Origin: Akkermansia muciniphila
GTDB lineage: Bacteria > Verrucomicrobiota > Verrucomicrobiia > Limisphaerales > BJHT01
Length of the DNA: 52,802 nucleotides
NCBI GenBank assembly: GCA_945861535.1
Contig: CAMAUZ010000057.1
Span: forward strand, 1 to 52,802
Reading direction: 5' to 3'
Positions 1-52,802 of the stretch are shown here, piece by piece (within the stretch, counting starts at the first letter, position 1; each line of letters begins with the position of its first letter). The position numbers and the translations under genes are program-made. Under the pieces are notes generated by a model. It did no database searches. It saw only the letters and a program-made list of their open reading frames with translations, and had not been told where the DNA came from.

Positions 1-150
1 GCATAGGGTGATGGCGGGGCGAATGTTGGGGGGGATTCTGCGCAAACACCAGGAAAGTCGCGCGAAATGATTCCACATTCGCACCCGCAGAGAGCCGCCG
101 AGACCAATGTTTACAGGCCGATGAATCCATGTCGGCCCGTCACTAACTAT

Positions 151-198
151 GCAGTCGAACCGAATCTTTTGGAGCACAGAGACACGATAGACACAGAG
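151..198 (+). repeat. Solo arm of the CACAGAGACACGAT inverted-repeat family
   Basis: The segment reads gcagtcgaaccgaatctttt, then gagcacagagacacgata and acacagag. It matches one arm of the paired elements at 5806-5968 and 18848-19043. No second arm is visible nearby, so this is a solo or half element. Confidence 0.75.
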
Positions 199-217
199 CG
201 GCGGAGCCGCAGCCGAC

Positions 218-323
218 GGAGCGCGGCCGTCCCGGCCGCAGCGCCAACACCGGAGCGGGGGCTTTGGAAATATGTGGCGCGCTCGCGGGTGCGTAGCTGC
301 TGCGGGCGGGACGCCCGCGCTCC
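218..323. repeat. Paired GC-rich palindromes of the GGAGCGC..GCAGCG family
   Basis: The left unit (218-245) reads ggagcgcggccgtcccggcc followed by gcagcgcc. The right unit (299-323) reads gctgcgggcgggacgcccgc followed by gctcc. Each forms a short hairpin and the two are in inverted orientation. Related units occur at 521-547, 27756-27784, 43959-43985, 44039-44070 and 44088-44114. Confidence 0.7.
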
Positions 324-520
324 GGAATCCTCGCGCGCCGCGAGGAATTCGGCGCGCGGCATTTATGCCGCTTCAGCGTGCGAGGTGCGGGCAGGGTCGG
401 ACCCGCGACGACGTTCGAACGGTGAAGCGGCGTAAACGCCGCGCTCCGCTTGGGCTGCGGCTCCACCGCGCTGTGCTGCGACTGTGCAAAATCCCCGCGT
501 GGCGCGAGGATCTATTCCGG

Positions 521-547
521 GGCGCGGGCGGTCCCCGCCCGCAGCGG
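521..547. repeat. GC-rich palindrome, GGAGCGC..GCAGCG family
   Basis: The core ggcgcgggcggtccccgccc followed by gcagcgg is a hairpin-forming unit, almost identical to the copy at 27756-27784. Confidence 0.65.
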
Positions 548-656
548 CTTCGTAACTGTCGCGAGGCAGGCCGGTCCGTCGCCACCAGGCTGGGCGCCGC
601 CAGTTCGGTCGCAGTTCGGTTTGGGCCCCGCACGGCGGCGCGGCACGCTTTCCCCC

Positions 657-866
657 ATGAGCACGGTTGTTGAAATTCTCGAAGCCGTCCAACGGCTCGC
701 GCCCCGCCAAAAACAGGAACTGGTGGCGCGGTTGGAGTCCGTTCTCGCCGGCCCCGGCGTCGAGCGGCCCGCGCCTGAGGACCAAGACTACTGCTCCCCG
801 GAATTCACGGCCCGACTCAGCGAGCACTTTCACCGCGTCAAACGGGCTGCTTTGGGCCAACCCTGA
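657..866 (+). CDS. Small antitoxin-like protein upstream of zeta-like toxin
   Basis: A 69-residue protein starting ATG at 657 (MSTVVEILEAVQRL). It is charged and helix-rich, with no membrane segment. It ends 12 bp before the GTG of a zeta-toxin-like kinase frame. Short proteins in this position next to zeta-like kinases are usually antitoxins, and that position is the main evidence for the role. The chosen ATG gives a compact gene; longer in-frame extensions run through repeat DNA. If the downstream toxin is dead, this gene may be relaxed or may act elsewhere. Confidence 0.55.
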   Translation: MSTVVEILEAVQRLAPRQKQELVARLESVLAGPGVERPAPEDQDYCSPEFTARLSEHFHRVKRAALGQP

Positions 867-878
867 CCTCCGCGTGCC

Positions 879-1524
879 GTGGCCCGCCTTGAATTCTGGA
901 TCGTCACCGGTCCCAACGGAGCGGGCAAAACCACGCTGGTCCAGGCTCAACCCATCCGCGACCTGCTCCCCCGGGTCCGGTTCCTGAATCCCGATGACCA
1001 CGCCCGCGGGTTGCTGATCCAGCGCGGCCAGCGCGGTTTTGCGGCTGCGCCCGCACCCGCCCTGCAACTGGCCTTTCTCGACGCCGCCAACGCGGTCGAA
1101 CCCGAACTCCAAGCCGCGCTCCGTCGCGGCGAAGCCGTCGGCGTCGAGACCGTCCTCAGCAGCGGGAAATTCCGGACGCTCGTTGAATTCGTGCGGGCAG
1201 GGCGGCTACGTCGGATTGATCTGCATCGCGGTCGCGTCCCCGGAACTCGCCGGCGCGCGGGGCGCGCGGTGCGTCCACACCGGCGGGCACGACGTGCCGC
1301 CGGACAAAATCCGCGCGCGCTGGCACCGGTCGCTGGCGAACCTCCCGTGGTTCGCCGCGCGCGCGTCGGCCTTTTGGGTCTTCGACAACTCCGACGAACA
1401 TCCGGAGGTTCCTCCTCCGCTGACCGCCGCCGGCCGGAGCGGTGCCCTCGACTTCCTTGATCCCTCCGCTGCGGACGCGCTGCAAAACTCGTTGCGAAAT
1501 CTTCCCCGTCTCCAGCGCCACTGA
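879..1524 (+). pseudogene. Zeta-toxin-like P-loop kinase, frameshifted
   Basis: The frame starts at GTG 879 and encodes a Walker A motif (TGPNGAGKTTL, about residues 10-20), then NPDD and the GVETVLSS segment typical of zeta-toxin-like UDP-GlcNAc kinases. After residue ~107 the frame turns into arginine-rich nonsense. The expected continuation (GGYVGLI, then GGHDVPPDKI with WHRSLANLPW) is found in the +1 frame and ends at 1524. One extra G in the GGG run at about 1200-1202 explains the shift: removing it restores RAGGYVGLI. The intact family member would be about 215 residues. This is either a real inactivating mutation or a sequencing/assembly error. The antitoxin-like gene lies directly upstream. 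Confidence 0.75.
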
Positions 1525-1580
1525 CAGGCATGTTTCACAGGCATCAGCGCCGACACAGGTGGCACAGGCTTCCGTAGGTG

Positions 1581-1791
1581 TTTAGCGCCAAAGGCGCGGC
1601 TCATACCAGCCTGGGGCAGCGCCCCAGGTCCGATGCCAGCCAATGAATTCAGGGCTGAAAGCCCGCTTCATCTTCCGGATGAAAGGTGATCCGTCCCCGC
1701 GATGGACCGCGCCTTCAGCGCTCAAAAGTAAATGGCTCGTTTCCTGGGGCGTTGCCCCAGGCTGGTATTAGTCCGCGCCTTTGGCGCTAAA
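1581..1791. repeat. Inverted repeat with nested palindromes (GCGCCAAAGGCGC family)
   Basis: The left arm (1581-1628) reads tttagcgccaaaggcgcggc, then ataccagcctggggcagcgc and cccagg. The right arm (1743-1791) is its imperfect reverse complement, from cctggggcgttgccccaggc to cctttggcgctaaa. Each arm contains two smaller palindromes (GCGCCAAAGGCGC and CCTGGGGC..GCCCCAGG). The spacer is about 114 bp and contains a further palindrome (gggctgaaagccc). No coding frame is evident. Confidence 0.85.
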
Positions 1792-2056
1792 CAGATACAG
1801 GCTACCAGCCGGTTCCGTCCGACGCCTCGCCTCGGCCGCGAAACGCCGCAGCCCGCGCGGCAAGCCGCTGTCAGCGGCTTCGTAGCCGTCGGGATGCAGG
1901 CCGGGGTGGAGATAGGCAATCGCACACCGTGCGCGGACGAAGGTCAGTTTCAGAATTCGTTCGAGCGGGTCAGTGAGCGCGATGCGAAGATGCCGCCCGC
2001 ACTTCGGATGAACGCCTCGAGAATCTGCTCCTTGTAGGAGCCGCCTGACGGTCATG

Positions 2057-2085
2057 GACATACCATAGTCTGTGGAAGACTTCGG
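2057..2085 (+). promoter_or_regulatory. Possible controller-protein (C-box) operator
   Basis: The stretch contains catagtctgtgga, close to the left half of known C-box operators of restriction-modification controller proteins (recalled PvuII form catagtccgtgga), followed by a GACT. It lies about 25-50 bp upstream of the ATG of an 83-residue XRE protein of controller type. A related ATAGTC box lies just upstream of another XRE gene (5661-5680). The match is by eye and the second half-site spacing is not canonical. Confidence 0.4.
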
Positions 2086-2109
2086 GCACTGCTGGCCAAA
2101 TACGGGCCG

Positions 2110-2361
2110 ATGGTCACGCCCGCCCTTTCTAAACGATTCGGACTTGCCGTCCGCGCCAGGCGGATTGGAGCGGGGCTTTCCCAGGAGAGGCTCGCGGAAC
2201 TTGCTGGATTGCATCCAACCTATGTCGGGATGGTTGAGCGCGGAGTTCGTAACCCCACGTTGGACGTGGCCGCACGCCTTGCGAAAGCACTTAAGGTCAG
2301 CCTCCCAATGCTCATCGAAGAAGCCCAAACTCAACGGAGCAGCAGAGGGAGGAAGGATTGA
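2110..2361 (+). CDS. XRE-family regulator, controller-protein type
   Basis: An 83-residue helix-turn-helix protein. Residues about 10-70 form the five-helix XRE fold, with GLSQERLAELAGLHPTYVG as helices 2-3 and VERGVRNPTLD following, the pattern of controller (C) proteins of restriction-modification systems. It ends 3 bp before the HNH endonuclease start at 2365, so the two are probably co-transcribed. A C-box-like sequence lies upstream. By analogy with C proteins it would time endonuclease expression, which is inferred from size, sequence and neighbour. Confidence 0.8.
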   Translation: MVTPALSKRFGLAVRARRIGAGLSQERLAELAGLHPTYVGMVERGVRNPTLDVAARLAKALKVSLPMLIEEAQTQRSSRGRKD

Positions 2362-2364
2362 ACC

Positions 2365-3054
2365 ATGCCAAGCCGACCCGGAGCCATCCATCGGAAGATT
2401 ATTGAGTTGTTGAGAAAACACCCCAACGGGCTGACTTCAGGTCAAATCAGGGCGAAACTTGACCTTCCGGCAGATGAGCAAGCGCATCTCGACCGGCGCA
2501 AGCGCGACCTCAGAAAATGGTTTGTTCTTGAGAAGCGGCGAGTTGGGAAAGAACTGCTCTACATCCTGAAGGGCGAGCGCGAAGCAGCGATACTCGACCG
2601 AAGTGTAAATATCCGAGTGAGGGCAGCAGTGCTTGGTAGGGCGCATGGCCGTTGCCAGATGTGCGGGCGAACCGTGGTGAAGCATGGAGTGGTGCTGGTC
2701 GTGGACCACAAGATTCCTGTTGAGTGGGGAGGCTCGAACGACGAGGAGAACCTGTGGGCGCTATGTGAGGACTGCGTATCCAAGCTCAAACCTCACAACA
2801 AGACGGGCGCTGCTAAACCACGGCGAAACTTCTTCCTCCTGCCAACTGCAAGAGCGCGAGTTGCCGCGCTCTTAAAGGCGAGACGTGGTCGCGCAATTCC
2901 TTCTTGCTGGCTCAAAGCGGTTTCAGGTTGTGACGACTGGGCGCGTTGTGTTCGTTCCCTCCGCTCAGATGGATGGAATATCGTCGCTCTCCGCGGTTCA
3001 GACCGAAAAGACGCGGACTTGACCCGCTACACGTTGGTTTCTACGCAGGCGTGA
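2365..3054 (+). CDS. HNH endonuclease with N-terminal winged helix
   Basis: A 229-residue protein. Residues about 8-70 look like a winged helix-turn-helix (KIIELLRKHPNGLTSGQIR, then a basic wing ending in ELLYIL). An HNH nuclease domain follows at about 85-155: zinc-ligand pair CQMC, the DHKIP catalytic histidine segment, WGGSNDEENLWALC with the conserved Asn, and a second pair CEDC. The family histidine that often follows the last Cys is Val here, with KLKPHN downstream. The downstream tail (about 155-229) is unassigned. It follows an XRE regulator by 3 bp, so it is probably the restriction enzyme of a type II-like system, but no partner methyltransferase of this cassette is intact nearby. 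Confidence 0.75.
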   Translation: MPSRPGAIHRKIIELLRKHPNGLTSGQIRAKLDLPADEQAHLDRRKRDLRKWFVLEKRRVGKELLYILKGEREAAILDRSVNIRVRAAVLGRAHGRCQMCGRTVVKHGVVLVVDHKIPVEWGGSNDEENLWALCEDCVSKLKPHNKTGAAKPRRNFFLLPTARARVAALLKARRGRAIPSCWLKAVSGCDDWARCVRSLRSDGWNIVALRGSDRKDADLTRYTLVSTQA

Positions 3055-3202
3055 CGGACTCATCGCTCGCCCTCTTTTCGGAGCGCCAGCAAGATCCCGC
3101 AAAACGTCCCGTGAGATTGCCTTTGGCAGAGAGCTTTACTCCCACCTCATGTTGTTCTTTTAAGGAACACGGTTCACGCCGCGTTCTGGTAGATGATTGC
3201 CG

Positions 3203-3505
3203 ATGGCAACAACCTCTCAGAAGCGGCGGCCAAGAAACATCATCGCTGACCGCGTAAGAGATGCACGGCTTCGTTTTGTTCCGCCACTGACTCAAGACCA
3301 ACTCTCCGGCAGGCTGGCAAATGAGGGCGTTCAGCTAGACAGGGTGGCCATTGCCAAGATTGAAACCGGCATCCGCTGTGCCTTTGATTTTGAAGTCAGG
3401 GCGCTGGCATCGGTGCTGAAAGTAGATGCGAATTGGCTTCTCGGCAGCGAATCAAGCGGCACTGCGATCCGGAAATCGAATCGGGCTGCCAAGGGGAAGG
3501 CATGA
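3203..3505 (+). CDS. XRE-family regulator
   Basis: A 100-residue DNA-binding protein starting ATG 3203 (MATTSQKRRPRN); an in-frame TTG six bases upstream is less likely. It has a basic N-terminus, then a helix-turn-helix (LTQDQLSGRLANEGVQLDR, then IAKIETG) and a third helical stretch (VRALASVLKVDANWLLG). Its stop codon overlaps the ATG of the next HNH gene (ATGA), so the two are translationally coupled. It presumably represses or times that endonuclease. The 148 bp upstream gap shows no clear operator. Confidence 0.75.
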   Translation: MATTSQKRRPRNIIADRVRDARLRFVPPLTQDQLSGRLANEGVQLDRVAIAKIETGIRCAFDFEVRALASVLKVDANWLLGSESSGTAIRKSNRAAKGKA

Positions 3506-4164
3506 GTTTTCAGACAGCGACATATCTTCGCAAGGCGACCTCGCGCGCAAAGTCGGACGTCGCCAACAAAATGGTGAGCATGTTCCTTCACGACCTCCGC
3601 CGGAAAGTGAACGCATTACTCGGCGCGAACGTGACGGATATTGCATACGCGGCTGCTGTTACAGCTGCGTTTGGAAATAGCTGCTGCTATTGCAACCGGT
3701 CATTGGAGCACGACCGAGCGGCCGTCGAACACCTCGAAGGAATGAATCGCTTCCGTGTGGGGCTTCATATTCAGGGGAACGTGATTGTGGCATGTAAACG
3801 CTGCAATGGAGAAAAGCGCCGCGACGACCAACAGCGTGAGCTGACGCTTGCTGAGAGCGGATGGGAGTCGTTCCTGTCGCACGATTTCACCCGTTGCCCT
3901 GCGCAGTGCAAAACATGCGCCTACTGGAAGGCGCTTTTGCCTGATGACGTTCAGCGCGTTGACAGCCTTAAGGCGACACGGAATCGAATTCACGAGTTCC
4001 GAAAATCCTATCCTGAAGCGTTAGGATGGAGCCGCAAAACCAAACCGGCCCTCCAACAGACATTGGATACGGTTTATCGTGAGTGTCAGGAGTTTGCCAC
4101 ACTTCGAATACGCAAAGCAGTGGACGAGGTTTTCGAAGCATTAAGCAAGTCGGTGCCCGTTTAG
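3502..4164 (+). CDS. HNH endonuclease coupled to XRE regulator
   Basis: A 220-residue protein beginning in the ATGA overlap with the upstream XRE gene. Residues about 40-110 carry an HNH core: CCYC, VEHLEGMNR with the catalytic His, GNVIVACKRCN with Asn and the second Cys pair, then GEKRRD. Further Cys (CPAQCKTC, about 133-140) may bind a second zinc. The C-terminal third is helical and unassigned. Its stop overlaps the stop of a truncated methyltransferase on the other strand by 4 bp, so the two are convergent. It is probably a restriction or genome-defence nuclease; no intact cognate methyltransferase is present. Confidence 0.7.
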   Translation: MSFQTATYLRKATSRAKSDVANKMVSMFLHDLRRKVNALLGANVTDIAYAAAVTAAFGNSCCYCNRSLEHDRAAVEHLEGMNRFRVGLHIQGNVIVACKRCNGEKRRDDQQRELTLAESGWESFLSHDFTRCPAQCKTCAYWKALLPDDVQRVDSLKATRNRIHEFRKSYPEALGWSRKTKPALQQTLDTVYRECQEFATLRIRKAVDEVFEALSKSVPV

Positions 4165-4559
4165 CATTTGCGATTCAAGTTGCGGCGATAGCCCTCAAAC
4201 TTGGCCGACGCAAAGCCGGAAACATTTTCAAGCAACACCGCAGGAGATCCAATCTCTTCGATGAGTTTCAGCGCCGTGGGGAACATGTCACGCTCGTCGC
4301 GGTCGCCGAGTTGTTTTCCAGCAATCGAGAAGGGTGGACATGGCACGCCAGCGGCGAACAAGTCCACTCCGCGCCATCGTTTGCCGTCCACTAGCCGCAT
4401 GTCGTCGTTGCGGACATCCCAGCGCGGGCGATTCATGCGGAGCGTGGCGCAGCAGTCGCGGTCAATTTCCACTGCGACTGCGCAGTCAAAACCAGCCATC
4501 TCCAAGCCCAAGGCTTGGCCTCCGCCACCGGCACAAAATTCTGCTGCTGTGAGTTTCAT
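4161..4559 (-). pseudogene. Cytosine-C5 DNA methyltransferase, N-terminal fragment
   Basis: A 132-residue frame starting at ATG 4559. It shows motif I (AEFCAGGGGQALGLEMAGF), acidic motif II, motif IV with the catalytic cysteine (GVPCPPFSIAGKQLG) and motif VI (LLENVSGF). It then stops after about 20 residues. Full enzymes run 300-400 residues; motifs VII-X and the target-recognition domain are missing, so it should be inactive. It starts in a TAATG overlap with the Vsr-like fragment upstream, the layout of vsr-dcm operons. Truncation falls where the convergent HNH gene ends. Confidence 0.85.
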
Positions 4560-4735
4560 TATTTCTTCGTCATCGCAAGTGCGGCGCGCAATCGCAACAC
4601 CACCAAGCCTTCACTGATCAAATCGTGCTCCCAGAGACGCAGCACGCGCCAGCGATTATTACGTAACACCCGGCAGACTTTCAAATCCCTTGCCCGATTG
4701 CGAGCCAGCTTTTCATTCCAGTAGTTCTGGTTGCT
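4559..4735 (-). pseudogene. Vsr mismatch endonuclease, C-terminal fragment
   Basis: Reading the minus strand from about 4735 gives about 58 residues including NYWNEKLARNRARDLKV and WRVLRLWEHDL, the C-terminal part of very-short-patch-repair endonucleases (E. coli Vsr has FWLEKIGKN and GWRVLIVWE at the equivalent place). The frame ends with TAA at 4559-4561, overlapping the ATG of the following methyltransferase. The N-terminal catalytic half is absent: upstream sequence belongs to another methyltransferase gene in a different frame. Vsr nicks T:G mismatches made by deamination of 5-methylcytosine, which fits the neighbour. There is no start codon of its own. Confidence 0.8.
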
Positions 4736-5453
4736 GGCCGAGCGCGTTGGTGAGGGTGTCGTAGATGATTTCGAAGGTGCGGCCCTGATCGTGCCGAACG
4801 AGGTGCTTCACGTTCTCCAGCACGAAGGCGGGCGGTTGGTGGTATTCGAGAATGTCGGCGATGGAGAAGAAGAGGTTGCCCTGTTTCACGTCCTCGAAAC
4901 CGTGCTTGCGACCGAGGCTGTTTTTCTTGGAGACACCCGCGAGGCTGAAGGGCTGGCAGGGAAAGCCGCCGCCGAGGATGTCGAACTTCGGGATGTCGGC
5001 CACGGCCACGGAATGGATGTCGCCGTGCGGGGTCTCGCCAAAGTTGGCGGCGTAGGTCTGGCGGCTGTACTTGTCCCAGTCGCTGGAGAAGACGCACCGC
5101 GCACCCGCCCGCTCGAAGGCGAGCCGGAACCCGCCGATGCCGCAGAAGAGGTCGATGAAGCGGAGGGGAGGGAGCGCCGAGCATTGCTCGGCCTGAGGGT
5201 CGTCGTGCCGAGCGATGCTCGGCGCTCCGGTGCGGTAGGGGACGGGGTCTTCGTGCAACTGCGGAGCACTGGTTTCCTGACGGGCACCGGCCGATTTGGA
5301 AATGGGCGATCCGAAGCGGCTGGGCGCGGTGTCTTCGCGCAGCGGCGGAGCGCCGGTCTCCGCCCCGGCATGTTCCGCGCCGCGAACGGCAGCCCGCCGG
5401 GCCGGAGGCCGGCGCTCCTGGGATTTCCCGTTCACGCGTCCACCCCCTGGCAC
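4713..5453 (-). pseudogene. Second cytosine-C5 methyltransferase, C-terminally truncated
   Basis: A 246-residue frame. The catalytic part starts only at about residue 98 with motif I (FIDLFCGIGGFRLAFE), then motif IV with catalytic Cys (GGGFPCQPFSLAG), KKNSLG and motif VI (FVLENVKHL). It ends about 30 residues later, where the DNA passes into the Vsr fragment in another frame. The target-recognition domain and motifs VIII-X are lost. The first ~90 residues are translated from dispersed palindromic repeats (5171-5410) and match no methyltransferase. The start overlaps the upstream XRE gene by 22 bp, a controller-methyltransferase arrangement. Activity is very unlikely. Confidence 0.85.
5171..5228. 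repeat. Facing GAGCGCCGAGCAT palindromes
   Basis: The left unit (5171-5192) reads ggagcgccgagcattgctcg plus gc; the right unit (5207-5228) is its reverse complement with one change (gccgagcgatgctcggcgct plus cc). Each unit is itself a hairpin (CCGAGCA..TGCTCGG). The pair lies inside the 5' part of the methyltransferase frame 4713-5453. Other pairs are at 5781/6011 and 37720/37765. Confidence 0.85.
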
Positions 5454-5659
5454 AGTTCGGCGGTGGTGAGGCGCAGCGCCCGGGCGAGCCGGGCGACGTT
5501 TTTGATGCCGGGATTGCGCAGCCCGCGCTCGATGCCGCTGATGTAGGTGGGGTCGAGGCCGGCCTTTTCAGCGAGCTTCTCCTGGGTGAGCGACTTGGCG
5601 TCGCGCTGACGGCGAACATTGCGCCCGAGGGCCGCCAGGACGGGATCACGTTTCGGCAT
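5432..5659 (-). CDS. XRE-family regulator, controller-protein type
   Basis: A 75-residue single-domain XRE protein. Residues 5-70 hold the helix-turn-helix (SLTQEKLAEKAGLDPTYIS, GIERGLRNPGIKNV), very close in pattern to controller proteins such as C.AhdI as I recall them. It precedes and overlaps the truncated methyltransferase frame. Immediately upstream of its ATG lies an ATAGTC box (5661-5680) resembling the one before the XRE gene at 2110; controller genes are often nearly leaderless with operators close to the start. The gene itself looks intact although its operon partner is broken. Confidence 0.8.
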   Translation of the reverse strand: MPKRDPVLAALGRNVRRQRDAKSLTQEKLAEKAGLDPTYISGIERGLRNPGIKNVARLARALRLTTAELCQGVDA

Positions 5660-5660
5660 G

Positions 5661-5680
5661 ACCGATAGTCCATGCGGAAA
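5661..5680 (-). promoter_or_regulatory. Possible C-box operator next to XRE start
   Basis: On the minus strand the bases directly before the ATG read ccgcatggactatcggtc, resembling the right half of C-box operators (recalled ccgtggacttatcgtc). It shares the ATAGTC core with the site at 2057-2085. The match is by eye only. Confidence 0.35.
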
Positions 5681-5780
5681 AACGGCGGGGTCTATGGACG
5701 ATCAGCCAGGTTGCGGGGCGGCGCGAATGTGAAGCCGCCGATGCCGACGCCGCAGACGGGGTCGGTAGAACCGAAGGGGC

Positions 5781-6032
5781 GGAGCGCCGAGCATTGCTCG
5801 GCCTGAGCCGTAACCATTCAGTCGGACCGAATCTTTTGACCACCGAGACGCGATGAACACAGAGAAGACAAAGAATTCGTTGCCTGGCATTCAGTCACTG
5901 ATTGGTGGCTTTCCCGGACCGACGCCACCCCTTGTCTTTCTCTGTGTTCATCGTGTCTCGGTGGTCGTTTCATCGGTTTCCAGTGCATAGACACGGCTGA
6001 GGGTCGTCGTGCCGAGCGATGCGCGGCGCTCC
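5781..6032. repeat. Nested inverted-repeat element
   Basis: The outer pair is a GAGCGCCGAGCAT palindrome at 5781-5802 and its inverted partner at 6011-6032. The inner pair is an arm of the CACAGAGACACGAT family at 5806-5871 (agccgtaaccattcagtcgg, then ccgagacgcgatgaacacag) and a shorter inverted arm at 5933-5968. The whole 5660-6127 gap is essentially this element; only the leftmost part (5700-5780) is unexplained, and no gene is supported. It separates the XRE/methyltransferase unit from the divergent sulfatase gene. Confidence 0.8.
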
Positions 6033-6127
6033 GGGGCGATGGGGCCGCGGGGCACGGCGGCCCTACCGGGTGGACGGGGCGGAAAAATGGGCGGGCATTT
6101 TTCGCGGCGGTCGGGCTTGATCGCGGA

Positions 6128-7597
6128 ATGAAATCCTGTTGTCGCGTCGCGCTCGTGTTCGCCTTGTGGCTGCTTCCTTCGTTGCCCGCCGGGCGTGCGG
6201 CCGGGCCGCCGCGGCCGAACATCGTCTTCATCCTCGCCGATGATCTCGGGCAGATGGACATCGGGGCGTTTAACCCAAAGACCTTTTACGAGACGCCAAA
6301 CATCAATGCGCTGGCGCGGCGCGGGATGAAGTTCACGCAGGGCTACGCCGCGTGCTGCGTGTGCTCGCCCACGCGCGGGAGCATCATGACCGGGAAGTAT
6401 CCGCCGCGCTTTGGCATCACCAATTTCATCCCGGGCGGACGTGCGGGAAAACTCCTGCCCGCGCCGAACGCCGGGCATCTGCCGCTGGCAGAAACCACGA
6501 TTGCGGAGGCGTTGCGCGACGCGGGTTACGCGACGTTTTTCGCGGGCAAGTGGCATCTCGGCGGCGGCGAGTTTTATCCGGGCGCGCAGGGTTTTCCGAA
6601 GGAGCTGGATAATGGCAAAGGGGACAAGGGCAACGCGCAGTTCTGGTATCCGCAGTCCGCCTTGCCCGTGCCGGATTACCGGGACGATCCCAAGACCACG
6701 GACCGCATCGTGAATGAGGCGGTGAAGTTCATCGGCGCGCACAAGGAGCAGCCGTTCTACGCCTACCTGCCGTTCCTCGCGGTTCACACGCCGGTTGGCG
6801 CGCGCGCGGACCTCGTGGCGAAATATCAGAAGAAAGCCGCGGGCGCGCCGGCGGATGACTGGGGGCAGGAGCGCGCGAACAAGGTGCGCCTCGTGCAGAA
6901 CAACCCCGCGTATGCCGCGATGCTGGAACAGCTCGACACCGGCATCGGCCGTGTGCTCGCGGCGCTGGAGGAGAACAGGCTCACCGAGAAAACCATCGTT
7001 GTCTTCATGTCCGACAATGGCGGGCTCTCGACGAGCGAGGGGCATCCCACCTCGAATCTCCCGTTGCGCGCGGGCAAGGGCTGGCCTTACGAGGGCGGCG
7101 TGCGCGAGCCGATGATCGTCGTCGCGCCCGGCGTGGCGAAACCCGGCGCGACGTGCGATTCGCCCGTCATCAGCACCGATTTCTATCCCACGTTGCTCCA
7201 GCTCGCGGGCCTGCCGTTGAAGCCCGAGCAGCATCTCGATGGCGTGAGCTTCGTGCCGCTGCTCAAAGGCGAGGCGGTGTCGCGCGGTCAGCCGCTGTTC
7301 TGGCACTATCCGCATTACGCCAATCAGGGCGGCGCTCCGCACGGGGCCATCCGCGACGGCGACTGGAAGCTCATCGAGTGGTACGAAGACGGCGCGCTCG
7401 AGTTGTACCAACTCCCGCAGGACCTCAGCGAAAAGACCAACCTCGCCGCGCAGCAGCCCGAGCGGGCGCAGGCGCTGCGCGCGAAGCTGGTGGCGTGGCG
7501 CAAGGAAGTCGGCGCGCTGATGCCGACGCCGAATCCGGGGTTCAACCCGAATGCGAAGCCGGGGGCGAAAGCAGCGGCGACGGGGAAGCAGAAATAG
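6128..7597 (+). CDS. Secreted sulfatase (arylsulfatase A-like)
   Basis: A 489-residue type I sulfatase, predicted to hydrolyse sulfate esters, probably on a glycan, in the periplasm or outside. A signal peptide covers residues 1-25. Calcium-binding aspartates are in [11 protein letters not shown] (D38, D39). The formylglycine site is CVCSPTRGS with Cys79 in the C-x-P-x-R context, so it should be matured by formylglycine-generating enzyme. Further signature stretches are GKWHLGG, the metal-binding SDNGG, and DGDWKLIEWY near the C-terminus. The end is a short Gly/Ala/Lys-rich tail. A DUF3472-like gene follows after 4 bp, suggesting co-transcription. The substrate cannot be told. Confidence 0.93.
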   Translation: MKSCCRVALVFALWLLPSLPAGRAAGPPRPNIVFILADDLGQMDIGAFNPKTFYETPNINALARRGMKFTQGYAACCVCSPTRGSIMTGKYPPRFGITNFIPGGRAGKLLPAPNAGHLPLAETTIAEALRDAGYATFFAGKWHLGGGEFYPGAQGFPKELDNGKGDKGNAQFWYPQSALPVPDYRDDPKTTDRIVNEAVKFIGAHKEQPFYAYLPFLAVHTPVGARADLVAKYQKKAAGAPADDWGQERANKVRLVQNNPAYAAMLEQLDTGIGRVLAALEENRLTEKTIVVFMSDNGGLSTSEGHPTSNLPLRAGKGWPYEGGVREPMIVVAPGVAKPGATCDSPVISTDFYPTLLQLAGLPLKPEQHLDGVSFVPLLKGEAVSRGQPLFWHYPHYANQGGAPHGAIRDGDWKLIEWYEDGALELYQLPQDLSEKTNLAAQQPERAQALRAKLVAWRKEVGALMPTPNPGFNPNAKPGAKAAATGKQK

Positions 7598-7601
7598 GTT
7601 C

Positions 7602-8441
7602 ATGAAAACACGGTTCACGCTGTGGTTCGCCCTCGGCCTTTTCGCCAGCGCCAACGCCGCGGAGGTTCCCCCCCACATCGCCCGCGGCCATTTGCTGGCG
7701 GCGTTCTGCGGCGCCCGGCCGGACGCGAAGCTCGAGCAGGTGACGGCGATCTATCGTGAGATTATTCCCGTGGCCGCGCCGCCGGGCAGCTACACCACGG
7801 TTGCGTTCAAAGGGGGTTATGTTGGCCTCGCGGGAAACAAGGACGGCACCGGCGGCGACACGATCAACTTCTCGATCTGGGGCCAGGACGCGGCGGAGGC
7901 CGAGCCGGCGGACAAAACGCACGGTACGATCAAGACACGGCAGTTCACCCACGAAGGCACCGGCTGGGCTGGGCGGCTGGCTTATCCGTGGAAGGTCGGT
8001 ACGCGCTACCAGGTCTATGTCCATGTGCGGCATGAGAAGGGGCAGACCGTTTTCAGCGCGTGGTTTGGCGCGGCGGAGAAGCACGAGTGGCTGCTCGCGG
8101 GCCGCACGCGCAAGGCGGGCACGCACTTCCTCGGCCACGCGGGCGGCTTCCTCGAACACGCGGGCACGAAGGACATGCAAATCCCCCGCAGCACCGGCTA
8201 CGGACCCGCGTGGGTCCACGACGGTCGGCGCTGGCACGCCTGCACCGCGGCGGAGGTCAGCGTGAAGGACCCGGAGAACGCCCGCTTCTTCGAGCGCGAC
8301 GGCGTGGTCTATCTCGAACTCGGCCGCGGCAAAAAATCAGACCAGGGGAAGAAGCACACCTACCCGCTGAAGGCTCAGGCCGCCGAGCCACCCAGACTCC
8401 CCGAGGTTCCCCGTCTGGCCAAACCGAATGCCTTTCGGTAA
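7602..8441 (+). CDS. Secreted DUF3472-like protein
   Basis: A 279-residue protein with a signal peptide (MKTRFTLWFALGLFASANA). The central region has the FKGGYVGLAG and INFSIWG pattern and a later VYVHV strand that I associate with DUF3472, a beta-rich domain frequent in Verrucomicrobiota and Bacteroidota secreted proteins. The family function is unknown, possibly carbohydrate binding. It starts 4 bp after the sulfatase stop, so it is likely an operon partner. Its last ~110 bp occur again, diverged, at 9797-9906 on the far side of the ATPase gene. Confidence 0.7.
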   Translation: MKTRFTLWFALGLFASANAAEVPPHIARGHLLAAFCGARPDAKLEQVTAIYREIIPVAAPPGSYTTVAFKGGYVGLAGNKDGTGGDTINFSIWGQDAAEAEPADKTHGTIKTRQFTHEGTGWAGRLAYPWKVGTRYQVYVHVRHEKGQTVFSAWFGAAEKHEWLLAGRTRKAGTHFLGHAGGFLEHAGTKDMQIPRSTGYGPAWVHDGRRWHACTAAEVSVKDPENARFFERDGVVYLELGRGKKSDQGKKHTYPLKAQAAEPPRLPEVPRLAKPNAFR

Positions 8442-8462
8442 TTCCCCTCCGCTGAACGCCGG

Positions 8463-8550
8463 ACTCTCCCCGCTCCTGCCCAGCAGGGAGAGGGAGCCGG
8501 CCGCGCTACCCGGTGCGGCGGCTCCAGCACGAACTTTCGCAACGACCTGG
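8463..8550. repeat. Composite repeat with CTCTCCC palindrome
   Basis: Contains actctccccgctcctgcc facing agcagggagaggga, then a tail ending agcacgaactttcgcaacg. The same tail and palindrome, in reverse order and orientation, occur in the cluster at 41569-41662, so this is a dispersed repeat. It fills most of the gap between the DUF3472-like gene and the ATPase gene. Confidence 0.7.
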
Positions 8551-8622
8551 TAAGGCCGGGCTTTCTTCCGGGGCTGAAACAATGGCCTTGATTCTGGAAG
8601 CGCAACTTCCAATCTGCGGGGT

Positions 8623-9789
8623 ATGTGGAATCGCGTTCACACCCCCCGGATCACGGCGCTGGCCCGGCAGTTTCCGGCCGTGCTCATCCTCGGGCCGCGC
8701 CAGGTGGGCAAGACCACGCTGGCCCGCGCGGCCTTTCCCCAAGCCCCCTACCTCGACCTCGAGCAGCCGGGCACGCGGCAGTTGTTCACCGCTGACCCGT
8801 TGTTTCAAATCGAGAGCCGTCTGCCCGGACGGAGCGGCGCGCTGGTGCTCGATGAAGTGCAGTGTGTGCCGGAGGTCTTCGCGGCGTTGCGCGGACTTAT
8901 TGACCGCGACCGTCGCCGCCGCGGGCGTTTCATCCTGCTCGGCTCCGCGCAACCGACGCTCATCCGGCAGGTGTCCGAATCGCTCGCCGGCCGCGTGGGC
9001 ATTCTCGAACTCGACCCGCTCACCGTCGCCGAGGTCGCGCCGGGCACGCCGCGGAAAAAGTGGACCGATGTGTGGCTGCGCGGCGGATTCCCCGACGCGT
9101 TGCGCTGGAATTTCCGCGACTGGTGGGAGGCCTATCTCCGCACCTACCTCGAACGCGACCTGCCGCAGCTCGGCGTGCAGGCCGACCCGCTGTTCCTGCG
9201 CCGGCTGCTCACCATGCTCGCGCACGCGCAGGGCGGGGTGCTGAACGCTTCCTCGTTCGGCGCGTCGCTGGGCGTGTCGCATCACACCATCGCGCGGCAT
9301 CTCGACATCCTGGAGCAGACCTTCCTTATCCGCCGCCTGCCGCCGTATTTCCGCAACGTCGGCAAGCGGCTCGTCAAAGCGCCCAAGGTCTATCTGCGCG
9401 ACTCCGGCCTGCTGCATCACCTGTTGAATCTCAGCACCCTCGACGAGGTGCGGAATCATCCCGTGCATGGTGCGAGTTGGGAGACCTTCGTGCTGGAGGA
9501 CCTCATCCGCCGCGAGACGGTGCGGCATCCGCACACGCAGTTCTTTTTCTGGCGCACGGCGGACGGCGCGGAGATTGACCTCGTCATGGAACGCGGCTCG
9601 CAGCGCGTCGCGGTGGAAATCAAAGCCGGCCGCGGCGACAAAATCCACGCCGCCCGCGTGCTCGAACGGGCCATGTCTGACGTGGGCGCCAAGGTCGGCT
9701 GGATACTTGACCAGGCTGACGGCACGGACGCCCTCCGCCCCTCCCTGGCCCGCCGCAGCTTCACCGCCGACCCGGAGTGGCTGCCGTGA
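8623..9789 (+). CDS. AAA_14/DUF4143 ATPase
   Basis: A 388-residue protein of the AAA_14 plus DUF4143 family. The Walker A motif is [15 protein letters not shown] (Lys30); the Walker B is [14 protein letters not shown] is a sensor-like stretch. The C-terminal DUF4143 part (about 190-388) contains a winged-helix-like region ([21 protein letters not shown]) and a nuclease-fold-like segment ([15 protein letters not shown], then VAVEIKAG). Family members are scattered accessory genes of unknown role, often suspected to be mobile or toxin-related. It lies between a sulfatase-DUF3472 pair and a second sulfatase, with a copy of the DUF3472 gene tail after it, suggesting it came in later. Confidence 0.88.
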
Positions 9790-9796
9790 CGCGGGC

Positions 9797-9906
9797 GCGT
9801 CGGCGTGGTCTATCTCGAACTCGGCTTGGGAAAAAATCCGAACAAGGAAGAGAGCATGCCCACCCGCTCACATCTCCCGCCGCCGAGTCACCCAAACTCC
9901 CCGAGC
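9797..9906 (+). pseudogene. Diverged copy of the DUF3472-like gene 3' end
   Basis: Aligns without large gaps to 8297-8406, starting with the shared ggcgtggtctatctcgaact and ending with ccgccgag.cacccaaactcccc. By eye about three quarters of bases agree. The original protein frame is no longer kept throughout. It lies directly after the ATPase gene and before a second sulfatase, as expected if a second sulfatase-DUF3472 unit was once present or the tail was duplicated. Confidence 0.8.
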
Positions 9907-9973
9907 CAGCCGCCCGGTTGAAGCGTTGAATCCACGCCCCGTCCATCACGCCGCAAAACCAATCACCACCACT

Positions 9974-11947
9974 GTGAAACCCACGCTCCTGCTCCTCGCG
10001 CTCCTCTCGTTCTGTGGACTTCGTGCCGCGCCCGTCGCCGCCGCCGAGCCGCCGCTGGGACCGAACGTCCTCTTCATTCTCGCGGACGACCTCGGCTGGG
10101 CGGACACGACGCTTTACGGGCACACAAAGTTTTACCAGACCCCGAACCTCGAACGGCTCGCCCAGCGCGGCATGCTGTTCACGCGCGCGTATTCGGCGAG
10201 CCCGCTGTGTTCGCCCACGCGCTCGGCGATTCTCACCGGCCTCAGCCCCGCGCGCACGGGCATCACCTCGCCGAACGGCCACGTCCCGCAGGTCGTGCTC
10301 GAGGCCACGCCGGGCACGGCCGCTCCGCCGAACAAGCACGCCATCATGCCCCAGCCGCCGACGCGGTTGAAGACGGACTACCCCACGCTCGCGAAGTCGC
10401 TCAAGGCGGCGGGGTACGCGACCGGCCATTTTGGCAAATGGCATCTCGGCCCGGAGCCGTATTCGCCGCTGCAACAGGGTTTCGACGTGGACGTGCCGCA
10501 CTGGCCGGGGCCGGGGCCGGCGGGCAGCTACGTCGCGCCGTGGCGGTTCAAGGACTTCGATCACGACCCCGCGGTGCCGAGCCAGCACATCGAGGACCGC
10601 ATGGCGAAGGAGGCGGTCGCCTTCATGGAGAAGCACCGGGCGCGGCCGTTTTACCTGAACTACTGGATGTTCAGCGTCCACGCGCCGTTCGATGCGAAGC
10701 CGGCACTGATCGAAAAATATCGCGCGCGCGCCAATCCCGCCGACGCGCAGCATTGCCCCACCTACGCCGCGATGGTCGAGAGCATGGACGACGCGATCGG
10801 CACGCTGCTCGACACGCTCGACCGGCTGCAGCTCGCCGAGCGCACGATCATCGTGTTCACCTCCGACAACGGCGGGAACATGTATAGCGAGGTGGATGGC
10901 ACGGTGCCGACGAGCAACCGGCCGTTGCGCGGCGGCAAGGCGACGGTGTTTGAGGGCGGCACGCGCGTGCCCGGCGTGGTGGTGCTGCCCGGTGTCACCG
11001 CGCCCGGCAGCCGCAGCGAGGCCATCATCCAGAGCGAGGATTATTACCCCACGTTGCTCGCAGCCCTCGCGCTGAAACCCGCCGCTGGCCAGCGCTTCGA
11101 CGGCGTCAGCATTCTGCCCGCGTTGCGCGGCCAGCCGCTGGCGCGCGAGGCGACGTTTGCTTACTTCCCGCACGAACCCGGCGTGCCGGACTGGCTGCCG
11201 CCCGCCGTCGTCGCGCACAGCGGCGATTGGAAGCTCATCCGCATCTTCCACGGCGGCGAAAAGGGCGCGCATCGCCACCTGCTCTTCAACCTGCGCGACG
11301 ACCTCGGCGAACGGAACAACCTCGCCGCGCGCGAGCCCGCCCGCGTGCAGCAACTCGACGCGCTCATCGGGAAGTTCCTCGCCGACACGAAAGCCGTCGT
11401 GCCAATTCCCAATCCCAAGTTCGATCCGGCGAAGTATCAGCCCGAACTGGAAGGCCAGGCGGAACGGAAGGTCAAGGGCGCAAAGGCCGCGAAGAAAGCT
11501 GCCGCGAAAGCCCCCGCACCCGCGCCCGCGCCAGTGCCCGCGCCGGCCGCCAAGACTGAGAGCGCCGACCTGTTGCAAGGCTGGAAGGCGCGCGGTTGCG
11601 ACGCCGTGGTGAAGGATGGCGTGGTGACGGTGACGGGGCAGGGGAGCGCGCCCTTCCTCGGCGTGGGCGCGGGCGTGAGCGGCCCGGCGACGGTGAAATT
11701 CCGCGCCCGCTCCGCCGCCGGTGGCTCCGGCAAAATCGAGTGGCTCCCCGCCGCCACCGCCATTGCCGATGCGAAGTCCGTGCCCTTCACGATCGCGCCG
11801 GGCGACTGGCAGGAAGTCACCGTGAGCATTCCTGCCACCGGCCCGCTTGGCATTCTGCGCCTCTACCTTCCGGCGCAGAAGCAGCCGGTGGAGGTGGATT
11901 GGGTCGAACTCAAACCTGAAGGCAAGCCGAGGCGTTGGAATTTTTGA
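9974..11947 (+). CDS. Secreted sulfatase with C-terminal accessory domain
   Basis: A 657-residue sulfatase from GTG 9974, chosen because a signal peptide ([16 protein letters not shown]...AAA) follows directly; longer in-frame extensions run back through the ATPase gene. The catalytic domain spans about 28-490: [11 protein letters not shown], formylglycine site LCSPTRS (Cys79), GKWHLGP, TSDNGG and GDWKLI. A Lys/Ala/Pro-rich linker (about 495-525) leads to a ~120-residue beta-sandwich-like domain (about 530-650), unlike the other two sulfatases here. The C-terminal domain may bind substrate or surface, which is inferred. It heads a five-gene cluster to 18784; the next gene starts 79 bp downstream. 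Confidence 0.92.
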
Positions 11948-12026
11948 CTGCGGCAATGATTGCGAAAGCGACCCAAACCGACAGCCTCTGGCGCTTCCTG
12001 GCCCGGCTCGGCACTCGGCTCAAACA

Positions 12027-14777
12027 ATGAACTGGAAATCGTGTAGCATCGGACTCCTGCTGGTCATGTTCTCGGCGGTTGTCCATGCGGCTGTCAAAGC
12101 CGCGGAGCCGCAGCGCCATTGGGCTTATCAGCCGGTCGTGCGCCCCGCGTTGCCGACGGTCAGGCAATCCACCTGGCCACGCAATGAACTCGACCGCTTC
12201 ATCCTCGCGAAACTCGAAGCCAAGGGGCTTGTGCCCAGTCCCGAGGCCGATCCGCGCACGCTGATTCGCCGCCTTTACTTCGACTTGCTCGGCCTCCCGC
12301 CGTCACCGGAGGAAGTCGCTGCGTTCGAGCGCGCGTGTTCTCCGGTCGGCAACCGGCCATCGGCCGTCGGCAATCTCGTGGACCGGCTCCTCGCCAGCCC
12401 GCGCTACGGGGAACGCTGGGCGCGCCACTGGTTGGACATCGCGCACTACGCCGACACGCACGGCTTCGAGCGCGACCAACTTCGCCCCAACGCCTGGCGC
12501 TACCGGGATTACGTCATCGCCTCGCTCAACGCTGACCAGCCCTACGACCAGTTCCTCCGCGAGCAAATCGCCGGCGACATCCTCGCGCTGAACTCGAAAC
12601 CCGAGACCCAAAGCTCGAAACTCATCGCGGCGACCGGCTTTCTCGCCGCCGGCCCGTGGGACTTCGTCGGCCAAATCGAAACGAAGAGTGATGTGCTCAA
12701 ACGCGCCGCCCGCGCGGACGACCTCGACGACATGGTCACCCAGGTCCTCACCGCTTCGATGGGCGTGACCATCAACTGCGCCCGCTGCCACGACCACAAG
12801 CTCGACCCCATTTCGCAGCGCGAATACTACGGCCTCTGGGCGGTCTTCGCCGGCGTGAAACGCGGCGACCGCGAGCTGGACCCTGCTGCCGCCGCGCGTC
12901 GCGAGACCGAGCGGAAGCAGCTCCAGACGCGTCTCCGCGAGGTCACGAGCGAACTCGCACGCCTCACCGGGGAAGGGCTCGACCTCGCGGACATGGTTGG
13001 TGGCGGCAACGGACGCGGCACGGGCACGAAGGGCGCCGGCCTCGATCTCCGCACCGGCAACGTGGTGAAGGACAAACTCGGCTACCACCGCGACATCCAG
13101 CTTAACCGTCTGCAAGAACCGGAGTGGCCGGACGCGAACGCGCCGAAGTTCGTGCAGTGGCTTTTCGTGCCGGATGGCAAGGCCCCCGTGCCCGTCGCGT
13201 CGCAAACCACCGTCACCAACCTTCCGCCCACCTCCGGCCACGCATGGGACGCGATTCGCAACGGCGCGCTGAACGCGCAGGTTTCCACCCGGCTCGACGG
13301 CGTGGATTTCGCCACGAACGGGCACTCGGTTCTCGGCTTGCACGCAAATGCGGGCATCACGTTCAACCTCGCCGAGATTCGGAAAGCGAGCGGCTTCGCG
13401 AAGCTGCGGTTCACGGCCGTGCTCGGCTTTGGTGCGGCGGCCAGCGCGGCTTCGAGTCGCGCGGATTTCAGCGTCTTTGCTGGCAGGGAGCTGCTTTTCC
13501 AAAAGCTCAAGCTGCGCAAAGACGAGTCCGTCCGCGTGGACGTGGCGCTGCCGGACGCCGCCGCAACGCTCACGCTGGTCGCCACCGACGGCGGCGACGG
13601 CATCGGCAGCGACCTGCTTTTCCTCGGCGACGCAAGGCTCTCGCTTACTGTGGAAGCGCAGCCCCTCGCGGCCGCCGACCGCGCTCGCATCGAGACGTTG
13701 CGGGCGGAGGAGAAGCAACTGGCCACCGCGCTCGCCGCGAAGGCGGAGGGCGAGAAAGTTTATGCGGTCACCAGCTCCGAACCGCCCGTGGTCAGGCTGC
13801 TCCGGCGCGGCAATCCCGAGGACGCCCAGGAGGAAGTCGCGCCCGCCGTGCTCGCGTGCGTGAAGCACGCGCCCGCCGACTTCACCCGCGCCAAGACCGA
13901 GGGCGAACGCCGCCTCGCCTTGGCCGAGTGGATTACGCACCCCGCCAATCCGCTGACGCGCCGCGTCTTGGTAAACCGCCTCTGGCACCACCATTTCGGC
14001 GTCGGCCTCGTGGACACGCCCAGCGACTTCGGCAAAGGCGGCGGCATGCCTTCGCACCCGGAGTTGCTGGACTGGCTGGCGGAGGAGTTTCTGGCGCGCG
14101 GCTGGTCGGTGAAGGCGATGCACCGACTGATTTGCACGAGCGCGGTGTATCGGCAACGTAGCTCGACTTTCCAAAGTCGAGATGTCCGGGCGACACCGGG
14201 ACTCGACATTGGAATGTCGAGCTACCGCGATTCCGCCAACCGCCTCCTCTGGCGTCAGCACCCCCGCCGCCTCGACGCTGAGTCCACGCGCGACGCCGTG
14301 CTCGCCGTCAGCGGCAAGCTGAACCTCGCGGCGGGCGGCCCCGGCTACCGCGACTTCAAATACACCGAGGCTTACGCGCCCATTTACAACTACGTCACTG
14401 CCGAAACGCCCGATCAGTGGCGGCGCAGCATCTATCGTTTTGTGGTGCGCACCACGCCGCACACGTTCCTGACGACGCTGGATTGTCCGAACCCAGCCAA
14501 CCTCACGCCGGCGCGCACCGCCACGACGACCGCGCTGCAGGCCCTCGCGCTCTCGAACAACGAGTTCATCCTCCAGCAGGCGCAGCATCTCGCCACGCGC
14601 ATCGAAAACGAAACCGACTCCCGCGAGGCCGCCATCCGCCGCGCCTTCGCCCTCACCTTCCAGCGCGATGCCACCGCCGCCGAACTGCAAGCCGCCACGC
14701 CCCTCGTCGCCGAGCAGGGCCTCTTCGCGCTGTGCCGGATGCTCATCAATGCGAACGAGTTTGTTTACCTCGACTGA
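12027..14777 (+). CDS. DUF1549/DUF1553 secreted protein with CxxCH motif
   Basis: A 916-residue protein from ATG 12027 with a signal peptide ([21 protein letters not shown]). The N-terminal third is DUF1549 ([36 protein letters not shown]), ending in a CARCHDHK haem c-type motif (Cys251, Cys254, His255). A middle beta-rich region is variable. The C-terminal part is DUF1553 ([33 protein letters not shown], and [15 protein letters not shown]). Such PSCyt-type proteins are typical of Planctomycetota and Verrucomicrobiota and usually precede a DUF1501 gene, as here; their biochemistry is unknown. The N-terminal PSCyt1 domain of longer family members is missing. A 68 bp palindromic repeat (14158-14225) lies within the frame. 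Confidence 0.9.
14158..14225. repeat. Composite palindromic repeat inside DUF1553 coding sequence
   Basis: The 68 bp begin gtagctcgac and end gtcgagctac (inverted ends). Inside are a perfect palindrome ctcgactttccaaagtcgag, a short hairpin tccgggcgacaccggga, and a near-perfect palindrome ctcgacattggaatgtcgag. The reading frame stays open. The plan of nested short palindromes with matching outer ends is the same as in the intergenic elements at 38976-39130 and 39160-39267. Confidence 0.85.
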
Positions 14778-14781
14778 AACC

Positions 14782-16236
14782 ATGAACGCATCCTTTCCCT
14801 GCGGTCAGCAGAAGCGCTTCGTCACGCGTCGCGATTTCCTCTGGGAACTCGGCGGCGGTCTCGGTGGTGTTGCACTCGCGGCCCTGGTGAATGAAGCGCA
14901 GGCTGCGACGAGTCCGCTCGCGCCCAAGGCAGGGCATCATCCCGCGAAAGCCAGAGCGGTGATCCAAATCTTCTGCCCCGGCGGCCTCAGCCATGTGGAC
15001 TCGTGGGATTGGAAACCCGAGCTGGCGGCGCGGACTGGAAAACCGTTCGACACCACGGGCACGGTGCAATTCTTTGCCTCGAAGCCGGGCAACTGCCAGG
15101 GCAGCTACTGGCCGTTCCGGCAGCACGGGCAGTGCGGTCGCTGGATCAGCGATTTGTTTCCGAAGTTTGCCGCGTGCGTGGACGACGTCGCGTTCATCCA
15201 CTCGATGCAGAGCCGGTCCGCGTTGCACGGCCCGGCGATGTTCATGGCCAACAGCGGCTTCATCCTGCCCGGCTTCCCGAGCATGGGTGCGTGGGTTACC
15301 TACGGCCTTGGCAGCGAGAGCGAGAACCTCCCCGCGTTCGTCGTGCTCCCCGATCCGCGGGGCCTGCCGCCCGGCGGCGTCATCAACTGGGGCGCGGGCT
15401 TCCTGCCCGCCGTGCATCAAGGCACGCCGCTCAACACCGACCTGGAACTGCCGCCCATCGCGGACCTGTTTCCGCCGAAGAACTTCGCGGGCATCACGCC
15501 GGCGGGCGAGGCGAGCGGACGCAACTTCCTCCAAACCCTGAACCGCCAGCACGCCGCCGCGCGCGTGGGCAACACGGAACTCGACGCCCGCATCGCCGCC
15601 TACGAACTGGCCGCGCGCATGCAACTCAGCGCGCCCGAAGTCACCGATCTGCGCGGCGAGAGCGCGGCGACGAAGCAGCTCTACACGCTCGCCGACGAGG
15701 ACATCGGGCCCTTCGGACGCCAGTGCCTGCTGGCGCGGCGGTTGGTCGAGCGCGGCGTGCGCTTCGTGCAGATTTTTTGCGGCGCGGAGAACACGGGCGC
15801 GAAGAAAATCCGTCCGAACTGGGACAGCCACGAAGACCTCGTCCGCGACCACGGCTACTGGGGCCGCGTGCTCGACACCGGCGCCGCGGCATTGCTGCAC
15901 GACCTCAAGGCGTGCGGTCTGCTCGACTCCACGCTGGTCATCTGCACCTCCGAGTTTGGCCGCCAGCCGGGCGCGCAAGGAAAGGGTCGCGACCACAACG
16001 CCGGCGCGTTCACCGCGTGGCTCGCCGGCGGCGGCATCAAGGACGGCACCAGCTACGGCACGACGGACGAGCTGGGTTCCAAGGCCGAGGCGCATCCCGC
16101 CTACAGCTACGACCTTCACGCCACCGCGCTCCACCTGCTCGGCGTGGACCACGAGCGCCTGAGCTTCTATCACAACGGCGTGCCGCGTCGGCTGACCGAT
16201 GTGCATGGCCATGTCATCCGGGAAATTCTCGCATGA
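14782..16236 (+). CDS. DUF1501 protein with Tat signal
   Basis: A 484-residue protein starting 4 bp after the DUF1553 stop. The N-terminus has a twin-arginine motif (TRRDFL, Arg16-Arg17) and a hydrophobic stretch, so folded export is likely. The body matches DUF1501, a sulfatase/alkaline-phosphatase-fold family: FCPGGLSHVDSWD near the start, MQSRSALHGP, WDSHEDLVRDHG, and TLVICTSEFGRQPGAQGKGRDHN with HNAGAF near the C-terminus. The sulfatase formylglycine motif is lacking. It is regularly paired with DUF1549/1553 proteins, as here; the function is unknown. Its stop overlaps the start of the next gene (ATGA). Confidence 0.92.
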   Translation: MNASFPCGQQKRFVTRRDFLWELGGGLGGVALAALVNEAQAATSPLAPKAGHHPAKARAVIQIFCPGGLSHVDSWDWKPELAARTGKPFDTTGTVQFFASKPGNCQGSYWPFRQHGQCGRWISDLFPKFAACVDDVAFIHSMQSRSALHGPAMFMANSGFILPGFPSMGAWVTYGLGSESENLPAFVVLPDPRGLPPGGVINWGAGFLPAVHQGTPLNTDLELPPIADLFPPKNFAGITPAGEASGRNFLQTLNRQHAAARVGNTELDARIAAYELAARMQLSAPEVTDLRGESAATKQLYTLADEDIGPFGRQCLLARRLVERGVRFVQIFCGAENTGAKKIRPNWDSHEDLVRDHGYWGRVLDTGAAALLHDLKACGLLDSTLVICTSEFGRQPGAQGKGRDHNAGAFTAWLAGGGIKDGTSYGTTDELGSKAEAHPAYSYDLHATALHLLGVDHERLSFYHNGVPRRLTDVHGHVIREILA

Positions 16237-17372
16237 AACCGCACCTGCTTGGGTGGTTGCTGGCCCTGCTCCTGACGGCTTGTCTGGTGCGTGCTGATGA
16301 TGGGAGGTCGCAGCCGATTGTCGGGGCCATTCGCTGGGATGGTTGGTATGGCGAAGGGGCGGTGGTGCGTGCAGTTGAACACTCACTCGGGCAGCCAAAA
16401 TATCGTTTCCGACTGCCTTGGTTCGCCCGTGTGAAGGAGGGCGGCACCGTTCGCATCAACGGCGATTCGCAGGCCGTCATCGAGCAGGAGATTACCTACG
16501 CCAGCCAAGCGGGGCTGAACTACTGGGCGTTTGTGGACTACTGGAACGATTCTCAGGACTTGAGCATCGGGCTGAACCGCTACCTCGCCGCCAAGGACAA
16601 GCAGGGCGTCCGCTACTGCCTCGTCGAGGAGGGCGCGCGGCTCGACAAGGTCGGCACGGCGGGCTGGCCGCGATTGGTGGAGCAGTTCCGCAACGCCGAC
16701 TACCAAACGGTGCTGGCCGGTCGGCCGCTGCTGTTTGTGTTCGTGAAGCCGACAAAACTCGGCAAGGCCGATTGGAACGAGTTGAAGCGACAGAGCGTCG
16801 CGGCTGGCTTGAAGCCGCCCTATCTCGTGCTGATGGGCTGGCATCCCGAGCAGGACGCGAAGGACATGGTGGAGCTGGGATTCGATGCTGTTTCTGCCTA
16901 CGCCCGGGGTGGGAGCTACAGCATGCAGCAGCCGAGTTTCGCCGAGCAGTGCGCGCTCATCCGTCGAGACCGGTGGGAAAAGTGGCGTGCCCTGCGGCTG
17001 CCGTGCATCACGTTCGCCAGCGCCGGCTGGGATACCCGGCCACGCAACGAGCGCCCACCTGCCTGGATGAAGGAAGTCACGGCGACCCCCGATGCGACGC
17101 CGCCCGCGCAGCAGAAGCCGCTCGTGGACGCGGTCACCGCCACGCCCGACGAACTCGCCGCGCACCTTCGCGAGGCTATCGAGTGGACGCGCGCCAACCG
17201 TGACCTCAATCCCGCCAACGCGCTTCTCATCTACGCGTGGAACGAGCATGACGAAGGCGGCTGGCTTCAGCCCACGCTGCGGCCCGATGGCCAGCCGAAC
17301 ACGGAACGCATCACGGCCTTGGGAAAGCTGTTGCGGCCCGCCTCCGCGCCGCCATCGTCACCAAAACCATGA
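16233..17372 (+). CDS. WbsX/GH99-like secreted protein
   Basis: A 379-residue protein coupled to the DUF1501 gene by an ATGA overlap. The N-terminus is a signal sequence, possibly lipoprotein type (LLLTAC, lipid-attachment Cys17). The body resembles the glycosyltransferase WbsX/GH99-like family: GAIRWDGWYG near the start, EITYASQAGLNYWAFVDYW, a central FVFVKP strand, and IYAWNEHDEGGW near the end, the family's usual W-NE-EG segment. Members act on glycans as transferases or endo-acting hydrolases; which applies is not visible. It fits the glycan theme of this operon. The next gene overlaps its stop. Confidence 0.7.
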   Translation: MKPHLLGWLLALLLTACLVRADDGRSQPIVGAIRWDGWYGEGAVVRAVEHSLGQPKYRFRLPWFARVKEGGTVRINGDSQAVIEQEITYASQAGLNYWAFVDYWNDSQDLSIGLNRYLAAKDKQGVRYCLVEEGARLDKVGTAGWPRLVEQFRNADYQTVLAGRPLLFVFVKPTKLGKADWNELKRQSVAAGLKPPYLVLMGWHPEQDAKDMVELGFDAVSAYARGGSYSMQQPSFAEQCALIRRDRWEKWRALRLPCITFASAGWDTRPRNERPPAWMKEVTATPDATPPAQQKPLVDAVTATPDELAAHLREAIEWTRANRDLNPANALLIYAWNEHDEGGWLQPTLRPDGQPNTERITALGKLLRPASAPPSSPKP

Positions 17373-18784
17373 AGCCAAGACCCGACCGCATCACTGAGCG
17401 CGCCAGCACTTCGACCCGCCGCCAGTTCGTTCAAACCACCGCCACGGCCACCGCGTTCGCTTCCCTGGCCAGCCCCGCTCTCGCCGCGCAACCCGCCGGC
17501 AAATCTCCCGGCACCAAAACGCTTCACACAGACGTGCTCGTCTGCGGCGGCGGCTGCGCGGGCACGGCGGCGGCGCTCGCGGCAGCGCGCCGCGGGGCGA
17601 AGGTGCTGCTCGTGGAGAAGGCCCCGTTCGCCGGCGGCATCATCACCTGTGTGGGGCTGCCGTACTTCGACGGCATCGCGAACATCAAAGACAACCGCAT
17701 CGTCGTGCGCGGCATCGCGCTGGAGCTGTTGTCCAAGTCCGGCGTCTGCAAACCCGACGCCACGCACACGGCCAAGCACAACCCGACCATCGGCAATTCC
17801 TTCGCGTTCAAGCTGCTGCTCGACCGCCTGCTCCGGGAGCAGAAGGAACGCCTCAGCGTGCTGTTCAACTCCTTCGTCTGCGGCGTGAACGCCAGCGGCG
17901 GGCGCATTCAGTCCGTGCAAATCGCCAACAAGGACGGCCTCGTGAACATCGCGGCGAACACGGTGATTGACTGCACGGGCGACGCGGATGTGGCGGCGTG
18001 GGCGGGCGCACCGTTCGAGCAGAACGCCGAGGTGCAGCCGCTGACGCTGCATTTTCGCATCGGCAACGTGAAGCGCGTGGGCAACCTCAGCCAGAACTGC
18101 CGCGCCGCGTTCGCGAAGGCGCAGGCCGCCGGCGAGCTGCCCTTTTACTACGGTCCTGGCGTGATGTTCCTCTACCACGACAGCGAGGTTTACATCCACG
18201 GCATCCGCGTGCCCGCGAACCCGACCGATGCCGCCGACCTCTCGCGCGCCGAGATGCAGGGCCGGGCGGATGCGTGGGCGATGTTCCAGGCATGGAAGCG
18301 CGAGGTGCCGGGCTTCGAGCAGAGCTACTTCATCGAGGCGTATCCGTGGATTGGCGTGCGTGAGTCGCGGCGGCTCGTCGGCCAGCATGTGCTGAGCGAG
18401 GACGACTTGATGAAATCGCGCCGCTTCGACGACGCCATCGCCACCGGCTGCTGGTATCTGGATTTGCACCCGAACAAGACGGTCGTCGGCAGCGCCAACG
18501 ACTTCGATCCGAAGAAAGTTCAGCCCGAGCCTTACGACATTCCCTACCGCTCGCTGCTCCCGCAGAAGATTGAGAACCTCCTCGTTGCCGGCCGCTGCCA
18601 TTCCGCCACGCGCGGCGCGCACGCCTCGACGCGCGTGACCGTGACCGCGATGGCCATGGGTGAAGCGGCCGGGACCGCCGCCGCGCTGGCCGTCGCCGCG
18701 AAGAAGAACCCGCAGGAGATTGGCGGCGTGACAGTCCGCGAGGCGCTGAAGGCCGTCGGAGCCGGGCCGTTTACCGAGGGATGA
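17369..18784 (+). CDS. FAD-dependent oxidoreductase with Tat signal
   Basis: A 471-residue flavoprotein of the FAD_oxidored type. A twin-arginine signal (STRRQFVQTT, Arg17-Arg18) is followed by the dinucleotide-binding motif DVLVCGGGCAGTAAALAAARRGAKVLLVEK-like fold (Gly60-x-Gly-x-x-Gly region) and a later DCTGDADVAAWAG motif. Toward the C-terminus are IPYRSLLPQ and LLVAGRC, the FAD-contacting end of this family, then a Met/Ala-rich helix. It probably oxidises a sugar-derived or other small substrate in the periplasm, which is inferred. Start ATG overlaps the upstream stop (ATGA). It is the last gene of the operon; the following 370 bp gap holds an inverted repeat. Confidence 0.88.
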   Translation: MKPRPDRITERASTSTRRQFVQTTATATAFASLASPALAAQPAGKSPGTKTLHTDVLVCGGGCAGTAAALAAARRGAKVLLVEKAPFAGGIITCVGLPYFDGIANIKDNRIVVRGIALELLSKSGVCKPDATHTAKHNPTIGNSFAFKLLLDRLLREQKERLSVLFNSFVCGVNASGGRIQSVQIANKDGLVNIAANTVIDCTGDADVAAWAGAPFEQNAEVQPLTLHFRIGNVKRVGNLSQNCRAAFAKAQAAGELPFYYGPGVMFLYHDSEVYIHGIRVPANPTDAADLSRAEMQGRADAWAMFQAWKREVPGFEQSYFIEAYPWIGVRESRRLVGQHVLSEDDLMKSRRFDDAIATGCWYLDLHPNKTVVGSANDFDPKKVQPEPYDIPYRSLLPQKIENLLVAGRCHSATRGAHASTRVTVTAMAMGEAAGTAAALAVAAKKNPQEIGGVTVREALKAVGAGPFTEG

Positions 18785-18847
18785 AGACGGAGCGAACACC
18801 GGTCCTGGCGGCCGTCTCGTAGCGGTCGGGGTGGTGGCCTCGGCCTT

Positions 18848-19043
18848 AGCCGTAACGATTCAGTCGGGCCGATTTTCTTCGACCACAGAGACACGATGAA
18901 CACAGAGAAGAAAGAGGGACGGCATCGGCTCCAGGAAGTCACCAATCAGTGAAGGACGAACGACCAGCGAGTCCTTGGTTTTTCTCTGTGTTCATCGTGT
19001 CTCTGTGGTCCAAAAGATTCGGTTCAACTGAATCGTTACGGCT
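18848..19043. repeat. Inverted repeat with ~65 bp arms, CACAGAGACACGAT family
   Basis: The left arm (18848-18913) reads agccgtaacgattcagtcgg, then gaccacagagacacgatgaa and cacagagaag. The right arm (18979-19043) is its reverse complement with few differences, ending ctgaatcgttacggct. The spacer is about 65 bp. No transposase or open frame is inside. The rest of the 18785-19157 gap shows nothing recognisable. Position between two same-strand operons would allow transcription into a large hairpin. Confidence 0.88.
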
Positions 19044-19157
19044 TAGTTTGAATTCTCCGCGGTGGTCGGCTGTGGGCGGGCTGGCGCAGGGAACGAATCT
19101 GCCTTCGTGGATTGATTTGGATGAAACCTTGGCCAGTGCTTCGGCGTCTGTGGGCGC

Positions 19158-21647
19158 GTGACTTGGAAAACTTCCACGCAGGACACGCAGGCGCAGAGCC
19201 ATGCCCTGCTCGCGCGAATCGGCTTGGCCAGCCTGCTGGCCATGGCCGCGGTCTTGCCACTCGCCGCTGCGTCGGCCGCCGGACCGGCTGACTTCGACCA
19301 GGCTGTCGCGCCGTTTTTCGCTGAACACTGCCTCCGTTGCCACGACGCCAAGGTGGCCAAATCGGATTTCCGCATGGACACGTTGTCCCGGAAGATCGGC
19401 CTCGAGAACACGCCGCAGTGGGTGGAAATCATGGAGCGCATCAACTCCGGCGAGATGCCGCCCAAGAAGGAGAAGCAGCCTGGCGCGGCCGAGCGTGCGC
19501 GGGTGGTCGCGTGGCTGGCGGCGCGGCTCAAGGAGGGCGAGTCGGCGCGCATGGCGGCGCGCGGGCCGGTGTCCTACAACCGCCTCACGCGGGACGAATA
19601 TGTGAACACCATCCGCGACCTGCTGGGCGTGGAGTTCGACGCGAAGGATCCGGGCAACTTCCTCGAAGACCCGGAGTGGCACGGCTTCGAGCGCATCGGG
19701 TCGGTGCTGACGTTGTCGCCGTCGAACATCGAGAAGTATCTCGGGGCGGGGGAGAAGATCCTGGCGGAAGCGTACCCCGAAGTTCTTCCGCCCAAGAAAG
19801 GAGCCAAGCCCGGGGAGCCGTTCGGCGGCACGAAGCGCGCGATTGAGGAGCACCAAATCCCGGAGCGGCACCGGGAGCGCCTGCAAGAGCTGGGCCTGCT
19901 GGACAAGGTGCGGTACGACATGTGGCCGGGCGACATCTTCCGCTACTCGGAGTTGAAGGAGCCGCTGCCGGAGGCCGGGGTGTATGAAATCAGCTACACG
20001 CTTAGCGGCCTGAAGCCGGAGAAGGGCCTGGCGCCGCGCTTGAAGGTTTACGAGGCCAAGCTCGATCGCGTGTTGTTTGAGCAGGACATTGTCGCGCCGG
20101 AGGACAAGCCCGTCACGGTGACGTTTCGCGCGCACCTGCCGAAGGGCCGGCCCAGCATCGACGTGTATAACGCGGTCCCGGGACCCTCGAATCTGCCGCG
20201 TTCGGGACGCCATGGGGACACGCCGTTTGTCAGCACGAAGCTGGGCCGCATCCCGTGGCAGTTGAAGCTGACGGACGAGGCGGGCAAGCCGCGCTATCCC
20301 TTTCTCATCCTCGATTCCATCTCCTGGCGCGGGCCGATCGTGACGGACGCGGAGAAGCAGCGGCGCGCGGAGTATTTCCCGGCGAGCGAGGGCGACCTCG
20401 CGCAAGTGCGAGAAGGGCTCGGCCGGCTGGCGCGGCGCGCGTTCCGTCGCCCGCCCACCGCCGCGGAGGTGGATCATTTCACCGGCATCGTGAAGAGCGA
20501 GCTGGCGGCGAAGGAGAAATTCCCCAACGCCGTGAAGGCCGGAATGCTCGCCATCCTTTGCTCCAAGAGCTTTCTTTTCATCACCGAGGGCGACGCGGGC
20601 GCCCCGCGCGCGACCTTGAACGATTGGGAAATCGCCGCGCGCCTCTCGTATCTGCTCTGGAATTCCATGCCGGACGACCCGCTCTTCCAGCTTGCCGAGC
20701 AGGGCCGGCTGCGCGACAAGGCCGAGCTTTCCCGGCAGGTCGCGCGGATGCTCAAAGACCCGCGCGCCGCGCAGTTCGCGGACGCATTCGCCACGCAATG
20801 GCTGCGGCTGCGGAAGGTCGGCATGTTCCCGCCGGACAAGAAGCTTTACCCGGACTACGACAAGGCGCTCGAAGCCGGCATGATTGGCGAGTCAAAGGCG
20901 TTCTTCCAGGAGGTGCTCCGGCAGAACCTCTCCCTGCGCGAATTTTTCCACTCGGACTGGACCATGTTGAACGCCCGGCTCGCGGGCTTCTACGGGATCC
21001 CGGACGCGGGGCTGCCACGGGACGCGTTCCAGCGGGTTTCGCTGACCGCCGAGAGCCGGCGCGGTGGCTTGCTCACGCAGGCGGCCATTCTCTCGCTCAC
21101 ATCGGATGGCACGCGGCACCGGCTGGTGCATCGCGGCGTGTGGCTGTCCGAGGTTATTTTCGGCAAAACGCCACCGCCACCGCCGCCGAACGTGGACCCG
21201 ATTCCGACGACGCCCGTGGATTCCCCCAAGGCGACGCTTCGCATGAAGCTGGAGGCGCACATCAAGGATCCGAACTGCGCCGCGTGCCACAGCCGGATTG
21301 ACCCGCTGGGCCTGGCCTTCGAGAACTACGACGCCATCGGCCGTTGGCGCACCGAGGAAGTCACCGACGGCAAGGGCGCGAATCCGAAGGTCAATCCCGC
21401 CGGCCAGTTGGCGGACGGGCGGAGCTATGCGACGGCCGAGGATTTCAAGAAGTTGCTGCTGGCTGAGGTGGACACGTTTGCCGCCGCGTTCCTCGAGAAG
21501 CTCGCCACCTACGGCCTGCGCCGCGCGATGGACTTTGGTGACCGCGCGGACTTGCAGTCGCTGGCCACCGCCAGCAAGGCCAAGGACCACCGCCTGCGCG
21601 ACCTCGTCGAGGCATTTGTCTGTTCAGACCTTTTCCAGAAGCGCTAA
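19158..21647 (+). CDS. DUF1587/DUF1592/DUF1588/DUF1585 cytochrome-like protein
   Basis: An 829-residue secreted protein from GTG 19158, followed by a hydrophobic signal segment (about 19-42). An N-terminal PSCyt-type haem motif CLRCH (Cys58, His62) lies in a region reading EHCLRCHDAKVAKSDFRMD. DUF1587 follows (YNRLTRDEYVNTIRDLLGV, about 140-200), then DUF1595/DUF1592 (LARRAFRRPPTAAEV; ARLSYLLWNSMPDD). DUF1588 has a second haem motif CAACH (Cys707, His711) in NCAACHSRIDPLGLAFENYD, and the C-terminus is DUF1585. Such proteins are standard in Planctomycetota and Verrucomicrobiota and pair with DUF1552 proteins, as here (24 bp downstream). A role in periplasmic redox chemistry is plausible but unproven. 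Confidence 0.92.
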   Translation: MTWKTSTQDTQAQSHALLARIGLASLLAMAAVLPLAAASAAGPADFDQAVAPFFAEHCLRCHDAKVAKSDFRMDTLSRKIGLENTPQWVEIMERINSGEMPPKKEKQPGAAERARVVAWLAARLKEGESARMAARGPVSYNRLTRDEYVNTIRDLLGVEFDAKDPGNFLEDPEWHGFERIGSVLTLSPSNIEKYLGAGEKILAEAYPEVLPPKKGAKPGEPFGGTKRAIEEHQIPERHRERLQELGLLDKVRYDMWPGDIFRYSELKEPLPEAGVYEISYTLSGLKPEKGLAPRLKVYEAKLDRVLFEQDIVAPEDKPVTVTFRAHLPKGRPSIDVYNAVPGPSNLPRSGRHGDTPFVSTKLGRIPWQLKLTDEAGKPRYPFLILDSISWRGPIVTDAEKQRRAEYFPASEGDLAQVREGLGRLARRAFRRPPTAAEVDHFTGIVKSELAAKEKFPNAVKAGMLAILCSKSFLFITEGDAGAPRATLNDWEIAARLSYLLWNSMPDDPLFQLAEQGRLRDKAELSRQVARMLKDPRAAQFADAFATQWLRLRKVGMFPPDKKLYPDYDKALEAGMIGESKAFFQEVLRQNLSLREFFHSDWTMLNARLAGFYGIPDAGLPRDAFQRVSLTAESRRGGLLTQAAILSLTSDGTRHRLVHRGVWLSEVIFGKTPPPPPPNVDPIPTTPVDSPKATLRMKLEAHIKDPNCAACHSRIDPLGLAFENYDAIGRWRTEEVTDGKGANPKVNPAGQLADGRSYATAEDFKKLLLAEVDTFAAAFLEKLATYGLRRAMDFGDRADLQSLATASKAKDHRLRDLVEAFVCSDLFQKR

Positions 21648-21671
21648 ATCAAAAGCGCCCCAAAATAACCT

Positions 21672-23033
21672 ATGAGCCATTTGAACCTCCGCCGCTGGGA
21701 AATCAGCCGCCGCGCCGCCTTGCGCGGCATCGGCGCCACCATCGCGCTTCCGCTCCTCAACGCGATGGGCGAATTGCCCGCCGCCGCCAGGCCCCGCCGC
21801 AGCGTGTTCCTTTACATCCCCAACGGTGTGAACACGCTCACGTGGCAGATTCAGAAGGCCGGCGCGGACTACGAGTTCACCACGCCGCTGAAGTCGCTCG
21901 AGAAGCACCGCGCGGACATCACGCCCATTAGCGGACTGCACCACCCGATGGTCATCGGCAAGCACCACAACTGCGAGAAGGTGTGGCTCACCGGCGCGAA
22001 CGTGCCCGGCGATGGCGGCGCCTTCCGGAACAGCGTCTCCGCTGACCAGCTCATGGCCGACGTGCAAGGCGCCTCCACGCGCTTCGCGTCGTTCGAGATG
22101 GCCATCGAGGGCACGTCGCTCTCGTGGTCCAAGGACGGCATTCAGATCCCCGCCGAGCGGAACACGCAGCAGATTTTCAACCAGCTCTTCGGGGTGGAAA
22201 AGGAGAGCAAGGAAACCATCCGTCGCCGCCTGAGCCGGCGCAGCAGCATCCTCGACCTCGTCGCGGATGACGCCCGGCGGGTGAACCGCGGCCTCGGCAC
22301 CGAGGACCGTAGCAAGCTCGACGAATACCTCACCGCCGTCCGCCAGGTCGAGGAGCGCACGAAGCGCGCCGACGAGTGGCTGAACATCGCCAAGCCGTCG
22401 GTGCCCGCCGACGACGTGGCGCGCCTCACGCGCAAGCTCAGCATGGCCGAGGCCGGCGAGTATTACCGGCTGTTCTACGACCTCATGGCCCTGGCCCTGC
22501 GCACCGATTCCACGCGCGTCATCACCTGCGGCATCGGCAGTGAAGGCAACACCAGCGGCATCCCGGAGATCGGCATTCTCCAGACCCGCCACGGGCTTTC
22601 GCACCACAACGGCGACCCGGAGCAACTCCGCCGCCTGACCGCCACGGACACCTTTCTCGTCGAGCAGCTCAGTTACTTCCTCGACCAGCTCAAGGCGCTG
22701 CCGGAGGACGGCCGCCCCTTGCTCGACACCACGCAGGTGCTCTGGGGCAGCGGCATGGCTTACGGCCACAGCCACGGCAACGCCAACCTTCCGACGATCC
22801 TCTGCGGCGGCAAGGCGCTCGGCTACCGGCACGGCACGCATGTGGACTTCAACCTCCCAAAGATTGCCAAATACGACGTGGCCGACGCCAACGCTCACTA
22901 CAAGATCTGCTCCCGTCCCGTGGACGACAACGCCCGCCTGAGCAACCTGCTCCTCACCATGCTCCAGCGCGCGGGCGTCAAGGGCGACAAGTTCCAAGAC
23001 AGCACCGCGCCGCTCTCGCAGATTGTGGCGTGA
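21672..23033 (+). CDS. DUF1552 protein with Tat signal
   Basis: A 453-residue protein. The N-terminus has twin arginines (ISRRAALRG, Arg13-Arg14) before a hydrophobic stretch ending near residue 38. The DUF1552 signature is clear: [13 protein letters not shown], a central VLDLVAD-like helix ([18 protein letters not shown]), [16 protein letters not shown], and LPTILCGG near the end. It follows the DUF1592-type gene by 24 bp, the usual order for this pair. The molecular function of the family is unknown; a metal-binding alkaline-phosphatase-like fold has been suggested for the related DUF1501 group. Confidence 0.92.
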
Positions 23034-23135
23034 CGGGGCGGCCGGAGTGACGGGGTGATGGCATAGGGCCGGTGGCCCGCCACTCCCTCACTCCATCGCT
23101 CCATGACTCCTCCACTCCCATCACCCTCGCTCCGC

Positions 23136-24368
23136 ATGCGCCCCTTTATCCTCCTTTGCCTCGCCGCCTCGCTCGTCCTCGCCGCCGAGCGCCCGAAATT
23201 CCGCACGGATGCCGACGGGCCGGTGACGGCGGACGACAAGCGGTCGAATCCGAAGAGCCGCAAGCCCGCGGACAAGCCGGACTGGTATCAGCTCGTGCCG
23301 GGCGAATTCCCGCCGGAAGGGTCCGCCCACGCGGTGTCCGGAGAACTGATGTTCGCGGATCATCTGGAGCGGCGGTTCCAGATTCGCGTGGACCGCAACG
23401 ACAGCCAGGAGCGAGGCGTCTGGGATTTGCCGCTGGACGCCACGCTGCTGCCTTACGGCTCCATCTGGCAGCAGGGCGCTCCGGCGGCGTTACAGGACCT
23501 TCCGCTCGGCACCCACTTGCGCGGCCTGTTCTATCTGGCGGCGCCCGACGACAAGACGCCGCTGCCCGACAACGCGTATCGCCGCAAGACGCCGGAGTGG
23601 GAGTTCCGCCGCTGCTTCCGCCTCGAGGACGAGTTTACCTTTCACGCACGGCAGCAACAGCTCTGGCGGATTGACAGCGTGGACCTCGCCACGAGGAAGC
23701 TCGCGGCCACGCTGCTCGAAGGCGGGAAGCCGGTGGGCGACGGCAAGGCGAAGACCTTCGACCTGCTCACCAGCACGCGCGTGTTCCAAGGCGACCGCAT
23801 CACCGACCTGAAGGCGTTGCAACCCGGACAGACCGTCCTCTTCAACCTCACCTGGGTTACGCTCTACGGTCCCGGCCGCATGACCGACATCTGGGTTGAC
23901 GAGCCCGCGCGCGCCCTCGCCACCGCGCAGCAGCTCGAACGTCACCGCAATCACACTCGCGTGCGTGGCCTCGCCGGTTGGGTCACGGCGGTCAAGGATG
24001 AACCCCAGTTCGTCACCGTCACGTTCTTTGGCGGCGTGGATCCCCAGCTCTTCGACGAACTGACGATCAAGGATTTGAACGCCCCGCCGCCCAGAGATGG
24101 TTCGCCGCCACCCGCCGAGCCGCGCGGCGCCCTCGCCGTCGCCCGCGATTCGCTCATGACCTACGACCCCGTCAACGACCGCAAATCCGGCGGCGTCCTG
24201 GAGGTGAAGAAGATTCCCGTCGAACCCGGCAGCGCCGGCGTGCAGCTCAAGCTCAAGATGGACCTCATGCTGGAGGGCTATCGGCCCAAGCGTGTCGTCC
24301 GCTTCTATCCGCCCACTTGGAAGGTGATCGCCCTGCCGCGTGAAGAGCAGTTCTTCGGTCGCCAGTGA
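23136..24368 (+). CDS. Secreted protein of unknown function, paralogue of cystatin-domain protein
   Basis: A 410-residue protein from ATG 23136, chosen because the signal peptide (MRPFILLCLAASLVLAAE) begins there; an in-frame ATG at 23103 would add 11 residues translated from intergenic repeat-like sequence. I recognise no named domain. From about residue 100 it aligns with the gene at 24597: WRIDSVDLATRKL against FYVDRIDAAKRAV, LKALQPGQTVLFN against FSDLKPGDKLRT, and AVKDEPQFVTVTFFGG against EANGKELRLTLFNEGG. It lacks the N-terminal cystatin domain of that neighbour. A beta-rich fold is likely. It is 102 bp after the DUF1552 gene and overlaps nothing; the next short gene follows within 30 bp. 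Confidence 0.6.
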   Translation: MRPFILLCLAASLVLAAERPKFRTDADGPVTADDKRSNPKSRKPADKPDWYQLVPGEFPPEGSAHAVSGELMFADHLERRFQIRVDRNDSQERGVWDLPLDATLLPYGSIWQQGAPAALQDLPLGTHLRGLFYLAAPDDKTPLPDNAYRRKTPEWEFRRCFRLEDEFTFHARQQQLWRIDSVDLATRKLAATLLEGGKPVGDGKAKTFDLLTSTRVFQGDRITDLKALQPGQTVLFNLTWVTLYGPGRMTDIWVDEPARALATAQQLERHRNHTRVRGLAGWVTAVKDEPQFVTVTFFGGVDPQLFDELTIKDLNAPPPRDGSPPPAEPRGALAVARDSLMTYDPVNDRKSGGVLEVKKIPVEPGSAGVQLKLKMDLMLEGYRPKRVVRFYPPTWKVIALPREEQFFGRQ

Positions 24369-24397
24369 TGCTCGATTCAGTCCAGTCCGCTGTACTC

Positions 24398-24589
24398 ATG
24401 AAAAAAACGCTCCCACTGTTCATTGCCCTCGTGCTCGGCGTCGGCACCGCCCGCGCCCTTGACCCGCATGTCGAAGCCGTCCTCCGCACCGTCGAAGGCG
24501 CGCGAGGCAAGGTGGAGAAGACTGCCGACGGCCAGAGTCTGAAACTCGTGGACCCCGCCGTGCCGGCCGCGGCGCTGAAATTTGAATGA
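24398..24589 (+). CDS. Small secreted protein, unknown
   Basis: A 63-residue protein from ATG 24398, chosen for its typical signal peptide (MKKTLPLFIALVLGVGTARA); an in-frame ATG lies 33 bp upstream. The mature part is about 43 residues, charged, with no cysteines and no recognised motif (LDPHVEAVLRTVEGARGKVE). It lies between two paralogous secreted-protein genes, 30 bp after one and 7 bp before the other, so all three are probably one transcript. It may be a short relic or a real partner peptide. Confidence 0.5.
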   Translation: MKKTLPLFIALVLGVGTARALDPHVEAVLRTVEGARGKVEKTADGQSLKLVDPAVPAAALKFE

Positions 24590-24596
24590 TTTGCCT

Positions 24597-25832
24597 ATGA
24601 AAATCTCGCTACGAAAAACGCTCTGGCTGACGCTGGCCGTCCTCGGATTCGTGCTGTCAGAACAAGGTTGGGCCCAGGTTCCCGGCGGCTTCTCTGCCGC
24701 TCCGACGAGCGACCCGCAGGTGCTGGCGGCCGCCAAGTTCGCGGCGGCCACGCGCGACCCGCACCTCAAGCTGCTGGGGGTCGAGAAGGTGCAGCAGCAG
24801 GTGGTGGCGGGGACGAATTACCGCCTCACGCTCAAGCTGGAGGACCACGGCACAAACCGCGTGGCCGAAGCCGTCGTCTGGCGCAAGCTCGACGGCACGC
24901 ACGAGTTGACCTCGTGGCAGTGGCAGCCCACCAAACCCAAGTTCAAGATTATCCCCGGTCAGGTCATCATCCCGACGGGCAATGGTGAAATGCGACGGCC
25001 ATGGGGCGAGCTCATCAGCCTCGACCTTGCGACGCGCACGGGAAAATTCCGCAACGAGAGCGACGATGCGGTGATGAGCTTCACCGTGATGCCTTACGCC
25101 GAACTGCTTCACCACGCGGCCAGCGGCGACTTGCAGGACTTCCGCGTCGGCGAGCGCGCCATCTTCCGGCTCCACGAGAACGACAAGGGCGAGTGGGTCT
25201 GGCTTACGTACATCCAGGACGAGATGAACATGATGAACGGGCACAAGGAGTATTTCTATGTGGACCGGATCGACGCCGCGAAGCGCGCGGTCGAATGCAC
25301 GTGGGCGAACTTCGACAAGAGCTTCATCCGCCAGACCAACGTGGTCATCGAGACGGATGGCGAGACGCGCTTCTGGAAGGCCGGCGCCCCGGCGCAGTTC
25401 TCGGACCTGAAGCCCGGCGACAAGCTGCGCACCAAGACCCACGGTGCCGGGGCGGGCAAGCGCCGCATCGCATGGGAGGTCTTCCTCGACGACGAGAGCC
25501 TCGGGAAATTCCAAACCGAGCAAAAGGCCGTCCACGCCGCGCGCATCCTCAAGGAAGGCGCGCCCGGCTACGTGAACGAGGCGAACGGCAAGGAGCTGCG
25601 GCTTACGCTCTTCAACGAAGGCGGCGACATCGCCAGGCAACTCAAGATCGGCAAGGCCGTCCGGGTCGCTCCCGCCGGCGTGGACCGCAAGCCCACCGCC
25701 GCACCGCTCGGCGCCACCGTGACCGCCGTCGCCACGAAGGGCCGCGAGTGCAAAGTGACGGTCTCGCTCTCCGCGGCCGAGGGTGGGTTTCAGTCTGCCG
25801 GCCTTGCCCGATTGTGGCTCGCGGGCGAATGA
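24597..25832 (+). CDS. Secreted protein with N-terminal cystatin domain
   Basis: A 411-residue protein from ATG 24597 with a signal peptide to about residue 26. Residues 30-108 read like a cystatin: glycines at the mature N-terminus (PGGF), a helix (DPQVLAAAKFAAATRDPHLK), the papain-binding loop QVVAG (68-72) followed by TNYRLTLKL, then AEAVVWRKLDGTHELTSW, closely parallel to plant cystatins. Cystatins inhibit papain-like cysteine proteases; bacterial members are known but rare. The rest (about 110-411) is a beta-rich region shared with the upstream gene 23136-24368. An inhibitory role is predicted from the loop; the function of the C-terminal region is unknown. Confidence 0.75.
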   Translation: MKISLRKTLWLTLAVLGFVLSEQGWAQVPGGFSAAPTSDPQVLAAAKFAAATRDPHLKLLGVEKVQQQVVAGTNYRLTLKLEDHGTNRVAEAVVWRKLDGTHELTSWQWQPTKPKFKIIPGQVIIPTGNGEMRRPWGELISLDLATRTGKFRNESDDAVMSFTVMPYAELLHHAASGDLQDFRVGERAIFRLHENDKGEWVWLTYIQDEMNMMNGHKEYFYVDRIDAAKRAVECTWANFDKSFIRQTNVVIETDGETRFWKAGAPAQFSDLKPGDKLRTKTHGAGAGKRRIAWEVFLDDESLGKFQTEQKAVHAARILKEGAPGYVNEANGKELRLTLFNEGGDIARQLKIGKAVRVAPAGVDRKPTAAPLGATVTAVATKGRECKVTVSLSAAEGGFQSAGLARLWLAGE

Positions 25833-25991
25833 ATCACCGGTCGGCGCTGGCGTGCAAACATTGGTGGAACCGGAAGTGCTCAATCTCTGCTACCCGCTGC
25901 GGATCGTGCTGCTCCCGCGGCATCCTTTCGCCCGCCCAGTGTTTCCTTGAATCCCCCCGGCATCCGCTGTCTAGTCTCCGCACAAAAAACT

Positions 25992-26837
25992 ATGAAAAAT
26001 TCCCTTCGCCACTTTGTCGCCGCCGTGGCCGGCCTCAGTCTCTGCGCATCCGTTGCCTCGGCGGCCGATGCCAAACCCTTGCGCGTGCTGCTCATCACCG
26101 GCGGCTGCTGCCATGATTACGCCAAGCAAAAGGACATCCTCAAAAAAGGCCTCGAAGCCCGCGCCAACGTCGTCGTGGACCAGATCCACAGCGATGACAA
26201 AGGCACCAAGCCCCCGCTCCCCATCTACGGCAATCCTGATTACGCCAAGGGCTACGACGTCGTCCTCCACGACGAATGCTCCGCCAGCATTGGCGACCCC
26301 GCCGTCATCGCCGGCGTCCTCAAGCCCCATCAGGACGGCATCCCCGGCGTGAACCTCCACTGCGCCATGCACAGCTATCGCTTCGGCGACTTCGGCAAGC
26401 CCGTCCCCGCCGGTGCGCCCAACGGTGCCTGGTATGCTTACCTTGGCCTCCACTCCACCGGCCACGGCCCGCAGGAACCCATCGCGATCAATTTCCTCGC
26501 CGGCGCCTCCCCGATCACCAAGGGCCTTGAAAACTGGACCACCGGCAAAGAGGAGCTGTACAACAACATCCAAGTTCTCACCGGCAAGCCGCTCGCCAAA
26601 GGCAAGCAGACCGTGAAGGGCAAAGATGGCGCGACCAAGGACGTCGAGACCGTTGTCGTCTGGACCAACGAATATGGCAGCAAAAACACCCGCGTCTTCA
26701 GCACCACCCTCGGCCACAACAACGCCACCGTGGAAGACGCCCGCTACCTCGACCTTGTGACCCGCGGCCTCCTCTGGGCCTGTGGCAAGCTCGACGACAA
26801 CGGCCTGCCCGCCGCCGGCTACGGCGCGAAGAAGTAA
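25992..26837 (+). CDS. ThuA-domain secreted protein
   Basis: A 281-residue protein with a signal peptide (MKNSLRHFVAAVAGLSLCASVASA). The mature part is a ThuA-like, glutamine-amidotransferase-fold domain: RVLLITGGCCHDYAKQKDIL at the start, KGYDVVLHDECSA in the middle, GVNLHCAMHSYR at the nucleophile-elbow-like position, HSTGHGPQEPI, and TRVFSTTLGHNNATVED near the end. ThuA proteins occur in sugar-utilisation clusters; a catalytic role is not established. The gene is 159 bp from the upstream gene and ends 32 bp before a strong terminator, so it closes this transcription block. Confidence 0.88.
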   Translation: MKNSLRHFVAAVAGLSLCASVASAADAKPLRVLLITGGCCHDYAKQKDILKKGLEARANVVVDQIHSDDKGTKPPLPIYGNPDYAKGYDVVLHDECSASIGDPAVIAGVLKPHQDGIPGVNLHCAMHSYRFGDFGKPVPAGAPNGAWYAYLGLHSTGHGPQEPIAINFLAGASPITKGLENWTTGKEELYNNIQVLTGKPLAKGKQTVKGKDGATKDVETVVVWTNEYGSKNTRVFSTTLGHNNATVEDARYLDLVTRGLLWACGKLDDNGLPAAGYGAKK

Positions 26838-26869
26838 CTGCGACCAGTCAGCCACCCAACTCAAACCAG

Positions 26870-26900
26870 CGCGCCGGGTTTCCCCCGGCGCGTTTTTTTT
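26870..26900 (+). terminator. Intrinsic terminator after ThuA gene
   Basis: A perfect 9 bp stem (cgcgccggg, 26870-26878, with cccggcgcg, 26884-26892), a 5-base loop and a run of eight T (26893-26900). It lies 32 bp after the ThuA stop, between convergent genes. Confidence 0.92.
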
Positions 26901-26996
26901 ATCCCGGTCCGGGAATCAGAAAACCACGGATGCACACGGACGACCACAGCCCGGCGCGGCGATTCGGCTGGCGACAAATTGCCTTCGCCTCCGGAT

Positions 26997-27599
26997 TCAG
27001 GGGACGAGCCACTGGGCGGACCAGGCCGTGCCGTTCCAGTCGAACCGTGCGCGGCGGGCGCCTTGGGGGCGCAGGAGGAGCCATTCGAGGCGCATGAGAG
27101 TGGTGACGACGACGGCGAAATTGGCCCAGCCGGTTTCGGTTTCTTCGGGCGTGGGTTCGCGGTGACGCCAGGCGACGGGCTGTCCGGCGTCGGGATTGTC
27201 CACCGGGGTTCCGGGCGGAAGCGGCGTGCAGTAATTCAGCCGGTTGGGCAACGGCGTGGCGGCCCATGCGGCGCGGGCGAGTTCGTCGGCCGGCTGTCGT
27301 GCAGCGGTGCCTGAAGCGCGGATTTGCACCTGCTCGCCCGGATGATAGAAGAGCCAGGCGACGGCGGGATGCTGTTCGAGTTCGTGGAGTTTCGCGGAGC
27401 GGGCGTCGGTGTAAAAAACGAGCTGCCGGGTGTCAGCGTCGGCGCGGCGGAGGACGACGGTGCGTGCGGCGGGATGCGAGTCGGACGCGGTGATGAACGC
27501 GGCGGTGCGCAGCGGGTTGGTGGGGGCGGCGGGCGCGGTGTGGAGGGCGTGCTGAATCTGCCGCAACAGCTCGGGGAGATCGGTGGTGTGCCAGTTCAT
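26997..27599 (-). CDS. PNPOx-like flavin-binding protein
   Basis: A 200-residue protein of the pyridoxamine 5'-phosphate oxidase fold, closest in pattern to the Alr4036-type subfamily. ATG 27599 gives MNWHTTDLPELL; an in-frame ATG further upstream adds nine residues. FMN-contact features are ARTVVLRRAD and LVFYTDARSAKLHELEQHP, then AWLFYHPGEQVQIRASG. A C-terminal WANFAVVV with LEWLLLRP fits the subfamily. It probably oxidises or reduces a small flavin-dependent substrate; PLP synthesis is not demonstrated. It stands alone, convergent with the ThuA gene and sharing the terminator region. Confidence 0.8.
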   Translation of the reverse strand: MNWHTTDLPELLRQIQHALHTAPAAPTNPLRTAAFITASDSHPAARTVVLRRADADTRQLVFYTDARSAKLHELEQHPAVAWLFYHPGEQVQIRASGTAARQPADELARAAWAATPLPNRLNYCTPLPPGTPVDNPDAGQPVAWRHREPTPEETETGWANFAVVVTTLMRLEWLLLRPQGARRARFDWNGTAWSAQWLVP

Positions 27600-27755
27600 G
27601 GATGGGGAGATTTGAGGTTCAACCAAGGAGGGACGCGGAATACGGAGGGGGCGGGGCGTTCCCGAGCCCCGGTTTCAGGCGGTGGGGGAAGCGGCGCAAA
27701 TTGGTTTTCATTCGACTGCAAGGCCGCGGAATCGTCACGCGGCCGGAAAGACCTC

Positions 27756-27784
27756 GAGCGCGGGCGGTCCCCGCCCGCAGCGGC
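27756..27784. repeat. GC-rich palindrome, GGAGCGC..GCAGCG family
   Basis: The unit reads gagcgcgggcggtccccgcc followed by cgcagcggc, nearly the same as the copy at 521-547. The rest of the 27600-27882 gap is GC-rich with a further short palindrome (gaccggggaccggtc) and no gene. Confidence 0.7.
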
Positions 27785-27882
27785 CGCGCAGTTGCGAAGG
27801 CGCAAGAAACTCCCGCTGCTCCCGCCTTGAAGTCGCCGCTGCGACCGGGGACCGGTCGCGGGCCGTTTGGCTGGCGGCCGGA

Positions 27883-30800
27883 TCAGGGCAGGGTGGTGAA
27901 GGTGAAATTGCCGGAAGCCCCGACGTTGCCGTAGGCGTCGGTGCCGCGCACTTGGAAGTTGTAAATCTTGCCGCGCTCCAGCCCGGTGAGGCGGACGCTG
28001 TGATGGCGGACTTTGGCGGGCGACAGCGCGGAGGTCAGGGCGTAGGCGGTGGTGAGGCCATAGCGCACCTGGGAATCGGCGATTTCATTGGTGGCCCAAG
28101 TGATGGTCGCGGTGGTCGCGGTCACATTGGTGGCGGTGACCAACGTGAATTTGGCGGGTTGGGTGTCTTTGCTGTAGAAGGCCGAGTTGGTGGCGACCAG
28201 CGGAATGCCGGCGAGGCTTTTCGCCCCGCCGGTTCCGCCGAGGACGTTCACGAGGTATTTCCAGTCGGACTTTAGCTGGGCCGTGGGCCGCAGGGTGGCG
28301 GTGAGCGTGCCGGGTTCGTACGTGACGGTGGCGGGCAGGTTGGTGGTCTGGTCGGACCGGCGCAGGGTGAAGGTCGTCGGCGTGAGCGTCGCCGGATCCA
28401 TCGCTTGGGAGAAGGTCGCGGTGACGAGGGTGGTCAGCGGGATGTTGCGCGATTCTTTGGCCGGGAAGAAGCGGGTCACGGTGGGGGCGGTGGTCGCGGC
28501 GGTGGTCACGGTCACGGTTGCGACCGCGCTGGTGGCGCTGCCCGAGCTGTTGGTGGCGACGCAGCGGAACTGCGTGCCGTTGTCGAGCAGGGCGAGCACG
28601 GGCGTGACGTACGTCCCGCCAGTGGCACCGGGGAGGTCGAGGAAACCGACCGTGGCCGGGGCCTGGCGCTGCCAGCGGAGCGTCGGTGCGGGTGTGCCGA
28701 TGGCGGTCGCGGTGAAGGTGGCGGTCTGCCCCACCAATCCGCTTTTGTTGCCGGGTTGCAGGGTGAAGACCGGGCTGCCGTTGTTCACGGTGACCACGGC
28801 CACCAGGCTGGTGACAGAACCGGCGACGTTGGTTGCCACGCAGCGAAACTGCGTGGCGGTGTCGGCGAGGGTCAGGACCGGCGTGAGGTAGGTGCCAGTG
28901 GTCGCGTCCGGGAGGTCAAGGAAGCCGACGGTTCCGGGTGCCTGGCGCTGCCATTGGAGCGCGGGCGTGGGAGACCCGGCGGCCGTGACGGTCAGGCTGA
29001 CGGTTTGCCCCGCAATGACGGTTTTGGACGCGGGCTGCAGGGTGAAACTGGGACCGATGGCGGTGACTGTCACGCTGACGACCGCGCTGGTGACGGAACC
29101 GGCGACGTTGGTGGCGACGCAGCGGAACTGCGTGGCGGTGTCGGCGAGGGTCAGGACCGGCGTGAGGTAGGTGCCAGTGGTCGCGCCCGGGAGGTCAAGG
29201 AAGCCGACGGTTCCGGGTGCCTGGCGCTGCCATTGGAGGGCGGGGGCAGGCACGCCGGCGGCGGCGGCGGTGACGGAAGTGGTCAGGCCCACTCCGACCA
29301 CTTTGTTGGTCGGTTGCAGGGTGAAACTGGGGGCGACGGCGGTTACCGTCACGGTGGCGGTGGCGCTGGTGGCGGAGCCGGCGGGGTTGGTGGCGACGCA
29401 GCGGAACTGGGTACCCGTGTTGGCCAGGCCGAGCGGCGGCGTGGTGTAGGTGCCGGCGGTGGCGCCGGGCAGGTCGGTAAACTCAGCGGCCCCGGCGGTT
29501 TTGCTCTGCCATTGCAACGTGGGGGTGGGCACGCCGGACGCGGCGGCGGTCAGGGCGACGGTCTGGCCAACGGTCACGGTCTTGGCTGCGGGCGACAGCG
29601 TGAACGTCGGCGCGATGGGCGCGGCGCTGCTGACCTGGATGACGACATTGGGTGTCCCCCCGAAGCGCTCGATGGTTTCCTGCACCATCATCCATTGGAA
29701 ATTGTAGTTGCCCGCCGTCGCCGGGGCGCGGATGGCAAAGGTGAAGGTGTACAAGGCCCCCGGCGGCACCACGTTGCCCAAATAAACCCGGCGGAGATTC
29801 CAAGTGCCGTTGTCGAGGGGATTGATGGAACAGAGGCGGTGTTTGGTGGCTTCCGCCCAGTCGTTGGTGCCGACATTCCGCAGGGTGATGGTGGCCAGCG
29901 CGGTCGAACCGGGGGCCATCAGGGTGGGCACGTTTTGCGAAACAAAGGCGGCGACGTTGCCCTTGGTGCCGAGGGGAAGCACGTTCACGACCGCGTTGGC
30001 GCTGGGTTGTCCGAAGAAGCCCGCGCCTTCGCGGAGCATCCGCCATTGCAGGTTGTGGGTCCCCGGAGTCAACGGGGCGACGATTTCAAACGTGAAGGTG
30101 GCGATGGCTCCGGGCGCGACATCGTTGAGCAGGGAGACGCGATTGAGGCCCCAGGTGAGGTTGTCGGGCGGGTTGGTGGCACCGAGGAAATAGTTGTCCG
30201 CCGTGGTCCAGGTGGTGGAGCCGATGTTCACCAGGCGGATGGTGATCACGTTGGTCTCTCCGGGCAGGAGATGATCGGGAACCACCTGTGAGACCAAGCC
30301 GGCATTGTCACCCACGGTGAAGACCGGCACGAAGGTGGCCGTGTAGGTCGTCGGCAGTTCTGGTGCGTCGAGGGTGTGAACGGCGGGCAGGCCGTCGGAC
30401 CAAGACACAAATTGGTGCGGGATTCCCCCCACGACCTGGTCGGCCGCGCCGATCTCCCGGGTGAGGCCGACGACGGTGGTACGCGTCGCCGGGGCCGTGA
30501 GCGGCCGTTCATCGAGGGTGATCTGCAGGCCCGGCGGATCGGTTTGTAGCGTGAGGCTGGACTTGACCGGGAGCACGTCCCGGAAGGTGGTGTGCGCGAC
30601 GCCGTTCGCGTCGGTGACGGTGAGGAAGATGCGGTAGCCGACCTCGTCGCTGGTCTCGCCGGTCCGCGGAATTTCGAAGAATCCGTTGGTGATTCCGCCG
30701 GTGTCCGGGAGGTACGGGTGCGAATGTTCGAGGTGCAGAAACTCGACGGACCAGGTGAACGCGTCGGGCGCGAGGACGCCGTCCTCGGGATCGGTGCCGG

Positions 30801-32343
30801 TCCCCGAAAACACCACCGTGTCGCCGGCGCGGTAGGTCGCGCCGAAGGGCGGATCGACGATGGTGGCGCGGGGCGGCAGGTTGCCGCTCACCGTGAGGGT
30901 CGCGGCGGTGCTGGTGGCGGTCCCCGCGCCGTTGGCGACAACGCAGCGGAACTGCGAGTTGTGATCGGCGAGGGTCACGCCGGTCAGTTGGAAGGTGGTC
31001 GTCGTAGCTCCGGAAATGTTGGAGAAGTCGAGCGCCGGCGGCGTTTTGCGCTGCCATTGGAACGTGAGCGGCGCGGTGCCAAAGGCCTCGACTGTGAACG
31101 ACGCGGGATCGCCGACGGAGACCGTGAGGCTGGCGGGCGCGTTGCCGATCTGCGGGGCCTGCGCGCCGACATAGCGGATCGAATGGACCTCTTTCTGATT
31201 GCGCGCGACGTAGTGCAACACGCCATCGGGGGCCACGGTCAGGTAAAGCGGCAGCGTCCGGGCGACGCCATCCTCGAGCGGAATGGTCGCAAACGTGGTG
31301 GCGGTGCGGGTGTTTGGATCCAGCACCCGGAACACCTGGGTCCCGCCATCCACGAAAAAGTATTTGCCGAAATATTGGGCCGGGAAACTGGGGCGCGCGG
31401 GATTGTAAAACGCGCCGCCCGTGATGGCGCTGCTCCGCGGGGCGGTCGGCGGATGCGCGTAGGCAAAGAACGGATCCTTGTAGGTGGGGCTGTTGTCCCC
31501 GACCGCGCCTTCGCGCGCGGGCCAGCCATAGTTGCCGCCGCGGACGATTTCATCAATTTCCTCCCACGCGCCGGAGCCGACGTCGTTGGCGAAGATCCGG
31601 CCGGTGCCGGCTTGGATCGCGAGGCTGAAGGGATTGCGCAACCCGAGCGCCCAGATGGCCTGGTTCTGGCCGGTGGTCTGGCCGACGAAGGGGTTGTCCT
31701 GGGGAATGCTCCCGTCGAGGTTCAGGCGGAGGATTTTGCCCATCACGGAATTGAACGACTGGGAGAGATTGGGCTGATTGTTTTCGCCGACGGAGAGATA
31801 CAGCTTGCCGTCCAGACCGAACTGGATGCCGCCGCCGTTGTGCCAGTCCGACGCGCCGAGCGTCGGGAGGTCGAACAAGGCGACCTCGCTTCCGGGCACC
31901 GCGACATCGCCGTCGGCGGTGAAGCGGCTCAGGCGGAAATGGATCGTCGGGGTCTTGGCGGGGTAGTAAATGTAGAGGTAGCCGTTTTGCGCAAAATTGG
32001 GATCCACCTGCACGCCCACCAGGCCACGTTCGGCATATTGGTGGACTGACACGTACAAAAAGGCCCGGCTCAGGCGCACGCCGTTCTTCACCACCGCCAC
32101 CGCGCCGGCATGTTCACAGACGAAGAGGCGTCCATCCGGCGCCACGGCCATGGCGGTCGGCGACGCGAATCCGGTGATGCGGCTTTCGACAAAGCCCGCC
32201 GGCAGGATGATTTGCGCCGCCCCGCCGCGCAGGCCCGTGCTCAACAGGACGCTGACGCCGAGGCTGACGGAGAGGAGCCACGACGGCACTCGATTGCCAC
32301 GAATCAGGCCACGGCAGAAACCACCAATTCCTTGGTTTTTCAT
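27883..32343 (-). CDS. Giant secreted PQQ glucose/sorbosone dehydrogenase-like protein with Ig domains
   Basis: A 1486-residue protein from ATG 32343, followed by a basic N-terminus and a hydrophobic export segment; an in-frame ATG 45 bp upstream is less likely. Residues about 45-390 are a glucose/sorbosone dehydrogenase-type beta-propeller (ASPTAMAVAPDGRLFVCEHAG, GLVGVQVDPNF, WALGLRNPFSLA, NYGWPAREG). Then follow one Ig-like domain, a PKD-like region, two domains resembling the NBR1 Ig-like fold (VNIGSTTWTTADNY; RNVGTNDWAEATKH), four tandem Ig-like repeats (93 residues each), a Big_5-like domain (SRNIPLTTLVTATFSQAMD) and a C-terminal fibronectin III-like domain. It is probably extracellular, possibly a sugar-oxidising enzyme with adhesive stalk domains. 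Confidence 0.85.
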   Translation of the reverse strand: MKNQGIGGFCRGLIRGNRVPSWLLSVSLGVSVLLSTGLRGGAAQIILPAGFVESRITGFASPTAMAVAPDGRLFVCEHAGAVAVVKNGVRLSRAFLYVSVHQYAERGLVGVQVDPNFAQNGYLYIYYPAKTPTIHFRLSRFTADGDVAVPGSEVALFDLPTLGASDWHNGGGIQFGLDGKLYLSVGENNQPNLSQSFNSVMGKILRLNLDGSIPQDNPFVGQTTGQNQAIWALGLRNPFSLAIQAGTGRIFANDVGSGAWEEIDEIVRGGNYGWPAREGAVGDNSPTYKDPFFAYAHPPTAPRSSAITGGAFYNPARPSFPAQYFGKYFFVDGGTQVFRVLDPNTRTATTFATIPLEDGVARTLPLYLTVAPDGVLHYVARNQKEVHSIRYVGAQAPQIGNAPASLTVSVGDPASFTVEAFGTAPLTFQWQRKTPPALDFSNISGATTTTFQLTGVTLADHNSQFRCVVANGAGTATSTAATLTVSGNLPPRATIVDPPFGATYRAGDTVVFSGTGTDPEDGVLAPDAFTWSVEFLHLEHSHPYLPDTGGITNGFFEIPRTGETSDEVGYRIFLTVTDANGVAHTTFRDVLPVKSSLTLQTDPPGLQITLDERPLTAPATRTTVVGLTREIGAADQVVGGIPHQFVSWSDGLPAVHTLDAPELPTTYTATFVPVFTVGDNAGLVSQVVPDHLLPGETNVITIRLVNIGSTTWTTADNYFLGATNPPDNLTWGLNRVSLLNDVAPGAIATFTFEIVAPLTPGTHNLQWRMLREGAGFFGQPSANAVVNVLPLGTKGNVAAFVSQNVPTLMAPGSTALATITLRNVGTNDWAEATKHRLCSINPLDNGTWNLRRVYLGNVVPPGALYTFTFAIRAPATAGNYNFQWMMVQETIERFGGTPNVVIQVSSAAPIAPTFTLSPAAKTVTVGQTVALTAAASGVPTPTLQWQSKTAGAAEFTDLPGATAGTYTTPPLGLANTGTQFRCVATNPAGSATSATATVTVTAVAPSFTLQPTNKVVGVGLTTSVTAAAAGVPAPALQWQRQAPGTVGFLDLPGATTGTYLTPVLTLADTATQFRCVATNVAGSVTSAVVSVTVTAIGPSFTLQPASKTVIAGQTVSLTVTAAGSPTPALQWQRQAPGTVGFLDLPDATTGTYLTPVLTLADTATQFRCVATNVAGSVTSLVAVVTVNNGSPVFTLQPGNKSGLVGQTATFTATAIGTPAPTLRWQRQAPATVGFLDLPGATGGTYVTPVLALLDNGTQFRCVATNSSGSATSAVATVTVTTAATTAPTVTRFFPAKESRNIPLTTLVTATFSQAMDPATLTPTTFTLRRSDQTTNLPATVTYEPGTLTATLRPTAQLKSDWKYLVNVLGGTGGAKSLAGIPLVATNSAFYSKDTQPAKFTLVTATNVTATTATITWATNEIADSQVRYGLTTAYALTSALSPAKVRHHSVRLTGLERGKIYNFQVRGTDAYGNVGASGNFTFTTLP
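28613..29728 (-). repeat. Four tandem 279 bp Ig-domain repeats
   Basis: Units of 279 bp (93 codons) with boundaries near 28613, 28892, 29171, 29450 and 29728 inside the coding sequence. The units at 28892 and 29171 are nearly identical over long stretches (shared caaggaagccgacggttccg), the outer two more diverged. Each encodes an Ig-like domain with LQWQRQAPGTVGF and TQFRCVATN. Confidence 0.88.
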
Positions 32344-32621
32344 AATTAGGTACGACAGATGCAACAACACGGGCGACGACACAGGCAAACGTTGTGTTTC
32401 CTAGCACAGAAATCCGGGAGCACAAAATGGACTTTCGGGCCGGGCCGACCGCGGCGGTGTAGATGACAAACTTGAGCCGCGCTGGCCAGTAGAATTCTGC
32501 AACATTTCTTGCGCTCCAATCCGCAACCATGTTTTCGTCGTTTCGCCCGCCCGACAGGCCGCTCATGCGCACGGTTTATGTGGGGTGAACCGGGCGGATC
32601 TGGCGTGGAAACCGAACACTT
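32344..32621. other. Divergent intergenic region
   Basis: Lies between the starts of two divergent genes, so promoters for both are expected. It is less GC-rich than its surroundings. I could not support a specific promoter, operator or RNA element. Confidence 0.4.
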
Positions 32622-33143
32622 ATGCGGAATGTCTTGATCATCGGATGCGGGCGTCACGGGCGAATCGTCGCCGAAGCGATCAATCAGCGCGGAGAATTCC
32701 AGATCGTCGGCTTTGCGGACGACGATCCGGCCAAGCGTGGGACCGTGATCGACGGCGTGCCGGTCCTCGGCCCGTGGCAACAATGCGACGCGCCGCTCTG
32801 TTTCATCGCCATCGGCCACAACGCCACGCGCCGCCGGATTTTCACGGAACTCGTGCGCGCCGGACGGCAGGCCATCACCGTGATTTCTCCCGCCGCCTAC
32901 GTTTCCCCCCACGCGCAGATCGGGGCGGGGACGGTTGTGCTCGCGGGGGCCGTGATTCAGGCCGGAGCGAGGCTGGGGGAAAACGTGCTGGTCAACGCCG
33001 GTGCGGTGGTCGATCACGATGCCGAGGTCGGTGACGACGCGCATCTGGGACTTAACAGCACGGTGGAAAGCTTCGCGAAAGTGGCGGCTGGCGAATGGCT
33101 GGCGCCGGGTGCGGTCCGGCTGAAAAACGAGCCCGCGGGATGA
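32622..33143 (+). CDS. NeuD/PglD-like acyltransferase
   Basis: A 173-residue sugar O- or N-acyltransferase of the NeuD/PglD type. The N-terminal Rossmann-like part begins VLIIGCGRHGRIVAEAI and includes IVGFADDDPAKRG and CFIAIGHN. The C-terminal left-handed beta-helix has hexapeptide repeats (VSPHAQIGAGTVVLAGAVIQAGARLGENVLVNAGAVVDHD-type sequence, about 96-140). It is shorter than typical members (about 200-215) and ends soon after the helix. Such enzymes acetylate nucleotide-sugars for surface glycans. No glycan-biosynthesis operon is visible around it. Confidence 0.8.
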   Translation: MRNVLIIGCGRHGRIVAEAINQRGEFQIVGFADDDPAKRGTVIDGVPVLGPWQQCDAPLCFIAIGHNATRRRIFTELVRAGRQAITVISPAAYVSPHAQIGAGTVVLAGAVIQAGARLGENVLVNAGAVVDHDAEVGDDAHLGLNSTVESFAKVAAGEWLAPGAVRLKNEPAG

Positions 33144-33210
33144 AGTGGGAAGCTCGTCTGGCAGCCAGCGTGGCCGAGGGGGTGTGACCGAGGGGGTGTG
33201 GCGCACCGCT

Positions 33211-34035
33211 TCAGAAGTGGTTGAGCGACGCCGGCTCGCCGGCAATTCCCGGAACGCTGGAACGGCCCGCATCCCGGAGGTCCGCCGGGTTCAGGCTCCA
33301 TGCGGCGGCGAGCTGCGGAACCAGTTCGGTCGTGGCGGCGGCCGGGTCGGTGAAGGAGAGGTCGGACCGGGGCGCGGCTTCGGCGTAAGCCAGACAGCGG
33401 ACCGACAGCCCGCGCTCCGTCGCGGTTTCCGGTCCTTCATTCCACAGGGTCTCCCCCGCCCACACATACGCCCGCACGATCTTGCCGTCTTCAGCCCTCG
33501 CCCAGCCGTGGTGATTGAGCGCCCGATCAATGGTGAAGTACTGCACGTGCCCGAGCTTATGACTCAGCGCCAGCAGGAAACGGTAACAGGCGTCGATGTC
33601 CTCGCGCGCCTCGGGCAAAGCCCCGCCGAACACCAGCGTCCAGCCGTCCACGGGCGGCGTGACGAACAAGCGGCGCTCGCGGGTGGCGGCAAATCCCTCT
33701 TCCCAGGTGCAGGCCTGCACGTGGCGCAAGCGTAGCGCGGCCTGAATCAGCGGCGTGTTGGAACTGCGGATCGCCAGCCACCGGGCGGGGCCGCCGAAGA
33801 TCGCGGACGGCGTGGCTCGCTGCTCGGCGAAACCGGGACTGGCCATCCGGGTGCGCGAAATTTCCTCGCGGAGCGCCTCGGTGTGGCGGCGCGCCAGCCA
33901 GATGAAAAACAACGCCACGCCGCCGATGCTGACGAGCAGCAAAAGCAGCGTGAAGGCAACCAGGTCCAGCGGCTGCACCGCGGCCTGGCCGTCGCCCGTA
34001 TTGAGATGCTGAATCATGCGGCCAAAGGCATTCAT
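33211..34035 (-). CDS. Membrane-anchored protein, unknown
   Basis: A 274-residue protein from ATG 34035 (MNAFGRMIQHLN). One transmembrane helix lies at about 24-48 (LVAFTLLLLLVSIGGVALFFIWLA), followed by a positively charged stretch and a soluble domain of about 220 residues containing TPPVDGWTLVFGGALPEA, FLLALSHKLGHVQYF and a W-rich IVRAYVWAGETLW. I do not recognise the family. The soluble part looks enzymatic or ligand-binding but nothing catalytic is identifiable. Downstream is a convergent acyltransferase gene. A terminator-like hairpin lies just upstream (34078-34100). Confidence 0.6.
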   Translation of the reverse strand: MNAFGRMIQHLNTGDGQAAVQPLDLVAFTLLLLLVSIGGVALFFIWLARRHTEALREEISRTRMASPGFAEQRATPSAIFGGPARWLAIRSSNTPLIQAALRLRHVQACTWEEGFAATRERRLFVTPPVDGWTLVFGGALPEAREDIDACYRFLLALSHKLGHVQYFTIDRALNHHGWARAEDGKIVRAYVWAGETLWNEGPETATERGLSVRCLAYAEAAPRSDLSFTDPAAATTELVPQLAAAWSLNPADLRDAGRSSVPGIAGEPASLNHF

Positions 34036-34351
34036 GTGTGGCGAAAGTCTAGCCGCCGGGCGACCGGCCACAATCCGTAAAACCCCCCAGATTCGGGGGG
34101 CGGCGCGGCGCCGTTATTGGCACCGCTCAGCGCGCCCGGCTTCAATCCACTGCCAGCAGGAAAAAAACGGGCAACCACTGACGGAAGGCTTGTTGGGACG
34201 TCGTTTATCGGGCCTTGGACCCGGGAGGAACCAACCGGGCCGGGATTTCTCTTTGGCCATGCAGTCTGGATCGGCGTCGCCACGCACCACGCGGCGTCTC
34301 CGGGAAACTCCCTCGCGGGCTGGCCGGCCGCGTTCCGGGGCGCCCGCCGGC
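34036..34351. other. Intergenic region, no gene
   Basis: Between two minus-strand genes. Apart from the terminator-like hairpin at 34078-34100 I see nothing recognisable here. Confidence 0.5.
34078..34100 (-). terminator. Terminator-like hairpin
   Basis: On the minus strand six C, GAATCT and six G form a 6 bp stem, followed by TTTTA. It would end transcription coming from the cyclic-nucleotide-binding gene 250 bp upstream, before the membrane-protein gene starts at 34035. The T-run is short. Confidence 0.5.
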
Positions 34352-35809
34352 TCAGTGGAACAACTGGCTGACATCCACGCCCACGCCCTGCAAATACTCG
34401 ATGAGCTTGCCCCAGCGGTGGTTGTCCATGCGGATGCGGCGCGCCATCGTTTTGCCCACGGCGAGCAGGAAGGCGGCGGTCACGTCGGGCGCGGCTTCCT
34501 CGAGTTTTTTCAGCGACTCGCCGGTGATCTCGATGAGCGTGCAGGCTTTGATGGCGACGACATCGGCCGAGCGCGGCGAGTGATCGAACAGGGAAAGTTC
34601 GCCGAAAAATTCCCCGGCGGGCAGGACCGTGAGCGTTTTCTCGGTGCCCTTGATCATTTGCCGCACGCGCACTTCGCCTTCGAGAATCAGGAACATCGAA
34701 TTGCCCGGCGCGTCCTGTTTCACGATCACTTCGAGCGGCTTGGCGCGGCGCAGGCCAAGGATGCCACCAACGCGTTCGAGCTGTTCGGCGGTCATCGCGC
34801 CGAGCACTTTCATGCGCCACAGGTCCTCGGTCGAAACGCCGGAGAAAACCTCGACGCGCTCGGCGCCGGTGGCGGTCTGTACGGCGTCGAGCAGTTCGGC
34901 GATTTGGCCCGCCTTCCGCCACGAATCGGCGGCGACGGAATAAATCCAGTTGTGCGCGCCCACGCGGCCTTCCTGCACCCACGACTTGAGCGTCGCCAAA
35001 TCCACCGGGCCGTAGGCGACGCCTTCGTCGGTGACGGCGAGGTACGCATTCTCCGGTTCGACATTTTGCCGGGCGGCCTTGAAGAGCGAACCGAAGAAGT
35101 TGGAGAGATCGACCTCGAGCACCTCCAGGTAGCCGAGCACGCCTTTCCAGCGGTCGTTGTCCGTGCGGATGCGCCGCGCCATCGTGCGGATGATCGCGTT
35201 CAAAAACGGCACCGCCGTCCACGGCGAGCGCTCGGCGATGAGCTTGAGCGCGCCGCCGTCGAGCTCCAGCAGGGCGGAGTCCACGTTGGTGATGACCTCG
35301 GCTGAGCGCGGCGAATGGTCGAGCATGGCCAGCTCGCCGAAGAAATCGCCGGTGACGAGCGTGGCGAGGATTTTCTCGCGCCCGTTCAGAAACCGCCGCA
35401 CGCGCGCCTCGCCGCCGAGGATGAGAAACATCGAGTTGCCCGGCATGTCCATCTTCACGACCGGCACGAACTGCTTGATCTCGCGGTAGTGCATGGCCGT
35501 GGCCAGCTCGCGAATCTGGTCGTCGGTCATGGTGCCGAGAATGCGGATGCGCCGCAGCATGCCCGGCGTGATGTGGTCGGGAACACCGAAGGCACCCGCC
35601 GCCTCCGTGGTCCCCGGCGCGGCGGCGGTCTGGACTTCCGGCACGTCGTAGGCGCGATGCCAGTTGTCGGCCTCGACCCGGTAAATCCAGCTCTCGCGCA
35701 CGACGAGGCCCTGGCGTACCCATTCGCACAACGTCGGCAGATCGACCGGCCCGTAAAGCAGGTTGTCGTCCGCCAGGACTTTGTAGGTGAATGGAGTTTC
35801 GTCCGCCAC
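34352..35809 (-). CDS. Protein with two GYF_2 plus cyclic-nucleotide-binding units
   Basis: A 485-residue protein from GTG 35809 (VADETPFTYKV); longer in-frame extensions look like noncoding repeat sequence. The order is GYF_2 (about 8-55, LLYGPVDLPTLCEWV and SWIYRVEADNW), cNMP-binding (about 88-215, FVPVVKMDMPGNSMFLI and cassette FFGELAMLDHSPRSA, 156-170), GYF_2 again (about 255-305, AYGPVDLATLKSWV) and cNMP-binding again (about 330-460, FFGELSLFDHSPRSA, 401-415). Both phosphate-binding cassettes keep the Glu and Arg expected for nucleotide binding. There is no DNA-binding or enzymatic output domain. It presumably senses a cyclic nucleotide and acts through protein contacts, which is inferred. 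Confidence 0.88.
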   Translation of the reverse strand: MADETPFTYKVLADDNLLYGPVDLPTLCEWVRQGLVVRESWIYRVEADNWHRAYDVPEVQTAAAPGTTEAAGAFGVPDHITPGMLRRIRILGTMTDDQIRELATAMHYREIKQFVPVVKMDMPGNSMFLILGGEARVRRFLNGREKILATLVTGDFFGELAMLDHSPRSAEVITNVDSALLELDGGALKLIAERSPWTAVPFLNAIIRTMARRIRTDNDRWKGVLGYLEVLEVDLSNFFGSLFKAARQNVEPENAYLAVTDEGVAYGPVDLATLKSWVQEGRVGAHNWIYSVAADSWRKAGQIAELLDAVQTATGAERVEVFSGVSTEDLWRMKVLGAMTAEQLERVGGILGLRRAKPLEVIVKQDAPGNSMFLILEGEVRVRQMIKGTEKTLTVLPAGEFFGELSLFDHSPRSADVVAIKACTLIEITGESLKKLEEAAPDVTAAFLLAVGKTMARRIRMDNHRWGKLIEYLQGVGVDVSQLFH

Positions 35810-35865
35810 GCCGCACGGTTGTAGTCGTGCGCGTGGGGGGAATGAAGGAAAAAGAAGGGCGACGC

Positions 35866-36205
35866 GAAGCTCAAAGCTCAAAGCACAAAGCTCAAGGGAA
35901 GGCTCAAACAGCAAGGTCCAATACTCTCCGGTGAACTTTCGAGCCTTGTGGTGTTTTGGCCGCCTCTCGCCATTGCTCCGACTCGGCGCCACAGCGGAGC
36001 GCCGATCTCCGATCCTGCGCGCTTCGACCCTCGTGCTCGCACGCTGCCGGGTCGGAGGGCGGCGCTCCGGGTTGGCAGTCTCAGGATGTGTTCAAACGGT
36101 TGGTCCCACCGTGGCGCTCCGCTCCCATCCAATGTCGGCCAGCCGGTCTGGAGCTTGGTTCTTGGCCCTTCCCTTGGGCTTTGAGCTTTGCCCTTGGAGC
36201 TTTTT
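35866..36205. repeat. Inverted repeat with AAGCTCAAAG arms
   Basis: The left arm (about 35866-35902) reads gaagctcaaagctcaaagca, then aagctcaagggaagg. The right arm (about 36153-36205) reads cttcccttgggctttgagct and agctttttc, the approximate reverse complement. Between them lie GC-rich short palindromes (cggagcgccgatctccgatc; gtcggagggcggcgctccgg). It fills the gap 35810-36207; no gene is supported there. Confidence 0.65.
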
Positions 36206-36207
36206 CG

Positions 36208-37527
36208 CTACTTCGCCGCCGGCCACCACGCATCCAGCTTCTTGCGCAACTGCTCGACGCGCTGCGGTTCGGTCGTCGCGAGATTCTTCTCCTCCCCGGA
36301 ATCCTCGCTGATGCGGTACAACTCGACGACGGCCTTCGGCTCATTTTGCGCGGCGGGGACGATCAGCTTCCAATCGCCCTCGATTATCCAGCGCCAGCGG
36401 AGGCTGCTGGCGGGCTTGTGCAGATCGACGGCGTTGTGGGTGAAAATTTGGCCGAACACCGTGTCGCGCTTCGCCACCGCCGCGTCGTCGAGCAGGTCGA
36501 TGCCGGGCAAATCCGCCGGGGCCGGCACGCCCGCGGCCTTGAGCAGGGTGGGCATGAGATCGAGCGACATGGCCAGTTGCGGCGCGCGCGCGGGTTTTAC
36601 CTTGGCCGGCCACCGCACCATGATCGGCGTGCGCAGGCCGCCGTCGTATTGCGACTGCTTGGATTTCGCCGCGTATTTGGGCGCGTCCGGGTCTTGAATC
36701 CAGCCGTTGTCGGTCACGTACACGACGATGGTATTTTCGGCGACGCCCTGTTTATCGAGGGTGTCGAGCAGCTCGCCGCAGGTTTCATCGAACCACTCGA
36801 CCATCGCCCAGTAGCGCGCGACATGCGGCGACGAGGTCTTGGTTTTGTATTTGTCGAACAGGCGCGCGGGCGGGTTGTGCGGTGTGTGCGGCAGCATCGG
36901 CGCATACCAGACGAAGAACGGCTTCTTCTCGCGCTGCGCGGTCTGGATGAAGTCGGTGATCGGCTGCATGGTTTTGCGCCCGATGTCCAGGCCCTCGTCG
37001 CCGTGCCGGCCCCCCTTGGTCATGCCGTGCGTGAAGCCGCCGTGGCTGAAATGTCCCTGCCACCATTTGCCCGTCTGCAAGGTGAGATAGCCCGCCTTCG
37101 TGAGGAGCCGCGGCAGCGTGGGCGTGGCTTCCATGAACTGGTTCATCGTCTCGCGCCCGTCGCGAAACGCCGCGGACTTGTGAAACTCCGCGGGCTTCAT
37201 CCCCGCGGGCATGGGCGGATCGTTGCTTGTGACCTTGTGCTGGTGCGGATAACGCCCCGTGATCATCGAGGCCAGGCTCGGGCAGCACAGGCTCGCCGGC
37301 ACGTAGCCGCGCGCGAACAACCGGCTCTCGGCGGCGAGGCGGTCGAGGTTCGGCGTCTGGATGTTCGGATGGCCCATGAACGAGTAATCCGTCCACGCCT
37401 GATCATCGGAAATAATCATCACGATGTTCGGCGGCCCCTTGGCTTCCGCCGCCATGGCGTTGGGCAGAATGAAAAACGCCGCGGCCATGACCGCGCAGAA
37501 GAGATGGGCGACTCGCTGAAGTTGCAT
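36208..37527 (-). CDS. Secreted sulfatase with atypical formylglycine motif
   Basis: A 439-residue sulfatase from ATG 37527 with a signal peptide (MQLQRVAHLFCAVMAAAFFILPNAMA). Metal-binding aspartates are in IVMIISDDQAW (Asp41, Asp42). The active-site region is SLCCPSLASMITGRYPHQH: the candidate formylglycine cysteine (Cys81) is followed by C-P-S-L where the consensus has x-P-x-Arg. I recall planctomycete sulfatase relatives with the same CCPSLA form, so this may be a subfamily trait. Other features are TGKWWQGHFS, VYVTDNGW and EGDWKLIVP. It stands alone, with repeats on both sides, between the cNMP gene and aroC. Confidence 0.88.
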   Translation of the reverse strand: MQLQRVAHLFCAVMAAAFFILPNAMAAEAKGPPNIVMIISDDQAWTDYSFMGHPNIQTPNLDRLAAESRLFARGYVPASLCCPSLASMITGRYPHQHKVTSNDPPMPAGMKPAEFHKSAAFRDGRETMNQFMEATPTLPRLLTKAGYLTLQTGKWWQGHFSHGGFTHGMTKGGRHGDEGLDIGRKTMQPITDFIQTAQREKKPFFVWYAPMLPHTPHNPPARLFDKYKTKTSSPHVARYWAMVEWFDETCGELLDTLDKQGVAENTIVVYVTDNGWIQDPDAPKYAAKSKQSQYDGGLRTPIMVRWPAKVKPARAPQLAMSLDLMPTLLKAAGVPAPADLPGIDLLDDAAVAKRDTVFGQIFTHNAVDLHKPASSLRWRWIIEGDWKLIVPAAQNEPKAVVELYRISEDSGEEKNLATTEPQRVEQLRKKLDAWWPAAK

Positions 37528-37594
37528 GACCGACCCTAAGCGCCCGGCTCCGCGGTTCGCGACAGCAAAAAAAACCTCGCTGCGCTGCCAGTCT

Positions 37595-37690
37595 TTGTAG
37601 GAGACGACGTGAGGAGACTCTGACCTCCCTTTGTCCACGCGCGCTGCTCTCGCAGAAAAGGTCAGAGTCTCCTCACGTCGTCTCCTACAA
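37595..37690. repeat. Perfect 32 bp inverted repeat (GAGACGACGTGAGGAGACTC family)
   Basis: The left arm is 37595-37626 (ttgtaggagacgacgtgagg, then agactctgacct) and the right arm 37659-37690, its exact reverse complement as read by eye, with a 32 bp spacer. A diverged half copy is at 45580-45606 beside the transposase remnant. Located between the sulfatase and aroC genes, both on the minus strand. Confidence 0.9.
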
Positions 37691-37719
37691 GGACTCGCGG
37701 GCGACGGGCCGTTCGAAGC

Positions 37720-37786
37720 GGAGCGCCGAGCATTGCTCGGCCTGGGCGGATGCACGCGGTTCGTGCCGAGCAATGCTCGGCGCTCC
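37720..37786. repeat. Facing GAGCGCCGAGCAT palindromes
   Basis: The left unit (37720-37741) reads gagcgccgagcattgctcgg at its core; the right unit (37765-37786) is its inverted copy (gccgagcaatgctcggcgct). Same family as 5171-5228 and 5781-6032. It lies 22 bp downstream of the aroC stop and could act as its terminator-like hairpin, but no T-run follows. Confidence 0.85.
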
Positions 37787-37808
37787 GGGGCGACACGCCG
37801 CCGCCCGC

Positions 37809-38888
37809 TCAACCGCACTGCGCGTGATGCCGCAGGGCGTGGTCCACGAGCACCAGCGCGGTCATCGCCTCGACCATCGGGACGGCGCGCGGGAGGACGC
37901 ACGGATCGTGGCGGCCGCGGCCTTTGAGCGTCGTGTTGTGCAGCGTGACATCCACCGTGTCCTGCTCGTGCATGACCGTCGCGACGGGCTTGAACGCGAC
38001 GCGGAAGTAAATCGTTTCCCCATTCGAGATGCCGCCCTGAATGCCGCCCGAGCGATTGCTGGTGGTGAAGACGCGGCCATTCTCCGCGCGGAACGGATCG
38101 TTGTGCTGGCGGCCCGTGAGGTTAATTCCACCGAAGCCCGAGCCGATGTCGAAGCCCTTCGTCGCCGGCAGGCTGAGCATCGCCTTGGCCAGGTCGGCCT
38201 CGAGGCGGTCGAACACCGGTTCGCCCCAGCCGACCGGCACGCCGCGCGCGAGGCCCTGCACGATGCCGCCCACGCTGTCGCCGGCTTCGCGGGCTTCCAC
38301 GATGCGCTCGATCATTTTCTCAGCCGCCGCGGGAGCGGGGCAGCGCACGATGTTGGCTTCGATTTCCGCGCGCGTGACTTTTTCAAAATCCACCTCCGCC
38401 GCGATGTCCTGCACCTGCGAGACGTACGCGAGGATTTCGACGCCGAACCGTTGCTGGAGAATTTTCTTCGCCACCGCGCCGGCGGCCACGCGGCCGATGG
38501 TTTCGCGCGCGCTGGTGCGACCGCCGCCCTGCCAGTTGCGGATGCCGAACTTGGCCTGATACGTGTAATCCGCGTGCGACGGGCGGAACTTGGTGGCCAT
38601 TTCCTCGTAGGCCGCGGGGCGCATGTCCTCGTTTTTCACCCACATCGAAATGGGCGTGCCGAGCGTGAGGCCCTCGAAGGTGCCGGACAAAATCTGGACG
38701 GTGTCGGTCTCCTTGCGCGGCGTGACGATGCTCGACTGGCCAGGGCGGCGACGATCGAGGTCCGGCTGGATGTCCGCCTCGGTCAGCGCGATCCGCGGCG
38801 GGCAGCCGTCCACCACCACGCCTACTCCGCCGCCGTGGGATTCGCCCCAAGTCGTGATGCGAAACAAATGTCCAAACGTGTTACCCAT
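37809..38888 (-). CDS. aroC: Chorismate synthase
   Basis: A 359-residue chorismate synthase, the last step of the shikimate pathway (5-enolpyruvylshikimate-3-phosphate to chorismate, using reduced FMN), cytoplasmic. The length is typical. Signatures are [18 protein letters not shown] at the start, [20 protein letters not shown], the [18 protein letters not shown] motif, and [15 protein letters not shown] with FKP toward the C-terminus. The start ATG at 38888 opens directly with the family N-terminus (MGNTFG). It stands alone on the minus strand between repeat elements and is the only central-metabolism gene in the window. Confidence 0.97.
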
Positions 38889-38975
38889 GCGCGGAGCGTG
38901 GGGGAAATGCGGGGCGAGTTGAAGAGTTAAAACTGTGCGCGGGTTGAAGCGGGTACATCCGCGTCCGTTCCCCGT

Positions 38976-39267
38976 GTAGCGCAGACTTCCAAGTCTGCTG
39001 ATTCGCGGGTTTCCAAACCCGCGGGCCGTCCGCCACCCGCAACGCTTCGGGTTGTCGCACGCGCTCCTAACTCAGCGGCCCCTGCCGATTTAGAAATCGG
39101 CGATACAGCAGGTTTGGAAACCTGCGCTACGGGGGCGGGACGCGGACGCGCTTCACTCCGGTACCGCAGCCGTCCTCGGCTGCGAGTTGCGGGGCGTCCT
39201 CGCCCCAGCAATCGGTCCGGGCGGCGAGACGCCGCCGGAACTCGCAGGCGGGGACGCCTGCGGTACC
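38976..39267. repeat. Two composite elements of stacked short palindromes
   Basis: Element 1 (38976-39130) starts gtagcgcag and ends ctgcgctac; inside are agacttccaagtct, cgcgggtttccaaacccgcg, gccgatttagaaatcggc and caggtttggaaacctg. Element 2 (39160-39267) starts ggtaccgcag and ends ctgcggtacc; inside are ccgcagccgtcctcggctgc, ggggcgtcctcgcccc, ggcggcgagacgccgcc and caggcggggacgcctg. Both occupy the 38889-39367 gap; no gene is seen in it. Confidence 0.85.
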
Positions 39268-39367
39268 CGCGGTGTCGACCTGTACCCATTCGTCATTCGC
39301 CATTTGCCATTCGCCCCGCCTTTTCCCTTCTCCCCTCCGCCGCGCTGCTTTAAAAATGCCGCGCGTC

Positions 39368-40066
39368 ATGCCTGTGGAAAACATCGTCAGCATCCGGCAA
39401 CTCACCAAACTCTACCGCCAGGGGGAGATCGACGTGACCGCGTTGAACGGCATCTCGCTCGACATTCCGCGCGGCGAGTTTCTCGCGTTGATGGGTCCGT
39501 CCGGCTCGGGGAAATCCACGCTGCTCCACATCATCGCCGGCGTGGACCGCCCGACTGAAGGCGAGTGCCGCGTGCAAGGCCAGGACGTGGCGCAGTTGAG
39601 CGAATCGCAACTCGCCGACTGGCGGAACCAAAACGTCGGCTTCGTTTTTCAGAGCTTCAATCTCATCCCCGTCCTCACGGCGTTCGAGAATGTCGAGCTG
39701 CCGCTGCTGCTCACGCGCCTGAACCGCCGCGAGCGCCGCACGCAGGCACTCACCGCGCTCGATCTCGTCGGCCTGGCCGACCGCGCGCATCACACGCCGC
39801 GCCAGCTCTCGGGCGGCCAGGAGCAGCGCGTCGCCATCGCCCGCGCGCTCGTCACGGACCCGACGCTGATCGTCGCCGACGAACCGACCGGCAACCTCGA
39901 CTCGAACTCCGCGGCGGAGGTGCTCGGCATTCTGCAAGCCCTCAGCCGCACGGCGGCCAAGACCGTCATCATGGTCACGCACGACCCCAAGGCGGCGGCG
40001 TTTGCGTCGCGCGTGATTCATCTGGAAAAAGGCGAGCTGCTGCCCACGGAGGAGCGGCGGCCATGA
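39368..40066 (+). CDS. ABC transporter ATP-binding protein (MacB/LolD type)
   Basis: A 232-residue ATPase from ATG 39368 ([12 protein letters not shown]); an in-frame ATG 12 bp upstream is possible. Walker A is GPSGSGKST (about 43-51), the Q-loop VFQSFNL, the signature [15 protein letters not shown], Walker [13 protein letters not shown], and the switch His is in VTHD. This is the MacB/LolD/FtsE-like group that powers FtsX-like permeases. Its stop overlaps the ATG of the permease (ATGA), and an adaptor gene lies further downstream, so it belongs to a tripartite-type efflux or lipoprotein/lipid exporter. The substrate is unknown. Confidence 0.92.
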
Positions 40067-41208
40067 CCATCGCGGGCTTCATCGTGAAGAATGCGCTGCG
40101 CAACAAACGCCGCGCGCTGCTGTGCATTCTCAGTGTCGCGGTGAGCCTGTTCCTGCTCGTGTCGCTGCTGGTCGCGCTGCGCGAAATCACGTTGCCGCCC
40201 GAGGACGTCGGCGCGGCGGCGCGAATCATCGTGCGCAACAAGGTGTCGCTCGCCAGCCCGCTGCCGGCCCGCCAGCGCGCGGTGCTGGAGCGCATTCCGG
40301 GCGTCGAGGCGGTGACGCCGTTCACCTTTTACGGCGGGAAATTTCGCGACGAGGATTTTCCGAAATTCGCGCAGTTCGCCGTGGATCCGAAGGAGTTCAT
40401 GCGCATCGTGGTCGAGGCCAAGATGCAGGTGGACCAGCTCGACGCCTTCCTCAAGGACCAGCGCGCGTGCATTGTCGGCAAGATCACGGCGGACAAATAC
40501 GGGCTGAAAATCGGCGACCGGCTCAATTTTATCGGCACGCTGTGGCCGTGCGATCTCGAGTTGAAAATGGTGGGCACCTACCAGGGCACGATCGACGACC
40601 GGAACCTGTTCTTTAACCACAAGTATTTCGACGAGGCGATGGGCAACCTCGGGCAGGTCGGGACGTGGTGGGTGAAGGCGCGGTCGATCGACGACATGCC
40701 CGACGTGCTCGACCGCATCAACCGCGCCTTCGCCAACACCTCGGCCGAGGTGCGCGCGGAGACGGAGCGGGCGTTTCAAATGAGCATGGTGTCGATGTGG
40801 GGGAACATCAAAATCCTCGTGCGCTCGATCTGCTCGGTGGTGGTCTTCACGCTGCTGCTCGTGTCGGCGAGCACGATGAGCATGGCCATCCGCGAGCGCT
40901 TCCGGGAACTGGCGGTGCTCAAGGCCATCGGCTTTCAACGCCGCGAAATCTTCGGCTTTATTCTAGCGGAAAGCTTCGGCCTTGCGGCGGTCGGCGCGCT
41001 GCTCGGCATTGGCGGGGCGTGGGCTTTTTTCACGCACATCTCGATCTCCAAACTCACCGACGGCATTTTCGTCGCCTTCGAGGTGACCCCGCAGATCATG
41101 GGCGTCGCGGGTACCGTCGCGGCGGCGCTGGGCATCGTCTCGGCGCTCGCTCCCGCCATCGCGATGGCCCGCATGAGCGTGGTGGACGGGCTGAAGACGC
41201 TGGATTGA
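40063..41208 (+). CDS. FtsX-like ABC permease 1
   Basis: A 381-residue MacB/FtsX-type permease coupled to the ATPase gene by an ATGA overlap. An N-terminal transmembrane helix (about 17-40, [19 protein letters not shown]) is followed by a periplasmic domain of about 220 residues ([25 protein letters not shown]). Three C-terminal helices follow ([53 protein letters not shown]). [18 protein letters not shown], between the first and second of these helices, is the cytoplasmic coupling segment. It ends 598 bp before the second permease, with only repeats between. Confidence 0.92.
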
Positions 41209-41227
41209 TTCCGACGGCAAAGTCTTT

Positions 41228-41785
41228 AACCACGGATGAACACGGATGGGAAAAATAGAATGGCACGGCCGCAATACATTCGGGCGCAGCTTGTGGGTCA
41301 GGCTTCCAGCCTGACGGTTCGGGCGGCATCCGTGCCGCCCGTTCCCCCGGCGGGCGTGCGGCACTGCGGAATCGGGAACACGGGGCTGGGATGCCCCGTG
41401 AACCGGCAGGCAAGGATGCCTGCCCCACAAGCGCGGGGCGGTTGCCTGACCTTGCGCCAGAAACGGCGGTGCGCCCAGTTCATCCAGCGGGAGCTGTGGA
41501 GTGCGGTTCTTATCCGTGTCCATCCGTGTCCATCCGTGGTTTCTCGATTTCCCCTGCTTTTCAATCGTTGCGAAAGTTCGTGCCGAGACCGCAGTAACAC
41601 GAAGCGCGTCCGGCTCCCTCGCCCCGTGAGGCACGAACGGGGAGAGGGCTGGGGAGAGGGGTGCTTCACATTTTCGAACCGCCTGGCATCACGACGCGCC
41701 TCCTCTCCCCGACCCTCTCCTCCGTTCCGAACGGAGGAGAGGGAGACGGAGGCCCCGGTGCGGACGGCAGCCGTTTTCGCAACGA
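41228..41785. repeat. Stacked repeat cluster between two permease genes
   Basis: From left to right: an arm taaccacggatgaacacgga (41228-41250) and its inverted partner atccgtgtccatccgtggtt (within 41512-41541); nested between them is a composite element (41293-41428) with gtgggtcaggc at one end and tgccccac at the other, containing caggcttccagcctg, gggcggcatccgtgccgccc, cggggctgggatgccccg and ggcaggcaaggatgcctgcc. Then follow two CTCTCCC palindromes (41612-41662, 41702-41743) flanked by an inverted gttgcgaaag/tttcgcaac pair (about 41570 and 41779). The whole 41209-41806 gap is accounted for and holds no gene. Confidence 0.85.
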
Positions 41786-41806
41786 CTGATACGACTGTTT
41801 GACCCC

Positions 41807-42970
41807 ATGGCGCTGCCCATCACCTACAACCTCCGCAATGTCGTCCTGCGCTGGCGGGCGACGCTGGCGACGGTGCTCGGCGTGGCCCTGGTGGTGGCGG
41901 TGTATGTGCTCGTGCAGTCGCTGGCGGTCGGCTTGGAAAAATCCAGCGGCAACACCGGCGACCCGCGCAACGTGATGATCGTTCGCAAAGGCGCGACCGC
42001 CGAGTCGAGCAGCCAGGTCACGCGCGCGCAGTTGCGGCTGATCCAGTATTGGCCGGAGATCGCGCGCGACGACGCGGGCCGGCCGCTGCTCTCCGCCGAC
42101 GTGCTGGTGCTCATCAACCTCCCGCGCCGCGAGGACAACGGCGAGGCCAACGTGCTGGTGCGCGGCATCTCGCCGGTGGGCATTCCGCTGCGGCCACAGG
42201 TGACGCTCGTCGGCGGCCGGTGGTTTACGCCGGGCAAACGCGAGGTCGTCGTGAGTCGGCGGCTGGCGGCGCGTTTCGCCAACTTCGAGATTGGCGACAG
42301 CTTTTCCTCCGGCGGCCGCACCCTCACCGTGGTCGGGCAGATGGATGGCCAGCGCAGCGCGTTTGATTCGGAGGTGTGGATGGATGGCGATGAGGCGCGC
42401 TCGATTTTTGACCGCGAGTTTTATTCCAGCCTGCTCGTGCGGGCGACCGATGACGCGGGGCGCGCGGCCTTGATCGAACGCATCGAGGGCGACAAGCGCC
42501 TGCCCGTGCGCGGCCTCGAGGAAACGAAGTATTACGCGGCGCAGACGATGACCGCGATGCCGATCAAGATTCTCGGCAACCTGCTCGCCACCGCGATGTC
42601 CATCGGTGCGGTCTTCGCCGCGATGAACACGATGTATGCGAGCGTGGCGTCGCGCACGCGCGAGATCGGCACACTGCGGGTGCTGGGTTTCCGGCGGCGC
42701 ACCATTTTGTTGTGCATCATCATCGAGGGCGGCTTCCTCGCGCTGCTGGGCGGCGCGGTGGGCTGCCTGTTGTCGCTGCCGATGCACGGGTATTCCACGG
42801 GCACGATCAGCTTCGAGACGTTCAGCGAAACCGTGTTCGAGTTTCGCATCACGCCGTGGCTGGCGGCGCAGGGCCTGCTTTTTTCCGTGATCGTCGGCGT
42901 GGTCGGGAGTTTGCTTCCGGCCCTGCGCGCCTCGCGGCTGCCGGTGATTGCGGCGCTCAAATCTTTATGA
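41807..42970 (+). CDS. FtsX-like ABC permease 2
   Basis: A 387-residue permease of the same topology as the one at 40063. The N-terminal helix is LATVLGVALVVAVYVLVQSLAVG; the periplasmic domain contains VLVRGISPVGIPLRPQVTL and GKREVVVSRRLAARF; the C-terminal helices include AMSIGAVFAAMNTMYASVASRTREIGTLRVLGF and IIEGGFLALLGGAVGCLLSLP. The SRTREIGTLRVLGF segment is the MacB/FtsX coupling signature. ATG 41807 opens with MALPITYNLRNV. Its stop overlaps the start of the adaptor gene (ATGA). The two permeases probably form a heterodimer with the ATPase upstream. Confidence 0.92.
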   Translation: MALPITYNLRNVVLRWRATLATVLGVALVVAVYVLVQSLAVGLEKSSGNTGDPRNVMIVRKGATAESSSQVTRAQLRLIQYWPEIARDDAGRPLLSADVLVLINLPRREDNGEANVLVRGISPVGIPLRPQVTLVGGRWFTPGKREVVVSRRLAARFANFEIGDSFSSGGRTLTVVGQMDGQRSAFDSEVWMDGDEARSIFDREFYSSLLVRATDDAGRAALIERIEGDKRLPVRGLEETKYYAAQTMTAMPIKILGNLLATAMSIGAVFAAMNTMYASVASRTREIGTLRVLGFRRRTILLCIIIEGGFLALLGGAVGCLLSLPMHGYSTGTISFETFSETVFEFRITPWLAAQGLLFSVIVGVVGSLLPALRASRLPVIAALKSL

Positions 42971-43959
42971 ATCCGGATCGACTCAAAGAACTGCACATCG
43001 ACGATCGTGGCCGTAAACCGGGGCGGCCGTCGCTGTGGATCATTCTGCTGGTGGTGCTGCTCATCTCCGCCGCCGTGCTCTACTTCGCCTGGCCGCGCCT
43101 TTCCCAGGAGCGGCGCGTGGTGGACACCCGCGGCCAGCAGTCCGCCACGAGCGCCGCGAGCGGGATCACCAAAGGCACCAATGCCCCCGGTGCCGCGCGC
43201 GCCCTTGGCGCCAGCCCGAGCAACGCCGTGCTCACCGTCAGCGGCTACATCATTAACCGCGAGCGCATCGAACTCAGCCCGCGTTTCATGGGCGTGGTGA
43301 AATGGATCGGCGTGAAAAAAGGCGACGCCGTGACGAACGGGCAGGTCGTCGTGCTGCTCGACGACGCCGAATATGTGGCGCGCGTGCGGGAAGCCGATGG
43401 CCGCCTGGAGGGCGCGCGCGTGGCGGTAGATCGCGCCGAAATTGACAACCAGCGCGTGCAACAACTGGGGGCGCGCAATTTTGAAACCAAGCAGGCGCAG
43501 GATGACGCCCGCCTGCGTCTCGCCGCCGCGCGCGCTTCGCTGCACGAGGTCGAAGGGCAGAACCTGCTGGCCCGCACCTACCGCGACTGGACGGTGATCC
43601 GCTCGCCGATCAACGGCGTGGTCCTCGAGAAACTGGTCGATCCGAATGAACTTGTGGTGCCGCAAAGTTTCGGGGGCACGCGCGGCCCCAGCACCGCGCT
43701 CATCGCGCTGGCGGACCCGAAGGACCTGCAGGTGGAGATTGATTTGAACGAGGCGGACCTGGCCAAGGTGTCGCTGAATCAGACCTGCCGCGTCACGCCC
43801 GAGGCCTTTCCAGACCATTCGTACCGAGGAGTCGTGGCCGAAATTGCGCCCGAGGCCAGCCGCCAAAAGGGCACGCTCCAGATCAAGGTGCAGATCCAAA
43901 ATCCCGACCGCTTCCTGATTCCCGAACTGAGCGCGCGCGTGGATTTTCTGGGGCGGTAG
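42967..43959 (+). CDS. HlyD/RND-type membrane-fusion protein
   Basis: A 330-residue periplasmic adaptor. The N-terminal anchor helix is LWIILLVVLLISAAVLYFAW (about 23-42). A barrel-sandwich (lipoyl-like) half (VSGYIINRERIELSPRFMGVVKWIGVKKGDAVTNGQVV) leads into a short coiled-coil hairpin (about 133-195), then the second lipoyl half (DWTVIRSPINGVVLEKLVDPNELV) and a beta-barrel domain (LQVEIDLNEADLAKV; CRVTPEAFPDHSYRGVVAEIAPEA). The C-terminal domain is short. With the ATPase and permeases it makes a MacAB-like export system; no outer-membrane TolC-like partner is in the window. A repeat unit begins on the last base of its stop codon. Confidence 0.9.
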   Translation: MNPDRLKELHIDDRGRKPGRPSLWIILLVVLLISAAVLYFAWPRLSQERRVVDTRGQQSATSAASGITKGTNAPGAARALGASPSNAVLTVSGYIINRERIELSPRFMGVVKWIGVKKGDAVTNGQVVVLLDDAEYVARVREADGRLEGARVAVDRAEIDNQRVQQLGARNFETKQAQDDARLRLAAARASLHEVEGQNLLARTYRDWTVIRSPINGVVLEKLVDPNELVVPQSFGGTRGPSTALIALADPKDLQVEIDLNEADLAKVSLNQTCRVTPEAFPDHSYRGVVAEIAPEASRQKGTLQIKVQIQNPDRFLIPELSARVDFLGR

Positions 43960-44114
43960 GAGCGCGACCGTCCCGGTCGCAGCGGCGTGGATGGGAAGGG
44001 GGCGTTGGGAAAACTTTCCGGCACCCTCGGCGCGTTCGGGACCGCTGCGGGCGAGACGCCCGCGCTCCTGGCCGCCGCGCCAACTTCGGAGCGCGACCGT
44101 CCCGGTCGCAGCGG
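43959..44114. repeat. GC-rich palindromes, GGAGCGC..GCAGCG family
   Basis: Three units: 43959-43985 (ggagcgcgaccgtcccggtc, then gcagcgg), an inverted unit at 44039-44070 (gctgcgggcgagacgcccgc, then gctcc), and 44088-44114, almost identical to the first. The first overlaps the last base of the adaptor stop codon. The rest of the gap to 44255 is basic-codon-like noise with no gene. Confidence 0.8.
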
Positions 44115-44255
44115 GTGCGACGCGGCAGGGGGCGAGAGCAAAACCACCGGCTCCTCCGCGTCCCGACGTTGTCACCCGCGAAAAAAATCCCCGGCGCCAC
44201 TTCTCCCGAAAAAAGTGTTGCCACAGCCGCACCCGCACCCGCCAATCAGCAGCGT

Positions 44256-44750
44256 ATGAAACCGATCAAACTTTCTGAACTCTTCGCCGCGCTTGATTTC
44301 GATTCCCCCGAAGATGTCGGCCGGCTGGATTTGCACGAAGGCCGTTTCGTCACGGTCGAGAAATGGATTCTCGATGCCATGCAAGCCGGCGAGCAGGAAA
44401 AGCTGGCGGGACTGCCCCAGTGGGAACTCGCCGAGAAGGAACTCGCCCAGGCGATCTTCGCAGACGGAGGCAAACGTTACGTGGTCGGCCCCGACCCGCT
44501 GATATTCAACGAGGTCCGCCACGCCGAACATTTCATCGCGTTGCAGACGGATCCCGCGGCCATCGATCAACTGGGCCGGGCGATCCACGGCCGCGGCACC
44601 TGCCGCCAGTTCAAGAGCGCCACCGAACGACTCGGCCTGCTCAAGCAGTGGATTCAGTATCGCGACGACGCCAAGAAGAAATTTGTCAGCGCCTGGGCCG
44701 AAGCCCGCAACCTGCCCGTCGAAGATAATCTCCCGCCCCGCCAGCCCTGA
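44256..44750 (+). CDS. UPF0158-like protein
   Basis: A 164-residue protein from ATG 44256 (MKPIKLSELFAALDF). The sequence plan (an N-terminal helix with DFDSPE, a central acidic helical stretch, CRQFKSATERLGLLKQWIQYRDD near residues 117-139) fits the UPF0158 family, whose members contain a FK..L....  W..Y-D pattern. No function is established. It has no signal peptide, so it is probably cytoplasmic. The gene is followed after 76 bp by an unknown gene on the same strand. Confidence 0.6.
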   Translation: MKPIKLSELFAALDFDSPEDVGRLDLHEGRFVTVEKWILDAMQAGEQEKLAGLPQWELAEKELAQAIFADGGKRYVVGPDPLIFNEVRHAEHFIALQTDPAAIDQLGRAIHGRGTCRQFKSATERLGLLKQWIQYRDDAKKKFVSAWAEARNLPVEDNLPPRQP

Positions 44751-44826
44751 CCACGGCCGGCCCACGCCGACTCCCGGCGAGCGGACGCTACGACCGCAAG
44801 CGCCGCCCATTCCGCCCGTTTCGCCC

Positions 44827-45579
44827 ATGAAGCACGGCCTCAATTTCGAACAGTGTTTGCGGGACGCCTACCAACTGCTGTCCCCGAACAACGTACCGGA
44901 CCTTGGCAACTGCCTGTACCGAGCGGTCGTGGACCTCGGGGCCTTCCGTCCGAGCTTGATCCGCGACGCCGTCAAAACTCGGCGGGTGCTGGAGTTCGGG
45001 GCCGCGCTCCGTGCGGCGAACGGCCCCGGCCGGCACATTGCCGAGGAGCGCCTGTTGAAGGATCTCAGCGGTCTTGCTTACGAGTGCTGCCTCACGGTGC
45101 AGGAGGCGCGAAAAAAGTCCGCACCCGACGCCCCGCCCACCCTGGAGTCGCCGGCCGACCCGCACGAACCCATGCAAGTCCTCCGCGCCCTCGCCGAGTT
45201 CGCGCTGACGAGCATCCATTTCCAACGTCGCTATGATACCTTCGGCGGCCGCCGCCGGGGAGCGGCCTTCGGGATGCTGGGCCGCATCGCCCGCGTGATG
45301 GAAGTGCCCGACGCGCTGCCGCTGGCCACCGCCGCTCTGCGCAAACCCCGCTCCATCGAGTCGCTCGAGGCGGCCCAGTTTATCGAGTCCTATTTGTGCG
45401 CCCGCGATCTGGCCCCGGACGACCAGATCGTGGCCCGGTTGCTGAAACTGGCCGAAGTTACGCCGTCCCGCGTCACCGCGAGCACGACCCTCGAGGCGCT
45501 GGTGAAAATCGGAGCTATCAGTGACAGCGAAGCGTGGGAGCGGTTCGACGACTGGAAGCAACAGCGCCGCCCCTTTTAG
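44827..45579 (+). CDS. Protein of unknown function with helical repeats
   Basis: A 250-residue protein from ATG 44827 (MKHGLNFEQCLRDAY). It is almost entirely helical, and the C-terminal half shows HEAT-like paired helices (LRALAEFALTSIHF; ALPLATAALRKPRSIESLEAAQFIESYL; VTASTTLEALVKIGAI). Four or five cysteines are scattered, not in a zinc pattern. I do not recognise the family. It may be a scaffold or regulatory protein. A repeat half-copy starts immediately at its stop codon, so its C-terminus may have been altered by that insertion. Confidence 0.55.
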   Translation: MKHGLNFEQCLRDAYQLLSPNNVPDLGNCLYRAVVDLGAFRPSLIRDAVKTRRVLEFGAALRAANGPGRHIAEERLLKDLSGLAYECCLTVQEARKKSAPDAPPTLESPADPHEPMQVLRALAEFALTSIHFQRRYDTFGGRRRGAAFGMLGRIARVMEVPDALPLATAALRKPRSIESLEAAQFIESYLCARDLAPDDQIVARLLKLAEVTPSRVTASTTLEALVKIGAISDSEAWERFDDWKQQRRPF

Positions 45580-45606
45580 GAGCCGAGGTAACGAGACTCT
45601 GACCCT
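45580..45606 (+). repeat. Half copy of the GAGGAGACTCTGACC repeat
   Basis: The bases gagccgaggtaacgagactc followed by tgaccct resemble one arm of the inverted repeat 37595-37690 (shared cgag/gagg...agactctgacc). It sits exactly between the stop of the preceding gene and the transposase remnant, marking a rearrangement point. Confidence 0.6.
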
Positions 45607-46500
45607 TTCGTCGTCACCCTGCAAAACGGCGACCCCGACACCCTCGCGCTGGCCGAACGCGGCACCCGCCTCAGCAACGGCCTGTGGGTGCGCGAACTGC
45701 GCCGCCGCGACCCCGACGGGCACCAGACCAGCATCCTGAGCACCGCCTACCGCCGCGCCCTGGACCGGACGGCGGCGGCCATGTTCGCCCGGTGGTATCA
45801 GGAAAATTACTTCAAATACCTGCGCCAACACTATGGCCTGGACCGCTTGATCGAACATGGCATCAGCCCGCTTCCTGAGACCACGCGCCTGGTCAACCCC
45901 GCGTGGCGGGCGCTGGACAGCGCCGTGCGCCGCACCGCCGCCGAATTGAGCCGGGCGCGCGCCCGCTTCGCCGGACACGTGCTCGAACCCGCCGCCAGCA
46001 CCCCGGAAGCCGCCGCCCTACACGAGGCCCGCAAAGGCGCCGAACTGGCCCAAATCGAAGCCCAGCAAGCGCGCCTCACCGACCTCAAAGCCCAACGCCA
46101 CGGCCAGCCCCGGCACGTCGAATTGAAAGACCTCCCGCCCGAACAACGCGTGGCGCAACTGCGGGCCGGCCGGAAACAGTTCCTCGACACCATCAAACTC
46201 ATCGCCTACCGGGCCGAAAGCGCCCTGGTGGCCATCCTGCGCGAGAAAATGAGCCGTCACGACGACGCCCGCAGCCTGGTGCGCGGGCTCTTTGCCACCC
46301 CCATCAACCTGCGGCCCGACGCCACCGGCACCGAACTGCGCATCGAACTGCACGGCCAGGCCAACCCCGCGCACGACGCGCTCATCGAGCACCTCTGCAC
46401 CGAACTCAACAGCACCGAAACCTGCTATCCCGGCACCACCCTGCGCCGGTATTTTACGACTTTGAGGTCATCGACTTTCCCCAGAGGTCAGGATGTCTGA
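45607..46500 (+). pseudogene. Transposase remnant (5'-truncated, frameshifted at 3' end)
   Basis: An open frame without an early start codon encodes about 290 residues with features I associate with a family of large transposases: TSILSTAYRRALDRTAAAMFARW, ENYFKYLRQHYGLDRLIEHG, LVNPAWRALDSAVRRTAAELSRARARF, a coiled-coil-like middle, FLDTIKLIAYRAESALVAIL and the C-terminal LCTELNSTETCYPGTTLR. The N-terminal catalytic half is missing and the 5' edge is a repeat arm. Near 46452 the expected continuation (VFYDFEV) is in the -1 frame, so the end is also frameshifted. Terminal inverted repeats are not visible. It is a dead fragment. The exact IS family is not assigned. Confidence 0.7.
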
Positions 46501-46690
46501 GGCTTTCGCGAAGGCGGCCGGGTCGAAGTCGGGCAGCGACTGCGCGAGTTGTAATAGGCGGCTGAGGTTAGGTTCGGCTTTGAGCAGCGCGACGGGGTCG
46601 CCGCCGACGAGCAGGCGGTCGCGGGCGAGAACGCGGCGTTCGGCGCGGCGGGCGTGGGCGGCGGCTTGCGCCCGCCCCTCGCCGTCAATC
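46468..46690 (-). other. Possible C-terminal gene fragment
   Basis: The minus strand is open here and reads like coding sequence (RRVLARDRLLVGGDPVALLKAEPNLSRLLQLAQSLPDFDPAAFAKASDIL, read in pieces). It has no plausible start codon apart from one inside the neighbouring large gene, and no recognised family. It may be a remnant brought in with the transposase fragment, or chance in GC-rich DNA. Confidence 0.25.
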
Positions 46691-49600
46691 CTTGCCGCTG
46701 CCAATCGCGAAAATCCCCCCACGCCCATCGAGCGCAACCAGTTCTTCCCAGCCATGGCCATCAAGATCGCTGGCGCTCAACTGCGAGATCGGGCCGGACA
46801 GCTTCGCCTCGCCTTGCAGCACGCCATTGGAATCATAAATGGCGACGCGGCCGTCCTCACCGCCCACTGCGATCTTGAGCCGGGCGGCGCGGCGGGTGTT
46901 CAGCAGCGCCAGACTGCGCAGCACCTCGCCGCGTTCGCGCCGCCACAGCGGTTTTCCCGTCGCGTCGAGCGCGTAGAGATTGAAGTTCATCGAAGTGGCG
47001 AAGACTCGGCCGCCAGCCACCGCGACGGCCGTGACTTCATCGCCCGTGTTGAACTGCCATAGCAGCTTCCCCGCGGCGTCGAGGACATGGAGGTTGCCGT
47101 CCGCACCGCCAAAGACGACCGCGCGTTTGCCTGCGCCCGTCAGGTCGCCAGTCGCCACGCAGTTCGCGCGCGGCCCGGTTTGCGCGCTGTAAGCCCAGCG
47201 CTGCTGGCCGGTGGGCGTGATCGCGTGCCACCGGTAGTATTCCGTGCCGGCCAGCACCTCCTCCCGTCCATCGCCGTCCAGATCGACCGCTGTGCCGCAG
47301 GTGGAGGCGTGGACGCTCTCGTAGCGCCACCGTTCCTTCCCGTCGCGGTCGAGCGCGTGGAAGCGCCACGCTTCGGTGCCAACGATGATCTCCTGCTGGC
47401 CGTCGCCGTCCAAGTCGGCACCGAACACGACCGTCACGACGGGCTTGCGTTTGTAGTACGGAAAATCGTGCGACCAGAGCTTCCGGCCCTGGGCATCCAG
47501 CAGGTGAACGGTGCCGTCCGCACAGCCCACGGCGATGCCCGGACCGCCCGCCCACACGGCCTTGACCGCGCTCTTCGCGGCAAACTCCCAGCGCTCCTTG
47601 CCGTCCGCGCCGAGGCAGCGGACGCGGCCGTCCGATCCGCCGGCGACCGTCTCGCTCCGGCGATTGCCATCAAGGTTCGCCGTGGCGAAGCAGGTGAAGG
47701 TTCCGGCGAGGCTCCAACGCACGGGAAGCTCAGGCACGCGCGTCACGGTGGCAGCCACCTTCGATCTCGGGGCTGCTTTCGCGGCGGGGTGCGGCAGGAG
47801 TGAGAGCGACGCCGCCTTCGGATTCCTGGTGATCACCACTTCCTGCCCGCCGGGTGGCACGACATGCATGCTCTGGTCCGGCAGGTTGATCGTCACGCGC
47901 GCTGGCGACTGGATGACTGCGCGCCCGCTGGCGGCATCGAATTCGATGTTCACCGGGGCAGCGGAGCGGAACAGCGTCCGGCCGTCGGCGACCAGCGTCG
48001 TCGCCTTTGCGAGCGCGAACCCGCGCGGGCGCAACCAGTAGATGGCGGCGTCGGTCGCGAGGCCGGGCGCGACGGTCGTGCGGCTGCCGTCAGTAACCCC
48101 GACCAGTGTGGCCTGGCCGTTCACGGTGACGCGCAGGCTGGTGTCCGAGGCGCGCTCGGCTTCGACCGGCTCTTGGTTGACGGCGCCGAAGAGGTTCAGG
48201 AAGTGATAGCTTTCGCCCGCCTGCATTTCCCGGCCGGCGACCTGCTGGAGGATGCGGACCACCGGCGCGGCGTTGCTGTAGCCGAGCCAGTTTTTGCCGA
48301 GCTCCTCGTCGTTCGTGAGCTTCAGTCGCGCGCCGTCGAGGTTGTCGAGCACGAACCGCTCCCCCTTCTGCTCCAGTGTGAGGCGTTGGCCCGTGAGGGC
48401 TGGCTCGCCCAGCGTGTGCCAGACGGTGCGGAAGGAATACTCGCCGGCCGCGCGGGTTTTCAACGCGTCGATCGCCACAAAGCAGGCGCCCTTGAGCCAC
48501 ACCAGAGTGCGGGTCCAGTCGGCGTCCCCATAGCCGCGCACCGTGCTGCTCACCAAACCGGCGCTCGGCAGATCGGCCCGCGCTTCGAGCGCGCAGAAGG
48601 GCGGCAGCGTGGTGGACTTGCCGTCGCGGAAGACGAGCACGGAGGTGTGGAATTTCGGCAGCGCCTTCAAGTAGTCACCGTCGGCAAACCACTCGCGACC
48701 GCGGTCGCTGTAGCGGATGATCGCGTTGCCGTCGTAATGGCGGTGGTCGCCGCAGCCGATGCCGTCGAGCAGCAGGTACGGCTGTTGCGGATCGAAGCCG
48801 CCGCGGAACGAGACCTTCTCGTAGGCCAGTTCGGGCGGCGCCACCCAGAGCTGTTCCTGGGCGTTGGTCGCGCGCGGCGCCCAATGGTCGTAGAATTTCC
48901 GCTCGATGGGGGACACGCGCAGGCCGGCGAAAGCCTCCGGTGGTTTTCCCGCCGGGATGGCGGTGGCATACTGGGAAAGGGTCGCGAGCGCCTTCGGCTG
49001 CACCGCCCGCTCCGTTTCGACGGCCCAGCGATAGGCCGGCTCGCCGAAGTACCACGCCCCGATCTCCCACAACCCCACCTCGGTCGCCCACCCACGCCAC
49101 GCGCCGACATCGCCGAACGGTGACTGGAACCCCAGGTTGTCCATCGTGACCACGGCCAGATCGAGCGTGCGCCGGGCGTTGCCGTTGGCGAAATAAGTGT
49201 GGTCGGGCCGCGCGAGCGCGTACCGCATCAGGTGGCCGACGGTCAGCCACTGGTAGCCATTGGCGTCCTCCTGGGCCTTGAAGCTGAGCGCCTGCGACTG
49301 AAAACACGCATCCGCCGCGGCGAGCCAGCGCGCCGCCTCGTCCACGCGGTAGTATTTACCGAAATACTCCGCGGCGAAGAGCATTCCGAGCGCCGGAAAC
49401 GTGTTGTGGTTGTTGCGAATGTGGTGGCGGGTCGTGTCTTGGAAGCTGCCGAAGGTCCCGAGGTAACCGGCGTATTCGGCGATGATCTTCGTGATCTCCA
49501 GCCGCTCCCGTTCAGTGAACACCGGGCTTTCCTCCACGAGGTCCCACGCGGCAATGACCTGCATCGAGTTAAAGTCCGCGTCCATGCCCCACGGCCCGCC

Positions 49601-51508
49601 ATAGCTCGACTGCTTCGCGCGATAGAGTTCGATCATCAGCCGCGCGAGCCGCTTGAATTGTTCGGCGTAACCCTCGTGACCGGAGCGGGCGTAGTTCAAC
49701 CCGGCCTGGAAGAGATCGCGCGTGACGCCGGTGTGCTGGCCGCGCGCGAAGGCTTCCCGGGCGCCCGCCACCGCCTGAACAATGGCTTTTTCATCCGGGT
49801 TCCGGTTCAGTTCGGGCATCTCTCTCAACAGTGCGGGCGCGGGCTTGAGTTGCAGCAGCCGTGGCAACGACAGGTCCGGGCCGGCGGGCCGTTTCGACAA
49901 CTCCGTAAGCAAGGCCTTGGCTGCGGCGCGCACGCCATCGGCATCGCTGCCACCGACCACCACGACGTTGCGGCCGTTGCCCCAGGGGTCATGCACCGTG
50001 TGCAGCGCATGGCCGCCGACGCCCGGATACAAGGCATCCACCGCGGTGTAGAAGCGCGCGTACAGCAGCGGCAGCAAGCGGTTCGCCTCCAGACTGCCGA
50101 GCACGATCAGCGACTCAGCCCGGCGTGCCAGACCGGCGGCATTCCAGCGACCCTGGGGGTCGGCGAGCGTCTCGTCGGCCAGCACAGGTACGGTGACGCC
50201 GGTGAGTTCGCGGATGCGGGTTTGCAGCCCGTGCGCCAGCGCGGTATGGCGTTCCGGGGCGACGATGGCGGCGGCGGGTTTGCCCGCGGCGACCAGCGCC
50301 GTCTCAAAAAACAGCGGCTTCACTTTGTCGATGCGTCGCACGCTGGGCGGGGCGGGGATGGTGCGGAGATTGCCGGCGATCAAGTCAAAGGCGGCGTTGG
50401 GTTGCTGGGTGCCGACAATCAACTCGAGCGCGGTCACCGCGCCCGGCTCGTCCTTCAGCCCGGTTGCCTCCCACGCGAGGCCCGCGTCACCCGCACCGAC
50501 CGGGAGGCGCAGGGTGAGGCCCGCGGACGACGGCATCCGCGGCCGGCCGGTCCAAGAGGCGACCCGCTGGCCGGCGGCGTTGTAGAGGCGCACGTAAACC
50601 GAGTCGGTGGTGTCGGGCGTGGAAGTCCGCAGGTCCAGCAGGACCTGATGCTGGCGGACATCGCGGACCGGAACGGGCAGCAGCATGCCGATGTAGTGGC
50701 TGGCGTCGGCGGCGTTGGCGCGCGCCGAAACGCGCATGGCGCCAGCCAGCGATTCAATGCGTTTCTCGGTGCTGTTGTCGCCCCACGTCAGTTTGCCGTC
50801 GCGTCTGCTGGCGAGGTTGGACCACCCGCTTTCGTCGGCCTTGCTCGTGCCCACGACCTGCCACGCGGCCGGTTCGCGGCCGGTTTCCGGCGGCGTCTGG
50901 GCGGTGAGGGTGAACTCGTAGAAGCGGCAAACGCCGCCTGCGGCCCACAATCCGAAGCTCCCCATCATCGGGATTGTCGCGTCCTCGGCCTCCACCATCA
51001 GCGTTTCGTCCACCCACACGCGCAGGCGCCAACCCTCCGTTGCGGCGCGCAGGCGATGGGGCTTGTCCGGAGCGGGAGTGAAGAGGGACTGCGCCACCCG
51101 GCTGAACCGGCCGTTCACCCGCCGCCAGAGGTCGAGGCCCCGCGGATGGAGCAGGGCGAAATAAGTGTCGCCGACCCCGTCGGCGGTCGCCTGCGCCCGC
51201 AGCATCAACGCCGGCACCCCCTCGCCGCTGAAGGCGACTTGCGTTTCCGCGGTCACCTCGGCGGCGTTGACCGGGCGGTAGAGGAGATTGAGGACGCCGT
51301 CGGTTTTTTCCCCGGCCCGGATGTGGTCGCGCTCCTGCGTCCAGCGGCCCGGCTTCGCCATTTCCGGTTCGCGCGCAACCTGCCATTCGTTGGTTTCCCA
51401 GCGCGCGAAATTGACGCGGAAGGCGGCATCGGCCAGCAGCGGTGTGGGAAACAAGGCGAACCAGGCCCCGAGCGAGCAGCAGCGAAGGGCGGTGAAAAGT
51501 AGTTTCAT
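46685..51508 (-). CDS. Giant secreted heparinase-like protein with C-terminal beta-propeller
   Basis: A 1607-residue protein from ATG 51508, chosen because MKLLFTALRCCSLGAWFALF starts a signal peptide; the frame stays open upstream but reads as noise. The order is two beta-sandwich regions (about 25-340), a segment like the alpha-glucuronidase/GH115 N-terminal domain (LIVLGSLEANRLLPLLY; VVVVGGSDADGVRAA, about 350-520), an alpha/alpha-toroid and beta-sandwich of the heparinase II/III type (ALGMLFAAEYFGKYYR; GDHRHYDGNAIIRYSDRGREWF, about 530-1240) and PQQ/FG-GAP-like propeller blades (DLDGDGQQEIIVGTEAW; DLDGDGREEVLAGTEYY, about 1280-1607). It is probably an extracellular polysaccharide lyase-like protein. 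Whether the lyase residues are all present cannot be judged here. Confidence 0.75.
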   Translation of the reverse strand: MKLLFTALRCCSLGAWFALFPTPLLADAAFRVNFARWETNEWQVAREPEMAKPGRWTQERDHIRAGEKTDGVLNLLYRPVNAAEVTAETQVAFSGEGVPALMLRAQATADGVGDTYFALLHPRGLDLWRRVNGRFSRVAQSLFTPAPDKPHRLRAATEGWRLRVWVDETLMVEAEDATIPMMGSFGLWAAGGVCRFYEFTLTAQTPPETGREPAAWQVVGTSKADESGWSNLASRRDGKLTWGDNSTEKRIESLAGAMRVSARANAADASHYIGMLLPVPVRDVRQHQVLLDLRTSTPDTTDSVYVRLYNAAGQRVASWTGRPRMPSSAGLTLRLPVGAGDAGLAWEATGLKDEPGAVTALELIVGTQQPNAAFDLIAGNLRTIPAPPSVRRIDKVKPLFFETALVAAGKPAAAIVAPERHTALAHGLQTRIRELTGVTVPVLADETLADPQGRWNAAGLARRAESLIVLGSLEANRLLPLLYARFYTAVDALYPGVGGHALHTVHDPWGNGRNVVVVGGSDADGVRAAAKALLTELSKRPAGPDLSLPRLLQLKPAPALLREMPELNRNPDEKAIVQAVAGAREAFARGQHTGVTRDLFQAGLNYARSGHEGYAEQFKRLARLMIELYRAKQSSYGGPWGMDADFNSMQVIAAWDLVEESPVFTERERLEITKIIAEYAGYLGTFGSFQDTTRHHIRNNHNTFPALGMLFAAEYFGKYYRVDEAARWLAAADACFQSQALSFKAQEDANGYQWLTVGHLMRYALARPDHTYFANGNARRTLDLAVVTMDNLGFQSPFGDVGAWRGWATEVGLWEIGAWYFGEPAYRWAVETERAVQPKALATLSQYATAIPAGKPPEAFAGLRVSPIERKFYDHWAPRATNAQEQLWVAPPELAYEKVSFRGGFDPQQPYLLLDGIGCGDHRHYDGNAIIRYSDRGREWFADGDYLKALPKFHTSVLVFRDGKSTTLPPFCALEARADLPSAGLVSSTVRGYGDADWTRTLVWLKGACFVAIDALKTRAAGEYSFRTVWHTLGEPALTGQRLTLEQKGERFVLDNLDGARLKLTNDEELGKNWLGYSNAAPVVRILQQVAGREMQAGESYHFLNLFGAVNQEPVEAERASDTSLRVTVNGQATLVGVTDGSRTTVAPGLATDAAIYWLRPRGFALAKATTLVADGRTLFRSAAPVNIEFDAASGRAVIQSPARVTINLPDQSMHVVPPGGQEVVITRNPKAASLSLLPHPAAKAAPRSKVAATVTRVPELPVRWSLAGTFTCFATANLDGNRRSETVAGGSDGRVRCLGADGKERWEFAAKSAVKAVWAGGPGIAVGCADGTVHLLDAQGRKLWSHDFPYYKRKPVVTVVFGADLDGDGQQEIIVGTEAWRFHALDRDGKERWRYESVHASTCGTAVDLDGDGREEVLAGTEYYRWHAITPTGQQRWAYSAQTGPRANCVATGDLTGAGKRAVVFGGADGNLHVLDAAGKLLWQFNTGDEVTAVAVAGGRVFATSMNFNLYALDATGKPLWRRERGEVLRSLALLNTRRAARLKIAVGGEDGRVAIYDSNGVLQGEAKLSGPISQLSASDLDGHGWEELVALDGRGGIFAIGSGKD

Positions 51509-52001
51509 GGCGGTGGGTGACTGTCTGGTGCGACTGGATACCCGGGTTCCGCCGCAAAGCCAAGTGATTACAGGTCCGTTTTCGCCTCGCTCATGACTGT
51601 GACAAAGTCCTGGGTAGCATGAGTTCGGTTTGGAGCGAGCAGGGCGGGGGGCTGATTTAGGCTGGCCTCTGGGGTGTCGTGTAGCACCCAAAACTGGAAA
51701 AGTCGGTGCGATCAAAACTGGAATGGGGGTTTGACGCGGAACCATGCGGTCGAGAAACGGGTGCGGTAGGCGTGGTTTCCGGTCCCGGGACGGGCGTAGC
51801 ATTGGATTTTTCGCATTGGGGCTGATACCGGTCAGCTGACCACACCCACGGCCGTGGGCGAATTTCACCAAGCGGAGGGCGAGGGCATTGCGGTTGCGGG
51901 AAGGACCAGGGGTTCCCTTGCCCCCGGTCCTTTGCCAGCCATCCCTCCGCGTGGCCACGTGCGCGGCCCATGCGCCGCCTCCGCGCCCAGTGCAGCCCTC
52001 G
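51509..52001. other. Intergenic region, no gene recognised
   Basis: Upstream of the 46685-51508 gene, so its promoter should be here. Parts are less GC-rich (about 51600-51800) but I could not support a promoter, hairpin or RNA. Open frames across it look fortuitous. Confidence 0.4.
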
Positions 52002-52802
52002 CTACTCTGCGCCACCGGCGGAGTCGACGACGACCCGGTAGAAGCGATTGCCGGAAGTCGGTGCCGTCGGGTCACGGAACTCGGCCGTCGGGGCCGTGGC
52101 CCGGAAGCGTGCCAGCGTCGTCCACGTCACCAGGTCCGCCGAGCTTTGGATCACGTAGGACTTCCCCACCTCGACGCCGAGGATCAACGGAAAGCCCGCC
52201 GCCGGGGCGGCGGCGGTATTCGGCACACCCGGGGATTGCACCACTCGCTCCCCCACGCGCAGGCGGACGGAGTGCGGTGGGAGGCCGCGGTCGCCCGCGA
52301 ACGATGCCGGCCCGGGGCCGGACGAAACCACCCCCAGCGCCATGGAGTGATACCCTCCAGCGCCCAGGCTGACCACGTTGGTCAAGCCCGTCGGCGGCAG
52401 CGCCTGCCCGTAATGCGGATTGCTCCCCACCTTCGTTCCCGCGCCCCACGCCACCACCGTCCCGTCCGCCTTGCGCGCCTGGGTGTGAAAGCCCCCGGCG
52501 GACACGCCCACCACGTTGTTCAAGCCCGCTGGCACGATGGACTGCCCGTAGTGCGGCGAAGCTCCGACCGTCGTCCCCGCGCCCCAGGCCACCACGGTCC
52601 CATCGCTCTTCAAGGCCACGGTGTGGTTCCAGCCGGCCGCCACCGCCACCACGCCGCTCAGGCCCGCCGGCACCGCGCGCTGCCCATAGGTGTTGTCACC
52701 CCACGCCACCACGGTCCCGTTGTCGCGCAGGGCCACGGTGTGATAATCACCGGCCGCCACCGCCAGCACGTTGCTCAGGCCCGCTGGCGCGTTGGTCTGC
52801 TG
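52002..52802 (-). CDS. RCC1-repeat secreted protein, C-terminal part (gene runs off window)
   Basis: The frame is open to the window edge, so the N-terminus lies beyond 52802. The visible ~266 residues start with RCC1-like repeats of about 50 residues (AAGDYHTVALRDNGTVVAWGDN; AAGWNHTVALKSDGTVVAWG; SAGGFHTQARKADGTVVAWG; GAGGYHSMAL), blades of a seven-bladed propeller. A C-terminal beta-sandwich follows (FPLILGVEVGKSYVIQSSADLVTWTTLA and GNRFYRVV), a module common at the ends of verrucomicrobial secreted proteins. A role in surface binding is likely but inferred. It is on the same strand as, and upstream of, the heparinase-like gene, 493 bp apart. Confidence 0.85.
   Translation of the reverse strand, partial: QQTNAPAGLSNVLAVAAGDYHTVALRDNGTVVAWGDNTYGQRAVPAGLSGVVAVAAGWNHTVALKSDGTVVAWGAGTTVGASPHYGQSIVPAGLNNVVGVSAGGFHTQARKADGTVVAWGAGTKVGSNPHYGQALPPTGLTNVVSLGAGGYHSMALGVVSSGPGPASFAGDRGLPPHSVRLRVGERVVQSPGVPNTAAAPAAGFPLILGVEVGKSYVIQSSADLVTWTTLARFRATAPTAEFRDPTAPTSGNRFYRVVVDSAGGAE

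Follow-up and report, generated by a model that had tools for sequence, protein, structure and literature searches.

A cystatin domain fused to a predicted barrel protein of a conserved DUF1592-DUF1552 gene cluster in a verrucomicrobial bacterium

In most cystatins, a tryptophan of the second hairpin loop adds to the affinity of the inhibitor. The members of the superfamily contact papain-like proteases at three places, an N-terminal strand with Gly, the loop with QxVxG and a second loop that contains Pro-Trp; the stefins do without the second-loop Trp (PMC5072729). In a survey of 2009, Kordis and Turk described bacterial cystatins and stefins as rare and patchily distributed, one of them (in Polaribacter) being a fusion; Verrucomicrobia and Planctomycetes had none, and protection of bacteria from host proteases was proposed as the role of these proteins (PMC2784779). 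The PSCyt/PSD genes, which are frequent in epilimnion Verrucomicrobia, are of unknown function, and the PSCyt proteins of freshwater Verrucomicrobia are predicted to be periplasmic or cytoplasmic, not extracellular (PMC5615132). The protein described here belongs to both of these subjects.

It is encoded in a window (the whole stretch of DNA analysed, 52,802 nucleotides) of a 7.94 Mb draft genome whose nearest relatives are Limisphaerales/Pedosphaera-type Verrucomicrobiota; the host of the cystatin fusion is a freshwater-type verrucomicrobial bacterium. The uninterrupted reading frame 24597-25832 on the plus strand starts with an ATG at 24597, its stop codon ends at 25832, and the product has 411 amino acids. 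Residues 1-26 (24597..24674, plus strand; ending in LSEQGWA, followed by Q) resemble a signal peptide when the sequence is judged by eye. An equivalent leader is found in the homologs, directly before the cystatin or, in unfused proteins, directly before the barrel region, and secretion of the protein, proposed earlier from the sequence alone, agrees with this. The cystatin domain occupies residues 27-109 (24675..24923, plus strand) and the C-terminal region residues 111-411 (24927..25829, plus strand).

The presence of a cystatin domain at residues 30-108 was the central claim of the sequence-only reading. Both its identity and its N-terminal position are upheld by two Pfam models that score above their cut-offs over exactly these residues, PF16845 SQAPI (E 8.7e-9, 36.1 bits, cut-off 31) and PF00031 Cystatin, the model proposed in that reading for an HMM search (E 5.9e-6, 26.9 bits, cut-off 22.2; 29.6 bits for the domain by itself). 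No NCBIfam match was obtained for the protein. An HMM of standalone verrucomicrobial cystatins only gave 76.9 bits for the protein, compared with 7.6 bits for the best of 2000 shuffles. The suggested resemblance to plant cystatins is evident in a PDB sequence search, where the best match is potato multicystatin (7.5e-16, summed over three domains) and further matches are plant cysteine proteinase inhibitors, the plant-consensus Adhiron and tick cystatins.

Structure prediction, also proposed as a check, points in the same direction. The cystatin and barrel halves were modelled apart; a full-length MSA misplaced the strand-5 Trp of the cystatin-only rows. In the AlphaFold2 model of the cystatin domain, obtained with 19 homologs (pLDDT 91.7), a helix (14-27) is wrapped by an antiparallel beta-sheet of four strands (32-44, 46-57, 60-70 and 76-83), as in the structural matches. 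The best Foldseek matches of the model are cystatins (6.6e-5), and engineered Affimers/Adhirons are among its structural neighbours. VIA-align gives a Z of 13.9 to multicystatin and, for tarocystatin as bound to papain, a Z of 13.8 with an rmsd of 1.8 over 80 residues; it adds cystatin E/M-legumain complexes to the neighbours. A chance or composition artefact, in favour of which only the shortness of the domain can be named, is ruled out by the two Pfam models, the distance of the independent HMM score from the best shuffle, the cystatin fold at high confidence and the existence of 36 homologous domains; its probability is negligible. Residues ~27-108 are a genuine cystatin domain of the superfamily MEROPS I25 / PF00031.

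Of the three elements by which cystatins contact proteases, this domain retains two. Gly30-Gly31 (24684..24689, plus strand), the first contact element of cystatins, precede strand 1 and the helix, and the conserved QVVAG (residues 68-72; 24798..24812, plus strand) forms the first hairpin loop, L1, where strand 2 of the model turns into strand 3. Both had been named as hallmarks from the sequence alone, and both stand. The third hallmark of that reading, a trailing Trp, does not hold as the Trp of the second hairpin, which is lost: W107 lies in strand 5, and W95 is the strand-4 Trp common to plants. In the alignment with standalone verrucomicrobial cystatins, the second hairpin loop L2 (residues 96-101; 24882..24899, plus strand) reads RKLDGT in place of the xKPWxN of type 2 and plant cystatins, and thus lacks the Pro-Trp of most cystatins. 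VWWQ(P/A/S)WRxPxPYxLTSW is a frequent reading in the standalone proteins and lines up with VWVKPW of plants. At the second loop, the members of the fused clade have no Trp and a gap of three residues, or of two in some of them. No cysteine occurs in residues 27-115, so the two conserved disulfides of type 2 (animal) cystatins are absent.

With the phytocystatins, such as potato multicystatin and tarocystatin, the domain shares the fold, the Gly-Gly start, an FA(V)-type helix motif, QVVAG, the EAxVW strand 4 and the lack of disulfides, but it has no Pro-Trp in the second hairpin and a shorter stretch from the helix to strand 2, and it is bacterial and fused to a barrel protein. The stefins (type 1) resemble it in having no second-loop Trp, no disulfides and no appending structure; in contrast to them, the window domain has a secretion leader (by eye), is part of a larger protein, and has its nearest PDB sequences among plant proteins, not stefins. 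From type 2 cystatins it differs by the absence of both Pro-Trp and disulfides. The domain is therefore a member of the cystatin superfamily that fits neither the stefins, since it is secreted, nor the type 2 or plant cystatins, since it has no Pro-Trp.

The Gly-Gly and QVVAG loops of cystatins are exposed, and the fold does not need them. Each Gly of Gly30-Gly31 is present in 97% of the 36 homologous domains, and QVVAG is conserved at 94-100% per position. The mean entropy of these elements is 0.12 bits versus 1.67 elsewhere (p 7.6e-5), a contrast that is inflated, and a conservation that is partly sample selection, because the homologs were gathered by searches favouring the QVVAG/GG motifs; in the fused clade alone the values are 0.11 and 1.01 for the rest (p 0.0016). 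This pattern bears on the idea that the cystatin fold is a binding or docking module which holds an enzyme or the barrel protein to a partner or surface, with inhibition lost in the fused clade. Such a role would fit the loss of the second-loop Trp in this clade, the occurrence of one subfamily on three unlike partners (the barrels, a BNR_2 sialidase-like domain and a 3-keto-disaccharide hydrolase) and the use of the fold as a binding scaffold in the engineered Affimers/Adhirons found near it. However, a pure scaffold would not need Gly-Gly and QVVAG, which are near-unchanged even in the fused clade, and we consider docking possible but rather doubtful.

The specificity of the domain could also lie in another protease class, either aspartic peptidases, as for the squash inhibitor SQAPI, or legumain. 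The SQAPI model does outscore the cystatin model (36.1 vs 26.9 bits), and cystatin E/M-legumain complexes are seen among the structural neighbours. At the same time SQAPI is an offshoot derived from plant cystatins, so that its high score reflects plant-cystatin-like sequence in general, and the domain has an intact QVVAG, which serves for C1 proteases; we regard this specificity as very improbable.

The remaining part of the protein had been noted as an uncharacterised beta-rich region. It is real, and represents a conserved family of three predicted barrels, mostly without cystatin. For residues 111-411, AlphaFold2 predicts three small OB-like barrels (pLDDT 88.6) at about 25002-25220, 25248-25484 and 25560-25820 of the plus strand, the last two being separated by a helix. 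The best Foldseek match of the region is to tandem cold-shock domains (E 2.4e-4, TM 0.21-0.35), weaker ones being CusF and other OB or barrel domains, and the best VIA-align match (Z 9.4 over 78 residues) covers the third barrel alone; these matches are loose, and no function can be read from them. Homologs of the barrel region with 54-87% identity are found in Verrucomicrobiota and Planctomycetota MAGs, usually without a cystatin, as is a 64% identical paralog on contig C147 of the window genome. On contig C11 of the same genome (L004, 1357-3267), an SMP-30/gluconolactonase-type domain is followed by a remote copy of the barrel region (26% identity), and L026 and L040 have similar fusions.

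The barrel protein is the last member of a conserved gene cluster. Upstream of it on the plus strand lie a PSCyt1/PSD cytochrome-type gene with Pfam domains DUF1592, 1588, 1587, 1585 and 1595 (19158..21647), a DUF1552 gene (PF07586, E 3.1e-85; 21672..23033) and the gene for a companion secreted protein, P2 (23136..24368). P2, taken as a second barrel-type protein, has no Pfam match, and its homologs are weakly similar to the barrel region. The order DUF1592 - DUF1552 - P2 - barrel protein is kept near many homologs, fused or not, and the window thus agrees with the PSCyt/PSD (DUF1592)-DUF1552 clusters of Planctomycetes and Verrucomicrobia that have unfused relatives, except that the barrel protein of its clade bears a cystatin. 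Of the two neighbours pointed out earlier, the cytochrome-like gene is the one just described, and the ThuA gene is confirmed by Pfam at 25950-26837. ThuA was not found beside homologs of the barrel protein; hence it is outside the conserved cluster and was rejected as a functional partner. Between P2 and the cystatin gene, a 63-aa ORF (24398..24589, plus strand) with a signal-peptide-like start matches an intact ~340-aa gene (phmmer E 1.6e-19) that occupies this place in a close relative (L044, 4892-5923), and is apparently a truncated remnant of such a gene. The repeat pattern of the full gene resembles leucine-rich repeats, and a related gene is found at the same place in L045. On the other side of the cystatin gene, a 1501-aa secreted-looking ORF on the minus strand (27883-32388) contains several Ig-like repeats that are almost identical (LQWQRQAPGTVGFLDLPGATTGTYLTPVLTLADTATQFRCVATN).

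Few genomes of the phylum have a cystatin: PF00031 was detected in 8 of 388, and the family profile matched 29 of 320 genomes of the order. The window genome has two cystatin domains, that of the window protein and that of a BNR_2 sialidase-like fusion on contig C7. In the latter (L003, 1501-2847) the cystatin is N-terminal to the BNR_2 domain (E 1.4e-90). Together with the barrel region and BNR_2, the third fusion partner of the subfamily is the 3-keto-disaccharide hydrolase, to which the cystatin is C-terminal in L022; the remaining verrucomicrobial cystatins are small and start with a signal or lipoprotein-like leader. Matches also occur in the second phylum, sampled by way of a planctomycete MAG, in 6 of 392 genomes; they keep GG and Q(V/I)V(A/S)G, and in some cases there are two cystatin copies. 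On this side, L115 (contig C1, near 774661) encodes a protein with two tandem cystatin domains, and in L113 a longer secreted protein carries its cystatin at the C-terminus. Our data are similar to those of Kordis and Turk in that the bacterial members are rare and patchy; in contrast to their set, both phyla have cystatins, and Verrucomicrobiota have a fused subfamily with three partner types.

In the domain tree, the barrel-fused cystatins form one clade (99/94), which adjoins the BNR- and hydrolase-fused cystatins; the joint group (88/88) includes one long-branch standalone row. In the barrel-region tree the fused proteins fall into one group with unfused members nested inside, a topology that needs at least three changes, whether gains, losses or both. 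The unfused members run from the signal peptide directly to an identical KPxLKIIPGQVI start, therefore the cystatin behaves as a cassette, and in one clade it lies between signal peptide and barrels. Several proteins closely homologous to the barrel protein do not have the domain, by loss or because they never had it, so that it is dispensable.

Based on these observations, we suggest that a secreted protein of the DUF1592-DUF1552 cluster gained a true cystatin, inserted after the signal peptide and ahead of the three barrels. The domain would block papain-like (C1) cysteine proteases, with the QVVAG loop and the Gly-Gly of the N-terminal strand entering the active-site cleft in the stefin manner, that is, with no second-loop Trp. 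Its target would be a foreign protease, such as an algal enzyme or a cathepsin of protists that graze on bacteria, and the barrel half may hold the inhibitor next to the cytochrome-type complex in the cell envelope, or may itself be shielded by the cystatin. To this scheme as a whole, with foreign proteases as the most likely targets, we give about an even chance. The loss of the second-loop Trp in the fused clade and the dispensability of the domain would both count against an inhibitor, and the predicted periplasmic or cytoplasmic location of PSCyt proteins (PMC5615132) makes contact with foreign proteases harder.

A foreign target seems the most likely because the domain is outside the cytoplasm and its carriers are not enriched in C1 proteases of their own. 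Among 146 relatives, such proteases are encoded in 2 of the 10 cystatin-bearing genomes and in 17 of the 136 others (Fisher p 0.62); in view of this lack of co-occurrence, own C1 proteases were rejected as the general target. When heterotrophic flagellates grow on bacteria, cysteine cathepsins far exceed all their other peptidases in expression (PMC10268365), and it is by combining such ecological considerations with the lack of C1 association that the foreign target becomes the more likely one in general. In the window genome itself, an own secreted papain-like protease is a possible target: contig C19 (L079, 607-3171) encodes a large secreted protein that includes a C1 peptidase domain of the papain type (PF00112, E 3e-8; motifs QGSIGSCASF, GHAMTVVGY and NSWGTDWG), and a congener encodes such a protein too. 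The C1 domain is followed there by putative Ig (He_PIG) domains. Nevertheless, the gene is on a different contig, and C1 proteases are absent in 8 of the 10 cystatin-bearing genomes and present in 17 of 136 others, which makes it improbable that the cystatin is an endogenous regulator of the bacterium's own protease.

The fused subfamily of Verrucomicrobiota is new, as are its three partners and the insertion into a protein of the DUF1592/DUF1552 cluster: a literature search with partial coverage returned nothing on these cystatin fusions, and no function tests of bacterial cystatins were found in the literature searched. With its contacts conserved but one lost, the fused subfamily provides a small, soluble and easily assayed domain, on which it could be tested directly whether bacteria use protease inhibitors to counter grazers or hosts. 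In addition, a domain with a suggested activity now adjoins the abundant and unexplained PSCyt/DUF1552 clusters. More tentatively, and with a probability that we consider low, Verrucomicrobiota may use a dedicated, shortened cystatin subfamily lacking the second-loop Trp as a mobile add-on by which secreted enzymes and envelope proteins resist predator or algal cathepsins. If this is true, the cystatin would be a built-in protease shield, a bacterial anti-digestion device.
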